Origin: Cardiobacteriaceae bacterium
Lineage (GTDB): Bacteria > Pseudomonadota > Gammaproteobacteria > Cardiobacteriales > Cardiobacteriaceae
DNA length: 64,000 nt
Assembly (NCBI GenBank): GCA_030525785.1
Contig: JAUNEA010000008.1
Location: forward strand, 1-64,000
Direction: 5' to 3'
A program made the translations under genes and the position numbers. Below are positions 1 through 64,000 of the stretch, in pieces; within the stretch, counting starts at the first letter, position 1, and every line of letters starts with the position of its first letter. The notes below the pieces were generated by a model. It worked only from the letters and a program-made list of their open reading frames with translations, did no database searches and had not been told where the DNA came from.

Positions 1-68
1 ACTTTTTAATGCTCTGGGGTCAAGGGGTGTAACACCCCTTGTGGGGGTTTGGGGGCAAAGCCCCCAAG
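1..68 (-). repeat. Left-edge partial copy of the multi-hairpin inverted element
   Basis: This is the reverse complement of the left arm of the element seen complete at 5440-5703 and 61739-62010. It shows a GGGGG...CCCCC hairpin, the AAGGGGTGT/ACACCCCTT hairpin and the AAAAAGT end that begins the central stem. The rest lies outside the window. Here the arm sits downstream of deoA, with a CAAAGCGCTTTG palindrome at 102-113 between the arm and the gene. Protein coding is unlikely. Confidence 0.8.
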
Positions 69-122
69 TCAAAGTAACATTCATACAAGACCATAACGCC
101 AAAGCGCTTTGTATGTGTCAAC

Positions 123-1448
123 CTAGCCCTCAATACGTTCGTAGACCATAGGGCGGTTGGTGGGTTGTCCATCACCGATTTCCACCGCTGCAAGGTAGGC
201 ATTAGCCGCTTGTTGCCAAGCTTCTTCGCTTTGGGCGTGAATGGTTGCAAGAGGCGTTTTTGTATCCACTTTTGTGCCGATGGGCGCGATAGCGTCAAAG
301 CCAACGGCATAATCGATGCTATCGCTCGCAACACGCCGACCACCGCCCAATTGAATAACTGCCACACCAATTTGGCGCGTATCCATCGCGCGAACATAGC
401 CTTCTGTTTTCGCAAAGACAGGCTTAACCACAGCAGCTTTTGGCAAAGCGCTTTCAAAGGTTTCCACAAAATTGGCTGCGCCACCTTGTTGATGCACCAT
501 TTTTGCAAACAACTCCAATGCCTTGCCAGAATCCAAAGCGCTTTGGAGTTTTTGGCGTGCTTCTTGAGTATCGGAGGCGAGTTTGCCACTGACCAACAAT
601 TCCGCACCAAGTGCTAAAGTTGCTTCGTGCAAGCGTGGATTGCGATAGCTTCCATTCAAATAACGAACGGCCTCGCGCACCTCAACCGCATTGCCTGCAC
701 TCGATGCCAGCACTTCATTCATATCGGTTAAAAGCGCTGTGGTGTGGCAACCTGCTTGGGTGGCGACTTTTGCAATCGATTCGGCAAGCGCTTTGGAAAG
801 TTCGTAAGTAGGCATGAATGCGCCATTGCCAACTTTCACATCCATCACCAAACTATCCAAACCTTCTGCCAATTTCTTGGAGAGAATGGAAGCGGTAATA
901 AGCGAAAGAGATTCAACCGTTGCGGTAATATCGCGCGTGGCGTAAATTTTGCGATCCGCTGGCGCGAGGTTGCCTGTTTGCCCAACAATCACACAACCAA
1001 GCGCTTTGACCCAGTTTTGCATCTGCTCAGGGCTGGGGAAAATATTGAAACCTTGAATGGATTCCAGTTTATCAAGCGTGCCACCTGTATGCCCCAAGCC
1101 ACGCCCTGCAATCATAGGCACATAAGCTCCACACGCTGCCAGCATCGGCGCAAGCATCAACGACACCACATCGCCCACGCCACCTGTAGAATGCTTATCC
1201 AGCAAAGGGCCATTGAGATTAAAGCGCTTCCAGTCAAGCGTATCACCACTATCACGCATGGCAAGCGTTAAAGCGGTGCGTTCGTCCCAATTCAAATCAT
1301 TGAAGAAAATCGCCATGCAAAGCGCAGCAATTTGCCCTTCACTCACAGTTTCGCGTGTAACACCTTCCACATAAAAACGGATTTCCTCCGCGCTTAAAAT
1401 CTGCTTATCGCGTTTTTTGCGGATAATTTCTTGCATTAACAATGCCAT
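123..1448 (-). CDS. deoA: Thymidine phosphorylase
   Basis: Cytoplasmic salvage enzyme that converts thymidine and phosphate to thymine and 2-deoxyribose-1-phosphate. The 441-residue length equals the usual DeoA length and the sequence follows E. coli DeoA throughout. The phosphate-binding stretch KHSTGGVGD lies at about 85-93 and GRGLGHTGG at 115-123, followed by the conserved TLDKLES. The start has an AAGGAG site a few bases upstream. It is the last gene of the cdd-deoC-deoA run, 21 bases after deoC. Several AAAGCGCTTT copies lie in the gene, mostly at variable positions. Downstream is a partial copy of the multi-hairpin element, likely acting as terminator. Confidence 0.97.
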
Positions 1449-1469
1449 GATTTGCTCCTTTTCTGTTGA

Positions 1470-2180
1470 TTAGCCTAAATTTACCAATTCATGCAACAAG
1501 CCAGATGCACCAATACGGAATTGTTTCGGATTCAAAAAGCTCGAACCCAAAGCGCTTTGCGTCAGCTCCACATAAGATTGCGCCTGTGCTAATGTTCGCA
1601 CCCCTCCCGAAACCTTCAAACCGCAACGGCTACCATTGCTACGAATCACATCAAGCAAGACCGCCACTGCTTCTGCAGTTGCGCCACGGTCAATTTTACC
1701 CGTTGAGGTTTTCAAGAAATCCGCCCCACAATTCAAAGCGCTTTGGGCAACGGCGCGAACCTGCTCTAAGGTTAAGGCTCCTGTTTCCAAAATGACTTTT
1801 GTCCGCGTTTTGTGTTTGTGGCATAACTCCACCACACGCCGACAAAACGATTCCGCCTCTTCCTCATCACCATTGATAAAGCTTTGATACGGAAACACCA
1901 TATCAATCTCACTCGCCCCATCTTGAATCGCTTGCACCGTTTCCATCAAGACGCTATCCAAATCGCGCTCGCCTGTGGGGAAATTGACCACCGTTGCAAT
2001 CTCGATATTCAAAGGACACAAGCTCCGCGCCTGCGCCACAAATTGTGGATAAACACAAACCGCCGCTACTTGTCCAAAATCCTGCACCGCCGCTCCGCAA
2101 ACAGAAGCAATATGCGCCGCATCATCATCTTGATTGAGGGAAGTTAAATCGAGTAAGGCAATCATATCGGCGCGTGTCAT
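1470..2180 (-). CDS. deoC: Deoxyribose-phosphate aldolase
   Basis: Cleaves 2-deoxyribose-5-phosphate to acetaldehyde and glyceraldehyde-3-phosphate, feeding deoxynucleoside carbon into glycolysis. Family landmarks are EIDMVFPYQ (catalytic Asp near 93), FLKTSTGK (Schiff-base Lys near 157) and GLKVSGGVRT (Lys near 189), which match the catalytic residues of E. coli DeoC. I chose the ATG at 2180: it has an AGGAG site and overlaps the cdd stop by an ATGA junction. An in-frame start at 2207 would lie inside cdd without a ribosome site. The 236 residues are slightly short for the enterobacterial type but complete. Translation is probably coupled to cdd. Confidence 0.95.
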   Translation of the reverse strand: MTRADMIALLDLTSLNQDDDAAHIASVCGAAVQDFGQVAAVCVYPQFVAQARSLCPLNIEIATVVNFPTGERDLDSVLMETVQAIQDGASEIDMVFPYQSFINGDEEEAESFCRRVVELCHKHKTRTKVILETGALTLEQVRAVAQSALNCGADFLKTSTGKIDRGATAEAVAVLLDVIRSNGSRCGLKVSGGVRTLAQAQSYVELTQSALGSSFLNPKQFRIGASGLLHELVNLG

Positions 2181-3001
2181 GAGGGTTGCTCCTGAGTTGT
2201 AGTACAAAAATGAATCGATAATGGCGCATCAAACGCCACTTCCCAAAGCGCTTTAGCATGCCAATCATGCCCACCATGCTTTGTGCAAACCAAAGCTCCA
2301 GCTACCACGTCTTGCTCACGATAGCCTGAAAGCCGTAACACATTTAAAGCGCTTTGTAACGGTGGCAAACTTGGGTTGTATGCTGCATTTTCTGCATAAC
2401 GCCCCACAAAGCGCTTACCATCTTGGGTTTCCAACACCAATCCAGCGTAAGCCTTGCTGTATGGCGCGTAGCTTTCACGTGCTGCCTGCAAAGCGCTTTG
2501 CACCAAAGGCTCATCGGAGGGAGAGATGAGGTGTAAATCGTGGTTTTGAGCATCGAGCAAACGCTCCGCCATATTCAAATCTTTTGGCCCAAAACTATCA
2601 GGCAAATATTGATGCAAAGGATTGTTACGGCTGTGGGGCAAATGAATTTGCAAATCCTCCACTCCTCGCAATTCATTCATAAACTGCCGACAATGCCCAC
2701 AAGGCGTGTAATTCACCACCATATGAGCGATGCGTTTCGCCCCACGCGACCATGCGTGCGACAAAGCGCTTTGTTCCGCGTGAACCGTTTGCGCCATGGA
2801 AGCCATGCTGTCTTCTTGGTTCGCGCCTAAGTAAAAATTGCCTTCGTCATCAATGGCAATCGCGCCCACATAAAAATCTGAAATTGGCACCACCGCTTGC
2901 TTTGCTGCCTCAGGCAACAAACTCAACGCTAAAGCAATCATATCGCCATCAAAGCGCTTTGCCATTTCGCGCACTTCTTGTGCGCTGTAATAAACACTCA
3001 T
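2177..3001 (-). CDS. cdd: Cytidine deaminase, two-domain type
   Basis: Zinc enzyme that deaminates cytidine and deoxycytidine to uridine and deoxyuridine. The zinc site is visible as HAE at 74-76 and PCGHC at 100-104. The 274-residue length and the extra C-terminal half, which lacks the zinc motifs, fit the dimeric E. coli-type enzyme with a catalytic and a degenerate domain. It has an AAGGAG site before the ATG. It leads the cdd-deoC-deoA operon and its 3' end overlaps deoC. The C-terminal domain carries several KAL, KRF and QSAL insertions from the genome palindrome. Confidence 0.95.
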   Translation of the reverse strand: MSVYYSAQEVREMAKRFDGDMIALALSLLPEAAKQAVVPISDFYVGAIAIDDEGNFYLGANQEDSMASMAQTVHAEQSALSHAWSRGAKRIAHMVVNYTPCGHCRQFMNELRGVEDLQIHLPHSRNNPLHQYLPDSFGPKDLNMAERLLDAQNHDLHLISPSDEPLVQSALQAARESYAPYSKAYAGLVLETQDGKRFVGRYAENAAYNPSLPPLQSALNVLRLSGYREQDVVAGALVCTKHGGHDWHAKALWEVAFDAPLSIHFCTTTQEQPS

Positions 3002-3375
3002 TTTTTCTCCTTCGTTCTAAGCCCTTACGAGCCAAACGTTTCTTTCAATCATAACGCCGCCCTTATCAAGTTTCCAACAAAAAATTAATGTTTCACCCAT
3101 TTGGGCTCACCTTAAAAGCATTTCAAAATCCGTGCCAACCAAGCGTTTTGCCCTGATTTTTGGGCTTACTGGTTCACTTGATGAAAGTGAACGCTAGATT
3201 AAAAAGCGATTAACGCGTATATTTCGCAATCATAGTGGCGCGTTAAAAACCTTCAAACGATCCTTTCTCCAACAAAGCGCTTTGAAAAGCCTTTAGGCTG
3301 ACAAGGTATCCAGAAGACTAAAGTAGGTTTTATACGCGTAAATAGGAAATAAATAGACAATTGAAGGAGTGCAAC
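3002..3375. promoter_or_regulatory. Divergent control region between cdd and nupC
   Basis: This non-coding stretch separates the divergent cdd-deoC-deoA and nupC-deoD units, so it should hold both promoters. Visible are a perfect 8-base inverted repeat GTTCACTT/AAGTGAAC with a 5-base spacer (3172-3192), and a 9-mer TATACGCGT at 3331-3339 that recurs inverted as ACGCGTATA at 3213-3221. These could be operators of a nucleoside repressor, but no regulator is encoded nearby and the assignment is inference. One CAAAGCGCTTTG copy lies at about 3279-3290. Confidence 0.5.
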
Positions 3376-4635
3376 ATGGGTTTTATCCATAGTTTAATCG
3401 GCATTGCCTCGCTGATTGCGATTGCGGTGCTGTTTTCAAAAAAACGCAAACACATCAACTTGAGAACCGTTGGCTTGGCATTTGGGATTCAGTTTGGCTT
3501 AGGGGCTTTTGTGTTATTCGTGCCTGTGGGGCAAAAAATCTTGGGCAGCATCAGCGATGGCGTCTCTGCTGTGATTGCTTATGGAGCTAAAGGTTCGGAA
3601 TTTTTGTTTGGTGGCTTGGTCAGTGGCAAGATGTTTGAACTTTTTGGCGGTGGTGGTTTCGTGTTTGCCATTCGTGTGCTGCCGATGATTGTGTTTTTCT
3701 CAGCGCTGATTTCTGTGCTGTATTACACAGGTGTTATGGGCTGGTTGGTAAAAACACTTGGCGGCGCATTACACAAAGCGCTTGGCACCTCACGCGCTGA
3801 ATCAATGTCTGCAGCTGCCAATATTTTTGTGGGGCAAACCGAAGCGCCTTTGGTGGTTAAGCCGTACATCTCAAGAATGACAGAATCAGAGTTATTTGCG
3901 GTAATGGTTGGTGGCATGGCATCTATCGCTGGCTCTGTGTTAGCAGGTTACGCAGGCATGGGCGTTCCGCTCCCTTATTTGATTGCAGCCTCTTTCATGG
4001 CAGCGCCAGGCGGTTTATTGATGGCAAAACTGATGTTGCCTGAAACCGAAAAACCCCAAGAGATTGAAGGCAAAATCAACTTCACTGCCGAAGGCGAAAC
4101 TCCTCCTGCCAACCTCATTGATGCAGCAGCTTCTGGCGCATCAACAGGTATGTGGATTGCCTTGAATGTAGGGGCTATGCTGATTGCATTTGTCGGTATC
4201 ATTGCCTTAATCGATGGCATGATTGGTGGCATCGCTGGCTTCTTTGGTTATGAAGGTGTGACGCTGGATAAAATCTTTGGTTATCTGTTTGCGCCATTAG
4301 CATGGTTGATTGGCGCACCTTGGGCTGATGCTCAAATCGCTGGTTCATTCATTGGACAAAAATTGGTAATTAACGAGTTTGTTGCTTACTCCAACTACAC
4401 TGCTCACCTTGCCAATGCTGAAGCGATTGTTTTAACCGAAAAAAGTAAAGCCATCATCGCCTTTGCTTTGTGTGGCTTTGCTAACTTTGGTTCTGTAGCG
4501 ACATTGGTGGGTGGTTTATCCATTATGGCTCCTAATCGCCGAGCTGATATCGCTCGTCTAGGCTTATTTGCTCTGCTTGCAGGAACCTTATCTAACTTGA
4601 TGAGCGCAACCATTGCAGGCTTATTCATCGGCTAA
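3376..4635 (+). CDS. nupC: Concentrative nucleoside transporter (NupC/CNT family)
   Basis: Inner-membrane symporter that imports nucleosides with a cation. The 419-residue protein is very hydrophobic with many membrane segments. CNT hallmarks are [13 protein letters not shown] near the middle, the NEFVAY stretch, and [14 protein letters not shown] near the C terminus. The ATG at 3376 follows AAGGAG with good spacing; a TTG five codons upstream is less likely. It is followed 91 bases later by deoD, so uptake and phosphorolysis are probably co-expressed. Only one copy of the palindrome core lies in this conserved gene. Confidence 0.95.
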
Positions 4636-4726
4636 TCATTTCTCATCGTGGCGAAGATTCTCAGCCAAAGCGCTTTGAATCCTCGCCATCATTCTCATAA
4701 TAATCCATAAAAATAAGGAGTTTTAC

Positions 4727-5437
4727 ATGGCAACCCCACATATTTCTGCTCCCGCTGGTGCATTCGCTGAAACCATTCTCATGCCTGGCGATCCTCTACG
4801 CGCTAAATACATCGCTGAAACTTTCTTGGAAAATGTTGAACAAGTAACCGCTGTGCGTAATATGTTCGGCTATACAGGCACTTATCAAGGAAAACGCCTC
4901 TCTGTTATGGCTCATGGCATGGGCATTCCTTCTGTTTCCATCTATGCCAAAGAGCTGATTACTGAATATGGTGTTAAAAATTTGATTCGTGTAGGCTCAT
5001 GTGGCGCGGTGTTGAACGAGATTAAAGTGCGCGATATCGTGATTGGTATTGGCGCTTGTACCGATAGCAAAGTGAATCGTATCCGCTTCCATGACCACGA
5101 CTTTGCCGCAACCGCCGATTTTGGCTTGGTCAAAGCGCTTTGGGATTCAGCACAAAAGCTTGGCGTGAATGTACGCACAGGTAACCTCTTCTCCTCCGAT
5201 TTGTTCTACCACCCTGATACGACCTTAGTCGAAACCATGAGTCGCTACGGAATCGTGGGAGTTGAAATGGAAGCTGCTGGGCTTTATGGCGTGGCGGCAG
5301 AATTCGGCGCAAAAGCTGTGACCATCTGCACCGTCTCTGACCACATTATCACAGGCGAAGCAACCTCTGCCGAAGAGCGACAACTGACCTTCAATGATAT
5401 GATCAAAATCGCCCTCAACGCTGCTATTACTCTGTAA
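4727..5437 (+). CDS. deoD: Purine nucleoside phosphorylase, DeoD type
   Basis: Hexameric enzyme that splits purine (deoxy)nucleosides with phosphate into base and (deoxy)ribose-1-phosphate. Its 236 residues track E. coli DeoD closely: [13 protein letters not shown] near 19-31, RVGSCGA near 88-94, GVEMEAAG for the ribose site and VSDHI for the base-binding Asp. An AAGGAG site precedes the ATG. An AAAGCGCTTT copy at about 5129-5140 is read as KALW in a surface helix region where E. coli has other residues. Together with nupC, cdd, deoA and deoC it forms a full deoxynucleoside salvage set. Confidence 0.97.
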
Positions 5438-5439
5438 TA

Positions 5440-5703
5440 CAAAGCGCTTTGTATCCTAGCAGGGGGAGAGGTTATCTATCTTTATTTGGGGGTTTCACCC
5501 CCAAGCCCCCACAAGGGGTGTTACACCCCTTGACCCCAGAGCATTAAAAAGTAAAACCCCCACGCAAAACAAAGTTTTGGTGGGGGTTTTACTTTTTAAA
5601 ATACTTTGCGGGGTGCAGGGGCATCATGCCCCTGCTGGGGTTCGGGGCAAAGCCCCGAGTAAAGCATAAATCACTTCCCCCTGCTAGGATACAAAGCGCT
5701 TTG
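5440..5703. repeat. Multi-hairpin inverted element bounded by CAAAGCGCTTTG, convergent gene spacer
   Basis: The ends are a 30-base near-perfect inverted repeat that starts with the genome palindrome (5440-5469 and 5674-5703). Inside lie two arms with the same plan: a GGGGG-loop-CCCCC hairpin, then a second hairpin (AAGGGGTGT/ACACCCCTT on the left, CAGGGGCAT/ATGCCCCTG on the right). Between them is a central stem AAAAAGTAAAACCCCCAC/GTGGGGGTTTTACTTTTT. The central stem should terminate transcription in both directions, as needed between the convergent deoD and cheX. A second full copy at 61739 has the same core but different outer repeats. Confidence 0.85.
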
Positions 5704-6153
5704 TTATTTCAAGAGAGCGACAACAACAGCGGCTTCGCGTCCACGCCAGCTAAGAGGAATAACGAATGAGCGGTCACGGCGAGGGAGGATAACTTCATCA
5801 GGAGCGCCACGAATCACGATAGGCACAGAGATTTCAAATTCATCACCGAGTTCGCTACGAGCATTACCAGCGATAGTGTTAGCGACTTCGCCAACAAGGT
5901 CAATCATCATTTCTTCACTGAGGTTGTTTTCACCAATCCAAATCAGCATACGTTCGAGCAAATCTTTAGGAGCAGTGAAATAGACCACCCCCTTATAAGC
6001 GCCAGAGATGGTAATCATACCTGTGTAATCTTTAGCAGTGGGTACGCTATTGGAAACCAAATAAGAGGTACCAATGCTTAATTCCTCATCGGCGATTTGT
6101 TCGAAATATTTTTTCGCACCGAGTACGAAAATCTGCAATTTATCTTCTGTCAT
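5704..6153 (-). CDS. cheX: CheX-like response-regulator phosphatase
   Basis: A 149-residue CheX/CheC-family protein. It carries the phosphatase signature around GEVANTIAGNARSEL, with the Glu (89) and Asn (92) of the E-x-x-N active site. Family members remove phosphate from CheY-type regulators. It is the last gene of a minus-strand run, 11 bases after a CheY-like gene and downstream of a CheA-like kinase, so it very likely resets that pathway. No flagellar or methyl-accepting chemotaxis genes are in the window, so the output may not be flagellar chemotaxis. Confidence 0.85.
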   Translation of the reverse strand: MTEDKLQIFVLGAKKYFEQIADEELSIGTSYLVSNSVPTAKDYTGMITISGAYKGVVYFTAPKDLLERMLIWIGENNLSEEMMIDLVGEVANTIAGNARSELGDEFEISVPIVIRGAPDEVILPRRDRSFVIPLSWRGREAAVVVALLK

Positions 6154-6164
6154 GCTTATCCCCC

Positions 6165-6530
6165 CTATTTGTTGCTAATCAATTTGCTTAAAGCCAATAC
6201 CAATTGTTCTTCAGTAAAGGGTTTGCAAATGAAGCCACGAGCGCCATATTGAAGCGCTTTGAGTCCTGTTTTACGATCAGACAAAGCAGAAACGACCAAA
6301 ATACTCACATCTTGGCTCAATGCCCAAATTTGCTGAATGCATTCTAAACCATCGACTTTAGGCATGGTCAAATCCATCGTAATCAAATCAGGCTTATGCT
6401 CTTTAAATAAACGTAAAGCATCTTCACCATTGCCAGCTGTTGCCACCACTTCAATTTGCAAATCTTGTAAGCTTCGTTCAATACGATTCCGAATGATGTT
6501 GGAATCATCTACAATCATAAGTTTATACAC
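6165..6530 (-). CDS. Single-domain CheY-like response regulator
   Basis: A 121-residue receiver domain with no output domain. The acidic pair is Asp8 and Asp9, the phospho-acceptor Asp53 lies in TMDLTMPKVDG, the conserved Thr position is Ser81, and Lys103 is in the CKPF motif. The likely phosphodonor is the kinase encoded 84 bases upstream and the likely phosphatase is the CheX downstream. The spacer to the kinase holds two palindrome copies about 22 bases apart. The partner of the phosphorylated form cannot be told from sequence. Confidence 0.92.
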   Translation of the reverse strand: MYKLMIVDDSNIIRNRIERSLQDLQIEVVATAGNGEDALRLFKEHKPDLITMDLTMPKVDGLECIQQIWALSQDVSILVVSALSDRKTGLKALQYGARGFICKPFTEEQLVLALSKLISNK

Positions 6531-6614
6531 GGTTTATCCTTATTAATCTTAGTATTATGGAGGATTTTACCAAAGCGCTTTGAAATCTCAAGGTCAAAGC
6601 GCTTTGGGGAAGAT

Positions 6615-8846
6615 TTAAATGCTTTTCGGGAACACGAATTTAAAGCGTGTGAACTGCTCAGGCTGAGAAGAGATACTAATCTTACCACCCATGCTTTGTA
6701 GGTTGGCTTTGATAATATCCATACCAACGCCACGACCAGCATCTTCGGTTTGTTCTTTTGCCGTTGAGAAGCCACTGCTGAAAATGGCATTGAGTAAAGT
6801 GCGTTTATCCAGTTTTGCACCCTCTTCGGCCGAAACCAATCCTTTTTCAATCATTTTACGGCGAATGGTTTCATAATTGATGCCATTGCCATCATCTTCC
6901 GCTTCCATCACCAAAGAGCCATCGCTCATACGAACCAAAGTCAACTTGATGATACCGTTATCTGATTTATTGCGTTCACGACGTTGTTGTGGGTTTTCGA
7001 TGCCATGCACAATTGAGTTACGCAGAATTTGTAACGCAATTTCTTTAAGCTTGGTTTGCATATTGGCACTCAAATAGCCCTCATCAAAGCCATCGCAAAT
7101 CAAGGTGACTTCTTTACCAACGCGTTTTGCAATATCTTGTACGAATTGCTTGAAGTAATCGCTATTGGTGTTGCGGCTACCTTCGCGAGAAGGCGAGCCA
7201 ATAGAAGAGGCTAAACTTGCTGCCTCACCTTGATTCAATCGGCGGTTGTAACCTTCGAGAACGTCAAACAAGCGGAACAAATCTTCCAACATAACCACAA
7301 GCTGTAAGAAGTCTTGTCCACGTAAGATTTGCATATTACGCATTTTATCAAGAGCTTCTTCGAACTGTTCGCAGATATTTACCATGCGGTTCAGTTTAAT
7401 CGATGATGCCTCACCTTTAATGCTATGCACCAAACGGGCAATATAATTGACTTTCTCTTTCAGCTCACGTTGATTAGAATTTTGAGATTTCAACGCCAAG
7501 TTCACATCATTCAAACGTGCCACACTGTCGTTGATGAAGTTGGTTAAAACGGTTGGGTTGGTTTGCAAGATGATGTTCAACATTTCAATCTCGCGACCTT
7601 CTTGCTCACGCTGCATATCTTGTGAAGATTGGAGCATCACAATTTCTGTGGTATCCACCACGTTCACCAACACCCGAGAAATCACACTATCGATGATAAC
7701 GCGGAAGAATTTGAAGTCGAGATAACGATCAACACCATTATCTGTTTTAACATTAACACGGCTCAAAGGGTTTAAGTCTTCAATCAGATTTTCTACTACC
7801 CATGTGGAATAGAGCTGGTCAATGAATACTTTTGTGGTTTCAACTTCCTCTTCAGGCACTAATTTGGTTAAGACATCAATCAAGTTTTTACCACCCAAAT
7901 CTCTCTGACCAATAATATCTTCTAAGCGAGCAGAGTATTGGTTACCAATCACCAAATCACGATCCACCAAGAAAAGACCTTCATTTACTGAACTCATGAT
8001 TTCAGACATCTCACGGTTAGCGATGTCGAGCAATTTATCGTTACGGAGCAACTGACGCAATGCACCAAATACAATCAAGAGGAAGAGGGCAAAAGCTGCT
8101 CCCAAACCAATCATCTGGATTTGTTCGAATTTTTTTGATTTAACAATCAATTCATCTTGCAAGGCTGAGTGAATCAAACCAACTTCAAACTGCAATGGGT
8201 CAATATAGTTACGCGCGTATTGCAACACATATTCAGAAGTACGCAAGTTCAAAATCCCTTGACGGTTTTCAGCCATCAAGCTATCAATCAAGCCTTTGAA
8301 CAAGTTCCAAGTATTCAAGATGGTATGAATACTTTCATGCGCAGCGAATTCTTCTGGAATTGCTTGAACTTCCACATGGTCAGAAGTGAATACCCCTTGA
8401 ATCTCACCACCTTCGTGGAAGGCATCAATCGCCACTTGGAAGTCTTTGTTGTATTGCACCAACTCCACCAAACGATACTGAACCGCCTGAGGCAAAGCGC
8501 TTATTTCCGCCCAGTCAGAATCAGGGTCTTTTTTGATTTCATCTTGCAGATAGATATGAATATCCATCAAGTTTTTAGCGATACGTTGCAAGGTAATCGT
8601 TTGCTGCTCTACTGCCTGCGCAACGAAAGAATCCCGAACCAATTCTTGTGAGTTACGGGTACTCATCAAAATCATACTAACCGTCAAGCCAAGGAAGAGC
8701 ACAACGTAAATAATCAAACTTAAATATTTACGCCAACCACCACGACTCACCTTTTTCCCCGCTGATACTTTTTGAGGCTTCACCGCAGGTTTGGGTGGCT
8801 GAGCTTTTTTACTCGGCTTAGCCTTTTCAGATTTCTTTTTAATCAT
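6615..8846 (-). CDS. Membrane-bound CheA-like histidine kinase with HPt domain
   Basis: 743 residues. A Lys/Pro-rich cytoplasmic tail (1-38) is followed by a membrane segment (41-61), a periplasmic region of about 180 residues, a second membrane segment (246-264) and a PAS-like region (280-400). An HPt domain follows with phospho-acceptor His474 in RLVHSIKGEAS, then a CheA-type ATPase (N box LRNSIVHGIE near 608, DDGNGI near 651, GRGVGMD near 704). The CheA dimerisation and CheW-binding domains are not evident, so it is not a standard chemotaxis kinase. Its neighbours are CheY-like and CheX genes downstream and a sugar-binding lipoprotein upstream, suggesting that a periplasmic ligand-protein complex is the input. 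Confidence 0.88.
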   Translation of the reverse strand: MIKKKSEKAKPSKKAQPPKPAVKPQKVSAGKKVSRGGWRKYLSLIIYVVLFLGLTVSMILMSTRNSQELVRDSFVAQAVEQQTITLQRIAKNLMDIHIYLQDEIKKDPDSDWAEISALPQAVQYRLVELVQYNKDFQVAIDAFHEGGEIQGVFTSDHVEVQAIPEEFAAHESIHTILNTWNLFKGLIDSLMAENRQGILNLRTSEYVLQYARNYIDPLQFEVGLIHSALQDELIVKSKKFEQIQMIGLGAAFALFLLIVFGALRQLLRNDKLLDIANREMSEIMSSVNEGLFLVDRDLVIGNQYSARLEDIIGQRDLGGKNLIDVLTKLVPEEEVETTKVFIDQLYSTWVVENLIEDLNPLSRVNVKTDNGVDRYLDFKFFRVIIDSVISRVLVNVVDTTEIVMLQSSQDMQREQEGREIEMLNIILQTNPTVLTNFINDSVARLNDVNLALKSQNSNQRELKEKVNYIARLVHSIKGEASSIKLNRMVNICEQFEEALDKMRNMQILRGQDFLQLVVMLEDLFRLFDVLEGYNRRLNQGEAASLASSIGSPSREGSRNTNSDYFKQFVQDIAKRVGKEVTLICDGFDEGYLSANMQTKLKEIALQILRNSIVHGIENPQQRRERNKSDNGIIKLTLVRMSDGSLVMEAEDDGNGINYETIRRKMIEKGLVSAEEGAKLDKRTLLNAIFSSGFSTAKEQTEDAGRGVGMDIIKANLQSMGGKISISSQPEQFTRFKFVFPKSI

Positions 8847-8921
8847 ATAAATTACCTAATTAGATGCCTCACCTGAGCCTCTTTCGAAAATCTCATGGTG
8901 AGAAAGTTAACGAAAAAATCC

Positions 8922-9956
8922 TTAATTTTTTAAGTACTGGCGATAATTATCTTGATTTACATCTTGATAACGCACTTTCACCACCCGATTTTGCAATGGA
9001 TAATTAATGCCTTCCATCACAGGTTTATTGGCTGCCAAATTGCTTGCCATTTTTAATGAAATTTCGGCTTGGGTTTCACTGTCATTAAAGACTGTTCCAG
9101 CTAAATCGCCATCAAGCCAAGCTTTTAAGCCAACTTGCGTGGCATCAATACCAAACACAGGTACATGCAAGCCATGCTTTTTCAAAGCCTCCACAGCTCC
9201 CAAAGCCATCGTATCGTTATTCGCCATAATGACTTCGACTGTGTCAAATTTCTCACGCTCATTTGTAATCCAAGCGTCTACCAATTCTTGAGATTTTGCC
9301 TGCTGGAACATACCAAAATCATGGAAAACTTGATTGGTGCGGTAACTTTTCTGAGGATTGAATTCAATCGCTGCAATAGACCACTGTGTTCTCAAAGCTG
9401 CGCCTTCATGTCCAGGAATACCTTGTAACATCGCATAATCAATCACACCATCGCCATTTTTATCCCACTGCGGGTTTCGCTCCCAAGCGCGAATGACTTG
9501 CTCACCCTGTAAACGCCCACCCTCAATAGCATCACCATCAACAAAATATGCCGTTGGGCAACTACTCAAATTTGCCTCGCCAGGGCTACGGTTAAAAAAC
9601 ACGACAGGAATATTACGCCGACACAAATCACTAACCATATAAGAGCCATAAGAAACCTGCGCTAAATTCACCACAACCACGCCAGCACCTTTAGCAACAA
9701 AATCATTGATTTGTTGATTTTGAATATCTTGATTATTATCTGCGGTATCTATTAATAATTGTAAATTAGGTATTTGATTAGCCACATCAATATAAGCTTG
9801 ATATGCCGATTGGAAAAAAGGGTTGGTGGCGATACTGCTCATCGTTACCCCAACCGTTATAGGCTTAGACTCAGAATGCTCAGCAGATTGCTCCTTATCC
9901 TGACAAGCCAACAGCGCTAGCGATAAAAATGCCAACGCGCCAATCTTTTTACTCAT
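8922..9956 (-). CDS. Galactose-binding-like periplasmic lipoprotein (MglB family)
   Basis: 344 residues with a lipoprotein signal ending LALLAC, so the mature protein is lipid-anchored at Cys18. The rest is a type I periplasmic sugar-binding fold: VGVTMSSIATNPFF at the start of the first lobe, a calcium-loop motif DKNGDGVID near 170, and ANNDTMALGAVEAL plus VFGIDATQ in the second lobe. It starts after AAGGAG. No permease or ATPase lies nearby; the next gene is the membrane kinase 75 bases on. I infer a sensory or ligand-presenting role, but a transporter encoded elsewhere is possible. Confidence 0.85.
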   Translation of the reverse strand: MSKKIGALAFLSLALLACQDKEQSAEHSESKPITVGVTMSSIATNPFFQSAYQAYIDVANQIPNLQLLIDTADNNQDIQNQQINDFVAKGAGVVVVNLAQVSYGSYMVSDLCRRNIPVVFFNRSPGEANLSSCPTAYFVDGDAIEGGRLQGEQVIRAWERNPQWDKNGDGVIDYAMLQGIPGHEGAALRTQWSIAAIEFNPQKSYRTNQVFHDFGMFQQAKSQELVDAWITNEREKFDTVEVIMANNDTMALGAVEALKKHGLHVPVFGIDATQVGLKAWLDGDLAGTVFNDSETQAEISLKMASNLAANKPVMEGINYPLQNRVVKVRYQDVNQDNYRQYLKN

Positions 9957-10002
9957 AATTGTCCATTCTCCTTAACCACAAAAGCAACGGTAAATATCGT
10001 TA

Positions 10003-10263
10003 TTATACACGGAAAAGCGCTTTGTCCTGTGCATAGTTGCGCAAAAACAACACCAGCCGCTGACGCTGTGGATTTTCATCTTCCAATCGCCCAAACAATA
10101 AATCCAAAATATGGGGATCTTGGTAATGGAGCAAAGCAACAAAAGCGCTTTGCTCTTCAGCAGAAACATAGGGATAACAATGCTCTAAATAAGCTCCTAA
10201 AAGCATATCCAGCTCTTTCATTCCACGGCGAGTGCTCAACCATCGTAATTGTCTATCGTCCAT
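10003..10263 (-). CDS. sdhE: FAD assembly factor SdhE
   Basis: Small cytoplasmic protein that promotes covalent attachment of FAD to succinate dehydrogenase. The 86-residue product shows the RRGMKELD stretch (the RGxxE motif) near 12-19, then the family pattern of acidic and hydrophobic helices (LEHCYP, FVALLHYQDPHILDLLFG). The ATG at 10263 has AGGAG six bases upstream; an in-frame TTG at 10281 would place that site inside the gene. It lies between the two sugar-binding lipoprotein genes in the same direction, with no clear functional link. A palindrome copy overlaps its C-terminal codons. Confidence 0.88.
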   Translation of the reverse strand: MDDRQLRWLSTRRGMKELDMLLGAYLEHCYPYVSAEEQSAFVALLHYQDPHILDLLFGRLEDENPQRQRLVLFLRNYAQDKALFRV

Positions 10264-10322
10264 CCTATTCTCCTGCGACAAAGCGCTTTGTCTCTATTCA
10301 AGCCTAAAGATTCATGAAAAGC

Positions 10323-11339
10323 TTAACGAGCCCCTTTTACAGGTACACGAATCTCACGGTCTTTGATAGGGTAACGCAATTGATGCTCAGGGGGCAGACC
10401 GCGTGATAAGTTTTCTAAAACCAACAACGCCACACGTGTTTCTTCTCCCACGTTTGCCTCAACGGTGTAGCGGATTTCTCCACGCTCCATCGCACGTTTT
10501 GCCTCAGGCAAGGCATCAAAGCTGAAAATCGGCAAATTCACATTATTGGCTTTAAAAACTTCTAACAAACCAAATGCCATTGAATCAGAACCCGCTATCA
10601 CCAATTCTACTTCTGGGAATCGTGGGTCTTGTAACCATTCTTCTGCCACATTTCTTGCCACACTGGTTTGATAAAGCGCATGCCCTTCCAAAACCTGTTC
10701 AATATTGACCGCAACATCAGGGCTACGTGTCATGGTCTCCAATGCCCATTCGATATTATCGCCCAAGCCTGAATCCGTACGCCGTGAAGCAATAATCGCC
10801 ATCTGAATGGATTGGTCGCCATTTTTATCCCAACTTGGGTTGGATTTCCATTGTTTCAAGATTTCATTGCCCAGCACTACGCCGCCTGAGAAATCATCGG
10901 TCATAACGCGATAGGTCTTTTCACAAGAAGCCATTTCTCGCTCGCCTGGATTGGAGATATAAACCAAATGTACTTTTCCACAATAGCGAGCAATCGATTC
11001 ACCACCTCGTTTGCGCTCTACCAAATTAATCGCCAAACCTTTCGCACCTTTTTTTATCATCTCATCAAGCTGAGCAAATTGATTATCTTGGTCATTTTTG
11101 GCATCATCAATCAGAAGGCTAATTTTAGGATTTTGCTTAGCATTTTCTACAAAACCTTGATAATAAGCTTGTAAAAAAGGCGAGTTATCATCATTACGCG
11201 CGATACTAACGCCTAAGGTTACCGTATCTTGTGATTCTGTAGCTTCTTCTTTCGCTCCTTGATCAAAACAACCAGAAAGCCCCAAAATCACACCCGTAAG
11301 TCCTAAGCATTTCACCACAAAACTTTGTTTTCTATTCAT
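10323..11339 (-). CDS. Second galactose-binding-like periplasmic lipoprotein (MglB family)
   Basis: 338 residues from the ATG at 11339, chosen for its AAAGGA site; an in-frame codon at 11363 has none. The signal ends GLSGC, giving a lipidated mature protein. It has the type I sugar-binding fold, with VTLGVSIARNDDNSPF at the start, a calcium-loop-like DKNGDQSIQ near 160 and IAGSDSMAFGLLEVF in the second lobe. It is a diverged paralogue of the 8922-9956 protein. No ABC transporter genes accompany it. Two binding proteins beside one membrane kinase suggests two ligands or a receptor and co-receptor; this is inference. Confidence 0.83.
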   Translation of the reverse strand: MNRKQSFVVKCLGLTGVILGLSGCFDQGAKEEATESQDTVTLGVSIARNDDNSPFLQAYYQGFVENAKQNPKISLLIDDAKNDQDNQFAQLDEMIKKGAKGLAINLVERKRGGESIARYCGKVHLVYISNPGEREMASCEKTYRVMTDDFSGGVVLGNEILKQWKSNPSWDKNGDQSIQMAIIASRRTDSGLGDNIEWALETMTRSPDVAVNIEQVLEGHALYQTSVARNVAEEWLQDPRFPEVELVIAGSDSMAFGLLEVFKANNVNLPIFSFDALPEAKRAMERGEIRYTVEANVGEETRVALLVLENLSRGLPPEHQLRYPIKDREIRVPVKGAR

Positions 11340-11453
11340 CTTATTTATCCTTTGAGAATACAACGGCGACTTATGTTACCAAAATAAAAACCCTACCGCG
11401 CAGCAAAGCGCTTTGTGGGCTATACTGGCGATTTTTAGCCAGCAAAGCGCTTT

Positions 11454-12194
11454 ATGTTAGAAAATAATCTGATTTTATGTATGAAATGGGGCAATAAATA
11501 CCCTGCTGAGTTTGTAAACCGTTTGTATCGCATGGTTAAGCGGAATTTAAGCTTGCCTTTTACGATGGTCTGCTTAACCGATGATGCCACAGGCATTGAT
11601 GAAAACGTACGTTGTTACCCCATTCCTAGCCTTGAGTTACCCGATGGTTTGCCAGAGAGAGGCTGGAAAAAACTGACCACCTTCTCCGCGCCGCTCTATG
11701 ATTTACAAGGCACAGCACTCTTTCTCGATTTAGATATTGTCATCTTGCGCAATATTGACCACTTTTTCACCCACGAAGCCGATAATCCCCAAAAAGCGCT
11801 TTGGATTATCAAAGATTTCAAACATCAACACCGTATTACAGGCAATAGCTCTGTTTACCGTTTCAAAATTGGCGATTTTCCTGACTTATTACCCTATTTT
11901 CGCGCCCATTTTGCTGATATTCGCGCCAAATTCCGCAATGAACAGGCTTATCTATCCGATTTTGTTCATCAACAAAGCGCTTTGCGTTATTTCCCCAAAG
12001 GCTGGTGCTTAAGTTACAAATACCACGCACTTTATCCCCCTGTTTTGGATTATCTTTTACCCCCACGCAAACCCGATTGTGATATTTTGATTTTTCACGG
12101 CGAAGTCAATCCAGACCAAGCAATTGTTGGCGGTGGTGGCAAATGGTATCGACATGTGAAGCCTGCTGCATGGCTGGCAGACTATTGGAGCTAA
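11454..12194 (+). CDS. Putative glycosyltransferase
   Basis: 246 residues with a nucleotide-sugar-binding DxD in LFLDLDIVILRNID near residues 88-101, in a setting typical of retaining glycosyltransferases. The ends FPKGWCLSYKYH and ILIFHGEVNP fit a donor and metal site (late His). It lies 4 bases before a WaaE-like gene and upstream of msbA, so a role in LPS or glycolipid assembly is likely. The ATG follows a palindrome copy directly, with no ribosome site visible; an ATG at 11481 is an alternative start. The substrate cannot be told. Confidence 0.75.
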   Translation: MLENNLILCMKWGNKYPAEFVNRLYRMVKRNLSLPFTMVCLTDDATGIDENVRCYPIPSLELPDGLPERGWKKLTTFSAPLYDLQGTALFLDLDIVILRNIDHFFTHEADNPQKALWIIKDFKHQHRITGNSSVYRFKIGDFPDLLPYFRAHFADIRAKFRNEQAYLSDFVHQQSALRYFPKGWCLSYKYHALYPPVLDYLLPPRKPDCDILIFHGEVNPDQAIVGGGGKWYRHVKPAAWLADYWS

Positions 12195-12198
12195 TCAA

Positions 12199-13149
12199 AT
12201 GTTTTCCTTAGTTATCATCACTAAAAATGAAGTTAAAAACTTGGCTCGATTGTTGCCTGAAGTCAGCGACTGGGCTGATGAAATCATCATCTATGACAAC
12301 AGCGATCGTGAGCAAAGTCAAAGCGCTTTGCTCGCCAAGCAACACGGCGCAAAATTCTACCCCAGCCCATTAGCATGGGCAGGCTTTGGTGTTCAACGAC
12401 AACGCGCCCAAGCTCTCGCCCAACACGATTGGATTTTGATGCTTGATGCTGATGAAATCCCCGATAAAGCCATGAAAAATGCTATCACTCGCATCACTCA
12501 ACAAACGCCTCAAGATACCATCTACGGCATGAGACGTATTGACTATATCGGCTCCTCTGCAATTGATTCTCCGAGAGTACGCCTTAAACCCTATTGGCGA
12601 CTCTATCCAAAGCGCTTTGGTTTCGATAACACTTTAGTGCATGAAAGTTTGCAGATAGAAGACGCACAAACAGAAGTGCTTGATGGCTATGCTCATCATT
12701 ACACCAGCCCTGATGTGGCTTTTTGGTTGCGCAAACGTCTCGCTTATGCTCTCGCATGGGCAGATGAACGCAAAAATCGACCAAAGCGCTTTGGCTGGAG
12801 CAAGATAATGTTGCATAGTTTCGGCTCTTTTCTGAAGCAATATGTGGTGGATAAACGTTGTTTATGTGGCAAAGCAGGTCTCATCACGGCCTGCCTTTTT
12901 GCCCAATACACCTTCAATAAATACGCTCTGCTTTATGCCGAGCAGCGTGGACTATCCACATGGTATCCACAAATGAAAGAACAACTCGAACACGCCCTGC
13001 AAAATCCTGAACCTGCTGTGGGCTGGAAATTGCCCTGCTTGATGCTAAAGCGCTTTGTTCAGCAATACAGGCAAGCCTCCTCTCAACATCGTCTTTTCTC
13101 CGCCGTTCTTGCGGCACATCATGCTTTCAATCAACGAGTGCAACTGTGA
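12199..13149 (+). CDS. Family 2 glycosyltransferase, WaaE/KdtX-like
   Basis: 316-residue GT2 enzyme starting SLVIITKNEVKNLARLL, with the donor-binding MLDADEIPD near 86-94. The pattern RLYPKRFGFDNTLVHE resembles the WaaE family of beta-1,4-glucosyltransferases that extend the LPS inner core at the cytoplasmic membrane face. The neighbouring glycosyltransferase and msbA support an LPS role. Its stop overlaps the msbA GTG. Four palindrome copies are read as QSAL or KRF. Naming it waaE would go beyond the evidence. Confidence 0.8.
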   Translation: MFSLVIITKNEVKNLARLLPEVSDWADEIIIYDNSDREQSQSALLAKQHGAKFYPSPLAWAGFGVQRQRAQALAQHDWILMLDADEIPDKAMKNAITRITQQTPQDTIYGMRRIDYIGSSAIDSPRVRLKPYWRLYPKRFGFDNTLVHESLQIEDAQTEVLDGYAHHYTSPDVAFWLRKRLAYALAWADERKNRPKRFGWSKIMLHSFGSFLKQYVVDKRCLCGKAGLITACLFAQYTFNKYALLYAEQRGLSTWYPQMKEQLEHALQNPEPAVGWKLPCLMLKRFVQQYRQASSQHRLFSAVLAAHHAFNQRVQL

Positions 13150-14885
13150 AAACCTCCGATTATCGCCTTTATCGCCGCCTTTTAACGTATGTCGCGCCAC
13201 AAAAACGCGCCCTAAGCGCTTTGATTGCTGGCACTGTGGTTTACGGCTTAACCGAGCCTTTGGTTCCTCTCATTTTGCAACCCTTAATTGATGGTGGCTT
13301 TATCGCCGAACAATTGCATACGCTTTATTTGATGGTGGGGATTTTGTGTTTTGGGTATCTGATTCGTGGTTTAGCCAACTTTACGGCAGATTATGCAATG
13401 AGCATGGTGGCGCAACGCGTGGTCAAAGCGCTTCGGGCAGAATTGTTTCGCAAGCTGATGCATTTGCCTATGAGCCATTTCCACCATACTTCACACGGTA
13501 GCATCGTCAGCAAATTCACTTACGAAGTACTACAACTCACCCAAGCTGCTACTGATGCTCTTGCTGTGATGGTGCGCGAGAGTGTGACCATTGTCGCGCT
13601 GTTGGTCACGCTGTTTTATTTCAACTGGAAATTGGCGCTGCTCTTGCTGCTCATCGCGCCTGTCATTGCTCTGTTTATCACTCAGATTTCCAAACGCCTG
13701 CGCCGTTATGCCCAAGCGCTACAACACCATATGGGCGATATTCACCAACATCTCGATGAATCCTTACGCGCGCGCGCGGTCATTCGTATGCATAATGCCC
13801 AGAGCTTTGAGTCAAAGCGCTTTGGTGAGAAAATCGAAAATATCTGCCACTATGCTCTCCAATCCAGCAAAATCACCTCAACCATCTCGCCCATTATTGA
13901 GATGGTCATCATTCTGACCCTAAGCCTCATCATGATTATTGCGGGGCATTTGGCACAAGGCAGCGAGCAAGTGACCATCGGACGCTTGATTGGCTTTATT
14001 GGCACGATGGCGCTACTGTTTCCGCCCATAAAGCGCTTAGGCAAAATCAGTGAGCCTGTACAACGTGGCTTAGCGGCGATGAACAGTGTTTTTACCTTTC
14101 TTGACCACGAAGATGAACCCAACCCCAAAGCGCTTCCTTTTACCATTACGGCAGGCGACATCGAGTTGAGAGAAGTCTCTTTTGCCTATCAACAAGAAAA
14201 GGTGCTGCAAAACATCAATCTCCATATTAAAGCAGGGGAAACGGTTGCGTTCGTTGGGGCAAGTGGCTCAGGAAAATCGACACTAGCAGCCCTCATCGCA
14301 GGCTTTTATACCCCACAACAAGGGCAATTGTTGTTTGATGGCAAAGACAGCGCCGAGATTCGTCTTGAAGACCGCCGCCGAGCCATCGCCTACTTAACCC
14401 AAGACACGCAACTTTTCTCAGGAACCATCGCTGAGAACATCGCCTATGCCGATGCCAATCCTGATAACGATCGTCTCCAACAAGCCGCCCAAAGCGCTTT
14501 TGCCGAACCTTTCATTCTCAATCTTCCTGATACTTATCAACATATTATCCACGATAATGGTGGACAACTCTCAGGCGGACAACGACAACGCCTCGCCATC
14601 GCACGAGCTTTCTATCAACAAGCTCCCATTCTGATTCTTGATGAGGCAACCTCCGCCCTTGATAATCACAGTGAACAAGAGGTGTTAAGCGCTTTGGAAG
14701 CCATCAAGCAGAATCGTACTTGCCTCATCATCGCCCATCGCTTATCTACCATCAAACACGCCGATAAGATTGTTGTCATGGCGCAAGGAAAAATTGTTGA
14801 GATAGGAAACCACCAAGAACTTTTAAAGCAACAAGGGGCTTATCATGCCTTGATTCAAGTGGGGCAAGCTGAAGGAACTCGCTGA
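13146..14885 (+). CDS. msbA: Lipid A export ATP-binding/permease protein MsbA
   Basis: Homodimeric ABC exporter that flips lipid A-core across the inner membrane. It has 579 residues: six membrane helices in the first 320, then an ATPase with Walker A GASGSGKST near 370, signature LSGGQRQRLAIARA near 474 and Walker B ILILDEATSALD near 495. Family length is about 580. It starts at a GTG overlapping the previous stop, which implies coupling to the glycosyltransferases. Palindrome copies sit mostly in less conserved stretches. The dnaA gene follows 104 bases later in the same direction. Confidence 0.93.
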   Translation: MKTSDYRLYRRLLTYVAPQKRALSALIAGTVVYGLTEPLVPLILQPLIDGGFIAEQLHTLYLMVGILCFGYLIRGLANFTADYAMSMVAQRVVKALRAELFRKLMHLPMSHFHHTSHGSIVSKFTYEVLQLTQAATDALAVMVRESVTIVALLVTLFYFNWKLALLLLLIAPVIALFITQISKRLRRYAQALQHHMGDIHQHLDESLRARAVIRMHNAQSFESKRFGEKIENICHYALQSSKITSTISPIIEMVIILTLSLIMIIAGHLAQGSEQVTIGRLIGFIGTMALLFPPIKRLGKISEPVQRGLAAMNSVFTFLDHEDEPNPKALPFTITAGDIELREVSFAYQQEKVLQNINLHIKAGETVAFVGASGSGKSTLAALIAGFYTPQQGQLLFDGKDSAEIRLEDRRRAIAYLTQDTQLFSGTIAENIAYADANPDNDRLQQAAQSAFAEPFILNLPDTYQHIIHDNGGQLSGGQRQRLAIARAFYQQAPILILDEATSALDNHSEQEVLSALEAIKQNRTCLIIAHRLSTIKHADKIVVMAQGKIVEIGNHQELLKQQGAYHALIQVGQAEGTR

Positions 14886-14989
14886 TTGTTAGGCAATCAT
14901 AGGGCAAAGCGCTTATACTGTCACGAATCTTGCCTCAAAGCGCTTTGCAGGCGTTCTGTTGTTTTGCTGTTAGCCCACGAGAATTCTCC

Positions 14990-16330
14990 ATGACCCCCGA
15001 AGAACTTTGGTCACTGACCCTTGATAAACTCTCCACCATCATCTCGCGTGAAGACACCATGCTGATGTTGCGTTCGCTGGAAATTTATGTGAACGGAGAC
15101 GAGATTATCCTCAATGCTCCCAACAAATTCGCACGTGACCATATCCAAAAAAACCATTGGGACTTGGTGGTGAGCGTCATGAAGACCTTACTAGAACGTG
15201 AGGATAATAAGGTTATTCGCTTGGAATATCTCCCTCAACCCGATATTTTCGCCACTAGCCCAGCCAAAACCAAACGCCGTGAAGAGCCTGAAGTTATAGA
15301 GCCTCCATTTGTCACCCATCTCAAACCAGAGCATCAGTTTGGCAATTTTGTCAGTGGGCCTTCCAACGATAATGCCTTTGCTGCAGCTCAAGCTGTCGCA
15401 TGTGGCTTTAACGATATTATGAATCCACTCTTGATTTATGGTGGCACAGGCTTGGGCAAATCACATTTGATGCATGCTATTGGCAATGCGATGGTAGCTC
15501 GAGGCTTAAAACGGGTGCGCTTTATCCATGCCGAAGATTTTGTGAACGAGATGGTCAATTCTATCAACAACAAAACTACCCCCCAATTCATGGAAAGCTT
15601 CCGCCATTTAGATGCCTTGCTGATTGATGATGTGCAATTTCTGGGTGGTAAAGAACGCTCACAAGCTCAATTCTTCTATGCCTTTAACTCACTTTTTGAC
15701 CAAAAACGTCAAATCATCATGACTTGTGACCGCTACCCCAAAGAAATCGAGGGCTTGGAGGATCGTTTACGCTCACGCTTTGGGCAAGGTTTGGCGGTCA
15801 CAGTTGCTCCCCCTGAGTTTGAAACGAGAGTAGCCATTTTAAATACCAAAGCAGAAAAAATTGGCTTTTCTTTACCGCCTGATGTGGCATTTTTCATTGC
15901 AGAGAACATTGCAAGCAATGTTCGGGAATTGGAAGGAGCCTTGCGCAAGGTGTACGTCAAAAGCGCTTTTCATCAGGCTGAGCCAACGATTGCAGTAGTG
16001 CGTGAGGCTTTGGCCGACCAGATTCATGCCCAGAATAAAAGGGTAAATGTGGATAATATCCAAAAAGTGAGCGCTCGATTTTACGATGTTGCACTGAGTG
16101 ATTTACTTGCCAAACAACGTGGCAAAGCCAACATAGCTTTAGCACGACAAGTGGCGATGTGTTTGACCAAAGAACTCACCCGTCTGTCTTACCCACAAGT
16201 GGGAGAGTTATTTGGTGGGCGCGACCATAGCACCGTGATGCATGCTTGCAAAAATGTGCAGAAGCGTATTGGTCAGGATCGACAATTCGCCGATGAGTAC
16301 ACTGCATTGAAAATGAGCATCACAGGCTGA
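14990..16330 (+). CDS. dnaA: Chromosomal replication initiator DnaA
   Basis: 446-residue initiator that binds DnaA boxes and melts oriC. The N-terminal domain (1-80) is followed by a short linker, an AAA+ domain with GGTGLGKSH near 150 and LLIDDVQFL near 209, and a C-terminal DNA-binding domain with GGRDHSTVMHA near 409. The ATG at 14990 begins MTPEELWS, which fits the family; an in-frame codon at 14930 would read a palindrome copy as peptide and is rejected. Upstream is msbA rather than rpmH, an uncommon neighbourhood for a gammaproteobacterium. Confidence 0.97.
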   Translation: MTPEELWSLTLDKLSTIISREDTMLMLRSLEIYVNGDEIILNAPNKFARDHIQKNHWDLVVSVMKTLLEREDNKVIRLEYLPQPDIFATSPAKTKRREEPEVIEPPFVTHLKPEHQFGNFVSGPSNDNAFAAAQAVACGFNDIMNPLLIYGGTGLGKSHLMHAIGNAMVARGLKRVRFIHAEDFVNEMVNSINNKTTPQFMESFRHLDALLIDDVQFLGGKERSQAQFFYAFNSLFDQKRQIIMTCDRYPKEIEGLEDRLRSRFGQGLAVTVAPPEFETRVAILNTKAEKIGFSLPPDVAFFIAENIASNVRELEGALRKVYVKSAFHQAEPTIAVVREALADQIHAQNKRVNVDNIQKVSARFYDVALSDLLAKQRGKANIALARQVAMCLTKELTRLSYPQVGELFGGRDHSTVMHACKNVQKRIGQDRQFADEYTALKMSITG

Positions 16331-16556
16331 GGATAAACCTGTGGATAAGTTAAGGGTAAGACTGAGGATAACTTTGTGGATAACTTGTGATCATCTTTTT
16401 CCTGTTTTTACACACAACTTATCCACAACTTATCCCCCAAACTATCCGTGCGCCAAACAAGGTATTTTATTTTCCAATTCAAGGTATTAACAGGCTTATC
16501 CACTTATCCACAGACTATATGATGATGAATAACTTATAAATAAGAGAGGTTACTAT
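16331..16556. other. Probable replication origin oriC with DnaA boxes
   Basis: The dnaA-dnaN spacer holds four perfect DnaA boxes: TGTGGATAA at 16340-16348 and 16375-16383, and TTATCCACA at 16419-16427 and 16504-16512. One- or two-mismatch boxes lie at 16363, 16430 and 16496. The left boxes point one way and the right boxes the other. An AT-rich tract at about 16460-16490 could be the unwinding element. The region has no palindrome copy. Box density and position fit oriC, although they could also serve only in dnaA/dnaN autoregulation. Confidence 0.8.
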
Positions 16557-17678
16557 ATGATTTTTACCATTCAACAAAGCGCTTTGTTACCAAAGCTGGC
16601 AGATGTCAGCAGTATCACTGAACGTAAATCCGCTAATCCCATCTTTAGCCATTTGTTGATTGAAGCTCACCCCAATCACTTATTGCTGAAAGGAACGGAT
16701 AATGAGATTACGTTGAGCGTTGAAGTCGATGAATCTGTACACGTGCAACAAACAGGAGCCGTTACTGTTCCTGCTAGCAAGTTCCTAGAAGTTATTCGCC
16801 ATCAATCCAGCGGTAGTGAAATTCATTGTGCCTTAGAAGGTGAGCAATGGGTAGTGCGTAGTCAAGACAGCATTTTTCGTTTATCGACACTACCTGCGCA
16901 AGATTTTCCTGTTTTGGAGACTTTTAGTCTTCCTGATAGCCTTGAGCTTTCCAGCAAAGCGCTTCATCAATTGTTGAAGAAAGTGCAGTTTTCTATGGCA
17001 GAACAAGACCCACGCCACTACTTACAGGGTGTCTTGTTGAAAGTGGTGGAACAAGGTCATGCCTTACATGCCGTGAGTACCGATGGTCATCGCCTATCCT
17101 GCGCTATGGCTTCACTACAGCAGGCGAGCAATCCAGAAGGCAGCTGGATTTTGCCACGCAAAGCCGTTGCCGAATTGATTCGTTTCCTTTCACGCCTTGA
17201 TCAAATGGTGCGCTTACAAGTAGGTGGGCGGCATTTGAATGTTGAATTGGGAGGCTACCGCTTAACTACCAGCTTGATTGATGGGCAATTTCCACAATAT
17301 GAGCCTGTGATTCCTCCTAAACAGCCAACCCCTGTCTTGATTCCTCGCCAAAGTTTGATTGAGGCCTTGCAACGGGCGAGAGTCTTGCAAATGGGGCGTG
17401 GCAATGAGGGGGGCGTGAGTTTGCGTTTCCAAGAACATGAATTGTTGCTTTCGGCACGAAACAGCGAGAATGAAACGGTGGAAGAGCGTCTTGATATTCT
17501 CAACCCTGCCAAACTCAGCCTTGATATTGGTTTGAATACTCATTACCTCATTCAAGCCATCCAGCATCTTGAAAGCGAAAATGTTCAGCTTCATCTGGTT
17601 AACAATACCAGCCCTTGCTTGCTGACAGGGCAAGAAGATGAAGACCTCCGCTACATCATCATGCCTTTACGCCTGTAA
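16557..17678 (+). CDS. dnaN: DNA polymerase III sliding clamp (beta subunit)
   Basis: 373-residue clamp made of three similar domains, close to the usual 366. Landmarks are VSTDGHRLS in the middle domain, LIDGQFPQYE, and the C-terminal YIIMPLRL. The ATG has a GAGAGG site. A palindrome copy gives QSALLPKL right at the N terminus, and another gives KAL near 140. The usual recF partner is not downstream; a terminator and tas follow instead. Confidence 0.96.
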   Translation: MIFTIQQSALLPKLADVSSITERKSANPIFSHLLIEAHPNHLLLKGTDNEITLSVEVDESVHVQQTGAVTVPASKFLEVIRHQSSGSEIHCALEGEQWVVRSQDSIFRLSTLPAQDFPVLETFSLPDSLELSSKALHQLLKKVQFSMAEQDPRHYLQGVLLKVVEQGHALHAVSTDGHRLSCAMASLQQASNPEGSWILPRKAVAELIRFLSRLDQMVRLQVGGRHLNVELGGYRLTTSLIDGQFPQYEPVIPPKQPTPVLIPRQSLIEALQRARVLQMGRGNEGGVSLRFQEHELLLSARNSENETVEERLDILNPAKLSLDIGLNTHYLIQAIQHLESENVQLHLVNNTSPCLLTGQEDEDLRYIIMPLRL

Positions 17679-17722
17679 AGCGCTTTGTGGTCTCAACCCT
17701 GATGCTCAAAACCTTCCTTCAG

Positions 17723-17747
17723 CCCCTAAGCTTACTCTGCTTAGGGG
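17723..17747 (+). terminator. Rho-independent terminator after dnaN
   Basis: Nine-base perfect stem CCCCTAAGC/GCTTAGGGG with a 7-base loop, followed within a few bases by a T run (17752-17756). It ends the dnaA-dnaN unit. Confidence 0.88.
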
Positions 17748-17814
17748 GTAATTTTTCTCTCAAACCCTTCCCAAGCTTTTGTCTAACAAAGCGCTTTGCA
17801 ATACAGGAGTGATT

Positions 17815-18852
17815 ATGACCTATCGATTTTCTCGTTTGCCCATTCCCCCCATCACTTTAGGCACCATGACCTTTGGCGAGCAAAATACAGAAGCTGAGGC
17901 GCACGCTCAGCTGGATATGGCTTTGGATTATGGGATTTATAGTATCGACACCGCCGAAATGTATCCTGTGCCGCCGAGTGCTGAAACCTATGGTTCAACT
18001 GAGGCTTATATTGGTAGCTGGTTAAAGTCACGAGGGGGGCGCGATAAAGTATGGTTGGCGAGTAAAGCAGCGGGGCCTGCGCGAGGAAGTGATCAGCAGA
18101 ATTATATTCGTGGCGGTGCACGCTTCACTTATCAACAAATTATTCAAGCCTGTGAGGATAGTTTGCGCCGTTTGCAGACCGACTATCTTGACCTTTACCA
18201 ATTGCATTGGCCTGAGCGAACCGTCAATTATTTCGGTAAGCTAGGCTTAAGCGCTTTGAATGATGCGCCTGATGTAACCCCTATTGAAGAGACTCAAAGC
18301 GCTTTGGAGGCGTTGTGGCGAGCAGGTAAGATACGGGCTTATGGTTTGTCCAATGAAACGCCGTGGGGCTTGATGAGCCATTTGCAACGCGATTGTCCTG
18401 TGCCATTGTTGAGCGTGCAAAATCCGTATAGCCTGTTGAATCGCAGTTATGAAGTGGGTTTGGCGGAATGTTCCTTGCGTGAAGATGTGGGGCTTCTTGC
18501 CTATTCACCACTGGGTTTTGGCGTTTTAACAGGCAAATATCGCCAAGACAAAGCGCTTTGGAACCCTGATTGGCGTTTGGCGAAGTTTGAACGTTTTACT
18601 CGCTACATCAAGCCTGCAGCGATCCCCGCCCTTGAGCGTTACGCAGCGTTAGCGCAATCTTTAGGCATGAGCTTAACGCATATGGCTTTGGCATTTGTTC
18701 GCCAACAAGAGTTTGTCGCCACCACCATCATCGGCGCGACCAATCTTGAGCAATTGCGTGATAACCTCGATAGCCTTCAGGTAACCTTAAGCCCTGAAGC
18801 CCTTGCTGCTATTGATGAGATTCACGCCATTCACAGTAACCCTTGCCCTTAA
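17815..18852 (+). CDS. tas: Tas-like NADP(H)-dependent aldo/keto reductase
   Basis: 345 residues, the same length as E. coli Tas. Shared stretches include GTMTFGEQN, AEMYPVPP (catalytic Tyr), LQTDYLDLYQLHWP, IQNPYSLLNRS-like VQNPYSLLNRSYEVGLAE and the C-terminal ATTIIGATNLEQL coenzyme site. It is a TIM-barrel oxidoreductase of unknown natural substrate. The ATG at 17815 follows CAGGAG; an in-frame codon at 17779 has no site. A terminator separates it from dnaN, so it has its own promoter. Palindrome copies are read as SAL, QSAL and KALW. Confidence 0.9.
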   Translation: MTYRFSRLPIPPITLGTMTFGEQNTEAEAHAQLDMALDYGIYSIDTAEMYPVPPSAETYGSTEAYIGSWLKSRGGRDKVWLASKAAGPARGSDQQNYIRGGARFTYQQIIQACEDSLRRLQTDYLDLYQLHWPERTVNYFGKLGLSALNDAPDVTPIEETQSALEALWRAGKIRAYGLSNETPWGLMSHLQRDCPVPLLSVQNPYSLLNRSYEVGLAECSLREDVGLLAYSPLGFGVLTGKYRQDKALWNPDWRLAKFERFTRYIKPAAIPALERYAALAQSLGMSLTHMALAFVRQQEFVATTIIGATNLEQLRDNLDSLQVTLSPEALAAIDEIHAIHSNPCP

Positions 18853-18909
18853 TTCAAAGCGCTTTGCCTTTTGGCAATCCTTGAACATAAGTCGCCAACC
18901 CAGAGAGCG

Positions 18910-20274
18910 ATGAAAGCTGAGATGAAGCAGAGTTTGAAGTTTAGGCTGATGGTATCGTTCTTGGCGGTATTGCTGGGGATATGGTTATTGGCATTAGGTT
19001 TGGTGTGGTGGCGTGTGCAGGAAGAAGTCAATGAACTGTTCGATGCACAGCAAATGCTGCTGGCGGAGCGTTTAGCGACTTTGGATTTACCACAGCCTCG
19101 CCGCGATGCTCGCCGTATGCCACAAGTGCTGAAGGTTGCGCGTTGGCATGATGATGAGCGTTTATCGTTCGCTGTTTTTACCCCTCATGGGGACTTGTTG
19201 CTAAGCTCTGGCGATAACCCAAAGCGCTTTGTCTGCCAAAGTGAACGCGGTTTTCATACGCAATGGTTGGGCGATGAGGCAGACGAGAGATGGCGGATTT
19301 TCTGTTTACCGAGCATTCGTGGGCGACATATGGTAGCGGTGGGGCAAGAAGAGGAATACCGCCAAGAGTTGATACTGGAGATGGTATGGTCTCCGTTATC
19401 GGTTTGGTTGTTGGGCTTGCCTGTGTTGCTGTTGTTGATGTGGTGGGTAGTCTCTCGAGAATTGCATTCGTTGGGAGCCTTGAGTAAAGCGCTTTCATCG
19501 CGTTCACCAGAGGAAACCACGAATTTGCCTCTGGATTCCTTGCCCAGTGAGATTGTGCCATTGGTTCAAAATCTGAATCATTTTTTCGCGCGTACCCATC
19601 AGCAAATCACACGAGAACGTCGTTTCACCTCCGATGCTGCCCACGAGTTACGCAGCCCCATTGCTGCCTTACGCATTCAAACCGAAATCGCCCAGCTCTC
19701 CCACAATGACCCCGAAACCCATGCCAAAGCGCTTTCTCAACTCACCACAGGCTTGGATCGATTGCATCAAATGTTGGAGCAATTGCTGATGCTCTCGCGT
19801 CTTGATAGCTTAACGATGGACGATAGTTTTACCCTTATCGATTGGCAATCATTGATTGAAAACGTATTGGCGGAATGCTTTTGGGAGGCAGAGCAAAAAT
19901 CCATCACGCTTTCCTTAAGCTGCCATGCCCAACCCAAAACACACGGACAAGCGCTTTTGCTGGCTTCGATGGTGCGTAATGGTGTGGATAATGCTATTCG
20001 TCATGGGCGCGAGGGATCTCAAGTGTGGATTGAGCTTTACGAGGAGCGTTTGGAGATTGCTGACAGTGGCGGCGGGGTGAGTGATGAGGTATTACACAAA
20101 CTAGGGCAACGCTTCTACCGCCCTCCTCGTCTGCAACATGAGCAACGGCAAGGCAGCGGTTTAGGGCTTTCCATCATGAAGCGCATTGCGGAGCTTCATC
20201 GTTTTACGTTGGAAATTTTGCACCACCCACGCGAACAAGGTTTGTTGTTGGTGATTCATTTCAAAGCGCTTTGA
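18910..20274 (+). CDS. QseC-like membrane sensor histidine kinase
   Basis: 454 residues from the ATG at 18910 (18922 is also possible). Membrane helix 1 (about 11-33), a periplasmic sensor of about 125 residues, helix 2 (about 158-180) and a HAMP-like linker lead to a HisKA domain with DAAHELRSP (His near 244). The ATPase has NGVDNAIRHG, ADSGGG and GSGLGLSI. No response regulator is adjacent. A QseB-like regulator with its usual neighbour ygiW lies at 35.4-36.5 kb and is a plausible partner. A terminator between this gene and the convergent His-rich gene ends transcription. Confidence 0.85.
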   Translation: MKAEMKQSLKFRLMVSFLAVLLGIWLLALGLVWWRVQEEVNELFDAQQMLLAERLATLDLPQPRRDARRMPQVLKVARWHDDERLSFAVFTPHGDLLLSSGDNPKRFVCQSERGFHTQWLGDEADERWRIFCLPSIRGRHMVAVGQEEEYRQELILEMVWSPLSVWLLGLPVLLLLMWWVVSRELHSLGALSKALSSRSPEETTNLPLDSLPSEIVPLVQNLNHFFARTHQQITRERRFTSDAAHELRSPIAALRIQTEIAQLSHNDPETHAKALSQLTTGLDRLHQMLEQLLMLSRLDSLTMDDSFTLIDWQSLIENVLAECFWEAEQKSITLSLSCHAQPKTHGQALLLASMVRNGVDNAIRHGREGSQVWIELYEERLEIADSGGGVSDEVLHKLGQRFYRPPRLQHEQRQGSGLGLSIMKRIAELHRFTLEILHHPREQGLLLVIHFKAL

Positions 20275-20296
20275 TGAAGAAATTGAAGTGGGCGTA

Positions 20297-20325
20297 AAAA
20301 AGGCAGGGGAAAACCCTGCCTCGTG
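20297..20325. terminator. Bidirectional terminator between convergent genes
   Basis: Stem AGGCAGGG/CCCTGCCT with a 5-base loop, preceded by an A run (20296-20300). It should serve both the QseC-like kinase (+) and, less strongly, the His-rich gene (-). Confidence 0.75.
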
Positions 20326-20346
20326 CCTCTTATGATGATTCTTGGA

Positions 20347-20715
20347 TTAGGCGAGTTCCACTTTACCGTGATTATCGCAATGTCCGTTGTGTGGGTGGTG
20401 GAGATGACCGTTAACCAAATAGTCGATATGGTCGCCATGAGGAACGGCTTCGTGACCACAGTTTGGGCCGTGAACGTGTCCGATTTCGTGGTCAGCGCAC
20501 TCATGACCTTCGGTGCAATCGGCAGGATTTTGAGCATTAACTTCTAACGTATGCTCATCGATATGTCCTTCATGAACGTGGTGGAGATGACCATCGTGTA
20601 AATAATCAACGTGACCGTTGTGTTTAATCGCGGTGTGACCGCAGTTTTCGCCATGAACGTGGTCGTGGTTTTGATGTTTAGGGGTGTGGTTTCCGCATTG
20701 GCAAGAATGGCACAT
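20347..20715 (-). CDS. Histidine-rich metal-binding protein with internal duplication
   Basis: 122 residues, starting with a Cys-rich MCHSCQCGN. Two copies of a His-rich unit of about 40 residues follow, each with HVHG-NCGH, a H-DYL core and GHLHH-H-GH. The residues suit zinc or nickel binding. There is no signal peptide, so it is probably cytoplasmic, for metal storage or buffering. It starts 4 bases after an ArsR-family gene with a zinc-type sensing motif, so it is almost certainly controlled by it. Similar proteins are sometimes labelled zinc permease, but no membrane segment is present. Confidence 0.8.
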   Translation of the reverse strand: MCHSCQCGNHTPKHQNHDHVHGENCGHTAIKHNGHVDYLHDGHLHHVHEGHIDEHTLEVNAQNPADCTEGHECADHEIGHVHGPNCGHEAVPHGDHIDYLVNGHLHHPHNGHCDNHGKVELA

Positions 20716-20719
20716 GGTT

Positions 20720-21073
20720 TTACTCCAAAGTTGTGGACTGTTTCATTTCAGTCGCGTGGTCGAGAATGTTGTGTAACAAATCGTGGATATGTTGGTCACT
20801 GAGGCGATAGTAAACGTGCTTAGCTTCGCGTTGTCGGCTGAGTAAGCCAGCTTGTACTAACGTTTGCAAGCGTACTGATACGCTACTGGTTTTCCCCCCA
20901 CTGCGTTCGACCAATTCGCTAACGCATAAAGTTCCTTCTTGGTGTAACAGCAAAAGAAGCTTCAACCGTTCGGGGTCACTCAAGGCGTGGCACATGAGAG
21001 CAGCGCGTTTGAGTTGTTCATCGTCCCAAGAAAGCGCTTTGGACGAGGGTTCATGGTGGCAATGGGTGGACAT
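20720..21073 (-). CDS. ArsR/SmtB-family metal-responsive repressor
   Basis: 117-residue winged-helix repressor with MCHALSDPERLKLLLLL and a recognition helix in GGKTSSVSVRLQTLVQAGL. The C-terminal helix has the full metal pattern D-x-H-x10-H-x2-E (DQH...HATE) used by SmtB and CzrA for zinc, so I infer zinc sensing with release from DNA. A His/Cys-rich N terminus (MSTHCHHE) may add ligands. The ATG at 21073 has AAGG upstream; an in-frame codon at 21130 would lie across the operator. It is co-transcribed with the His-rich protein. Confidence 0.87.
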   Translation of the reverse strand: MSTHCHHEPSSKALSWDDEQLKRAALMCHALSDPERLKLLLLLHQEGTLCVSELVERSGGKTSSVSVRLQTLVQAGLLSRQREAKHVYYRLSDQHIHDLLHNILDHATEMKQSTTLE

Positions 21074-21081
21074 GGTAACCT

Positions 21082-21105
21082 TCATTTCAACAATCCATGA
21101 AATGA
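21082..21105. promoter_or_regulatory. Candidate ArsR-family operator
   Basis: Perfect 8-base inverted repeat TCATTTCA/TGAAATGA with an 8-base spacer, just upstream of the repressor's ribosome site. Size and position fit autoregulation by the adjacent ArsR protein; the half-sites differ from the best-known SmtB operator. Confidence 0.5.
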
Positions 21106-21219
21106 TAAAATGAAAACCCAAACCTGTCAAGCCATCTTTTCTTCCTTGCCAAAGCGCTTTGTTGTAATGCTTTGCTATAATGGACTTATCACATAAATGG
21201 TATCGCTACGGAGGCTGCT

Positions 21220-22578
21220 ATGCGTATTTTCTCTCTTTCCCTGTTGGCATTGATGTTATCGGCTTGTGGTGGTGGTTCAGGTGGCTCATCAACATCTAGC
21301 CCTGCTCCCACACCAGCACCCAATCCTTCCATTACTTCATCGCCAACCCCCAATCCGCCCGTTGTCCCTACGCCTCCTAGTAATCCTACAACCGATATCA
21401 AAGGCACGCTGAATATGGCAGTGGACATTTCCGACTACAAAACCACGCCCAGCTTAAGCACTTTTGCCATCACGTCCGAGCATCGTAAGGTGGTGGAATT
21501 AACCAATCGCCTACGCGCTGAAAAAGGGCTTGCACCACTGGTTATTGATGAAAATCTCTCACGCTATGCCACTATTCGTACTCAAGAAGTGGTTGATACA
21601 CGCTCACACCGTCGCCCTGATGGCTCACAAGCGAATCAATTTGGAAACTTATCCCATCGTTCAGGAGGTTTGTTGGTTACAGGCGAGAATATTGCTTGGG
21701 GTACACAAACCGATGCTGCCAAAGCCGTTGAACAATGGCGCAATAGTACACAGGGACATTATGAAAATATGATGAATCCAAACGTGACCAAAATCGGCGT
21801 TGGTCATCACTATGACCCTAACTCGTATTACAAAAACCAATGGGTGCAGATTTTTGGCTCTAATCCTATGTACTCTTATGAAGCAGAAAGCGCTTTGACG
21901 GCAACGCCTGTAGCCGTTCGCCAGCGTGTGCAAAATGCGGTGCAAAAGAATGCTAACGGCGGAATCATTATCAACGCACCAACGGCTCGTATTCCAGAAG
22001 GCAGTGCCTCGCGCGGAGGCATTCATGGTACCGTCCATGTGGTGGATTTGGGCAATCACCAACGCATCATTTTACGCGCCCCCCAAAGCGCTTCATGGCA
22101 GTTCCAAACCATCGGCGAATTGCAACATTATGGACACCCATTGGCTTATGTGAACGTTGGGGAAAAATTTATTCCTGCTGATGATGCGGTGATTAAGGCG
22201 CGTTATGTAGGGCAATCGGTGGGCGATGTAGGGAAGCGTAGCCGTGTGATTGCTGATGTAGTGGCAGATGTGGATTTCTCGCGTTCAGGCAAAACGATGG
22301 ATTTGCGTTTGTCAAACAGCCAAATGGCGGAAAATGATTTAGCAGCCATTGGACAAAAAGGTTTACAAGCTGCGCCAAGCTTGGATTTCTCCGAACGTTT
22401 GGCTTGGGATTCTGTATATAAGCGCTTTGAGAATGGTCATGGTCACGCGAGTTTTTACGGCGCAGGGGCGCGTGAAATCGGTGGGCAATTTGCAAGAAAT
22501 GCCAAGATTGGCGCTGATAGGGAAGGTAAGCCTGTTTACGAAACCTATCGTGGAGCCTATGGTGCGGTTAAGCAATAA
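21220..22578 (+). CDS. Lipoprotein with CAP domain and TbpB-like C-terminal barrel
   Basis: 452 residues. The signal ends MLSACGGGSGG, giving a lipidated Cys and a flexible Gly/Ser then Pro/Ser/Thr-rich linker (17-60). Residues about 85-220 are a CAP/SCP domain with TGENIAWG and HYENMMNP. The C-terminal part (about 260-452) ends in HASFYGAGAREIGGQF, matching the FYG-x-x-A-x-E-x-GG-x-F signature of the transferrin-binding-protein-B-like barrel in Slam-dependent surface lipoproteins. I infer an outer-membrane lipoprotein displayed at the surface. No slam gene is in the window. The ligand is unknown. Confidence 0.75.
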   Translation: MRIFSLSLLALMLSACGGGSGGSSTSSPAPTPAPNPSITSSPTPNPPVVPTPPSNPTTDIKGTLNMAVDISDYKTTPSLSTFAITSEHRKVVELTNRLRAEKGLAPLVIDENLSRYATIRTQEVVDTRSHRRPDGSQANQFGNLSHRSGGLLVTGENIAWGTQTDAAKAVEQWRNSTQGHYENMMNPNVTKIGVGHHYDPNSYYKNQWVQIFGSNPMYSYEAESALTATPVAVRQRVQNAVQKNANGGIIINAPTARIPEGSASRGGIHGTVHVVDLGNHQRIILRAPQSASWQFQTIGELQHYGHPLAYVNVGEKFIPADDAVIKARYVGQSVGDVGKRSRVIADVVADVDFSRSGKTMDLRLSNSQMAENDLAAIGQKGLQAAPSLDFSERLAWDSVYKRFENGHGHASFYGAGAREIGGQFARNAKIGADREGKPVYETYRGAYGAVKQ

Positions 22579-22611
22579 AACCCACAAAGCGCTTTGGTAT
22601 AGGGTTGTTTG

Positions 22612-23682
22612 ATGAACCATTTCCCTTTGGCGATTATCGGCAGTGGCACTTTCGGCTTGGCGGGCGCGTATTACACCAGCCCTCGCCTGCCGATTCTGCT
22701 TCTCGATGCCCACACGCCCCCTCATACGTTCGGCGCTCATCATGGCGAAACGCGCTTGTTTCGTTACTTGTATCAAACGCATGATTATCAAATCCTGCTC
22801 AATCGTGCCAAAGCGCTTTGGCAGGATTTGGAACGCAAGCATGATGCTGGTTTGTTACAGCGCTGTGGCGTGGTGAATTTGGCGTATGAAGGTCACCCGA
22901 TGCCTGATAACTGTCGCCAAATGGCAGAGGCTTATGATTTGCCTTATGAGATGATGAGTGCAGCGGAGGTGAATCGGCGGTGGTCAGGCTGGCGAGTGCC
23001 TGCGCATTATCGAGCGATTTTCGAGCCTGAGGCAGGTTACAGCGATACCGATAAAACCTTACGCCTCTTTCTCCATCACGCCAAAGAACATGGTGCGACA
23101 ACAGCTTTTAACAACCCTGTGTTAGCCATTGAGCCAAAAGGCGAACGATTTCTCATCATCACCCAAACCAAGCGCTTTGTAGCAGATAAATTGGTCATCA
23201 GCGCAGGAACATGGGTCAATCGCATTCAAGGCTTGGGTTGGGAGATACCGTTTACCCCTGTACGCAAAACGTTCGCTTGGTATGATGCCCCTCAAAAATA
23301 CCATCAACAGCAAGGCTTCACAGGCTTTACCGCCATCACCGAAAACGGCATTTATTACGGCTTTCCTGATGCAGGCGCAGGGCTGAAAGTGGGGCGACAT
23401 GATGAAGGAGAAATCATGGCAACGCCCTTGATGCAAAGCGCTTTTGGCACTTATCCGAGCGATGCAGGCGATACGAATGCTTTTTTGGCAAACTTTTTGC
23501 CTGAGGTTGGCGCGTTGCGCGAAGGAAAAGTTTGCAGTTATGACCGCAGCGCGGGCGAGGATTTCATCATTCAAAAGCACCCAGAGCATGAATCTATTTT
23601 GTTGCTCAGTGGCTTCAGTGGGCATGGGTTTAAATTTGCGCCTGTGATTGGCGAACAAATTGCCACCTTTGCTTTAGCGTAG
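22612..23682 (+). CDS. FAD-dependent amino-acid oxidase (SolA/MSOX-like)
   Basis: 356 residues. The N-terminal Rossmann motif is IIGSGTFGLAGAYY, followed by GAHHGETRLFRY (a FAD/substrate loop of the monomeric sarcosine oxidase family), VISAGTWVN, and C-terminal GFSGHGFKFAPVIGE. The family oxidises N-methyl amino acids such as sarcosine or N-methyltryptophan and releases hydrogen peroxide. A conserved Cys that binds FAD covalently in relatives may be in KVCSYDR (C near 305). The start is the ATG at 22612. It follows the CAP lipoprotein gene by 33 bases. The substrate is unknown. Confidence 0.82.
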   Translation: MNHFPLAIIGSGTFGLAGAYYTSPRLPILLLDAHTPPHTFGAHHGETRLFRYLYQTHDYQILLNRAKALWQDLERKHDAGLLQRCGVVNLAYEGHPMPDNCRQMAEAYDLPYEMMSAAEVNRRWSGWRVPAHYRAIFEPEAGYSDTDKTLRLFLHHAKEHGATTAFNNPVLAIEPKGERFLIITQTKRFVADKLVISAGTWVNRIQGLGWEIPFTPVRKTFAWYDAPQKYHQQQGFTGFTAITENGIYYGFPDAGAGLKVGRHDEGEIMATPLMQSAFGTYPSDAGDTNAFLANFLPEVGALREGKVCSYDRSAGEDFIIQKHPEHESILLLSGFSGHGFKFAPVIGEQIATFALA

Positions 23683-23716
23683 AGCTTTTTACGCCAAAGC
23701 AAAGCGCTTTGGAAGG

Positions 23717-25513
23717 CTAAGCCTCTCGTGGTTTCTTTTGCTTTTGTTCCACCATCTTCAAGCCTAATGCCATGATGTTGCCTTCATCATCGGTTTCACG
23801 CACTACCAACAGCCAATGCATGCCTAGCTTGATATGGTCTCCTACAACAGGCTCAACCGATAACGAGGCTCGAACATATTCATTAACGGTCATCGATAAG
23901 GTTAAGGCATCAAGCGAACCATCATCTAACAATGCCAAGTCCCCTAAATGAACTTGAGGCGATACTACCCATTCTCCGAAAAACTCTGATTTTTCGCGCC
24001 GTTCGATGATGGTATCGTTGAAGGCGCGGGCAATACTTTCGGTATGTTTCTCATCATCAACCGAATACCAAACGCTATCACCACCGCGTAAATTGCTAGT
24101 CTTTTCTAAGGGGTGCAACATACCATCGCGTACAAAGGCAAAAACTCGTACTCCTTCGCCTACGCGCTTAGCAATCTCTTCAGGGTGTCTTCCCACCACA
24201 AAGGCTCCTTTGCGCACCACATACTCAAAAATATGAATGCTGGTTCGATTGCCAACCCAAATCTCGCGCTGGTCGCGTGGCTCGTATGTCGTGGGAACGC
24301 GAACCTTAAAGCGCTTTGCCATAAAAGGCACAGTCATGCCCTGAATCAAGAGAGACAAAATCACCACGCCAAATGTAAGATTGAACAGAAGGTTGGCATA
24401 TTCCACGCCTGCCATCACAGGCATAATGGCTAAGGTAACAGGCACCGCACCACGCAAACCTACCCAGCTGATGAAGCCCATTTCTTTGGCTCGGTAACCA
24501 AAAGGCAATAGCCCACTAAAGACTGCTAAAGGTCTCGCTACAAAAGTCATAAACAACCAAATCGCCAAAGCATAAGGCGCAAGATGCAACACATGCGAAG
24601 GCAAAACCAGCAAGCCCAACACCACAAACAACACCACTTGCGCCATCCATGCCATGCCGTCCATCACCTGTAACACATGTTCGGTGGCGCGAGTTTTTCG
24701 GTTACCAATAACCAAGCCTGCCAAGTAAATCGCCAGAAAGCCGCTACCGCCCAGTAGGTTGGTGGTGGCGAAGATGATGGTACCACCTGAGACGATGAGC
24801 AGAGAATACATGCCTTCTGCCAAGCGTATTTTTGGCAACACACCTGCCAAAATCCGTCCAAAAACCCAGCCCATCACAATTCCCAGCCCCATTTGTTGCA
24901 ACAACATGAGAATAAAGCTAGAAAGATTTTGTTCTTCAGGGTTGGTGTTCAACAGAATCAAAGCGCTTACCAGCAAAATAGCCATAGGGTCATTCGCGCC
25001 TGATTCGATTTCCAGCGTTGCTTGCACCCGTTCATTCAGCCGCACACCACTGGTACGCAAGACCGAGAATACCGCCCCTGCATCGGTGGAGCCAATGATC
25101 GCTGCCATTAAAAAGCCAAAACGCCAATCAATATGGCTCAACGCAGGGATAAAGTGCAAAATCCATGTCACAAATGTCCCTAAAATGACCACCGTCGCTA
25201 AAACGCCCCAAGTGGCTAACACGGCAGCAGGTTTGAAAACCAAGCGAAAACTTTGTATGGAGGTTCGTAGTCCGCCGTCTAACAAAATCACCGCCAAGCT
25301 CGCCTGCCCTAATAAATTGGCAAGGAAGAAATTGCTGAAAGGAATTTTGAGCATGCCTTCTTCGCCTGCCAACATGCCTACGCCAAGAAAAATAACCAAA
25401 AGTGGTAAGCCAAATCGGGCAGAGAGCATACTCCCCAAAACACTCAAAAACACCAGCACCGAGCAAACGAGATAAAGAATTTGTATGGCATTGCTGCTGG
25501 TGATTTCAAACAT
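23717..25513 (-). CDS. nhaP2: Potassium/proton antiporter NhaP2 (CvrA)
   Basis: 598 residues. A CPA1 exchanger domain of about 12 membrane helices (1-390) contains GSTDAGAVFSVLRTSG and ESGANDPMA, the ion-site Asp region. A cytoplasmic RCK-C-like domain (near 400-490) and a CorC/HlyC-like C-terminal domain follow, which is the order seen in NhaP2/CvrA. It exports K+ or Na+ in exchange for protons and helps low-osmolarity or pH adaptation. It is convergent with the oxidase gene, with only 34 bases between them and one palindrome copy. Confidence 0.88.
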   Translation of the reverse strand: MFEITSSNAIQILYLVCSVLVFLSVLGSMLSARFGLPLLVIFLGVGMLAGEEGMLKIPFSNFFLANLLGQASLAVILLDGGLRTSIQSFRLVFKPAAVLATWGVLATVVILGTFVTWILHFIPALSHIDWRFGFLMAAIIGSTDAGAVFSVLRTSGVRLNERVQATLEIESGANDPMAILLVSALILLNTNPEEQNLSSFILMLLQQMGLGIVMGWVFGRILAGVLPKIRLAEGMYSLLIVSGGTIIFATTNLLGGSGFLAIYLAGLVIGNRKTRATEHVLQVMDGMAWMAQVVLFVVLGLLVLPSHVLHLAPYALAIWLFMTFVARPLAVFSGLLPFGYRAKEMGFISWVGLRGAVPVTLAIMPVMAGVEYANLLFNLTFGVVILSLLIQGMTVPFMAKRFKVRVPTTYEPRDQREIWVGNRTSIHIFEYVVRKGAFVVGRHPEEIAKRVGEGVRVFAFVRDGMLHPLEKTSNLRGGDSVWYSVDDEKHTESIARAFNDTIIERREKSEFFGEWVVSPQVHLGDLALLDDGSLDALTLSMTVNEYVRASLSVEPVVGDHIKLGMHWLLVVRETDDEGNIMALGLKMVEQKQKKPREA

Positions 25514-25563
25514 AGATTCTCCTTATTTTTTGAGTACAAAGCGCTTTGAGAGTGCTTAGTTTA

Positions 25564-26586
25564 TCAGCCAGAAGGCTTTTGAGCAGTTAAGACTTTTTTA
25601 ATGGTCTGCGTCCAAAGATTGTCTCTTTGCGCTAGCATATAAAGCTCTTCTTGGGCGCGAGTCATGCCGATATATAGAATACGCGATTTGTCGGCATCGC
25701 TGAGTTCTGCCCCCATGTTCTGTGTTTTATCGCAGTGGCATAAAATAACTTTTTTAAACTCTAATCCTTTACTGGAATGAACGGTGCATAAAATGATTCT
25801 ATCTTTCTGATTGACCAAATCGAGGCGATTTTGTTCATCGGTTAAATCTAAAATCACACGATGCCCACCGCCCAGTTGTCGAGCAAATTTCTCTTGCTCT
25901 AAATCCATCACTTTTAAATGTTCAGCAAAGGTTATATTATTTTGATTTTCGCTAGATTGAATAGCAATGGTTTCTCTATCCAATACTAATTCAGGAAAAA
26001 TATTGCCACGAATTTGTGAAATATCATCAGAAGTGATGGATCTAAAACCATGAAAAGGCATTAAATTTTTTAAAAATGTTTCTAGGTTTTGTGGGTTATT
26101 GTGAATATCTTCATGATAAAGTGTTTTTTCACTTGAAAAAATACGTTCAAATGAATCTTTTTGCTCATCAGGAATATCTGAACGCTTTAAATTGACCATC
26201 ACGGCTCCGTAAGCATAGGGAAATTTAAGGCTATTTTTATGGCGCAGTTGAGGGCTTTGGGTCAATTGACTGACAAAATCAAATAAAATATCTCGAGCTT
26301 GTTTGAGAGGGTGTGTATTTTCTCGTATACCTTGAGAGGTTTGAATGGTAACCGTATCAGAATTGATGCTTCTTAATGATGAATAGCTCCAATCTTTGAT
26401 TTCCAAGCAAATCAATCCAATATGAGGGTTGAAAATCAAAAAGTCAGGATAGCGGCGTTTGTTTCTACTAGGAATATTATACCAAATAAGATAATCATCA
26501 TTCAGATGCAAATCCATTATTCCAGCAAAACGCCGCTCGCCAGCTGTCATGTTTTCTTTGGTTTTAGGGGTTAAGAAAATAGCCAT
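25564..26586 (-). CDS. NERD-domain protein with UvrD-like C-terminus, apparently missing the helicase core
   Basis: 340 residues. The first ~150 are a NERD nuclease-related domain (PDFLIFNP, CLEIKDWSY). The last ~90 carry UvrD/Rep-type motifs: TVHSSKGLEFKKVIL and ILYIGMTRAQEELYML. In NERD-UvrD fusions a Walker A and motifs Ia-IV normally follow the phrase near GGGHRVI. Here that phrase (about residue 240) runs straight into the late helicase region, so about 200 residues or more seem lost in frame. ATPase activity is therefore unlikely. The gene has a good ribosome site, is AT-rich and contains no palindrome copy, which suggests recent acquisition. Confidence 0.75.
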   Translation of the reverse strand: MAIFLTPKTKENMTAGERRFAGIMDLHLNDDYLIWYNIPSRNKRRYPDFLIFNPHIGLICLEIKDWSYSSLRSINSDTVTIQTSQGIRENTHPLKQARDILFDFVSQLTQSPQLRHKNSLKFPYAYGAVMVNLKRSDIPDEQKDSFERIFSSEKTLYHEDIHNNPQNLETFLKNLMPFHGFRSITSDDISQIRGNIFPELVLDRETIAIQSSENQNNITFAEHLKVMDLEQEKFARQLGGGHRVILDLTDEQNRLDLVNQKDRIILCTVHSSKGLEFKKVILCHCDKTQNMGAELSDADKSRILYIGMTRAQEELYMLAQRDNLWTQTIKKVLTAQKPSG

Positions 26587-26601
26587 TCTATCCTCTGGTT
26601 T

Positions 26602-27654
26602 TTAATATTTTTCTAAAATAACACCACATTCTATATGATTAGTTTGGGGGAATTGGTCAAATAAAGCGACTTGAGTGATTCGGTATTCAGGATAAAGCGC
26701 TTTAAGATTCTCAGCAAGCGTGGTGGGATTGCAGGAAATATAAATAATGGCATCAAAGTTCTTTAATAATTGGAGTGTGTTATCATCAATACCTGCTCGT
26801 GGTGGGTCTACCAATACCGTTCCAAAATCATAATCCGATAAATGAATATTGGCTAATTGTAAGCGATTAAAAACACGCTCACCATAAAATGCTTGGGTAA
26901 ATTCCTCAGCACTTAATCGAGCTACTTGAATGTTTTCAATCGCATTGGCTTGAATGTTTTCATCAAGCGCTTTGATGCCACTTTTGCTGATTTCTGTTGC
27001 TAACACACGAGGATAATAACGGCTTAAAGGCAAGGTAAAATTGCCGTTGCCGCAATAAAGCTCCAGTAAATCACGATGGCGATTAGGAGCATATTGAACA
27101 GCCCAATTGAGCATTTTTTCACATATAAAGGCGTTGGGTTGGCTAAAGCTATTTTCGTATTGGCGATAAGTAAAAGTTTGTGCAGAAATCTGAAATTGCT
27201 CTTGGACAAAATCTTTCTCTAAAACAATTTTCTGTTTTCGGCTACGACCTATCACAGAAATCTTGAAAGATTGGGCAATGGTGGTGATGTGTTTTTCCCA
27301 TTCTGAACAAAGCACTTTGTGGTAAATAAGGGTTACTAAGGTATCGCCTAAAGTTGTGGTATGAAAATCGATTTGAAACAATCGATGGCGCAAAATATCC
27401 TCAGCACAAAGCGCTTTGAGTAAAGGTTGCATCAAATTTTGAATATGATGATGGGCAATGGGGAAATGATTGATGAATTGTGGGCGTTTTTGTTCATCAA
27501 ACATGGTGTAATAAGCGAAATCTCCTTCATGCCAAATACGAAATTCGCAACGCATACGATAGCCCTCTATGGGGCTTTCATAAATTTCTGGTTCAGGAGG
27601 AGAAAAGGGTTTTAATAAATCTTTGAGATAGGTAATTTTTTCAGCGAGTAACAT
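26602..27654 (-). CDS. trmA: tRNA (uracil-5-)-methyltransferase TrmA
   Basis: Uses S-adenosylmethionine to make ribothymidine at position 54 of tRNAs. The 350 residues follow E. coli TrmA: YRMRCEFRIWHEGD near the start, ENSFSQPN, ELYCGNGNFTLPL for SAM binding, VDPPRAGID, and the catalytic Cys in YISCNPTTL, then HIECG with the general base Glu. The ATG at 27654 matches the family start (LAEKITYLK); the frame is open further upstream but runs into bfd. It lies 15 bases upstream of the NERD gene in the same direction. Confidence 0.95.
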   Translation of the reverse strand: MLLAEKITYLKDLLKPFSPPEPEIYESPIEGYRMRCEFRIWHEGDFAYYTMFDEQKRPQFINHFPIAHHHIQNLMQPLLKALCAEDILRHRLFQIDFHTTTLGDTLVTLIYHKVLCSEWEKHITTIAQSFKISVIGRSRKQKIVLEKDFVQEQFQISAQTFTYRQYENSFSQPNAFICEKMLNWAVQYAPNRHRDLLELYCGNGNFTLPLSRYYPRVLATEISKSGIKALDENIQANAIENIQVARLSAEEFTQAFYGERVFNRLQLANIHLSDYDFGTVLVDPPRAGIDDNTLQLLKNFDAIIYISCNPTTLAENLKALYPEYRITQVALFDQFPQTNHIECGVILEKY

Positions 27655-27701
27655 AAGAATAGGCAAAAAGCTTATTGTATCGAAAGATGAGACAAAGCGC
27701 T

Positions 27702-27905
27702 TTAGGGTGTTGAGAAAGCTGGTAAATAGCGTACAACAGCGGCGCGTTGCTGTTGTTCTCGCTCCATAGCTTTCACCACAGGCACACATTGCCCACAACA
27801 ATCTCCCATGGATAATTCTTTCAATATAGCACGTGATGAGTAACCTTCATCAAGTAACTGGTTGATTTTACGGTCGCTGACCCGATGGCAAACACAAACA
27901 ATCAT
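27702..27905 (-). CDS. bfd: Bacterioferritin-associated ferredoxin
   Basis: 67-residue [2Fe-2S] protein with CVCHRVSD at the start and CCGQC in the second half, giving the C-x-C and C-x2-C ligands of the Bfd/BFD-like family. Bfd reduces ferric iron stored in bacterioferritin to release it. The ATG at 27905 matches family length; an in-frame codon at 27926 is less likely. No bacterioferritin gene is in the window. The gene was too small to show more. Confidence 0.88.
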   Translation of the reverse strand: MIVCVCHRVSDRKINQLLDEGYSSRAILKELSMGDCCGQCVPVVKAMEREQQQRAAVVRYLPAFSTP

Positions 27906-28138
27906 AAATCCCAAGCAAGTATTCAAATAAGAAAGATTCTATTTATCCATATTGTAATAATTTTTTCTAAATGGTCAATTGAGGGAAGTCAAACCTTTTG
28001 GGTAAACAAGCATTAGTAGCTATTTCTGGGCGCGTTTGCTTGATAGGCATCAAAGCCAATCTGAGCATGGCATTTAAAGCACTTGCTGATGTTTTTCAGC
28101 TCTACAATAATGCTTTATTTCCTAACACAGGAGCATTC

Positions 28139-28993
28139 ATGAGCGCACACGTTCAAGGCATTTTATGGGCATTGTTGGCAAGTTTTTGTTTTGCGAGTAT
28201 GGGCGTTGTGTTGAAGCTGACCCATCAACAATTTGATTTTCATTCGGTGGAATTAGTGTTTTGGCGTATGTTTCCAGCATGCTTATTTTTGGGAGCGTTG
28301 GCATTTCGTGGGAAAAAGCGCTTTGCTACAAAGTATGCAAGCAGGCATTTGGGGCGTAGTTTGTCGGGCGTTGTCTCGATGATGTTGTATTTTTACGCGG
28401 TATCGCAATTGCCCTTATCGGTGGCGGTGAGCATTTCCTACAGTTCTTCGATTTTCCTAGCCTTATGGTCTTTAGGCTTGAAAGGAGAGCGTTTGGGTTT
28501 GGGGCAACAAAGCGCTTTGATTTTAGGGCTATTGGGGGTGGTGATTTTGCTGCAACCTGAATATTCAGGGCAATCGTTATGGGGCATGATGGCAGCAGTT
28601 TTATCGGCTGTGTTGGCAGGTTTGGCTTATTTTCAGTTGCGTGAATTGGGGCAATTGGGGGAGCCTGCGTGGAGAACCGTGTTTTATATGTCGTTGGTGG
28701 GAACGATAGTTTCAGCGGTTTTGACCAGCTTTTGGGGGTGGCATGATGTCAGCCAAGAAGCTTGGTTTTATGTACTGGGGATAAGTACTTTGGCATTGAT
28801 AGGACAAATGGCATTAACAGAAGCTTATGCAATTGGTCGGAAAGAGACCATTTCGGTGCTGTCTTATATAACGGTTGTTGTCGCATCCTTTTGGAGTTAT
28901 TGGTATTTTGGGGAAATATTGGTTGGAGTACAATATGGGGGAATCTGGTTAATTGTTATATCAGGCATGATAAGTGCATTAGCTAAGAAATAG
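28139..28993 (+). CDS. EamA/DMT-family membrane transporter
   Basis: 284 residues with about ten hydrophobic helices arranged as two EamA repeats (WALLASFCFASMGVVLK in the first, LWGMMAAVLSAVLAGLAYF in the second). The drug/metabolite transporter superfamily exports metabolites or imports nucleosides; the substrate cannot be predicted. The ATG at 28139 follows CAGGAG. The frame is open to 27998 but that part reads as non-conserved sequence and was left out. Confidence 0.85.
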   Translation: MSAHVQGILWALLASFCFASMGVVLKLTHQQFDFHSVELVFWRMFPACLFLGALAFRGKKRFATKYASRHLGRSLSGVVSMMLYFYAVSQLPLSVAVSISYSSSIFLALWSLGLKGERLGLGQQSALILGLLGVVILLQPEYSGQSLWGMMAAVLSAVLAGLAYFQLRELGQLGEPAWRTVFYMSLVGTIVSAVLTSFWGWHDVSQEAWFYVLGISTLALIGQMALTEAYAIGRKETISVLSYITVVVASFWSYWYFGEILVGVQYGGIWLIVISGMISALAKK

Positions 28994-29070
28994 CGATCTG
29001 ACGATGTTAGGTCGTAGTGATTTTTATGGTTAGGGTAGAATAGATTAAATAAGAAACTTGAGGGATAGAC

Positions 29071-29796
29071 ATGAAAATTGCAATCATTGCGGCAATGGAA
29101 CAAGAATGTGCTTTGTTAAGGTCTCGCTTAACGGAAGCCAGCCATAATAACTATTATCAGCTTCAAATCAGCACAGGGCTTTTAGATGGGGTTCCTGTGG
29201 TTTTAACGCAATGTGGGATTGGTAAGGTTAATGCTGCTCTAGCCACATCAACCATCATCAACACCTTTTCGCCACGTGCGGTGATTAACACAGGTTGTGC
29301 GGGAGGCTTGGTGGCGCATTTGAAGCAAGGCGATGTGGTCATTGCAAATGATGTAGCGCATCATGATGTCGATGTGACAGCATTTGGCTACACTTATGGT
29401 CAAGTTCCTCAGCAACCTCCGCATTATCCAGCGGATTTACGCTTACTCAATACCGCGCGAATGATGGCGAACAAATTGCAAAAAATCATTCCTGAGCATC
29501 GCTTGTATGAAGGTTTAGTGGTTAGCGGTGACCAATTCATTTGTGAGACTGATTGTAAGCAAAAGATTTTACGCAACTTCCCTAAAGCGGTTGCAGCTGA
29601 AATGGAAGCTTCATCGATTGCACAGGTTTGCCACAGTTTGCATACCCCATGCTTGGTGGTGCGTTCGATTTCGGATAATGGCGATGAGAGCGCCACGCAA
29701 AGTTTTCATGAATTTTTGACCCTCGCCGCGCAGAATTCAGCAGATATTGTGCAGCAGTTAGCAAAATCTTTTTACAACAGTTTATTGGCAGATTAA
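29071..29796 (+). CDS. mtn: 5'-methylthioadenosine/S-adenosylhomocysteine nucleosidase
   Basis: Hydrolyses adenine from MTA and SAH, recycling SAM by-products and feeding autoinducer-2 or methionine salvage. The 241 residues show AAMEQE (Glu12), GIGKVNAA, NTGCAGG, AAEMEASSIAQ for ribose binding and SISDNGD with the catalytic Asp. The ATG follows a GAGGG site. The spacer to the EamA gene (77 bases) leaves room for its own promoter. Confidence 0.94.
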   Translation: MKIAIIAAMEQECALLRSRLTEASHNNYYQLQISTGLLDGVPVVLTQCGIGKVNAALATSTIINTFSPRAVINTGCAGGLVAHLKQGDVVIANDVAHHDVDVTAFGYTYGQVPQQPPHYPADLRLLNTARMMANKLQKIIPEHRLYEGLVVSGDQFICETDCKQKILRNFPKAVAAEMEASSIAQVCHSLHTPCLVVRSISDNGDESATQSFHEFLTLAAQNSADIVQQLAKSFYNSLLAD

Positions 29797-29832
29797 TGGG
29801 TTTTCTATAGGAAATAAGAGGTTGTCAGCTTC

Positions 29833-30315
29833 CTAAGAAATGCCAACCTCAACCCACTTCACGTCCAACACCATCAAATCCTTCGGCGAAATACCCACCA
29901 GAAATCCTCGTTTGCCACCGTTGATATAAATCTTATCCAGCATTTGAATGCTTTTTTCGGCGTAAATGGGCAAAGCGCTTTTGATGCCAAATGGGCTGGT
30001 TCCGCCAAACAAATACCCTGTCCACTTCTGAGCGATTGTTGCATTGGCTGGCTCCAGTTGTTTCATGCCCAAATCTCGCGCCAGCTTTTTGGTAGAAATC
30101 TGCAAATCGCCATGCATGAGAACTATCATGCCTTGCTTTTGTTCATTCATCAGCACAATACTTTTCACCACACAATGCTCATCAACCCCTAAATGCAAAG
30201 CGCTTTGCGCTGTGCCACCATGTTCTTCGTAAGGATACAAAAATGGCTCATAAGCCACACGATGCTCGCGCAAAAAACGAATAGCAGGGGTTACAGGGTA
30301 TTGGATTTTGCTCAT
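29833..30315 (-). CDS. ybaK: Cys-tRNA(Pro)/Cys-tRNA(Cys) deacylase YbaK
   Basis: Trans-editing protein that hydrolyses cysteine mischarged on tRNA-Pro. The 160 residues show the YbaK pattern: TPAIRFLREH, the conserved lysine in VVKSIVL, ATIAQKWTGYLFGGTSPFG and FLVGISPKDL. Its start overlaps the stop of the upstream membrane-protein gene by an ATGA junction, so the two are translated together. It is the last gene of a four-gene minus-strand run from 32294. It is convergent with mtn. Confidence 0.93.
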   Translation of the reverse strand: MSKIQYPVTPAIRFLREHRVAYEPFLYPYEEHGGTAQSALHLGVDEHCVVKSIVLMNEQKQGMIVLMHGDLQISTKKLARDLGMKQLEPANATIAQKWTGYLFGGTSPFGIKSALPIYAEKSIQMLDKIYINGGKRGFLVGISPKDLMVLDVKWVEVGIS

Positions 30316-30755
30316 GATGTCTCCTTAGGCAAAGCGCTTTGTTGGGGTGAAGGATTTGATGTTTTGGTGGGTTTCTTTCTCTTGCGTTTTTGGTAATTGT
30401 GCAAAATAGTGCCGATTTGTAACAGCAATGCCCATGCACAAAACCACGCGCCCCAAAGCGCTTTGCCCCACAGCCAAATCCAGCCGCCTACAAAAAAATG
30501 CCACGGCGCAAGCAGGGCAAGGATTTGGTAGGTTTTGAGGTCACGGCGTAAGGCAGGCAGTGTGAGTAACAAGAGAGGCACAAGGGTCATCGCAGCGCTC
30601 AAAGCGCTTTTGAACCAGTCGCCTTTGAAGTCCAAATACAATGACCAACCATAAGCGATTTCCAGCGCAAACAAGCTGATGATGGTCAGTCGATAGCCGA
30701 TTTGACGGCGTTTAGCGGATTGAGGGGCAAGCGGGGATTGGGAGGGGTGTTCCAT
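30312..30755 (-). CDS. DUF2069-like small membrane protein
   Basis: 147 residues with four hydrophobic segments (near 20-40, 48-68, 76-96 and 105-122), and a basic tail RKRKKP. The PLLLLTLPALRRD stretch between helices 2 and 3 fits DUF2069 proteins. The function is unknown. The ATG at 30755 lies inside the 3' end of the SanA-like gene, giving a 44-base overlap in a different frame. It is also coupled by ATGA to ybaK. Confidence 0.65.
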   Translation of the reverse strand: MEHPSQSPLAPQSAKRRQIGYRLTIISLFALEIAYGWSLYLDFKGDWFKSALSAAMTLVPLLLLTLPALRRDLKTYQILALLAPWHFFVGGWIWLWGKALWGAWFCAWALLLQIGTILHNYQKRKRKKPTKTSNPSPQQSALPKETS

Positions 30756-31392
30756 AGTGTTTGGCTTCTTTGTTGGTAAGAATGTCAAAAAGCGCTTTGC
30801 TACGAGCCAGCACTTCGCGTAATTCGGTTTTGAGACGGTAACGTCTCCACGCAGGGTCTTGGGCAATATAGGCAATGGCTTGATGACCTTGTTGCTTGGC
30901 AAGCCACAGAGCGCGAGCATTGTGGAAGCGTTGGCTGATAATGACATAATCGGTTTGCCCGAAGATTTTCTCAGCGCGTAATATGCTATCCAGCGTACGT
31001 AAACCTGCGTAATCCAGCACAATCTTCTCACTTGGCACGCCCAATTTCACCAAATCGCGCCGCATTTCTTCTGGCTCATTGTAATCATGGCGGCGATTAT
31101 CGCCACTGACCAATAAATAACATACCTTACCAGCATGATAAAGCTCCGCCGCTGCTTCAATTCGCGCACGGTAGTATAAATTGATACGACCACGCGCCAC
31201 CCATTTGCTGGTTCCCAGCACCAAGCCAACAGGGCGCGAGGGTATGCTTTCCAGCGAATCATATTGCCATTGGGCGGTTGAAACGCTGATAGAAAGATAA
31301 ATCAACAATGGGCATAACACTATCCCCACCATCAGCTCCAGTATGAAAAGCATACGTTTGCGGATTTCCCCCCAAAGCGCTTTGTGGCTCAT
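30712..31392 (-). CDS. sanA: SanA/YdcF-like DUF218 envelope protein
   Basis: 226 residues: one N-terminal membrane helix (about 14-34), then a DUF218 domain with VGLVLGTSK, SGDNRRHDYNEP and ISQRFHNARAL. This is the pattern of SanA, which supports envelope barrier function and vancomycin exclusion in E. coli; the chemistry is not established. The start overlaps the previous stop by ATGA. It opens with a palindrome copy read as KALW. The 3' end overlaps the DUF2069-like gene. Confidence 0.82.
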   Translation of the reverse strand: MSHKALWGEIRKRMLFILELMVGIVLCPLLIYLSISVSTAQWQYDSLESIPSRPVGLVLGTSKWVARGRINLYYRARIEAAAELYHAGKVCYLLVSGDNRRHDYNEPEEMRRDLVKLGVPSEKIVLDYAGLRTLDSILRAEKIFGQTDYVIISQRFHNARALWLAKQQGHQAIAYIAQDPAWRRYRLKTELREVLARSKALFDILTNKEAKHYGTPLPIPACPSIR

Positions 31393-32294
31393 AGTTGTGG
31401 AATGATGTGGGTGGGGTAGATTTGGCTGTCTTGGATATGATGCAAAACGTCTAAGCCTTTGAGAAAGCCATGCCCACTCACCAAAGCGCTTTGAATACCA
31501 AAGGCATTCGCGCCAAGAATATCGGTATGAAGGGTATCGCCGAGCATTAGTGTACGCTGAGGATTAAAAGGCTTGCCCAAGCTTTCGCAACGTTTGGCGG
31601 CAATCTCAAAGATGCTTGGGAAGGGTTTACCATAAATGCGCACCCACGAGAACAAATCCTCAGGTAAAAGGAGGGTATAAGTACCTGGTTCGATGCTGCT
31701 TGTTTTGCCTTGTGGAGCGATTAAATCAGGATTGCCGACATGAATAGGGCGTGGATTATCTCGCAAAGCTGCAACAAAGCGCTTTTGCCAATCATCGTTC
31801 CACGCAAGGCTGCTCATGAACAAAAAGCTGGCGCTGTCTTCGAAAAAGCGTGGGTGGTCTTGGAAGTGATAAAGCGCTTTGGGTAAATCGTTTTGGTATT
31901 CGGTTAAGCCGATAATGCCGAAAGGCTGTGGTAAATCTTGGGGTAAACCTGCAAGCAAAGCATCGCGACTGCTGACAATCTCTTCTTCTCGAAAATCAAA
32001 GCCAAAGCCTTGAATGTGGCGTGTTAAAACGGCTTTAGAACGCGCACAAGCGTTCGAGACCACCAATACCTGTTTGCCCATTGCTCGAAGCGCTTTGATG
32101 GCATCAACACTGCCCTCAATCGCTTGATTGCCTACATTCAATACCCCAAAAGCATCGAACCAAAAGCTATCGTAATCGTTTGCCAAAGCCAACACATTGT
32201 CCCGAAAATCCGCCACCCAATGCGCTTTGGGCGGTTGTTTAGGGAGGCGGTGGCGAATGGTTTCTAAGTCACGGTAAGCTTGTTGGGCTGGCAT
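31389..32294 (-). CDS. HAD-superfamily phosphatase, NagD-like (class IIA)
   Basis: 301 residues. Motif I is FDAFGVLNVG near 44-53, with motif II Ser/Thr in VVSNA, the conserved Lys in YGKPFPSIF near 219, and motif IV MLGDTLHTDILGAN near 250. These fit the HAD class IIA hydrolases related to NagD and to the TIGR01459 group. The substrate is probably a small phosphate ester and is unknown. It heads the run HAD-sanA-DUF2069-ybaK, 11 bases after oxyR. Confidence 0.85.
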   Translation of the reverse strand: MPAQQAYRDLETIRHRLPKQPPKAHWVADFRDNVLALANDYDSFWFDAFGVLNVGNQAIEGSVDAIKALRAMGKQVLVVSNACARSKAVLTRHIQGFGFDFREEEIVSSRDALLAGLPQDLPQPFGIIGLTEYQNDLPKALYHFQDHPRFFEDSASFLFMSSLAWNDDWQKRFVAALRDNPRPIHVGNPDLIAPQGKTSSIEPGTYTLLLPEDLFSWVRIYGKPFPSIFEIAAKRCESLGKPFNPQRTLMLGDTLHTDILGANAFGIQSALVSGHGFLKGLDVLHHIQDSQIYPTHIIPQL

Positions 32295-32305
32295 AAAGAA
32301 TCCTT

Positions 32306-33208
32306 TTACGATGAGTAAAGCTGTTGTAAAGCGCTTTGGAAGAGTTTGACCAAAAGCTTCAGCTCTTCTGTGCGCGGATAGTTGGGGCGTGTGACAATCG
32401 CCAAGCGGCGATGCGAACCTTTAGATTCCAAAGGAATGGTACGAATATGCGAGTAAGCTTGCAAGGTAGGCAATGCCATTTCGGGCGCAAGAGTCATGCC
32501 CATATTGTTTTGCACCATGTGAATGAGAGTGCTGAGGCTGGCATCGCGGAATTGGTCTTTGTGCAGATTATCTTGTAAACGGCAAAGTTCGACAATTTGC
32601 TCTTTCAGGCAATGCCCTTCGCCGAGTAGGAGGAGATTATCGTTGCGCAGTTGATGAAGTTTGACTTCTTCTTGGTTGGCAAAAGCATGCTGATGATGAA
32701 CCACAGCATAAAAGCGTTCTTCGCCAAAAATCATACAATCCAAGCCCATCACATCAATCGGCAATGCTACAACAGCAGCATCAAGCAAGCCACTTTGTAC
32801 CGCCAGTAATAGGCGTTCGCTTAAATCTTCACGAACATTAAGCTGGAAATCTGGGTATTGTTCACGAATCAACGGCAAAGCGCTTGGCAGTAAATAGGGC
32901 GAAATGGTGGGAATAAAGCCAATGGACATACCAAAGCGTAAGTTTCCTTGCCCTGCATGAGCGCGTTCCATCAGTTGTTGGGCATCGAGGTAGATTTTTT
33001 GGGCGCGTGCCAGCAGTTCTTCACCAATAGGTGTGACCACCACATGCTTGTTGTTGCGTTCAAAAATGACCACTCCGAGATTTTTCTCCATCTCGGCAAT
33101 GCCTAACGATAAGGCAGACTGAGAAACTTCACACTCTTCTGCTGCTCGCTTGAAATGTTTATGGCGAGAAACCGCCAGCGCAAATTGGATTTGACGTAAG
33201 GTAATCAT
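32306..33208 (-). CDS. oxyR: Hydrogen-peroxide-responsive regulator OxyR
   Basis: 300-residue LysR-type activator. The N-terminal helix-turn-helix is RAAEECEVSQSALSLGIAEME, followed by the substrate-binding fold. Cys200 and Cys209 in EGHCLKEQIVELC have the same spacing as the redox pair Cys199 and Cys208 of E. coli OxyR, so peroxide sensing by disulfide formation is well supported. It lies upstream of the HAD-sanA run with a gap of 11 bases, so it may head an operon. Candidate LysR sites are in the upstream region. Confidence 0.93.
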   Translation of the reverse strand: MITLRQIQFALAVSRHKHFKRAAEECEVSQSALSLGIAEMEKNLGVVIFERNNKHVVVTPIGEELLARAQKIYLDAQQLMERAHAGQGNLRFGMSIGFIPTISPYLLPSALPLIREQYPDFQLNVREDLSERLLLAVQSGLLDAAVVALPIDVMGLDCMIFGEERFYAVVHHQHAFANQEEVKLHQLRNDNLLLLGEGHCLKEQIVELCRLQDNLHKDQFRDASLSTLIHMVQNNMGMTLAPEMALPTLQAYSHIRTIPLESKGSHRRLAIVTRPNYPRTEELKLLVKLFQSALQQLYSS

Positions 33209-33216
33209 AAGGTCTC

Positions 33217-33269
33217 AATTATTGGAAAAATAATTCATTCTACTGTTTTGTATTGGAAATAATCAATAC
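33217..33269. promoter_or_regulatory. Candidate LysR-type sites upstream of oxyR
   Basis: Two AT-rich inverted repeats lie just before oxyR: AATTATT/AATAATT with a 5-base spacer (33217-33235) and GTATTG/CAATAC with an 8-base spacer (33250-33269). They may serve autoregulation. They do not match the four-part E. coli OxyR consensus well. Confidence 0.35.
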
Positions 33270-33350
33270 TAGAGCGACAAAGCGCTTTGGCAAATGATCT
33301 GATAAGAGAATAGTTCTTGTGGTTTAGGTTGAATATTCGTTCCCTAAAAT

Positions 33351-33386
33351 CAAAACCCCTCGTTTACAGAACAACGAGGGGTTTTG
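33351..33386 (-). terminator. Rho-independent terminator after the transporter gene
   Basis: Fourteen-base perfect stem CAAAACCCCTCGTT/AACGAGGGGTTTTG with an 8-base loop. It follows the minus-strand transporter gene and keeps its transcript out of oxyR. Confidence 0.88.
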
Positions 33387-33446
33387 GTTTCCTATAGAGC
33401 TTGTAGATAGGAGGCAATGTTGCCCAATCTACCAAAGCGCTTTAGA

Positions 33447-34778
33447 TTATGAGAAATAACGCCAGTTCAAATACCAGTGGGACAAAACAATCATCACCAA
33501 CATTAAAGGAAAGGCGTATTTGGTAAATTGAATCATAGAAATAGGCTGTTTGGCTTTTTCAGCGAAGCCTGCAACGGTCAGGTTAGCTGAGGCACCAATC
33601 AATGTACCGTTTCCACCTAAACACGCACCCAATGCCAACGCCCACCAAACGGGATTGAAATCAGTGCCAGCAGGCATTTGGCTTTGAGCCGTGTGGAGCA
33701 AAGGAATCATGGTAGCCACAAAGGGAATATTGTCCAAGAAAGACGACAAAATCGCCGATACCCACAACACCACCAGTGCCATTTTAACCATATCGCCATT
33801 GGTGATTTCCATCAATTTTGCCCCTAAAACATTCAGCAAACCGCTGTGTTCCACTGCGCCAACGATAATGAATAAACCCATGAAGAAGAAAATGGTCACC
33901 CATTCCACTTCGCCAAACACATGATGGATTTTTTCTGCTTGATGTTCGGCATTTTCATGTCCAAAAGCCAACAACATCAACAAACCAGCGCCCGATAAGG
34001 CAATGGTGCCTGGTTCGAGGTGGAGGCTGTGTCCGACAAAGAAGCCCAAAATCACTAAACCAAAAACAATGCCACATTTTTTCAGTAAAACCACATCAGT
34101 AATGGCTTCTTTTTCATCAAAGCGCATGATTTTGGCACGGGCTTTCAAAGTGGTTTTTAAACTCCGCCCAAATAAAACCACCAAAATAGCGGTAATTACC
34201 ACCAAGATGATAAGGGCAATGGGGGTCATATGAATGACGAAATCGCCAAAGGTTAAATGGGTTTTAGAGCCAATCAAAATATTGGGCGGGTCGCCGATTA
34301 AGGTTGCCGTACCGCCAATATTGGAAGCGAGAATGGTGGAAAACAAATAAGGAAAAGCTTTAATGCCCAATTGTTCGGTAATGAGTAAGGTAACGGGCGT
34401 GATGAGCAAAACGGTGGTTACGTTGTCCAAAAGAGCGGAAAAAAGCGCAGTGATGACCGTAATCATCGCCAAAATGCCGATGGGATCGGCTTTTACCAAT
34501 TTTGCTGAACGAATCGCCACATATTGGAAAACCCCTGTTTTGGCGGTGATGCTGACCAAAATCATCATGCCAATCAACAACCAAAGGGTATTCCAATCTA
34601 CTTTAGCCAGCGCTTCATGTTGATTGAGTAAGCCAAAATAAATCATTAAGCTTGCGCCTAAAATGGCGACAATAGCACGATTAATCTTTTCGGCAATTAA
34701 AAAGCCATAGACAATAATAAGTAAAATGCCTGACAACCACATATTAAAAGTTGAGGCGGTATGTACTGCTGAATCCAT
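33447..34778 (-). CDS. ArsB/NhaD-family ion transporter
   Basis: 443 residues with about 11-12 membrane helices in two related halves. Each half has a DN motif in a helix break (ALLDNVTTVLLITP and SFLDNIPFVATMIP) and a Gly-rich loop (GGTATLIGDPPN and GGNGTLIGASAN). This is the architecture of the ion transporter superfamily that includes NhaD, ArsB and YbiR-like proteins. The ion or substrate, possibly sodium or an organic acid, cannot be fixed. It starts 13 bases after the CBS-domain gene, so the two likely form an operon. Confidence 0.83.
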   Translation of the reverse strand: MDSAVHTASTFNMWLSGILLIIVYGFLIAEKINRAIVAILGASLMIYFGLLNQHEALAKVDWNTLWLLIGMMILVSITAKTGVFQYVAIRSAKLVKADPIGILAMITVITALFSALLDNVTTVLLITPVTLLITEQLGIKAFPYLFSTILASNIGGTATLIGDPPNILIGSKTHLTFGDFVIHMTPIALIILVVITAILVVLFGRSLKTTLKARAKIMRFDEKEAITDVVLLKKCGIVFGLVILGFFVGHSLHLEPGTIALSGAGLLMLLAFGHENAEHQAEKIHHVFGEVEWVTIFFFMGLFIIVGAVEHSGLLNVLGAKLMEITNGDMVKMALVVLWVSAILSSFLDNIPFVATMIPLLHTAQSQMPAGTDFNPVWWALALGACLGGNGTLIGASANLTVAGFAEKAKQPISMIQFTKYAFPLMLVMIVLSHWYLNWRYFS

Positions 34779-34791
34779 TGATTATCCTAAT

Positions 34792-35253
34792 TTATTGCGT
34801 TAAATGGTCTAATAAACCATTGATGGTGATGACCCCCAATAAGCGCTTTGAGTCTTTGGGAGTAATAATGACATGGTTGTGATGGTCATGAAGAATATGA
34901 ATAGCTTCCATGATAGAGCTATCTTCATAGCAAGTGGGGATATCGGTGATTAAATGTTCTTGAATAGGGTTGTTGCCAATTTCACCCAAACGCTCAACCA
35001 AATCTTCCATGCTGGTGCGCATGAAATTCAAATCTACAGGTTTTTTGCCCATATTGATGGAAAGTGCTTGTGGGAGCAGAAGATTTAGCAGAGTCAGTGA
35101 GGAAAACAATCCCACAAACTCTCCCGCATCATTGACCACAGGCATATAGCGAACGCTGTTTTTCCGCAGAGCGAGCAAGGCCTCTTCAAACGTGCAGTTA
35201 GGCGAGAGCGTTGCAGGATTCTTCAGCATGATGTGACCACAAAGGGTTTTCAT
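34792..35253 (-). CDS. CBS-domain pair protein
   Basis: 153 residues made of two CBS motifs: one near 7-60 (LRKNSVRYMPVVNDAGEFVGLFS) and one near 98-150 (HNHVIITPKDSKRLLGVITINGLL). CBS pairs bind adenosine nucleotides and gate transporters or enzymes. Its position directly before the NhaD/ArsB-type transporter suggests that it regulates that transporter by cell energy state; this is inference. No other domain is visible. Confidence 0.85.
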   Translation of the reverse strand: MKTLCGHIMLKNPATLSPNCTFEEALLALRKNSVRYMPVVNDAGEFVGLFSSLTLLNLLLPQALSINMGKKPVDLNFMRTSMEDLVERLGEIGNNPIQEHLITDIPTCYEDSSIMEAIHILHDHHNHVIITPKDSKRLLGVITINGLLDHLTQ

Positions 35254-35401
35254 AGTTGTATCCTTAAAAATGATGGTTAAGGGAAAAGCGCGTATTGTAA
35301 ACCTTTTGTAAGCTGATGGCTTAACTTCCTTAAGTTTTTCCTAAGGATTTGTTGTTTTAATAATCCTCATCTTATCAACCCATTGAACTTAAGGAGTTAC
35401 C

Positions 35402-35824
35402 ATGAAAAAAACCACTTTAGCCCTTTTATTGGCTTTAAGCAGCGCCTTCACTTATGCGCAATTCCAGCCTCAAAGCGCTTTGGAATCCCCTCGCGTAGAA
35501 AAACCCCGACATATACAAGATGGTAAAGGCGGCTTCCACAAAGACGGTAAACGCCCTGAGATGAAAATTGTTACCACAGCGGAGAAAAACACATGGAAAG
35601 ATGACCAACGCGTGGCGTTACAAGGTAAAATCACAGAACAATATGATGATGATGATTTCTTGTTCCAAGACAAAGATGGCACCATCAAAATTGAAGTGAA
35701 AGACCGCGCTTGGCGTGGGCAAAATGTTAGCCCTGATACCGAAATTCGTATTTTTGGCGAAGTTGATAAATCAGATAATGGAACGGTAGAGCTTGAGGTT
35801 CACCGTGTTGAAATCGTGAAATAA
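35402..35824 (+). CDS. ygiW: YgiW/BOF-family periplasmic OB-fold protein
   Basis: 140 residues with a cleavable signal peptide (ending TYAQF near 20) and a bacterial OB-fold (about 70-140) with VALQGKITEQ, DDFLFQDKDGTIKIEV and IRIFGEVDK, the BOF pattern. E. coli YgiW is a periplasmic stress protein next to qseBC. Here the qseB-like regulator follows 37 bases later. The start has an AAGGAG site. One palindrome copy gives QSALES next to the signal cleavage site. Confidence 0.88.
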   Translation: MKKTTLALLLALSSAFTYAQFQPQSALESPRVEKPRHIQDGKGGFHKDGKRPEMKIVTTAEKNTWKDDQRVALQGKITEQYDDDDFLFQDKDGTIKIEVKDRAWRGQNVSPDTEIRIFGEVDKSDNGTVELEVHRVEIVK

Positions 35825-35861
35825 AATTCTCAAAGCGCTTTGTTCAAAAAAGGAGGCTCCC

Positions 35862-36515
35862 GTGCGTATCTTGCTGATAGAAGATGACCCTTTGATTGGC
35901 GATGGTTTGCAGGTGGGTTTGCAAAAATCAGGCTTTCAGGTCGATTGGTTTTATGATGGACAAACTGGGCAAAGCGCTTTGGAGAGTGCGCCTTATGATG
36001 CTGTTCTCTTGGATTTGACCCTGCCACGCCGTGATGGGTTGCAGGTGTTACAAGCTTGGCGAGAGGCTGGGCATGATGTGCCGATTTTGATTTTAACGGC
36101 GCGTGATGAATTGGAGGAGCGCGTTCGAGGCATTTCGCTTGGTGCTGATGATTATCTGGGTAAGCCTTTTGCTTTGTCGGAAGTGGTGGTGCGGTTACAA
36201 GCTCTCATACGCCGTCGTTATGGGAAAACCAGCGCCCTGCTTACTCATGGCAATCTGACGCTCAATACCCACGAACGCAAAGCGCTTTGGGCTGGAGAAG
36301 AAGTGAAGCTGACCAGCCGAGAGTATCAGGTGTTGGAGCTTTTGATGATGAACCCAAAGAAGGTTGTGCCACGTCATGTGATGGAGGAGAAGCTGAGCAA
36401 TTGGCATGATGAAATCAGCCGCAATGCTTTGGAAGTACATATCCACAACCTAAGGCATAAATTGGGGAAATCTTTTATCCGCACCGTTCACGGCATTGGC
36501 TACATTCTTTCCTAA
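35862..36515 (+). CDS. qseB: QseB-like OmpR-family response regulator
   Basis: 217 residues. The receiver domain has acidic Asp8/Asp9, phospho-acceptor Asp51 in LLDLTLPRRDG, and the KPF motif. The C-terminal winged helix has LTSREYQVLELL and EVHIHNLRHKLG. It starts at a GTG after a strong AAAGGAGG site. In E. coli ygiW-qseB-qseC are together; here the kinase position is taken by a terminator and a TonB receptor gene. The QseC-like kinase at 18.9 kb is a plausible partner. Confidence 0.88.
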   Translation: MRILLIEDDPLIGDGLQVGLQKSGFQVDWFYDGQTGQSALESAPYDAVLLDLTLPRRDGLQVLQAWREAGHDVPILILTARDELEERVRGISLGADDYLGKPFALSEVVVRLQALIRRRYGKTSALLTHGNLTLNTHERKALWAGEEVKLTSREYQVLELLMMNPKKVVPRHVMEEKLSNWHDEISRNALEVHIHNLRHKLGKSFIRTVHGIGYILS

Positions 36516-36520
36516 GATAT

Positions 36521-36570
36521 AAAACCAAACCCCCACCAGAGTGCAAACTTTGGTGGGGGTTTTGGTTTTT
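36521..36570. terminator. Bidirectional terminator between qseB and the TonB receptor gene
   Basis: Stem AAAACCAAACCCCCACCA/TGGTGGGGGTTTTGGTTTT with one bulged base and a loop of about 12. A and T runs on both sides allow use by both convergent genes. Its C5/G5 stem resembles the central stem of the multi-hairpin element. Confidence 0.85.
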
Positions 36571-36602
36571 AAGGTTGGGATTACTGACCCAAAGCGCTTT
36601 GC

Positions 36603-38666
36603 TTAGAAGCTGTAATTGAAGTTCAGGCGAACATCACGACCTGCTTCCGCCAAAGCGCTTGCGCCTGCGCGTTGGCTGTGTGGGCGGTAGTTTTTGTCAA
36701 AGAGGTTGTTGATGGAAAGATTGACGTTCAGATCTTTCATCGGCTCCCAGTTAGCATACAAATCGCTCACGCCATAGCCAGCGCGATTCACCAAATCGGT
36801 ACTGCTTGATGAACCACGGCTTGGTTGCTGATAACCGCCATTTTCTACAAAGCGACCACGATAGCCTACTTCTAACTTCGCATTCTCAAATTTATAGCCT
36901 ACGCCAGCTGTCCATGTGCGACCCACAGGCATGGCCATAGCAGGTGCATCAGCGACACGGCCATCTTGCTTGGGCTTGCTGTAGGCAACGCCAACATTGA
37001 AGCGTAAACCATTGTCTAAATGATAACGAGCGCCCAATTCATAGCCTGAGTTTTTGAGTTTACCGCCATTGATGTAGTGGTTGATTCCATCTTTAGCGGA
37101 ATAAGCCAGCGTGCCTTTGATGGTTTGCCAGAAATAGCTACCTTCAAGGCTGAAGTTATCGGTGACATCATAGTCAAAGCCAATTTCTGTGTTATGAGCG
37201 CGTTCGGCTTTTAAATCAGCGGTAGCATGGGTTACGGTACGACCTGAAAGCATGGCTTCATACAAACGTGGGCTACGGGTTGCGTGGTTGTGGCTGGCGC
37301 TTAAATGCAGGCGATCGTTTACGTCATAAATCACGCCAATACTCGGATTGATATGACCTTTGGAGACTTTCGAGCCATCGGTGGCGGTTAAATTGAAGTG
37401 GTCATAGCGTACGCCAGTGGTCAAAGTGAATTGCCCTAAGCCCCAGATGCCTTCCGCATACAAGCCGGTGTCTTTTTTCGATTGCTTGCTGGTGACGGCT
37501 TTATTGGTCACACTGGTTGGAACGGTATCTTCATAACGGTAGTTTACGCCGTATTTCAAGAGATGATTGTCGCCCAAAGCGCTATCCAAATTGATGTTGA
37601 AACCACGTGCATTCATCTTGATATTCATGCCCTCATTTGGCTCAACGCGCTTGGTTTCGATGTTGTACACGTTAGCTTTTACGCGTGAAACAAAGCCCAG
37701 ATTTTGACCATCGTAAGCGAGGTTTACGGTATTTTGCGTGGCTTCACGATAACGCGGAAGGTTGTTGGCATTGTTCACAATATAGCGACCATCTTTATCT
37801 AAAAGAAGATTGGTTCCTGCTTCAACGGTATAGCCAAGCGCTTTTTGCGCCTCTGTTAATCCCGTTCTTGCCACACCAAGATATGCGTTACCAAAGTCAA
37901 ACTCTTCACGCAAGGCACGCCAACCTGTATCGCGCTCTTGACGGAAGCTTAAGGTGGCGCGATGGTCAGGATTGAAGTTGTAATCAAATTTGGCGAGTAA
38001 ACCACGTTGATCCAAAGCGCTGTTTTGGATAATTCTTTGACCATTGAGGTTGCGATAGCCATTGCCACCTTTGTAATCATCGCGTTTGTTGAAGTTGGTG
38101 ACCACCAAAGCATCTAATCCGCCAGCACGACCAAACACACTCACGCCATATTGATGACCTTTGTTGCTGCTTACGCCAGCTTGTACACGTCCACCAAAGC
38201 TTTTGCCTTCTTGGAGTAAATCAGAGGCGCTAACGGTTTCCGCCACAATGGAGCCTGATGTTGCGCCAATGCCAGCGCTTGCCGAGCCTGAGCCTTTTTG
38301 AATGCTGACGATTTTAATCAGAGATGGATCGCTCATGAATCGACCTTGATGGTGGAACATTTGCATATCCATGTACGTATTATCTACTTTAAAATCAATA
38401 TGCTCTTGAGCAATACCACGAATGGTTAACCATTGTGACGTGCTGTTACCACCACCAAAGCTGATAGAGGGTTCTTCGCGCAAGGCACCGCGTAAATCAT
38501 TGTCCGTGCGTTTATCTAAGGTTTCTTTGGTAACAATATTGGTTTTGTTTTTTGCACCTTCTTGACCAATATTGACATTGATGGTGTCAAGGGTGACAGC
38601 AGATTGGGCTTGAGCGATGCCAGCAATCGCAAGCGCTAAAGCCGAAACAAATAATTTGGATTGCAT
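36603..38666 (-). CDS. TonB-dependent outer-membrane receptor, FetA/FrpB-like
   Basis: 687 residues. A signal peptide ends near AQAQS (20), followed by a plug domain with LRGALREEPSISFGGG, QWLTIRGIAQE and the MFHHQGRF / KGSGSASAGIGATSGSI region resembling FetA/FrpB siderophore receptors. A 22-strand barrel ends in the terminal Phe of LNFNYSF. It imports a ferric siderophore or haem with TonB energy. A good Fur box lies upstream. Only a few palindrome copies are present. FetA as opposed to another iron receptor is a moderate inference. Confidence 0.82.
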   Translation of the reverse strand: MQSKLFVSALALAIAGIAQAQSAVTLDTINVNIGQEGAKNKTNIVTKETLDKRTDNDLRGALREEPSISFGGGNSTSQWLTIRGIAQEHIDFKVDNTYMDMQMFHHQGRFMSDPSLIKIVSIQKGSGSASAGIGATSGSIVAETVSASDLLQEGKSFGGRVQAGVSSNKGHQYGVSVFGRAGGLDALVVTNFNKRDDYKGGNGYRNLNGQRIIQNSALDQRGLLAKFDYNFNPDHRATLSFRQERDTGWRALREEFDFGNAYLGVARTGLTEAQKALGYTVEAGTNLLLDKDGRYIVNNANNLPRYREATQNTVNLAYDGQNLGFVSRVKANVYNIETKRVEPNEGMNIKMNARGFNINLDSALGDNHLLKYGVNYRYEDTVPTSVTNKAVTSKQSKKDTGLYAEGIWGLGQFTLTTGVRYDHFNLTATDGSKVSKGHINPSIGVIYDVNDRLHLSASHNHATRSPRLYEAMLSGRTVTHATADLKAERAHNTEIGFDYDVTDNFSLEGSYFWQTIKGTLAYSAKDGINHYINGGKLKNSGYELGARYHLDNGLRFNVGVAYSKPKQDGRVADAPAMAMPVGRTWTAGVGYKFENAKLEVGYRGRFVENGGYQQPSRGSSSSTDLVNRAGYGVSDLYANWEPMKDLNVNLSINNLFDKNYRPHSQRAGASALAEAGRDVRLNFNYSF

Positions 38667-38714
38667 ATTGGTATTCCTAGAAAATGGGGAAAAGTTATCA
38701 AAAGAAAATCAAGG

Positions 38715-38729
38715 TGAGAATGATTTTCA
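38715..38729 (-). promoter_or_regulatory. Fur box upstream of the TonB receptor gene
   Basis: TGAGAATGATTTTCA is a 7-1-7 inverted repeat, 13 of 15 bases matching TGATAATGATTATCA. It lies 49-63 bases before the receptor ATG, a normal operator position, so iron-dependent repression by Fur is expected. Confidence 0.75.
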
Positions 38730-38799
38730 GGCGATAAACTATAGCAAAAATACAACCCAAAAAATACTTTTTCGGTTCCAATTTGTTATCCAAAGCGCT

Positions 38800-39639
38800 T
38801 TAATCCACATTCAGCACAGGAGACGTATTTTCTTCGGCAAGAAGAACGGTCATAAGGCTGGTGACGAGTTTGGCTTTTTCGCTGTCGTTTAATTGGGCGA
38901 TGTTGCGGTTTTGGAGTTGTTGCAAGGTATCTTCTACCATATCAATCGCGCCTTGCACCAGTGTCTGGCGTGCCTCAACCACCGCTTGAGCTTGCTGACG
39001 GCGCAACATCGCTGAAGCAATTTCTGGCGCGTAAGCCAGATGAGTGAAACGCGCTTCATCAACATAAATCCCCGCTTGTTCTGCGCGATCTTGAATGGCT
39101 TGTCGGAATTCATGCATCAATTCATCGCCATGACGGCTTAAAGATTCCCCTTCGCTCGTATTGTAGGGGTGGGTGGTGGCAAAGCTACGCAAAGCGCTTT
39201 CACTTTGAACTTGTAAGAATTCGTAAACATTTTCAACGTCCAATACAGCTGCTGCAGGGTTGTCGATATGAAAAACCACCGCTGCCGCAATTTCAATGGG
39301 CGTACCTGAAGCATCGTTTACTTTGAGCGTTGGCGTGATGTAATTTTGGGTACGCAGAGAGATTTTTTGGGTATGAACCAGCGGATTAATCCAGAAGAAA
39401 CCAGCATAAGTTAGGCTACCTGCGTATTTGCCGAATAAGGTGGCAACCAATGCCGTGTTGGGCGCTAAAATGCGAAAACCTTTGGCGACAAAAAAGAAGG
39501 GAAAAGACAAAGGAATAGCTAAGGGAGTTAGTTTAAAGCCAAGCATTGCTATCAAACAAAAGCCAGCTGCTAAGATGAAAATTAAGGCTGCCCAGCCGTT
39601 AAGGTGAAACATATCGTGATGATGGGTTTGTGTTTGCAT
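38800..39639 (-). CDS. SPFH/band-7 membrane protein
   Basis: 279 residues: two N-terminal membrane segments (about 14-34 and 36-55), then a SPFH domain from about 60 to 230 with NTALVATLFGKYAGS, ISLRTQNYITP and a YVDEARFTHLAYAPEIASAMLRRQQAQAV stretch. SPFH proteins assemble rings in membrane microdomains and often regulate proteases; the partner here is unknown. Its nearest neighbours are the TonB receptor downstream and tatC upstream, with no clear link. An NfeD or protease partner is absent. Confidence 0.85.
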   Translation of the reverse strand: MQTQTHHHDMFHLNGWAALIFILAAGFCLIAMLGFKLTPLAIPLSFPFFFVAKGFRILAPNTALVATLFGKYAGSLTYAGFFWINPLVHTQKISLRTQNYITPTLKVNDASGTPIEIAAAVVFHIDNPAAAVLDVENVYEFLQVQSESALRSFATTHPYNTSEGESLSRHGDELMHEFRQAIQDRAEQAGIYVDEARFTHLAYAPEIASAMLRRQQAQAVVEARQTLVQGAIDMVEDTLQQLQNRNIAQLNDSEKAKLVTSLMTVLLAEENTSPVLNVD

Positions 39640-39787
39640 AGAAAACTCCTTGTTGGTGAAAATGAAAACAAAGCGCTTTGGTAAGATAAAGATTTGAGTT
39701 CATGATGGGAGTATCTCAAACTCCCATTAGGGGGAATAATTTCCTCCCAAGCCGCCCTTTGTTAGGCGTGGATTCAGCCTCACCCAT

Positions 39788-40534
39788 TCATGAAGACAAA
39801 GGCTTTGTGCCAACAAAGCGCTTTGCAGCCCACAATCCCAATTCAAACATAATGATGAGAGGAACCGCGAGTAGGGTTTGAGAGATGATATCAGGAGGGG
39901 TCAGAATCATGCCAATGGTGAAGGCTGCGAGGATAATGTAGGGGCGTTTTTGGGCGAGTTTATGAGGGTCAAGCACACCGAGTAAGACCAAAATAAAGGT
40001 TGCCACAGGCACTTCAAACACCACGCCAAATGCCAAGAACATGGCAAGGCTGATAGACATATATTTCGTAATATCAGGCATATAAGCTACGCCTTCCAGC
40101 TCAATGCCACTGAAGAAATGGAACATGATGGGCAGGATAACCAAGTAAGCGAACAACACACCGAGATAGAAAAACAGTGTGGCGGAGATCAGCAGTGGCT
40201 TGGCTAAGCGCTTTTCATGCTGGAAGAGTGCGGGGGCGCAGTAACGCCAGATTTGATACAGCGTCCATGGCATTGTCAGCAGCACGGCTAAGAACAAGCA
40301 GACTTTAATTGGTGTGAGGAAAATATCGATGCCATCTTGTGCCAGCATTTGCTGACCCTTCAAGAGATTAGAGAGAACGGGGCGAGCAAAGAGCGTGTAA
40401 ACGGAATCATAAAATGGCAACAGTGCCACAAACACCACCGCAATCGCGCTGATGATATAAATCAATCGGCTACGCGCTTCCGCAAGATGCTCCACCAGCG
40501 CCATTTCGCGATCATCAGGGTTGGTTTCTTTCAT
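39788..40534 (-). CDS. tatC: Twin-arginine translocase subunit TatC
   Basis: 248 residues with six membrane helices. Landmarks are LVEHLAEARSRLIYI at the N terminus (the signal-binding region), FLTPIKV and FGVVFEVPVATFILV. TatC recognises twin-arginine signals of folded proteins. The ATG at 40534 (MKETNPDD) has an AAGGT site and lies inside the tatB 3' end; an in-frame codon 20 residues upstream is less likely. It is the third gene of tatABC. Confidence 0.95.
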   Translation of the reverse strand: MKETNPDDREMALVEHLAEARSRLIYIISAIAVVFVALLPFYDSVYTLFARPVLSNLLKGQQMLAQDGIDIFLTPIKVCLFLAVLLTMPWTLYQIWRYCAPALFQHEKRLAKPLLISATLFFYLGVLFAYLVILPIMFHFFSGIELEGVAYMPDITKYMSISLAMFLAFGVVFEVPVATFILVLLGVLDPHKLAQKRPYIILAAFTIGMILTPPDIISQTLLAVPLIIMFELGLWAAKRFVGTKPLSS

Positions 40535-40889
40535 GTTCAGTACCTTGTGGAGGGAGGGGTCGTTCGGTTTCAATGCCTGTATCTTGGTATTCATCGGCTA
40601 GGCTTGGATTGGCTTCGGCGGGGTCTCGGTCAGGGAGTTTTTCGAGATCGAGAATGGATTGATTGAGTTCGCGCATATGGCGTTCCATTTCTTCATCGTG
40701 CAGGCTTTTTTTGAGGTCATACAAATCCAATTCGCGCTCAACATTATCCCGTGCTTCAAACAAAGCGCGTTGAATTTTGCGAACCGTTAGCACAACCGAA
40801 CGCACCACCTCTGGCAATTGTTGTGGTCCAATCACCAAAATCCCAATCACCATAATCAAAAGCAATTCGCTAAAGCCAATTTCAAACAT
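40515..40889 (-). CDS. tatB: Twin-arginine translocase subunit TatB
   Basis: 124 residues: N-terminal MFEIGFSELLLIMVIGILVIGPQQLP membrane helix with the conserved Glu8 and GP hinge, then an amphipathic helix and a charged tail. TatB works with TatC as the substrate receptor. It starts 2 bases after tatA and overlaps the tatC start by 20 bases. Confidence 0.94.
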   Translation of the reverse strand: MFEIGFSELLLIMVIGILVIGPQQLPEVVRSVVLTVRKIQRALFEARDNVERELDLYDLKKSLHDEEMERHMRELNQSILDLEKLPDRDPAEANPSLADEYQDTGIETERPLPPQGTEHERNQP

Positions 40890-40891
40890 GA

Positions 40892-41110
40892 TTAAACCGT
40901 ATCTTTCTTCACTTCTTTCGCCTCACCTTCAATGACCCTACCTTCTGATTGGGTAATTTTGGGGGCTTCGGCGTTGTCTTTATTCATTTCGTTTTTAAAG
41001 CCTTTGATGGCTGCGCCCAAATCTGCGCCAAGATTTTTGATTCTGCCTGAGCCAAAAATGAAAATGGCAATGATGAGGACAATTAACAGTTGAAAAGGGC
41101 TGATTCCCAT
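40892..41110 (-). CDS. tatA: Twin-arginine translocase subunit TatA
   Basis: 72 residues with one membrane helix (about 6-22), the FGSGRIKNLGADLGAAIKGFK amphipathic segment (the FG hinge and later basic region are typical) and a charged tail. TatA oligomers form the transport path. It is the first gene of tatABC and follows a Cof-phosphatase gene by 30 bases in the same direction. AGGAGA precedes the start. Confidence 0.93.
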   Translation of the reverse strand: MGISPFQLLIVLIIAIFIFGSGRIKNLGADLGAAIKGFKNEMNKDNAEAPKITQSEGRVIEGEAKEVKKDTV

Positions 41111-41140
41111 AGTGTTCTCCTAGAAAATAAAACGAGGCAA

Positions 41141-41932
41141 TTATGCTAACACGCCAAAATGACGCAAAGCGCTTTGCAAGCCGTGTTCTTCAATAGTGCC
41201 TGTGATGTAATCGGCGGCAGCTTTGGCGCGTTCGTCACCATCGCCCATGCAAACGCCAATGCCAGCAAAGGCGAGCATTTCAGGGTCATTACTGCCATCG
41301 CCAAACGCCATTGCTTGTTCGTGAGAAATCCCAAGCGCTTTGAGAACATCAGCTAAACCAACGGCTTTGTGCATATTTTTCGGTAATACATCAGCTCCAT
41401 CGCCACACCAACGTGCCAAATTAAAGCCCAAAGCGCTTAGTTCATTTTCAAATTCAATGGCTTCCTGATTTTCGGGTAAGAAAACAGAGAGCTGGTAAAC
41501 GGGATTTTCTTGATGAAAATTAGCATCAATGATGAAGGTTTCGGCATGCATGAGGCTGATGCGATCATAGTGTGGCAGATGCTGAGAGAGGGCAATTTGG
41601 CGTAAGCCCGCTTGCTGGTAGACTAACTGATGTTTCATACATAAATCTACAACTTGCTGGTTAAGCGCTTTGGATAAGGGATAGTTTCCGATAACCTCTT
41701 GATGAACCAGATTGTATTGACCATTGTTGCTAATCAGGGCGCAAAAGATGCCTTCTTGAAACAAATCCTCAATATCTTGGGGCAACATATTGATGCTTCG
41801 ACCTGTGGCAATAGCAAGTTTGATGCCCTGTTGTTGCAATTGTTTTAGCAAAACACGATGCTCATCAGGGATTTTTCCCAAGCGACAGAGAGTGTTATCG
41901 ATATCGAAGAAGATGATTTTAATGTCAGACAT
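41141..41932 (-). CDS. Cof-type HAD phosphatase (first of a tandem pair)
   Basis: 263 residues. Motif I FFDIDNTLCR near 7-16, motif II ATGRS near 45, conserved Lys in LPKNMHKAVGL and motif IV AFGDGSNDPEMLAFAG near 214 place it in the Cof/YidA class IIB group of sugar-phosphate phosphatases. The substrate is unknown. The start may be 41932 or the adjacent ATG at 41935. It is paralogous to the next upstream gene. Confidence 0.87.
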   Translation of the reverse strand: MSDIKIIFFDIDNTLCRLGKIPDEHRVLLKQLQQQGIKLAIATGRSINMLPQDIEDLFQEGIFCALISNNGQYNLVHQEVIGNYPLSKALNQQVVDLCMKHQLVYQQAGLRQIALSQHLPHYDRISLMHAETFIIDANFHQENPVYQLSVFLPENQEAIEFENELSALGFNLARWCGDGADVLPKNMHKAVGLADVLKALGISHEQAMAFGDGSNDPEMLAFAGIGVCMGDGDERAKAAADYITGTIEEHGLQSALRHFGVLA

Positions 41933-41970
41933 CATAAGCTCCAAAGAGGTGGATAGATGAGCATTGTAGA

Positions 41971-42762
41971 TTAAACGAGACCAAGATGAGCCAATGCATG
42001 CGCAATACCGCCTTCTGAGGTGGAGGTCGTGATGAAGTTAGCACGTTGTTTGACGCCTTCAACGGCATTGCCCATCGCCACCGAAAATCCAACGGTCTCA
42101 AACATTTCAACATCATTCCAACCATCACCAAATGCCATACAATCTTTGGGAGAAATCCCCATTTTGGCGCACAATTGTTGTATGCCAAGCGCTTTAGACA
42201 TAGTTTTCGGCAATACATCAACTGAAACTTCATGCCAGCGAACCATTTTGTAACGCGTGAACAAAGCATGATTTTCGACTTGCCTCTGTTCTTCTTCATT
42301 GATGAACATCAACATTTGATAAATGGGGCTTTGGTCTTGATAGTTGGGATTAACATGATATTCACCAATAGGGGTGAGGGATTGAAATACGCGCTCTGTA
42401 TCGCGTGAAACTGCCATTTTTTGATCAGAAATCAAGCAAAATTCAACCTTATGAGCGTGGCAAAGCGCTTTGAGGGTTGCAATATCCTCGTGGGGGATTG
42501 CGGTATCTTGGAGCAAAGCGCTTTGATGGCGAACATATTGCCCATTGATGCCGATGATGGTTTCAATGCCTAAATGTTGGATAAGCCTGTTGATAGATTC
42601 TGGAAAAATGGCAGGGCTTCTGCCTGTGGCAATAGCGAGGATAATGCCTTGTTCGCTTAGGTGTTCCAAAGCGCTTTGGGTGCTGGGGTGTAGACCATGT
42701 TTTTTGTGATAAAGGGTGTCGTCAATGTCAAAAAAGATGATTTTGGGCGTAAACGTGGGCAT
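41971..42762 (-). CDS. Cof-type HAD phosphatase (second of a tandem pair)
   Basis: 263 residues with motif I FFDIDDTLYH, motif II ATGRSP, LPKTMSKALGIQQL and motif IV AFGDGWNDVEMFE. It has the same architecture as its downstream neighbour but is clearly diverged, so the duplication is old. It is likely a cytoplasmic sugar-phosphate phosphatase, and the substrate is unknown. It lies 38 bases before the downstream paralogue and carries five palindrome copies in or near the gene. Confidence 0.87.
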   Translation of the reverse strand: MPTFTPKIIFFDIDDTLYHKKHGLHPSTQSALEHLSEQGIILAIATGRSPAIFPESINRLIQHLGIETIIGINGQYVRHQSALLQDTAIPHEDIATLKALCHAHKVEFCLISDQKMAVSRDTERVFQSLTPIGEYHVNPNYQDQSPIYQMLMFINEEEQRQVENHALFTRYKMVRWHEVSVDVLPKTMSKALGIQQLCAKMGISPKDCMAFGDGWNDVEMFETVGFSVAMGNAVEGVKQRANFITTSTSEGGIAHALAHLGLV

Positions 42763-42866
42763 GGCACAACTCCGAAAAAAGACAGTTTACGAGAAAAGCA
42801 ATCAAAGCGCTTGATGGGTATCGTTTTGGAGTGGTAGTAGGGCAAAATCCAAAACCCCAAATAAAA

Positions 42867-42888
42867 AACCCTCTCAAAGGAGAGGGTT
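42867..42888 (-). terminator. Rho-independent terminator after rpsT
   Basis: Nine-base stem AACCCTCTC/GAGAGGGTT with a 4-base loop, followed on the minus strand by a T run. It ends the rpsT transcript. Confidence 0.92.
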
Positions 42889-42912
42889 ATCAAGCAAAGC
42901 AATATTCGAGCC

Positions 42913-43206
42913 TTAGGCAGCGAATTTAGCTTTGATTTTGGTATTCAAACGGCTTTTCAAACGAGCAGCTTTGTTGGCATGGATTAAGCCTTTGCGAGCT
43001 GAACGATCGAGCAGAGAGCTAGCGCCTTGATAAGCGGCTTGAACGGTTGCTTGGTCAGCAGAGTCCAAGAGAGCGCGTAAAACTTTCTTCACAGCGGTAC
43101 GCATTGCAGAGCGTTGGCTGTTGTTGCGCAAACGCGCTTTTTCATTTTGGCGCACACGTTTTCTAGACTGTGGAGTGCGCGAGTTTTTTTGAGATTTAGC
43201 TGCCAT
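42913..43206 (-). CDS. rpsT: 30S ribosomal protein S20
   Basis: 97-residue basic protein starting MAAKSQKNSRTPQSRKR, with RNNSQRSAMRTAVKKVLRAL and the C-terminal GLIHANKAARLKSRLN, typical of S20, which binds 16S rRNA. It is slightly longer than the E. coli protein (87). It is monocistronic between a promoter in the hemL-rpsT spacer and a strong terminator. It contains no palindrome copy. Confidence 0.95.
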   Translation of the reverse strand: MAAKSQKNSRTPQSRKRVRQNEKARLRNNSQRSAMRTAVKKVLRALLDSADQATVQAAYQGASSLLDRSARKGLIHANKAARLKSRLNTKIKAKFAA

Positions 43207-43405
43207 GATTTTTCCTTGTTAAAGTCTGGTGTGGGCAGAAGCATAAGCCCTGCAAAGCCAATAGATTAAAGCTGGCGATTTTCCACGATTTTAAGCTTAA
43301 AGTCAATGAAAAACCCTTGAGAAAAGCGCTTTGGCGTGGTGGTTTAGGCTTGGATAGGAAGCGTGCGATAATGAGATTTTAGACTTATTTTAGGGAGTGT
43401 CAGCC

Positions 43406-44701
43406 ATGAAACGTTCAATTCATCAATCAGAGCAAGCTTTTTCACGAGCGCAGAATGTGATTGTCGGGGGAGTTAATTCGCCTGTTCGTGCATTTAAGAG
43501 CGTGGGCGGTGTGCCGCGTTTCTTAAAAAGCGCTTTGGGGGCAAAAGTTTGGGACGTTGATGGCCATGAATACATTGATTACGTTGGCTCATGGGGGCCT
43601 GCCATTGTTGGACACGCTCACCCTGAGATTGTACGCGCGGTGCAAGAGGCAGCGGTTTTGGGTTTGAGTTTTGGTGCGCCGTGTGAACAAGAAAGCGCTT
43701 TGGCGGAGATGATGATAGAGCGTGTGCCATCGTTAGAGTTGGTGCGTTTTTGTAGCTCAGGAACGGAGGCAACCATGTCTGCCATTCGTTTGGCGCGTGG
43801 TTTTACAGGGCGGACAGATTTTGTGAAATTCTCAGGTTGTTATCATGGGCATTCTGATGGATTGCTGGTTGATGCTGGCTCAGGGGCGCTAACTTTTGGC
43901 GTTCCCAGTTCACAAGGTGTGCCACAAGCTTATGCTCAGCATACTCTCAACGCCCCTTACAATGATTTGGAGGCGCTCAAAGCGCTTTTTGCTGCCAAAG
44001 GGAAAGATATTGCCGCGGTGATTGTGGAGCCTGTGGCAGGAAATATGAACTGTGTTTTGCCGAAAGCAGGCTTTTTGCAGGGCTTACGAGATTTGTGTGA
44101 TGCGTATGGCGCGGTCTTGATTTTTGATGAGGTGATGACAGGATTTCGCGTGGCGCGAGGCGGTGCGCAGGAGTTGTATGGCATCAAGCCTGATTTGAGT
44201 ACGTTTGGCAAAGTGATTGGTGGTGGTATGCCTGTGGGAGCCTTTGGCGGACGGCGAGAGATTATGCAATGTCTTGCGCCTTTGGGAGGGGTGTATCAAG
44301 CTGGAACCTTATCAGGCAATCCTGTGGCGATGGCGGCAGGTATCGCGAACCTCAAGCTGACCCAAAGCGCTTTGTTCTACTCGGATTTGGCAGAGAAGAC
44401 CCATTATCTTGCTGAAGGCTTACGCATGGCGGCGGCGAGAGCGGGTGTGCCATTTGTCGTGAATGAAGTCTGTGGAATGTTGGGGCTTTATTTTACGGAA
44501 GAGGAGAAGGTGGAGGATTTGGCGGCGGTGAAGCGTTGTGATGCCAAGCGCTTTGCCCAATTTTTCCATGCGATGCTGGATTTGGGAGTTTATCTTGCGC
44601 CTTCGGCATTTGAGGCGATTTTTATCGGTGCGCAACATGATAAAGCGCTTTTAGATGAGACGATTGCGGCGGCTGAGCAGGCATTTCGTGGGTTGGCGTA
44701 A
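43406..44701 (+). CDS. hemL: Glutamate-1-semialdehyde 2,1-aminomutase
   Basis: PLP enzyme that makes 5-aminolevulinate in the C5 route to haem. 431 residues with [13 protein letters not shown] near the start, [17 protein letters not shown] for cofactor phosphate, FDEVMTGFR, and the cofactor Lys in [17 protein letters not shown] near 266. The ATG at 43406 follows a TAGGGAG site; an in-frame codon at 43397 is weaker. It leads the plus-strand set hemL-pdxH-MTHFR-like-lpxH. pdxH makes the PLP cofactor this enzyme uses. Confidence 0.96.
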
Positions 44702-44717
44702 AAGATAAGGAGCGCCC

Positions 44718-45362
44718 ATGCAACACGATATTGGTCATATCCGTCACGACTTCAACCAACACGGCGAACTCTCGCCAGAATCTCTTCTCCCCAATCCCAT
44801 CGAGCAATTTGCACGCTGGTTTGACGAAGCTCTCCAGTCTTCCATGCCTGAACCCAACGCCATGAGCCTTGCGACCGTCATGAACGGTCAGCCCAGCCAA
44901 CGCACGGTGCTTTTGAAATATTTTGATGAGCAAGGCTTTGTGTTCTACACCAACTACCACAGCCGTAAAGCCAACGAGATGGCACATAATCCTCAAGTTT
45001 CCTTACTTTTTCCGTGGTATGGCTTACAACGGCAGGTCAAAATTGAGGGCGAGGTGGAAAAAGTCAGCGCGGCACAAAGCGCTTTGTATTTCATGAGCCG
45101 ACCACGAGAAAGTCAGCTGGGTGCGTGGGCATCGCCACAAAGCCAAGTGATCGATTCCAAAGCGCTTTTGTTAAACGAGCTGGCGAGAATCAAAGCCAAA
45201 TTTGCTAAGGGAGAAATTCCATTGCCCGATTTTTGGGGAGGTTATCGTGTGAAGCCGAATCGTATTGAATTTTGGCAAGGGCAACCTAGCCGCTTGCATG
45301 ACCGTTTCCGTTATCAAAAAAACCCACAGGGCGCGTGGTATATTGAACGTTTAGCACCTTAA
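44718..45362 (+). CDS. pdxH: Pyridoxamine/pyridoxine 5'-phosphate oxidase
   Basis: FMN enzyme making pyridoxal phosphate. Its 214 residues show PNAMSLATVMNGQPSQRTVLLK (FMN site), YTNYHSRKANE, LLFPWYGLQRQVKIEG, ASPQSQ and the C-terminal GYRVKPNRIEFWQGQPSRLHDR with the substrate Arg. It starts 17 bases after hemL with an AAGGAG site. Confidence 0.96.
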   Translation: MQHDIGHIRHDFNQHGELSPESLLPNPIEQFARWFDEALQSSMPEPNAMSLATVMNGQPSQRTVLLKYFDEQGFVFYTNYHSRKANEMAHNPQVSLLFPWYGLQRQVKIEGEVEKVSAAQSALYFMSRPRESQLGAWASPQSQVIDSKALLLNELARIKAKFAKGEIPLPDFWGGYRVKPNRIEFWQGQPSRLHDRFRYQKNPQGAWYIERLAP

Positions 45363-45399
45363 ACCCATAAATCAAAGCGCTTTTTTATCAGGAGGCATT

Positions 45400-46290
45400 A
45401 TGCATATCATCACCTCAGCCGATATTTCCGCCTTGTTTCAGGATTACAGCATTGAAGTAACCCCAAAAACGCTTGCTAAGCTCGGCAATTTGAATTTGTA
45501 TTTGCCGAAGGGGAAACGTGTTTTTGTGACCTTTCTTGCCAATGCTGAATTGGAAGATACCCTTTGGGCGTGCGAGCAACTGGAGCAACAAGGCTATATT
45601 GCCGTGCCTCATCTGGCAGCAAGGCATTTGCGCAGTGAGCAAGATTGGTTACGGGCGCTTCGCTATGTTCGTGAACATAGTGGCGAGGCGCTTTTTCTAG
45701 CGGGCGGTGGTGATCATATTCGTGGCGCTTATCGTGATACCTTTGATTTTATGAACCAAAGCGCTTTGGCTGAAGCTGGCTTGGCGCGTTATATTTTCGC
45801 AGGACACCCTGAAGGAAACGGCGATGTGGGGGCGCAAGCGGTGGCTTTAGCGGAAGAGCGAAAATGGCAATGGGCGCAGCAACATGGCGTGAAAAGCGCT
45901 TTGATGACGCAATTTGTTTTTCAAGCAACACCTGTGGTGGCATGGGCAAAGCGCTTAGAGGAACGTGGGCTACATTTTCCGTTGTATATCGGTATTCCTG
46001 GCGTGGCAGGCTTGGGAGCCTTGATTAAGCACGCGCAATTGTGTGGCATTGGGGTTTCGATGGGGTTTCTCCTGAAACAACGCGCCAAAATGATGAATAT
46101 GCTCAGCTTGCAAAAGCCTAATCATCTGATTTATCAACTGGCGCTCGCCAAAAAACAAGGTTTACTGCCTCACTTCTCACGCCTACATTTTTATCCGCTT
46201 GGTGGATTGGTGGAAACGGTTCATTGGATTCAAGCTATTGAGCAGGGGCAATTTGAAGTGAGTGATAAGGGATTGATAACTTATGATTGA
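45400..46290 (+). CDS. Short methylenetetrahydrofolate-reductase-family protein
   Basis: 296 residues with a TIM-barrel pattern like MetF: SIEVTPK near the start, FLAGGGDHIRGAY-like flavin region, IFAGHPEGN and KSALMTQFVFQATPVV. It resembles diverged MTHFR relatives more than classical MetF, so a true reductase role for 5,10-methylene-THF is possible but not certain. It has an AGGAGG site. Its stop overlaps the next ATG (TGATG), so it is coupled to lpxH. Confidence 0.7.
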   Translation: MHIITSADISALFQDYSIEVTPKTLAKLGNLNLYLPKGKRVFVTFLANAELEDTLWACEQLEQQGYIAVPHLAARHLRSEQDWLRALRYVREHSGEALFLAGGGDHIRGAYRDTFDFMNQSALAEAGLARYIFAGHPEGNGDVGAQAVALAEERKWQWAQQHGVKSALMTQFVFQATPVVAWAKRLEERGLHFPLYIGIPGVAGLGALIKHAQLCGIGVSMGFLLKQRAKMMNMLSLQKPNHLIYQLALAKKQGLLPHFSRLHFYPLGGLVETVHWIQAIEQGQFEVSDKGLITYD

Positions 46291-47033
46291 TGGCTAACGA
46301 AAGCGCTTTGTTTATGAGAACTTATTTCCTTGCGGATTTGCATTTTGATAGAAACAATAAAGCATTATGTGCTGGCATTTTTCAGGCACTTGCCACCATA
46401 AAAGCTGATGAACAGAAAAGCGCTTTGTATTTATTAGGCGATGTTTTTGAATATTGGCTTGGTTTTGAAGATGATGAAAGTCTGCTTTATCAATTGGCAG
46501 ATTTAGGTATTCCTGTTTACTTTCAACAGGGAAACCGAGATTTTCTGCTCTCCAAAGCGCTTTTGGAACCCTTTGGCATAGAGCTTTTGCCTGAGCGTTA
46601 TGTTTTACTTCTTCATGATAAACGTATTCTTTTGGAACACGGCGATTTGCTTTGCACAGCCGATAAGGGTTATCAACAGATGCGTAAAATTGTGCGTCAG
46701 CCTGTGGTGCAATGGATTTATCACGCTTTGCCCAAGTGCTGCAAACAATCCATCGCTGCCAAGCTGCGCAATCAAAGTTCGGGGATAAAGGCGTGGGTTG
46801 ATGTTGATGAAGAAGAAGTGATGCGAGTTCTCGATGACCATCAAGCCAATATGATGATTCATGGACATACCCACAAGCCTCATATTCACTCTTATGGAAA
46901 CGATACAAAGCGCTTTGTTCTTGGCGATTTTAGGGCAAATCAAGATGGACATTATCAGGGAATGGCCGTTGTTTATGATAGTGAAAAAAGAGATTTTTAT
47001 ACGATAATGATGGGCTATTCACAAGGAAAATAG
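46290..47033 (+). CDS. lpxH: UDP-2,3-diacylglucosamine diphosphatase LpxH
   Basis: Calcineurin-type metallohydrolase that makes lipid X in lipid A synthesis at the inner membrane. 247 residues with ADLHFD, GDVFEYWLG, QGNRDFLL, LEHGD and HGHTHKPHIH metal and substrate motifs. The ATG at 46290 overlaps the previous stop; an ATG at 46314 (MRTYFLADLHF) aligns better with other LpxH N termini but lacks a ribosome site. The gene's 3' end borders the AT-rich island, and its downstream sequence is duplicated at 47862. Confidence 0.9.
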   Translation: MANESALFMRTYFLADLHFDRNNKALCAGIFQALATIKADEQKSALYLLGDVFEYWLGFEDDESLLYQLADLGIPVYFQQGNRDFLLSKALLEPFGIELLPERYVLLLHDKRILLEHGDLLCTADKGYQQMRKIVRQPVVQWIYHALPKCCKQSIAAKLRNQSSGIKAWVDVDEEEVMRVLDDHQANMMIHGHTHKPHIHSYGNDTKRFVLGDFRANQDGHYQGMAVVYDSEKRDFYTIMMGYSQGK

Positions 47034-47058
47034 GTTAGAAACTTAGGAGAAATATTTT
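47023..47058 (+). repeat. Direct repeat R1 at the lpxH/island border
   Basis: 36-base sequence covering the end of lpxH and the ribosome site of the next gene. It recurs at 47862-47897 with two mismatches. The pair encloses the 47057-47791 gene and a broken start, as expected from insertion or unequal recombination at the lpxH end. Confidence 0.85.
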
Positions 47059-47791
47059 GAAGACGACACGCGACAGTAGAGAATCAAGGTTAATTCATAA
47101 TCCGCACGATCTTGAACAAATAGAAACTGCTCAAAAAGCCAAAAAATATAGTATTACTAATAAAATAAATGAACGTTCATCAAAAGATTATTTGAATATT
47201 ATATTTAAAATGCAGAATAAATTTTTAGTAAAATCTTTAAAGCTATTGGTTTTGCTGTTTTGTTTGTATTTTATTATCTGTTTCTTATGGTATAAAAACG
47301 GTAACTATGTTGAAACAATGAACGCTGTTTCTTATGATATTTTAAGTTATATGAATGTTCATTTAAAATATAGAGATGGTTGGAATTTTCAGTATTTATT
47401 GTCGATGGTGTTATCGGTATTTTTTTCATTATATATGATTTTTGATTGGTTTAGTAGAAAAGAATTATTGATGATGATGAAGCTTGTTAGAATAAAATGG
47501 TACCATACTATTGGCTTTTATATTCAAAAAATAGCTTGTGTATTGTTTGGATTGCTGTGTTTTATTTGTGTGTCACCAAGAGTTACTCGTATTAAAATAG
47601 AAGGAAGCTTTAGTAAATGTACATCATTTTATGATTTATGTAATTTTAACACAACAGATATGTTTTATACGGCAACAATACACACCTATATACATACTGT
47701 GGCAATGGTTTGGTATATTTTCGTTATAATAATTTTGAAGCATAAGAAAAAATCTTTTGTAGCTATTGATAACATCAGTAATATTCCATAG
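47057..47791 (+). CDS. Unrecognised four-helix membrane protein (family A, plus-strand member)
   Basis: 244 residues, starting at a TTG with AGGAG seven bases upstream. A polar N terminus of about 60 is followed by four hydrophobic helices (near 60-80, 110-130, 155-175 and 208-228) and a basic tail. It is homologous to the two tandem minus-strand proteins at 50711-52311: both have (N/D)GWN-x-YLLS, C-(S/T)-S-x-YDLC and DMF motifs in order. The function is unknown. It is AT-rich with no palindrome copy. Four-helix topology near a toxin-like gene recalls immunity proteins, but this is only a hypothesis. Confidence 0.7.
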   Translation: MKTTRDSRESRLIHNPHDLEQIETAQKAKKYSITNKINERSSKDYLNIIFKMQNKFLVKSLKLLVLLFCLYFIICFLWYKNGNYVETMNAVSYDILSYMNVHLKYRDGWNFQYLLSMVLSVFFSLYMIFDWFSRKELLMMMKLVRIKWYHTIGFYIQKIACVLFGLLCFICVSPRVTRIKIEGSFSKCTSFYDLCNFNTTDMFYTATIHTYIHTVAMVWYIFVIIILKHKKKSFVAIDNISNIP

Positions 47792-47808
47792 TATGATTCT
47801 AATTTTGT

Positions 47809-48153
47809 TTAATAGGAGAAAACTTTAATGGTAAAAAAGCTAATCTCTCTTCTCATGTCATAAGGAAAATAGGTTAGAGACTTAGGAGATATATTTTCCA
47901 TTCTTGCTTCAGCTTCTTTCTCGGCAAAAGTTCTAGTATCATCAGAAGATAAATTGAGTAGTCCTATAATTTCCCATCCTATTCCTGCATTTTCAGCAAA
48001 GGAAATCCCATGATCTCTAGCTAATATGGCACTAGAGAAAGCGTGCCTAAAAGCATCTCTTTCTCCATTATGTTCCCCACTGGTAATATTAAACTGATCA
48101 GCATATTTGTTGGAAAGATCGTGAAGTTCAGATGTGTTAAATTTGTATCCCAT
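47809..48153 (-). CDS. DUF6973-like toxin-type domain protein with replaced C-terminus
   Basis: 114 residues. Residues about 30-65 (NGERDAFRHAFSSAILARD...GWEIIG) match the pattern of DUF6973-type domains common at the ends of polymorphic toxins, with conserved Asp/Arg/His in DAFRHA. The last ~25 residues come from repeat R2 and beyond, so the original 3' end is lost. It has a GGAG site and starts 2 bases after the upstream membrane-protein gene, suggesting an effector-partner pair. The family match is from memory of the motif. Confidence 0.6.
   Translation of the reverse strand: MGYKFNTSELHDLSNKYADQFNITSGEHNGERDAFRHAFSSAILARDHGISFAENAGIGWEIIGLLNLSSDDTRTFAEKEAEARMENISPKSLTYFPYDMRREISFFTIKVFSY
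47828..47863 (+). pseudogene. Broken start of a secreted or lipoprotein gene
   Basis: An AGGAG site (47814-47818) precedes an ATG and 11 codons reading MVKKLISLLMS, which looks like the first part of a signal peptide. The frame stops where repeat R2 begins (47862). I read this as a gene cut off by the rearrangement that copied the repeat. Confidence 0.6.
47862..47897 (+). repeat. Direct repeat R2 inside the island
   Basis: Second copy of the 36-base lpxH-end sequence (R1 at 47023-47058), with two differences. On its other side it forms the last codons of the minus-strand toxin-like gene. Confidence 0.85.
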
Positions 48154-48155
48154 AA

Positions 48156-48707
48156 TTATTGCTCCATTAAAGAAATTTTTTTGCCATTTTTAACCAAAAA
48201 ACCATATTTAAGCACTGAGCATGATAAGTGATTTTTTTGATTATCTATCATAATATGCCATTTTATTACTTTATGTAAATTAATTTCTGAACTTACTTTA
48301 TCAAATAGAACGATATAAAATTCATTTTCAGGAACATAATTTTCTAGATTAATTTCCAACCAAGAGTTGATTCTGTGAATATCTTGGATAGATATTTTGT
48401 CTGAAACTTGAGTTAATAAATATGATGATATTTTGTTGGTATAAGGTGGTAATATGCAAACAATTGAATCTGAGCTGTTTTTAGTGAAAATTTCTGATAG
48501 CAATAAGGTTGACTTTGATTCAAAGGTTATTTTTTCGTCGATGTAACTTCCGTCTATAATAATTCTTAAAAAGAATAGAGATTTTAAAATGAAATATAGA
48601 ATAATAAATAAAATTATCGTTTTTGCTATTCTTATTAGCGTAAAAATGATAAATAATATTAAGTTGTGGTACCACTTTATGCTTGAACTGTTTTGGTTTT
48701 TGTTCAT
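48156..48707 (-). CDS. Unrecognised membrane-anchored protein
   Basis: 183 residues: two close hydrophobic segments or one long one near 15-50, then a mostly polar domain of about 130 residues. I do not recognise it. It is directly upstream of the DUF6973-like gene, so it could be its partner or inhibitor. It is AT-rich, without palindrome copies. A terminator belonging to the ppiB fragment lies just upstream (48754-48772), so it probably has its own promoter in 48708-48753 or depends on read-through. Confidence 0.55.
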   Translation of the reverse strand: MNKNQNSSSIKWYHNLILFIIFTLIRIAKTIILFIILYFILKSLFFLRIIIDGSYIDEKITFESKSTLLLSEIFTKNSSDSIVCILPPYTNKISSYLLTQVSDKISIQDIHRINSWLEINLENYVPENEFYIVLFDKVSSEINLHKVIKWHIMIDNQKNHLSCSVLKYGFLVKNGKKISLMEQ

Positions 48708-48753
48708 TTTTGTTTTCTCTGTTAAATGTGTTTTTTATTTCTCCTACAAAAAC

Positions 48754-48772
48754 CCCCCTCATGAAGAGGGGG
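48754..48772 (-). terminator. Terminator after the ppiB fragment
   Basis: Stem CCCCCTC/GAGGGGG with a 5-base loop and a T run on the minus strand. It is equivalent to the terminator after intact ppiB at 52332-52352, which shows that the fragment brought its own 3' flank. Confidence 0.85.
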
Positions 48773-48792
48773 CGTTTAACAAAGCGCTTTGC

Positions 48793-48984
48793 TTATAGAA
48801 TTTCAGTTTTCTCAATCACGATATCTTCCACAGGCACATCGGAGTGACCATTCAGCCGACCCGTCCGCACGCCTGCGATTTTATCCACAATCTCCATGCC
48901 CGCGACCACTTTGCCAAACACAGCATATCCCCAGCCTTGTAAAGTTTTGGAACGGAAATTGAGGAAATCATTGTCTTTGAGATT
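48793..48984 (-). pseudogene. 3' fragment of a second ppiB allele
   Basis: Encodes the last ~63 residues of cytoplasmic cyclophilin B, including its stop, a downstream palindrome copy and a terminator. Positions 48920-48984 are identical to 52496-52560 (65 bases). The remainder differs mostly at third codon positions, so it is an allele from a related lineage and not a fresh copy of the resident gene. It ends abruptly at 48984, where unrelated sequence begins. It marks a recombination join. Confidence 0.9.
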
Positions 48985-49006
48985 AGTGAAAACTCCGTTT
49001 AAAAAT

Positions 49007-49687
49007 TTATTTTAAAATACTATAACTAGGTTGGATGGAGAGTGTCAAGTTAAAATCTTTGGCATTAAACCCAGATCCTGTTAAATAGAACAGATAGTTG
49101 CCAAAATTGAGAGTAAAACAATCAATACTTTTCGTGTATGAAAATTCTTCAGGCTTATCTAAGTTATATATTTCTCCAGTATGAGTATGACCACTATAAT
49201 TATTGTAACTTTTTTCCAAAATAATCAGTTTTCCATCTTCTACCTTCCGATAAGCAGTAACATTTATTGAGTAAAGTTGATGGTTATTAGAATCTTCATT
49301 AAGAAGACCTACGATTTGTTTTTGAGGTATCGTTATTTTAGGTTTTCGATAAGAGCGACCAGCATATGAAAAATCATAATAATCCATAGAATTAAAAGAG
49401 AAATGTGCCTTTATGCAGTATTTATGCCTTAAATAAGCTTTAAATGGAAAAATGATCTTAAATTCCCCATTTGTGTCAAATAAAATTTGATGATAATGTT
49501 GATTATGCAAATAATGAAGAGCAATTGATTTGAATATTCTAGAGTTTAATGTGATATCTACTAAATAGTAACATAATAATATAAGCGCTAGAAATTTAAG
49601 TGAAGTTTCTTTCTTATTTGAAAAGAAAAAATACATTTTAAACGAACGTCTATTTGATCTCATCATGGTTGCTCTTAAAAAACTCAT
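49007..49687 (-). CDS. Unrecognised membrane-anchored protein
   Basis: 226 residues with a basic N terminus, one hydrophobic segment (about 28-46) and a beta-rich extracytoplasmic domain. I do not recognise the family. It starts 3 bases after the 49691-50575 gene and is surely co-transcribed. Its stop lies 22 bases from the ppiB fragment. It is AT-rich with no palindrome copy. Confidence 0.6.
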
Positions 49688-49690
49688 TTG

Positions 49691-50575
49691 TTATTTAACT
49701 TGAAGATATAAAAAGAAATCGACTACACGTTTATCATTGGCTTTTAAAGCATCAATGCATTCGTTGCAATCGATCAAATTTTCTTGGTGCTGAATAGCAT
49801 CGTAGATTATATCAGCAGGATTGTTAGGAACGCAGTAGCCAATCTCTTCAATGCATTGATTGGGATGAAAACTTGCGTGAGCATCTTCAATGATGGGTTT
49901 ATAGTTATAGAATCTTGTCCAAATAGTGTATTCTAACTCTAAATGATCGTTTAATGGTGTGTAAAGGTTAAAGTGGTTTAAAAAAGAATCATGTGTTAAG
50001 TCGCCTATATTTTTGGGATTATTTGCAGGTTTGTCCTGAATGTTAAAATAACGAATTATGGTTTTGTATGTCTTACTTCTTTTATTGGGAAAAAATAGCC
50101 TATCAATTTTAACTCTGCCACCGTCAATGTGAATCAGGTCGTTTTTTTCTGTTTTAATTTCATGAGATAAAAATGTTTTTTCGCTATAGCTCATGGGGTT
50201 GATGTTGATGATTTCATAAGCGCCACTCTTAACAATGTCAATTTGGTTGTTGCATTGTTTAATCAGTTCATAAGGTGATGTTTCTGGTGTTCCAGAAAAT
50301 GTATAAAGCGGGAAATTAAAAGAAATGCTCGAGACAATATCGCCGTTTTTGATTGAGTAGTATATATTTTGGTATCTATTTAGAAAGCATCTTTTGATTT
50401 TGATTCTAAATAAATTTTCATTGTTATCATTGGCGATGTAGAAGGTTATTTCCTCCTCTGGGTCAGGTTCGTGGTTAGAGTAAAAATAGCAAGCAGTCAA
50501 GGAGATAAAAATTAAAATCCATTTTTTTTGTTTTTTAATTTGTTTTGGTGAGGTTGTTAGATAATTTTCGAGCAT
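49691..50575 (-). CDS. Unrecognised putative lipoprotein
   Basis: 294 residues. A short basic N terminus leads to a hydrophobic segment ending ISLTAC (lipobox-like, Cys near 29), then a soluble domain. A pair of Cys clusters near the C terminus (CIEEIGYC and CNEC) could form disulfides. The function is unknown. It has a GGAG site and heads a two-gene set with the 49007-49687 gene, downstream of the tandem family A genes. AT-rich. Confidence 0.6.
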   Translation of the reverse strand: MLENYLTTSPKQIKKQKKWILIFISLTACYFYSNHEPDPEEEITFYIANDNNENLFRIKIKRCFLNRYQNIYYSIKNGDIVSSISFNFPLYTFSGTPETSPYELIKQCNNQIDIVKSGAYEIININPMSYSEKTFLSHEIKTEKNDLIHIDGGRVKIDRLFFPNKRSKTYKTIIRYFNIQDKPANNPKNIGDLTHDSFLNHFNLYTPLNDHLELEYTIWTRFYNYKPIIEDAHASFHPNQCIEEIGYCVPNNPADIIYDAIQHQENLIDCNECIDALKANDKRVVDFFLYLQVK

Positions 50576-50651
50576 AATTTTTTCTCCTTATGGTTTCTAT
50601 CATTCGATAATGACATAAGTGTTCGTCTTCTATCAATCTGCTTGTATTCTA

Positions 50652-50714
50652 TCAATCAAATATATTTTTGTACTGATTTTTCTTTTGAGTATCTTCATTT
50701 TGGTTATTAATCAT
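50652..50714 (-). pseudogene. Leftover start of a third family A copy
   Basis: Encodes 20 residues starting MINNQNEDTQKK, almost the same as the N terminus of the 50711-51529 gene, then stops. Its ATG overlaps the end of that gene by ATGA, exactly as the second copy overlaps the first. A third tandem unit was therefore once present and was deleted after about 20 codons. Confidence 0.8.
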
Positions 50715-51529
50715 TTTATTTTTCTCCAGTCGACTTTGGCATATTTTGAGCTGATGGGTAAAATTATAAGATACAGCATCATTAGTATGAATGCCAATGA
50801 GATATAACAACCAAGGGCTGAATGGATGAACATGTCTCCAGTGTCTAAAGAGCATAAATCATAGCGTGATGAGCAGTTTCTTGTGTATTTTTTCAAGCCA
50901 AGCTGAGGGTACATATAATAATATGCTGGTATGAATGGTAAAAAAAGTGCACATGCAGCAATCCGAGCAAACATGTGTTTTATGGTAAAAGCCCAAGGGT
51001 ATTTAAAAAGGCTTTTCACCATTAATGCTTTGAGGGCATCTTGTTTAAATGTCACAACGGTGGCAATAATGATAACATGACATAAGAAACTTAATAAATA
51101 AGGAAGATTCCAGCCATTAGGATTTTTGACGGGAAAATTTATGGTTTGTAGTAATTGATATATATAGTTATTGACGCTCTGGTGGTCTTCTATTAATTTA
51201 TAAGATAATACGCAGATTAAAGCATAAATAAAGAAAAATAATAGGCTGATTTTTAGATAAAAGAATAAAATATGCTCTTGAATTTCAACTCTTAATTCAA
51301 AATAGGCTTCTTCAGAGTTTTTTAATATAAAAGCTATGGTTTTATCTTTGCCTGCTATGTAGCTGTATTTATGTTCTATTTCGAAAAAAGAGTATTCCAG
51401 CTTCTCTTTAGACGAAATAACTGGCTTATTTCCTTTTCTTGCTTGTATATCAGATGGAACTAAACTTTGTCCAAATGTATTTTTATGTTGATTTTTCTTT
51501 TGAGTATCTGCATTTTGGTTGTTAATCAT
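50711..51529 (-). CDS. Family A four-helix membrane protein, tandem copy 2
   Basis: 272 residues from the ATG at 51529, which overlaps the stop of copy 1 (ATGA). An in-frame codon at 51670 would only read copy 1's tail in another frame. It has a polar N terminus of about 60, then four helices with NGWNLPYLLSF, CSSRYDLC and GDMF. The central part appears identical to copy 1, but the N terminus and the last ~80 residues differ. The unit length is about 815 bases. Function unknown; homologous to the 47057-47791 protein. Confidence 0.75.
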   Translation of the reverse strand: MINNQNADTQKKNQHKNTFGQSLVPSDIQARKGNKPVISSKEKLEYSFFEIEHKYSYIAGKDKTIAFILKNSEEAYFELRVEIQEHILFFYLKISLLFFFIYALICVLSYKLIEDHQSVNNYIYQLLQTINFPVKNPNGWNLPYLLSFLCHVIIIATVVTFKQDALKALMVKSLFKYPWAFTIKHMFARIAACALFLPFIPAYYYMYPQLGLKKYTRNCSSRYDLCSLDTGDMFIHSALGCYISLAFILMMLYLIILPISSKYAKVDWRKIK

Positions 51530-52311
51530 TTTATTTTTCTCCAGTTGACTTTGGCATATTTTGAGTTGATGGGTAAAATTATAAGATACAGCATCATTAG
51601 TATGACTGCCAATGAGATATAACAACCAAGAACTGAATGGAAGAACATATCTTCGGTGTCTAAAAAGCATAAATCATAGCGTGATGAGCAGTTTCTGGTG
51701 TATTTTTTTAAGCCAAGCTGAGGGAACATATAATAATATGCTGGTATGCATGGTAAAAAAACTGCACATGCAGCAATCCGAGCAAACATGTGTTTTATGG
51801 TAAAAGCCCAAGGGTATTTAAAAAGGCTTTTCACCATTAATGCTTTGAGGGCATCTTGTTTAAATGTCACAACGGTGGCAATAATGATAACATGACATAA
51901 GAAACTTAATAAATAAGGAAGATTCCAGCCATTAGGATTTTTGACGGGAAAATTTATGGTTTGTAGTAATTGATATATATAGTTATTGACGCTCTGGTGG
52001 TCTTCTATTAATTTATAAGATAATACGCAGATTAAAGCATAAATAAAGAAAAATAATAGGCTGATTTTTAGATAAAAGAATAAAATATGCTCTTGAATTT
52101 CAACTCTTAATTCAAAATAGGCTTCTTCAGAGTTTTTTAATATAAAAGCTATGGTTTTATCTTTGCCTGCTATGTAGCTGTATTTATGTTCTATTTCGAA
52201 AAAAGAGTATTCCAGCTTCTCTTTAGACGAAATAACTGGCTTATTTCCTTTTCTTGCTTGTATATCAGATGGAACTAAACTTTGTCCAAATATCTTTTTA
52301 TGATCTTTCAT
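51526..52311 (-). CDS. Family A four-helix membrane protein, tandem copy 1
   Basis: 261 residues starting MKDHKKIFGQSLVPSDIQ, with four helices (near 80-108, 132-152, 175-200 and 225-247). The cluster of substitutions in the last 80 residues relative to copy 2 (for example CFLDTEDMFFHS against CSLDTGDMFIHS) suggests diversification or exchange at that end. It is first in the minus-strand series copy 1, copy 2, remnant, lipoprotein, membrane-anchored protein. It lies just downstream of ppiB, separated by a terminator. Function unknown. Confidence 0.75.
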   Translation of the reverse strand: MKDHKKIFGQSLVPSDIQARKGNKPVISSKEKLEYSFFEIEHKYSYIAGKDKTIAFILKNSEEAYFELRVEIQEHILFFYLKISLLFFFIYALICVLSYKLIEDHQSVNNYIYQLLQTINFPVKNPNGWNLPYLLSFLCHVIIIATVVTFKQDALKALMVKSLFKYPWAFTIKHMFARIAACAVFLPCIPAYYYMFPQLGLKKYTRNCSSRYDLCFLDTEDMFFHSVLGCYISLAVILMMLYLIILPINSKYAKVNWRKIK

Positions 52312-52331
52312 TTTTATTTATCCTATTAAAA

Positions 52332-52352
52332 AATCCCCCCATTGGGGGGATT
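52332..52352 (-). terminator. Terminator after ppiB
   Basis: Stem AATCCCCCC/GGGGGGATT with a 3-base loop and a T run on the minus strand. It separates ppiB from the island. Confidence 0.88.
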
Positions 52353-52368
52353 GAACAAAGCGCTTTGT

Positions 52369-52863
52369 TTATAGAATCTCGGTTTTCTCAATCACGATAT
52401 CTTCCAGTGGCACATCAGAATGACCATGCAAACGACCTGTACGAACGGTTGCGATTTTATCGACAATTTCCATACCTGCAACCACTTTCCCAAAAACAGC
52501 ATATCCCCAGCCTTGTAAAGTTTTGGAACGGAAATTGAGGAAATCATTGTCTTTGAGATTGATGAAGAATTGGCTAGAGGCAGAATGAGGATCTTGGGTG
52601 CGTGCCATGGAAAGCGTGCCACGATTATTTTTTAAGCCATTATCAGCTTCATTTTCAATCGGAGCGCGTTTATTGGCTTTTTCGACCAAGCCTGATTGCA
52701 TACCGCCGCCTTGAATCACAAAATCAGGAATCACACGATGAAAAATGGTGCCATTGAAAAAACCTTCTTCGGCATACTGTTGGAAATTTTTGGCAGTACG
52801 AGGAGCGTTGTCAAAATCCAGCTCAATATCGATATTGCCAAAATTGGTGATGAAACGAATCAT
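52369..52863 (-). CDS. ppiB: Peptidyl-prolyl cis-trans isomerase B (cytoplasmic cyclophilin)
   Basis: 164 residues without a signal peptide. Cyclophilin motifs are [13 protein letters not shown] (catalytic Arg), [19 protein letters not shown] and GYAVFGKVV. It accelerates proline isomerisation in folding. It starts 9 bases after the periplasmic cyclophilin gene. A 3' part of a related allele lies at 48793-48984, making this gene the core-genome border of the island. Confidence 0.95.
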
Positions 52864-52872
52864 AAAAACTCC

Positions 52873-53442
52873 TTAGTTTTTTGAGGGTTGAGGTTCGGTT
52901 GGTAAAACTTCTACGCTTTCAATAATGATAGCTTCTTGTGGCACATGCTCGCCCACGCTCCGCATGCTGGTTACAGGGGTTTTTGCAATTTTATCAACTA
53001 CATTCATGCCTTCGCTGACTTTCCCAAAAACGGCATAACCATGCTGCCCATCAGCGGCATTGAGGTAATCGTTATCCACCAGATTGATGAAGAATTGGCT
53101 GGTGGCGGAATGAGGGTCATTGGTGCGAGCCATAGCGATGGTGCCACGCGTATTTTTCAAACCGTTGTGAGCTTCGTTAGCGATGGGAGCCTCCGTTGCT
53201 TTGTGGTTGAGGTTGGTGTCATAGCCGCCGCCTTGAATCATGAAGCCATCAATAACGCGGTGGAAAATGGTATTGTCGTAGAAACCAGCTTGGGCATAGC
53301 GTACGAAATTGGCAGTGGTAGCAGGTGCATTGATTTCATCAAGCTCTAGGCGAATATCGCCTTGATTGGTATGCATGATGATAGAGGTATTGGCATGTGC
53401 CAAAGCGCTTAAGGCTAGAGAAAGAGTTAGTAAAATACGCAT
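52873..53442 (-). CDS. ppiA: Periplasmic peptidyl-prolyl cis-trans isomerase (PpiA-like)
   Basis: 189 residues with a signal peptide (about 1-17, ending ALAHA) and a cyclophilin domain: [39 protein letters not shown]. It is the periplasmic partner of the cytoplasmic ppiB next to it; the two arose by an old duplication. A palindrome copy falls within the signal peptide (SALAHA). Confidence 0.9.
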   Translation of the reverse strand: MRILLTLSLALSALAHANTSIIMHTNQGDIRLELDEINAPATTANFVRYAQAGFYDNTIFHRVIDGFMIQGGGYDTNLNHKATEAPIANEAHNGLKNTRGTIAMARTNDPHSATSQFFINLVDNDYLNAADGQHGYAVFGKVSEGMNVVDKIAKTPVTSMRSVGEHVPQEAIIIESVEVLPTEPQPSKN

Positions 53443-53557
53443 ATTTTTGAATCAAAAAGTGAAGGGCTGTCTATACTAGCAAATTTATCTCTGATAGTTT
53501 CCATGCGTGGGCAAAGCGCTTTGGTTAGTAGATGTTTATCATTGTGAGGAATGAAGC

Positions 53558-54925
53558 ATGAGTTTGCAGTTGTTTAATAGTTTGAGCCGTCAGAAAGAAA
53601 TATTTACGCCTATAGAGGCTGGTAAAGTGGGTATGTATGTTTGTGGTATGACAGTTTACGATTATTGCCACATTGGTCATGCTCGGGTGATGGTGGTGTT
53701 TGATACGCTCGCTCGCCATCTGCGCCATTTAGGCTATGAGCTGAATTATGTACGCAATATCACGGATATTGATGACAAAATCATCAAACGTGCGCATGAA
53801 AACGGCGAAACCATGCAAGCGTTAACAGAGCGATTTATTGTGGCGATGAACGAAGATCAAAGCGCTTTGGGCTGCTTGCCACCTGATCACGAACCCAAAG
53901 CCACTGTTTACGTTCCACAAATGCTTTCACTCATTCAAATCTTGATGGATAAAGGCTTGGCGTACCGTGCTGAGAATGGCGATGTTTATTATCGCGTTCG
54001 TTTGTTTGAGGGTTACGGCAAATTGTCCAATAAAAATATTGATGAGTTACGAGCGGGCGAACGCGTGGCGGTGAACGATGCCAAAGAAGATCCGTTGGAT
54101 TTTGTGCTGTGGAAAGCGGCGAAAGAAGGCGAACCAAGTTGGGAAAGCGCGTGGGGCAATGGAAGACCGGGTTGGCATATTGAATGCTCTGCGATGGGCG
54201 AGGCGATGCTGGGTAAGCGCTTTGATATTCATGGTGGTGGTTTGGATTTGAAATTTCCACATCATGAATGTGAAATTGCACAAAGCGAGGGCGCGTGTGG
54301 GCATCAGCATGTGAATTATTGGTTGCACAATGGATTTGTGCAGATTGATAACGAAAAAATGAGCAAATCGCTGGGCAATTTCTTTACCGTGCGCGATGTG
54401 TTGCAAAAATACGATGGCGAGGTGGTGCGATATTTCATTTTGAGCAGCCATTATCGTGGGCCTTTGCATTACAGTGATGCTGCTCTTGATGAGGCGAAAA
54501 AAAGTTTGCAACGTTTGTATACCGCTTTGGAACGCTCTGATGAACAAAGCGCTTTGGGCGTTCTGGACAAAGATTACGAAGCACGTTTTGATGAGGCGCT
54601 CAATGATGATTTGAACACGCCCAAAGCGCTTAGTATTTTGATTGAGTTGGCAAAACGTGTTAATGGCGGTGAAATAGTATTAAAATTAACATTGCATCAG
54701 CTGGCGAGCCGTTTGGGTCTGTTGCAACAAAATCCTGCAATTTTCCTTAAAGGCGTTTCCCAAAGCGCTTTGAGCGAAGTGGAAATTGTGGCGTTGATTG
54801 AAGAACGGCAAGCGGCGAAAAGTGCGAAAAATTATGCACGAGCTGATGAAATCCGCGCACAACTTGATGCATCTGGCATTGTGTTGAAAGATACCGCAAA
54901 GGGTTGTGAATGGCAGTATAAATAA
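53558..54925 (+). CDS. cysS: Cysteinyl-tRNA synthetase
   Basis: 455-residue class I synthetase. [16 protein letters not shown] gives the zinc Cys and HIGH signature, [12 protein letters not shown] and [10 protein letters not shown] give further zinc ligands, and KMSKSLGNF is the KMSKS loop. It starts with ATG after GAGGAATGAAGC. It carries several palindrome copies, e.g. [20 protein letters not shown] and VSQSALSEV, all at loops in less conserved parts. Confidence 0.97.
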
Positions 54926-54962
54926 GGAAAACAGCTAGTTATTGGATATTTTTAGACAACAC

Positions 54963-55460
54963 ATGAATCATATGAAACAACGAGGATTTACTTTACTGGA
55001 ACTGATGATTGTCATTGCCATCATTGGCATTTTGGCGGCGATTGCTTTGTTTGCGTATCAAGACCAAATCTCACGCGCTCAAGTAACGCGTGTTTACGGT
55101 GAAACAGCAGCGGTGAAAACGATGGTTGATGAGGCGATTGGTAATGGCAAAACCATTGTGCGTGGTAGCCGTACGGTAACAACAGAAATTGCGCCCATTG
55201 GCTTGTATGAAGGGGAAGGAGCAGGAGATAAGCCGCGTTCGAATTTGGTAGAAAAAATTGACATTCTCCCTGATACCAGACCTACGCCTTCAGAGCTAGA
55301 AATTGTGGTGACGATGGGAGGCAATGTGAATGGCAGTATCAAAGGTACAAAAATTATCCATAAACGTGGTTTGGGAGGCGTGTGGAGTTGTGTTATCAAA
55401 CCTGCTGGTTCGCGTTGGAATAATTCTTTTGCCCCTTCAGCCTGTACGATAGACCCTTAA
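54963..55460 (+). CDS. Type IV pilin-like protein
   Basis: 165 residues. The class III signal is MKQRG followed by FTLLELMIVIAIIGILAAIA, with Glu at +5, so it is cleaved and methylated by prepilin peptidase and assembled in a type IV pilus or related filament. Two Cys near the C terminus (WSCVIK and SACTIDP) form the expected D-region disulfide. The start is uncertain (54963 or 54972); no ribosome site is clear. It stands alone between cysS and tilS with no other pilus genes. Confidence 0.85.
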   Translation: MNHMKQRGFTLLELMIVIAIIGILAAIALFAYQDQISRAQVTRVYGETAAVKTMVDEAIGNGKTIVRGSRTVTTEIAPIGLYEGEGAGDKPRSNLVEKIDILPDTRPTPSELEIVVTMGGNVNGSIKGTKIIHKRGLGGVWSCVIKPAGSRWNNSFAPSACTIDP

Positions 55461-55464
55461 AGTG

Positions 55465-58436
<2,972 letters not shown>

Positions 58437-58446
58437 GGAGTTGATG

Positions 58447-59259
58447 ATGCAATTGTGTGGTTTTGAGGTTGGGCAAGACAAAGCGCTTTTTGTCATTGCT
58501 GGGCCTTGCGTGATTGAATCCGAAAAACTGGCGATGGAAACGGCGGAGTATTTGAAAAAAGTGACTGAAGCACTGGGCATCAACTTCATTTACAAATCCT
58601 CCTTTGACAAAGCCAATCGTTCTTCTGAAAAAAGCTTTCGTGGTTTGGGCATGGCGGAAGGCTTGCGTATTTTGGCGAAAGTGAAAGCTGAGGTTGGCGT
58701 TCCTGTTTTGACCGATGTTCATGAAGATACGCCACTTGATGAAGTGGCTTCGGTGGTCGATGTGTTGCAAACGCCAGCGTTTTTGTGTCGCCAAACCAAT
58801 TTTATTAAAAACGTCTGCTCACAGGGTCTGCCTGTGAATATCAAAAAAGGTCAATTTCTTGCGCCATGGGATATGAAGCATGTGGCAGAGAAGGCGAAAA
58901 GCACAGGTAATCAGCAGATTATGCTTTGTGAACGAGGCGTTTCTTTTGGCTACAACACGCTGGTTTCGGATATGCGAGCCTTACCTGTTTTGGCAAGCTT
59001 TGATTGCCCTGTTGTTTTTGATGCGACACATTCCGTACAACAACCAGGAGGTTTGGGCGAGAAATCAGGCGGACAACGAGAATTTGTGCCTGTTTTGGCG
59101 CGTGCAGCGGTGGCCGTTGGCGTGTCTGGTGTTTTTATGGAAACACACCCTGACCCTGACAAAGCGCTTTCCGATGGCCCCAACTGCGTGCCGATGCATC
59201 AGTTTGCCGAATTATTAAAACCTTTATTGGCGCTCGATGCTGTTGTCAAAGCGCTTTGA
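58447..59259 (+). CDS. kdsA: 3-deoxy-D-manno-octulosonate 8-phosphate synthase
   Basis: Condenses PEP with arabinose-5-phosphate to Kdo-8-phosphate for LPS. 270 residues with [37 protein letters not shown] and [17 protein letters not shown] ends six bases before the ATG at 58447 (58444 is possible). It follows pyrG by 10 bases. A palindrome copy forms the last codons (VKAL). Confidence 0.96.
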
Positions 59260-59274
59260 TTTTCCTCACATTAG

Positions 59275-60582
<1,308 letters not shown>

Positions 60583-60727
60583 CGATGCCTGAGCCATCAG
60601 CTGATTATCGTAAGTGGATTATCATGCTGTTGGGAGAGTAAACCAAAGCGCTTTGGTGAACAGCTTTTCCTAATCAGAGGAAAAGAGTTGCCAAAGCGCT
60701 TTGTTGCGATAGGCAAAGAGATGGGAA

Positions 60728-61234
60728 ATGATTGTGGAAACATTGAAACGCTGGCTGGATAATATGTTGATTGGCGTAGTGATCATTGGAGCGCTGGGAC
60801 TTTCTGCATACTTTTTTTGGCGTACGGAAGAAAATCGCCATTGGCAACAGGAGTTGGCAAAGCAAAAGCAGCAAGTTGATGAATTTAATGCGCAGCTTAA
60901 AGAAGAAAATGAAGCTGAGCAGGAAAATTTGAACCGTATTCGTGAGGGAAAAGCGGGTCAGGCATTGGCTTATCAAATTACGGAGTACACGGGCAAAATT
61001 CACCCTGATCAAATTCTTTTTGCTGTTACTGATGCCAATATTGCCTCTTTGCCTGATGTTGCTGGGCTGGAAGAGGTAGAGGAATATTATCAAGTTCGGC
61101 AATTGAAGCCGCCAAGCGTGACATTAGGATTGGGGGAATTTAAAGCAGAACAAAAGGCTTTACAGGAGCTTATGCCACCTGAGCCTGTTTTGGAATTGGA
61201 GTCGTTACCGTTAGAATCGGCGACACAACCATAG
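60728..61234 (+). CDS. FtsB-like septum protein (diverged)
   Basis: 168 residues: a short N terminus, one membrane helix (about 14-31), a coiled coil (about 35-75, rich in Glu, Gln and Lys), then YTGKIHPDQILFAV, which resembles the end of the FtsB/DivIC pattern, and a Pro/Glu-rich tail. FtsB normally lies after eno in gammaproteobacteria, as here. FtsB joins FtsL and FtsQ in the division complex. The extra ~60 residues are unusual. The 145-base spacer before it holds two palindrome copies. Confidence 0.6.
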   Translation: MIVETLKRWLDNMLIGVVIIGALGLSAYFFWRTEENRHWQQELAKQKQQVDEFNAQLKEENEAEQENLNRIREGKAGQALAYQITEYTGKIHPDQILFAVTDANIASLPDVAGLEEVEEYYQVRQLKPPSVTLGLGEFKAEQKALQELMPPEPVLELESLPLESATQP

Positions 61235-61244
61235 GAGTTTTGGA

Positions 61245-61751
61245 ATGCAGGTGGAAGAGAGTATTTTTGACGCGCAAGGATTTCGGTTCAATGTGGGCAT
61301 AGTGTTGATGAATGCTCAAGGGAAAGTATTTTGGGCAAAGCGCTTTGGTTATGAATCATGGCAGTTTCCACAAGGCGGTATGCATGCTGGGGAATCTGAT
61401 GAGCAAGCGATGTATCGTGAGTTGTATGAAGAGGTGGGATTGTTGCCTGAGCAAGTCAAACTTTTGGGGAAGACGGAAGATTGGCTACTCTACCGTTTGC
61501 CTGCACGATTCAGACGACCGCGCCGTCAAGGATTGATTCAATGCGTGGGACAAAAACAACGATGGTTTCTTTTGCAATTGCTGGTGGAAGATAGCGCCAT
61601 TAGCCTTAATCGCATTTCTCCTCCTGAATTTGACCGCTGGCAATGGGTGGACTATGACGAGCCTCCACGCACCGTTATCCATTTCAAACGCAAAGTCTAC
61701 GCCCAAGCACTCGAACAACTACGCCCCTATCTAAACCCCAAAGCGCTTTGA
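61245..61751 (+). CDS. rppH: RNA pyrophosphohydrolase RppH
   Basis: Nudix enzyme that removes pyrophosphate from mRNA 5' ends and so starts decay. 168 residues with FRFNVGIVLMN, WAKRFGYESWQFPQGG and the Nudix box (GGMHAGESDEQAMYRELYEEVGL, catalytic Glu pair). The KRFG in the first conserved block is close to the RRFG of E. coli, so here the palindrome matches a family residue pattern. The last codons (PKAL) are a palindrome copy that forms the edge of the downstream element. Confidence 0.93.
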   Translation: MQVEESIFDAQGFRFNVGIVLMNAQGKVFWAKRFGYESWQFPQGGMHAGESDEQAMYRELYEEVGLLPEQVKLLGKTEDWLLYRLPARFRRPRRQGLIQCVGQKQRWFLLQLLVEDSAISLNRISPPEFDRWQWVDYDEPPRTVIHFKRKVYAQALEQLRPYLNPKAL

Positions 61752-62010
61752 ATATCAATTCATGATTTAGGGCTGAGATTTATGATTTGGGGGACGTTGT
61801 CCCCCAAGCCCCCTACAAGGGGTGTTACACCCCTTGACCCCAGAGCATTAAAAAGTAAAACCCCCACCAAAACTTTGTTTTGAGTGGGGGTTTTACTTTT
61901 TAAAATACTTTGCGGGGTGCAGGGGCATCATGCCCCTGCTGGGGTTCGGGGCAAAGCCCCGAAAACATAGGCTTAACTCTAAATCATGAATTGATATTCA
62001 AAGCGCTTTA
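61739..62010. repeat. Second full multi-hairpin inverted element, convergent gene spacer
   Basis: Same core as 5440-5703: left arm with GGGGG-loop-CCCCC and AAGGGGTGT/ACACCCCTT hairpins, central stem AAAAAGTAAAACCCCCAC.../TTTACTTTTT, right arm with CAGGGGCAT/ATGCCCCTG and CGGGG-loop-CCCCG. The outer inverted repeat (61740-61770 and 61979-62009) again begins with AAAGCGCTTTG, but the sequence that follows is unrelated to that of the first copy. It lies between convergent rppH and the amidohydrolase and overlaps both stop regions. Confidence 0.85.
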
Positions 62011-63165
62011 GGCTTTAAATAGGTGGCTGTTTTTAGCGACATCGAGCATCATGTGTAAACCGTTGATGAAGCTTTCTTCGTCCAAGCCGAATTTAGGGTG
62101 ATGGTGTGGGTAGTTGAAGCCATTACCGCCTGAGCCGACAAAGGCATAGCAAGCAGGAGCGACTTCGCCAAAGGCGCTGAAATCTTCTCCGCCCATCATG
62201 GCAGGTAAGCTAACCACATTTTCTGCACCAAAGCGCTTTATGGCGAGTTCGCGCACAATTTGGGTTTTCTCTGGGTTATTCCAAGTGACGCTGTAACCGA
62301 TTTCATAGTTCAGAGTGTAGCGAGCGCCAGCGTTTTCGCACAAAGTTCTGATGAGGTTTTCGATAGCATTTCGTGCGAATTCGCGGTGAGCTTGGCTGGT
62401 TGTGCGGACGCTGCCTGTGAGTCTGGCTTCATCAGGGATAATATTTTGCGCGGTTCCTGCGTGAATCATGGTGTTGGAGATGACCATAGCATCATGAGGC
62501 GCAACTCTTCGTGCCACGATGCTTTGCAAAAGTGTGATGAATTGGGCGGCGATGATGACAGGGTCAATGGTTTGGTCAGGCATAGCTGCGTGACCGCCTT
62601 TACCATGAATGATGATGTTGTAGGCATCGGTATTGGCAGAGGCAGCGCCATCTTTGATGTCGATGATGCCTGTGTCGGAAGTGGAGAAGAGATGATGACC
62701 ATAGATGAAGTCAAAATCATTGAAATAGCCTGTTTTGACCATCTCTTGTGCGCCACCTGGTAATTTTTCTTCGGCGTGTTGGAAAATGGCGTGGATTTCG
62801 CCTGAGAATTCGTCCAGATGGTCGTTGATGTAGGCACAGGTTGCCATCAGAACAGCAGTGTGACCATCATGACCGCAGGCATGCATGATGCCATCTTTTT
62901 TCGATTTAAAGGGTAAGTCATCGCGTTCTTCTTGAATAGGCAAGGCATCAATATCAGCGCGTAAACCAATTTTCGCTCCTGCACGCCCTGTTTCAAAGAC
63001 GACTACTGCACTCGTTGGCGTTAAACGTTCAATACGCTTAACATTGTTGAGTTTGCTCATTTCGGAGACGATGTAGGCACTGGTTTCGTATTCTTCAAAG
63101 GAGAGTTCTGGGTGGGCGTGTAAGTGTCTGCGCCAAGTAATAAGTTGGTCTAAGTATTTTTGCAT
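62008..63165 (-). CDS. M20-family amidohydrolase
   Basis: 385 residues of the M20/HipO-AbgB type: RRHLHAHPELSFEE at the start, GLRADIDALP and the metal residues in HACGHDGHTA, HAEEKLPGGAQEM (catalytic Glu), GKGGHAAMP and MMGGEDFSAF. It removes acyl groups from N-acyl amino acids or cleaves p-aminobenzoyl-glutamate. The upstream AbgT-type transporter makes the latter or a related folate breakdown product likely. Its stop lies within a palindrome copy. Confidence 0.88.
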   Translation of the reverse strand: MQKYLDQLITWRRHLHAHPELSFEEYETSAYIVSEMSKLNNVKRIERLTPTSAVVVFETGRAGAKIGLRADIDALPIQEERDDLPFKSKKDGIMHACGHDGHTAVLMATCAYINDHLDEFSGEIHAIFQHAEEKLPGGAQEMVKTGYFNDFDFIYGHHLFSTSDTGIIDIKDGAASANTDAYNIIIHGKGGHAAMPDQTIDPVIIAAQFITLLQSIVARRVAPHDAMVISNTMIHAGTAQNIIPDEARLTGSVRTTSQAHREFARNAIENLIRTLCENAGARYTLNYEIGYSVTWNNPEKTQIVRELAIKRFGAENVVSLPAMMGGEDFSAFGEVAPACYAFVGSGGNGFNYPHHHPKFGLDEESFINGLHMMLDVAKNSHLFKA

Positions 63166-63246
63166 GATGATTTCCTAATTGATGAAAAGAAAGCAAAGCG
63201 CTTTGAGGTATTCAAAGCTTTTCAAAGCGCTTTGTTGGCGTAAAAC

Positions 63247-64000
63247 TTAAGGGTTGAGAAGGATAGAACCTCCAGGCCCTAAGGGTAAACCTAAAACGTA
63301 CCACAGCACCAAAAATGCCGTCCAAACGATGGAAAAGACAACACTGTAAGGCAAGAGCGTTGCAATAAGGGTTCCCATGCCGAAGTTTTTCACATAACGT
63401 TGGGCGAAGGTGAGAATCAGTGGCATATAAGGCATCATAGGGGTGATGGGGTTGGTGATGGAATCGCCTACGCGGTAAATCATTTGTGTGAAAGCTGGGT
63501 GGTAGCCGAGCAGCATCATCATAGGAACAAAAATGGGGGCAAGAATTGCCCATTTGGCCGATGCGCTACCAATCATCAGATTGATGCCAGCGGAGATGGC
63601 GATGATGCCTAAAATCAGTGTTATGCCACTTTGTCCTTGCAAGGCTTCTGCGCCTTTAATAGCAAGAATGGTACCCAGATGGCTCCAGTTGAAAAAAGCG
63701 AGCATTTGAGCAGCAAAGAACACAATCACAATATAGCCACCCATGCCTGACATGGATTCGTTCATCATACGAGCAATATCACGGCTTTCTTTGGCATTGC
63801 CTGATAAGCGAGCGTACACCACGCCAGGTATTAAGAAGATCACCGCCAAAATGAAGACAATACCATTCATCAGAGGCGATTTTTCAATCAGGCTACCTGT
63901 CTGGGCGTTGCGTAACAAAGCACCTTCAGGAACTGTCAAAAAGAGTAAGCCGATGATTAAAGCCAGCAAGGTGTAGTTAGCAGCACAAAGCGCTTTGTGT
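63247..64000 (-). CDS. abgT: AbgT-family transporter, 3' part (runs off the right edge)
   Basis: The last 250 residues are present; the frame stays open to the window edge. It has several membrane helices, with GGYIVIVFFAAQMLAFFNWS, GSASAKWAILAPIFVPMMMLLG and GDSITNPITPMMPY, typical of the C-terminal half of AbgT transporters that carry p-aminobenzoyl-glutamate or sulfonamides. It lies 81 bases before the M20 amidohydrolase, forming an uptake-and-cleavage pair. Two palindrome copies about 30 bases apart lie in the spacer. Confidence 0.88.
   Translation of the reverse strand, partial: HKALCAANYTLLALIIGLLFLTVPEGALLRNAQTGSLIEKSPLMNGIVFILAVIFLIPGVVYARLSGNAKESRDIARMMNESMSGMGGYIVIVFFAAQMLAFFNWSHLGTILAIKGAEALQGQSGITLILGIIAISAGINLMIGSASAKWAILAPIFVPMMMLLGYHPAFTQMIYRVGDSITNPITPMMPYMPLILTFAQRYVKNFGMGTLIATLLPYSVVFSIVWTAFLVLWYVLGLPLGPGGSILLNP

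Follow-up and report, generated by a model that had tools for sequence, protein, structure and literature searches.

In the LuxP-LuxQ, TorT-TorS and ChvE-VirA systems a periplasmic protein with the fold of a binding protein (SBP) modulates a membrane kinase, and the relays include an HPt domain. These are hybrid kinases with a receiver, a separate or C-terminal HPt and a DNA-binding output; to our knowledge, none of them contains CheX. That SBPs can activate kinases is well established, and the number of characterised SBP-kinase pairs is about ten (PMC9602780). For XylFII-LytS of Clostridium beijerinckii, as summarized there, a dedicated non-transport SBP binds the extracytoplasmic domain of the kinase (Li et al. 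2017, via PMC9602780). In CuaD-CuaS-CuaR, too, the extracytoplasmic domain of the kinase is bound by a dedicated SBP, the lipoprotein CuaD, which is distinct from the SBP used in transport and is encoded next to the kinase (PMC10384115).

A similar gene arrangement was found in the window, the whole analysed stretch of 64,000 nucleotides from a Cardiobacteriaceae bacterium. An operon on the minus strand, from 11339 to 5704, encodes in this order PBP2, an SdhE-family protein, PBP1, a kinase, RecY and CheX. The features are:

10323..11339, minus strand: PBP2, MglB-family (PF13407, Peripla_BP_4) lipoprotein with lipobox LSGC (ORF, Pfam, residue map)
10003..10281, minus strand: SdhE/Sdh5-family (FAD assembly factor) gene between both lipoprotein genes (PF03937, E 3.4e-18)
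8922..9956, minus strand: PBP1, MglB-family lipoprotein (lipobox LLAC); its gene immediately precedes that of the kinase, with a gap of 75 bp
6615..8846, minus strand: transmembrane CheA-type histidine kinase, 743 aa (Pfam/NCBIfam, PDB profile search, Foldseek)
8007..8741, minus strand: periplasmic sensor and both membrane helices of the kinase (residues 36-280), PilJ/NarQ-like helical bundle with lost N-box (AF2, Foldseek, hhalign)
7425..7427, minus strand: codon of the HPt phosphorylation site His474 (motif HSIKGEAS), invariant in 10 kinases
6165..6530, minus strand: RecY, lone CheY-like receiver of 121 aa with acceptor Asp53 and without output domain (Pfam Response_reg, 3.2e-30)
5704..6153, minus strand: predicted CheX-type phosphatase (PF13690) with ExxN motif Glu89, Asn92
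5544..5599, no strand assigned: likely bidirectional terminator, a strong inverted repeat whose ends are rich in A/T, in the gap separating the operon end from deoD

The initial annotation had named two MglB-like lipoproteins, a kinase, a lone receiver and CheX. All are intact minus-strand ORFs with Pfam support, but the SdhE gene (10281-10003) between the lipoproteins had been omitted. The Peripla_BP_4 E-values are 9.6e-28 for PBP2 and 2.4e-40 for PBP1. CheX matched PF13690 with 73.6 bits against a cut-off of 27 (1.3e-20) and also solved CheC/CheX-like structures; Glu89 and Asn92 of the catalytic ExxN motif were read from the sequence of this predicted phosphatase. The SdhE gene has an ordinary housekeeping function and is probably not part of the sensor. 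Because of its position, only PBP1 is encoded directly upstream of the kinase, and PBP2, set apart from PBP1, has a putative role in the system. A nucleoside was considered as ligand because of the downstream genes deoA, deoC, cdd, nupC and deoD and was rejected: these genes are convergent, lie behind the likely terminator and are not conserved beside the kinase elsewhere. Independently of the operon, the window (1-64000) contains 77 copies of the palindrome CAAAGCGCTTTG, versus 0.04 expected. Its sites, among them 5440, 5692, 6571, 6595, 10279 and 11404, are both intergenic and genic, and inside ORFs it encodes KRFG and QSALC peptides. It resembles the highly iterated palindrome HIP1, and a role in uptake, in methylation or of another sort is conceivable.

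With a probability of about 0.7 we read the operon as a sensor of the three-component type, in which an SBP is paired with a CheA-type kinase and RecY and CheX form the output. The SBP gene is co-localised with those of a membrane kinase and a regulator, as in three-component systems. In the periplasm the lipid-anchored PBP1, and perhaps PBP2, would bind a small polar ligand and dock on the PilJ/NarQ-like helical domain of the kinase. Once the binding protein has docked or closed, kinase activity may be altered via the PAS-like region. The CheA-type ATPase would phosphorylate His474 of the kinase's own HPt, from where the phosphate would pass to Asp53 of RecY; CheX would keep the RecY-P signal short-lived, and RecY presumably has a protein, not DNA, as its binding target. 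The reading is built on domains, catalytic residues, gene order, sensor homology, N-box loss and the co-divergence of SBP and sensor. From these we infer docking, ligand, direction of kinase control, phosphotransfer to RecY, resetting by CheX and the target of RecY.

The catalytic part of the kinase consists of an HPt domain (residues 433-512, PF01627, 8.1e-10) and a HATPase_c domain (residues 598-741, 1.4e-13). His474 is invariant across ten kinase relatives, and the PDB profile search returned CheA P3-P4 and P4 (4xiv/1i58) at about 1e-44. CheA P3-P4 and P4 were also matched by Foldseek with the kinase model (TM up to 0.86 by target, for CheA P4). Thus, the HPt with His474 and the CheA-type ATPase of the initial annotation could be confirmed. 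Its PAS-like region is backed by weak, sub-threshold PAS matches in relatives and by an alpha/beta domain in the structure model, but no Pfam match was obtained for the window kinase itself. The protein ends after HATPase_c, and a P5/CheW-like domain is absent according to Pfam, as had been claimed. A domain survey reported the P5/CheW domain for every CheA (PMC10542144). Furthermore, no CheW domain, no MCP signalling domain or chemoreceptor and no FliM/N domain were detected anywhere in the genome assembly (94% complete), in line with the earlier statement that a chemoreceptor is missing. Judged by sequence, a kinase without P5 in a genome without these parts is CheA-like in chemistry, but not CheA by the definition of that survey.

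The kinase shares with CheA the HPt (P1), the CheA-type P4 ATPase and presumably the phosphorylation of a CheY-like protein; it differs by the missing P5/CheW domain and by its own membrane sensor. An ordinary chemotaxis kinase of a chemosensory array that has been truncated would likewise match CheA in sequence and fold in P1/HPt and the P3-P4-type ATPase. This explanation is hardly credible, as it leaves the transmembrane sensor and the genome without CheW, MCP and FliM/N unaccounted for, and an architecture conserved in dozens of loci is not a truncation. As a separate observation, the family members G001-G005 and G007 (L030-L032, L035, L037, L038) have very large ChpA/PilL-like open frames of 2557-3658 aa with a CheA-type ATPase, whereas the window genome is without any CheW domain.

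The assembly comprises 18 contigs with 1.62 Mb and is 93.7% complete; hence, about 6% may be missing. Five MglC-type (BPD_transp_2) permeases are encoded, each system with its own SBP: RbsB-like (contigs 9 and 12), branched-chain/urea-type (contig 11, Peripla_BP_6) and ABC_sub_bind-like (contig 9). In this assembly no MglA/MglC-type transporter is left unpaired for PBP1 or PBP2, which agrees with the absence of a transporter postulated before. Four orphan MglB-like lipoproteins remain, PBP1, PBP2, L053 and L054. The genome encodes two paralogous kinases, one on contig 15 and one on contig 11. A lone receiver gene comes after each of them, and in one case a CheX gene as well. Internal stops flagged in these paralogues turned out to be end-of-frame effects; the ORFs are intact.

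While a scan of genome contigs with a single sequence revealed no kinase relatives, 80 named loci were collected with an alignment query. RecY adjoins the kinase in all 80, and CheX follows within 1.5 kb after 60 of 81 kinases. An MglB-type lipoprotein is encoded directly upstream of the kinase in 13/80 loci (Neisseriaceae, Moraxella, Rappaport). A SBP_bac_3 lipoprotein of unrelated fold occupies the same slot in 42/80, mostly in Psychrobacter, but also in Neisseriaceae and Moraxella oblonga. No SBP lies directly upstream in 25/80, and in L078 the MglB-type lipoprotein gene is divergent from the kinase. The order SBP-kinase-RecY was found in the Cardiobacteriaceae genomes G005, G009, G010 and G011 and in Moraxella and Neisseriaceae. 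In the conserved loci the SBPs have lipobox signal sequences, and the gaps to the kinase are 11-68 bp. The SBP gene of G005 is divergent, and G009 and G010 carry three and four MglB-like copies that are apparently secreted, not lipidated. At L046 (2986-8480) and L047 (5854-9366) the kinase gene is preceded by three to four MglB-like genes in tandem, whose apparently secreted, non-lipidated products have conserved CC motifs near the N-terminus. In Rappaport israeli (G011, L115; Cardiobacteriaceae in the NCBI taxonomy) the kinase is intact and the linked MglB-like gene lies in two frames (L044 7485-8500, also L115), being either a pseudogene or the result of a sequencing error. No SBP was found beside the own paralogous kinases (contigs 11 and 15) or beside those of G004, G007 and G008.

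Since the gene order is conserved across genera, chance is ruled out. This order and the lack of an unpaired MglA/MglC-type transporter had both been set beforehand as tests that could refute the initial annotation, and its core idea, binding proteins that present a ligand to the kinase without a transporter, stands; it is partly supported, docking and phosphotransfer being putative. As two unrelated SBP families fill one slot, what is selected there is the presence of an SBP, irrespective of gene family. The kinase family is present in 12 of 369 sampled genomes of Gammaproteobacteria. Mapped on the kinase tree, the MglB label requires 6 changes; thus, the SBP-kinase pairing was lost or gained repeatedly. 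Like the paralogous kinases without an adjacent SBP, this speaks against the three-component reading. No output gene recurs near the kinase-RecY-CheX triad among the loci. Only sporadic neighbours were seen: in L173 (10113-11357) the triad is followed by a fusion of receiver and Ser/Thr protein kinase, on which RecY-type signalling might act downstream, and in L175 a PP2C-Ser/Thr kinase occurs nearby.

The family, the Ca-binding loop and part of the sugar-contact set are common to the PBPs and the glucose/galactose transport SBP MglB. They differ by the lipid anchor, the absence of mglAC, the changed D14, D154 and W183 and their position in a separate clade. All ten sugar contacts are present in the transporter MglBs (E. 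coli; G282, where mglAC lies next to gal genes). PBP1 retains 7/10 (D14T, D154G and W183F are changed), and PBP2 retains 3/10 and the Ca-loop, with the equivalents of H152, R158, N211 and N256 lost. Both miss the NCBIfam PRK15395 equivalog cut-off of 420 bits (PBP1 261, PBP2 168.7 bits). In the tree, L078 falls among the transporter proteins and the G010 copies branch separately, but most kinase-linked MglB-like proteins form one clade of their own (90/98). D14, D154 and W183 are changed throughout this clade, except for D14 in the own paralogues. These altered contacts suggest that the ligand of PBP1 may not be glucose or galactose, though a small and sugar-like one is plausible. H152, R158, N211, D236 and N256 are common to PBP1 and the Moraxella proteins L077, L079, L080, L081 and L083; the sole contact difference is T/S at position 14. 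This near-identical set of ten residues suggests a conserved ligand. PBP2 may bind something else or nothing. Hence, the sugar-sensing proposed in the initial annotation agrees with the MglB family, but a sugar is not secured, as PBP1 differs at 3/10 and PBP2 at 7/10 contacts from transporter MglB.

The losses in PBP2 would also fit lipoproteins that have given up ligand binding and, whether ligand is present or not, serve as accessory or scaffold to inhibit or hold the kinase, or report the state of the envelope. This is quite improbable in view of the seven contacts kept in PBP1 and their conservation in Moraxella.

For the periplasmic sensor claimed before, no Pfam match, including PF13675 (PilJ), was obtained in the window kinase or in the SBP-linked kinases. 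However, alignable relatives from Cellvibrio and Spongiibacteraceae match PF13675 at 1e-10 to 1e-12, and hhalign aligned the profile of SBP-linked sensors with these relatives over the full length (P 99.9%, E 2e-37). The sensor-only AlphaFold2 model reached a pLDDT of 94.7. With this model Foldseek gave PcaY and the nitrate sensor NarQ as plausible PDB sensor matches of modest significance (NarQ: E 0.005, TM about 0.5). By profile and predicted structure, the domain is a PilJ/NarQ-like helical bundle, and the claim of a periplasmic sensor holds. NarX/NarQ and McpN also possess helical-bundle periplasmic sensors, and homologous Cellvibrio kinases have both PF13675 and the nitrate N-box. In contrast, this N-box, [IVL][ND]xAGxQRML[ST]Q as defined for McpN (PMC6381276), is absent from the window kinase and every SBP-linked kinase. 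The exact motif is kept in SBP-less kinases of Cellvibrio and Spongiibacteraceae and in five matches of the class survey. It is also lost in SBP-less kinases, so that N-box loss alone is no mark of SBP coupling. The triad of L175 (G269:C9:10000-25000) has an intact N-box and adjoins genes for a NirB-like reductase, an MFS transporter and a PP2C-Ser/Thr kinase fusion. It is likely a nitrate-sensing version of the module, which the reductase and MFS neighbours fit.

For PilJ/NarQ domains, direct binding of small ligands is described (PMC6381276, PMC8199190). The kinase might therefore sense a small ligand or a membrane signal by itself, with the lipoproteins sharing only its transcript and working elsewhere, e.g. 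with an unlinked or missing ABC permease. The N-box of SBP-less relatives, the 25/80 loci without SBP directly upstream and the 6% of the genome that may be missing speak for this. We consider it an unlikely but sizeable alternative, because two unrelated SBP families fill the slot, no SBP-linked kinase retains the N-box, each MglC-type permease seen comes with an SBP of its own, and the kinase-linked SBPs stand apart from transporter MglB in the tree. Furthermore, SBP divergence tracks the sensor domain specifically. In a mirror-tree test with 10-16 SBP-kinase pairs, SBP distances correlated with those of the periplasmic domain with r = 0.87 (16 pairs), versus 0.75-0.77 for HPt-ATPase, PAS and RecY. 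After removal of near-copies the values were 0.83-0.86 and 0.44-0.67, respectively. The partial correlation of SBP and sensor, given RecY and core, was 0.64-0.75, and 0 of 2000 permutations were as high. Such co-divergence is the trace expected of direct contact between SBP and sensor; shared history with rate variation could contribute.

Returning to the SBP-coupled sensor, type IV pili are a candidate target of RecY, because PilB- and PilT/PilU-like ATPases are encoded, whereas FliM/N and any GGDEF protein (diguanylate cyclase) over the cut-off are missing in the assembly. A wider reading is tentative and, in our view, falls somewhat short of even odds. The kinase, RecY and CheX would belong to a widespread and hitherto undescribed family of receptor-free CheA-type kinases, in which the ancestral PilJ sensor lost the nitrate site and became a docking platform for lipoproteins of two unrelated SBP folds. 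Nutrient identity would be set by exchangeable lipoproteins, with a CheX-reset receiver as output, perhaps towards type IV pili.

Such a CheA-type kinase would work outside any chemoreceptor array, apparently fed by exchangeable tethered binding proteins. The natural sets of kinases (with intact N-box, MglB-type, SBP_bac_3 or no partner) make the shift from direct-ligand to protein-docked sensing testable with related proteins. They also pose the question which process is under the control of a lone CheY-like receiver in mucosal bacteria that are small and lack flagella. The initial annotation knew of no described system with this set. Indeed, the open-access literature searched yielded neither an SBP with CheA-type kinase, lone receiver and CheX nor a kinase family on which two unrelated SBP families replace each other. 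As SBP-activated kinases are already established (PMC9602780, PMC10384115), only the combination of CheA-type kinase, lone receiver and CheX is new. CuaDSR is a close functional precedent, with a lipoprotein SBP beside the kinase gene as at the window locus. As far as the cited sources describe them, XylFII-LytS and CuaDSR share with this locus a dedicated SBP paired with a membrane kinase, where binding of SBP and sensor is predicted here. Both use conventional kinases and transcriptional regulators; in contrast, the kinase of the window locus is of CheA type and contains its HPt internally, it is encoded with a lone receiver and CheX, and no transport operon lies beside the locus.
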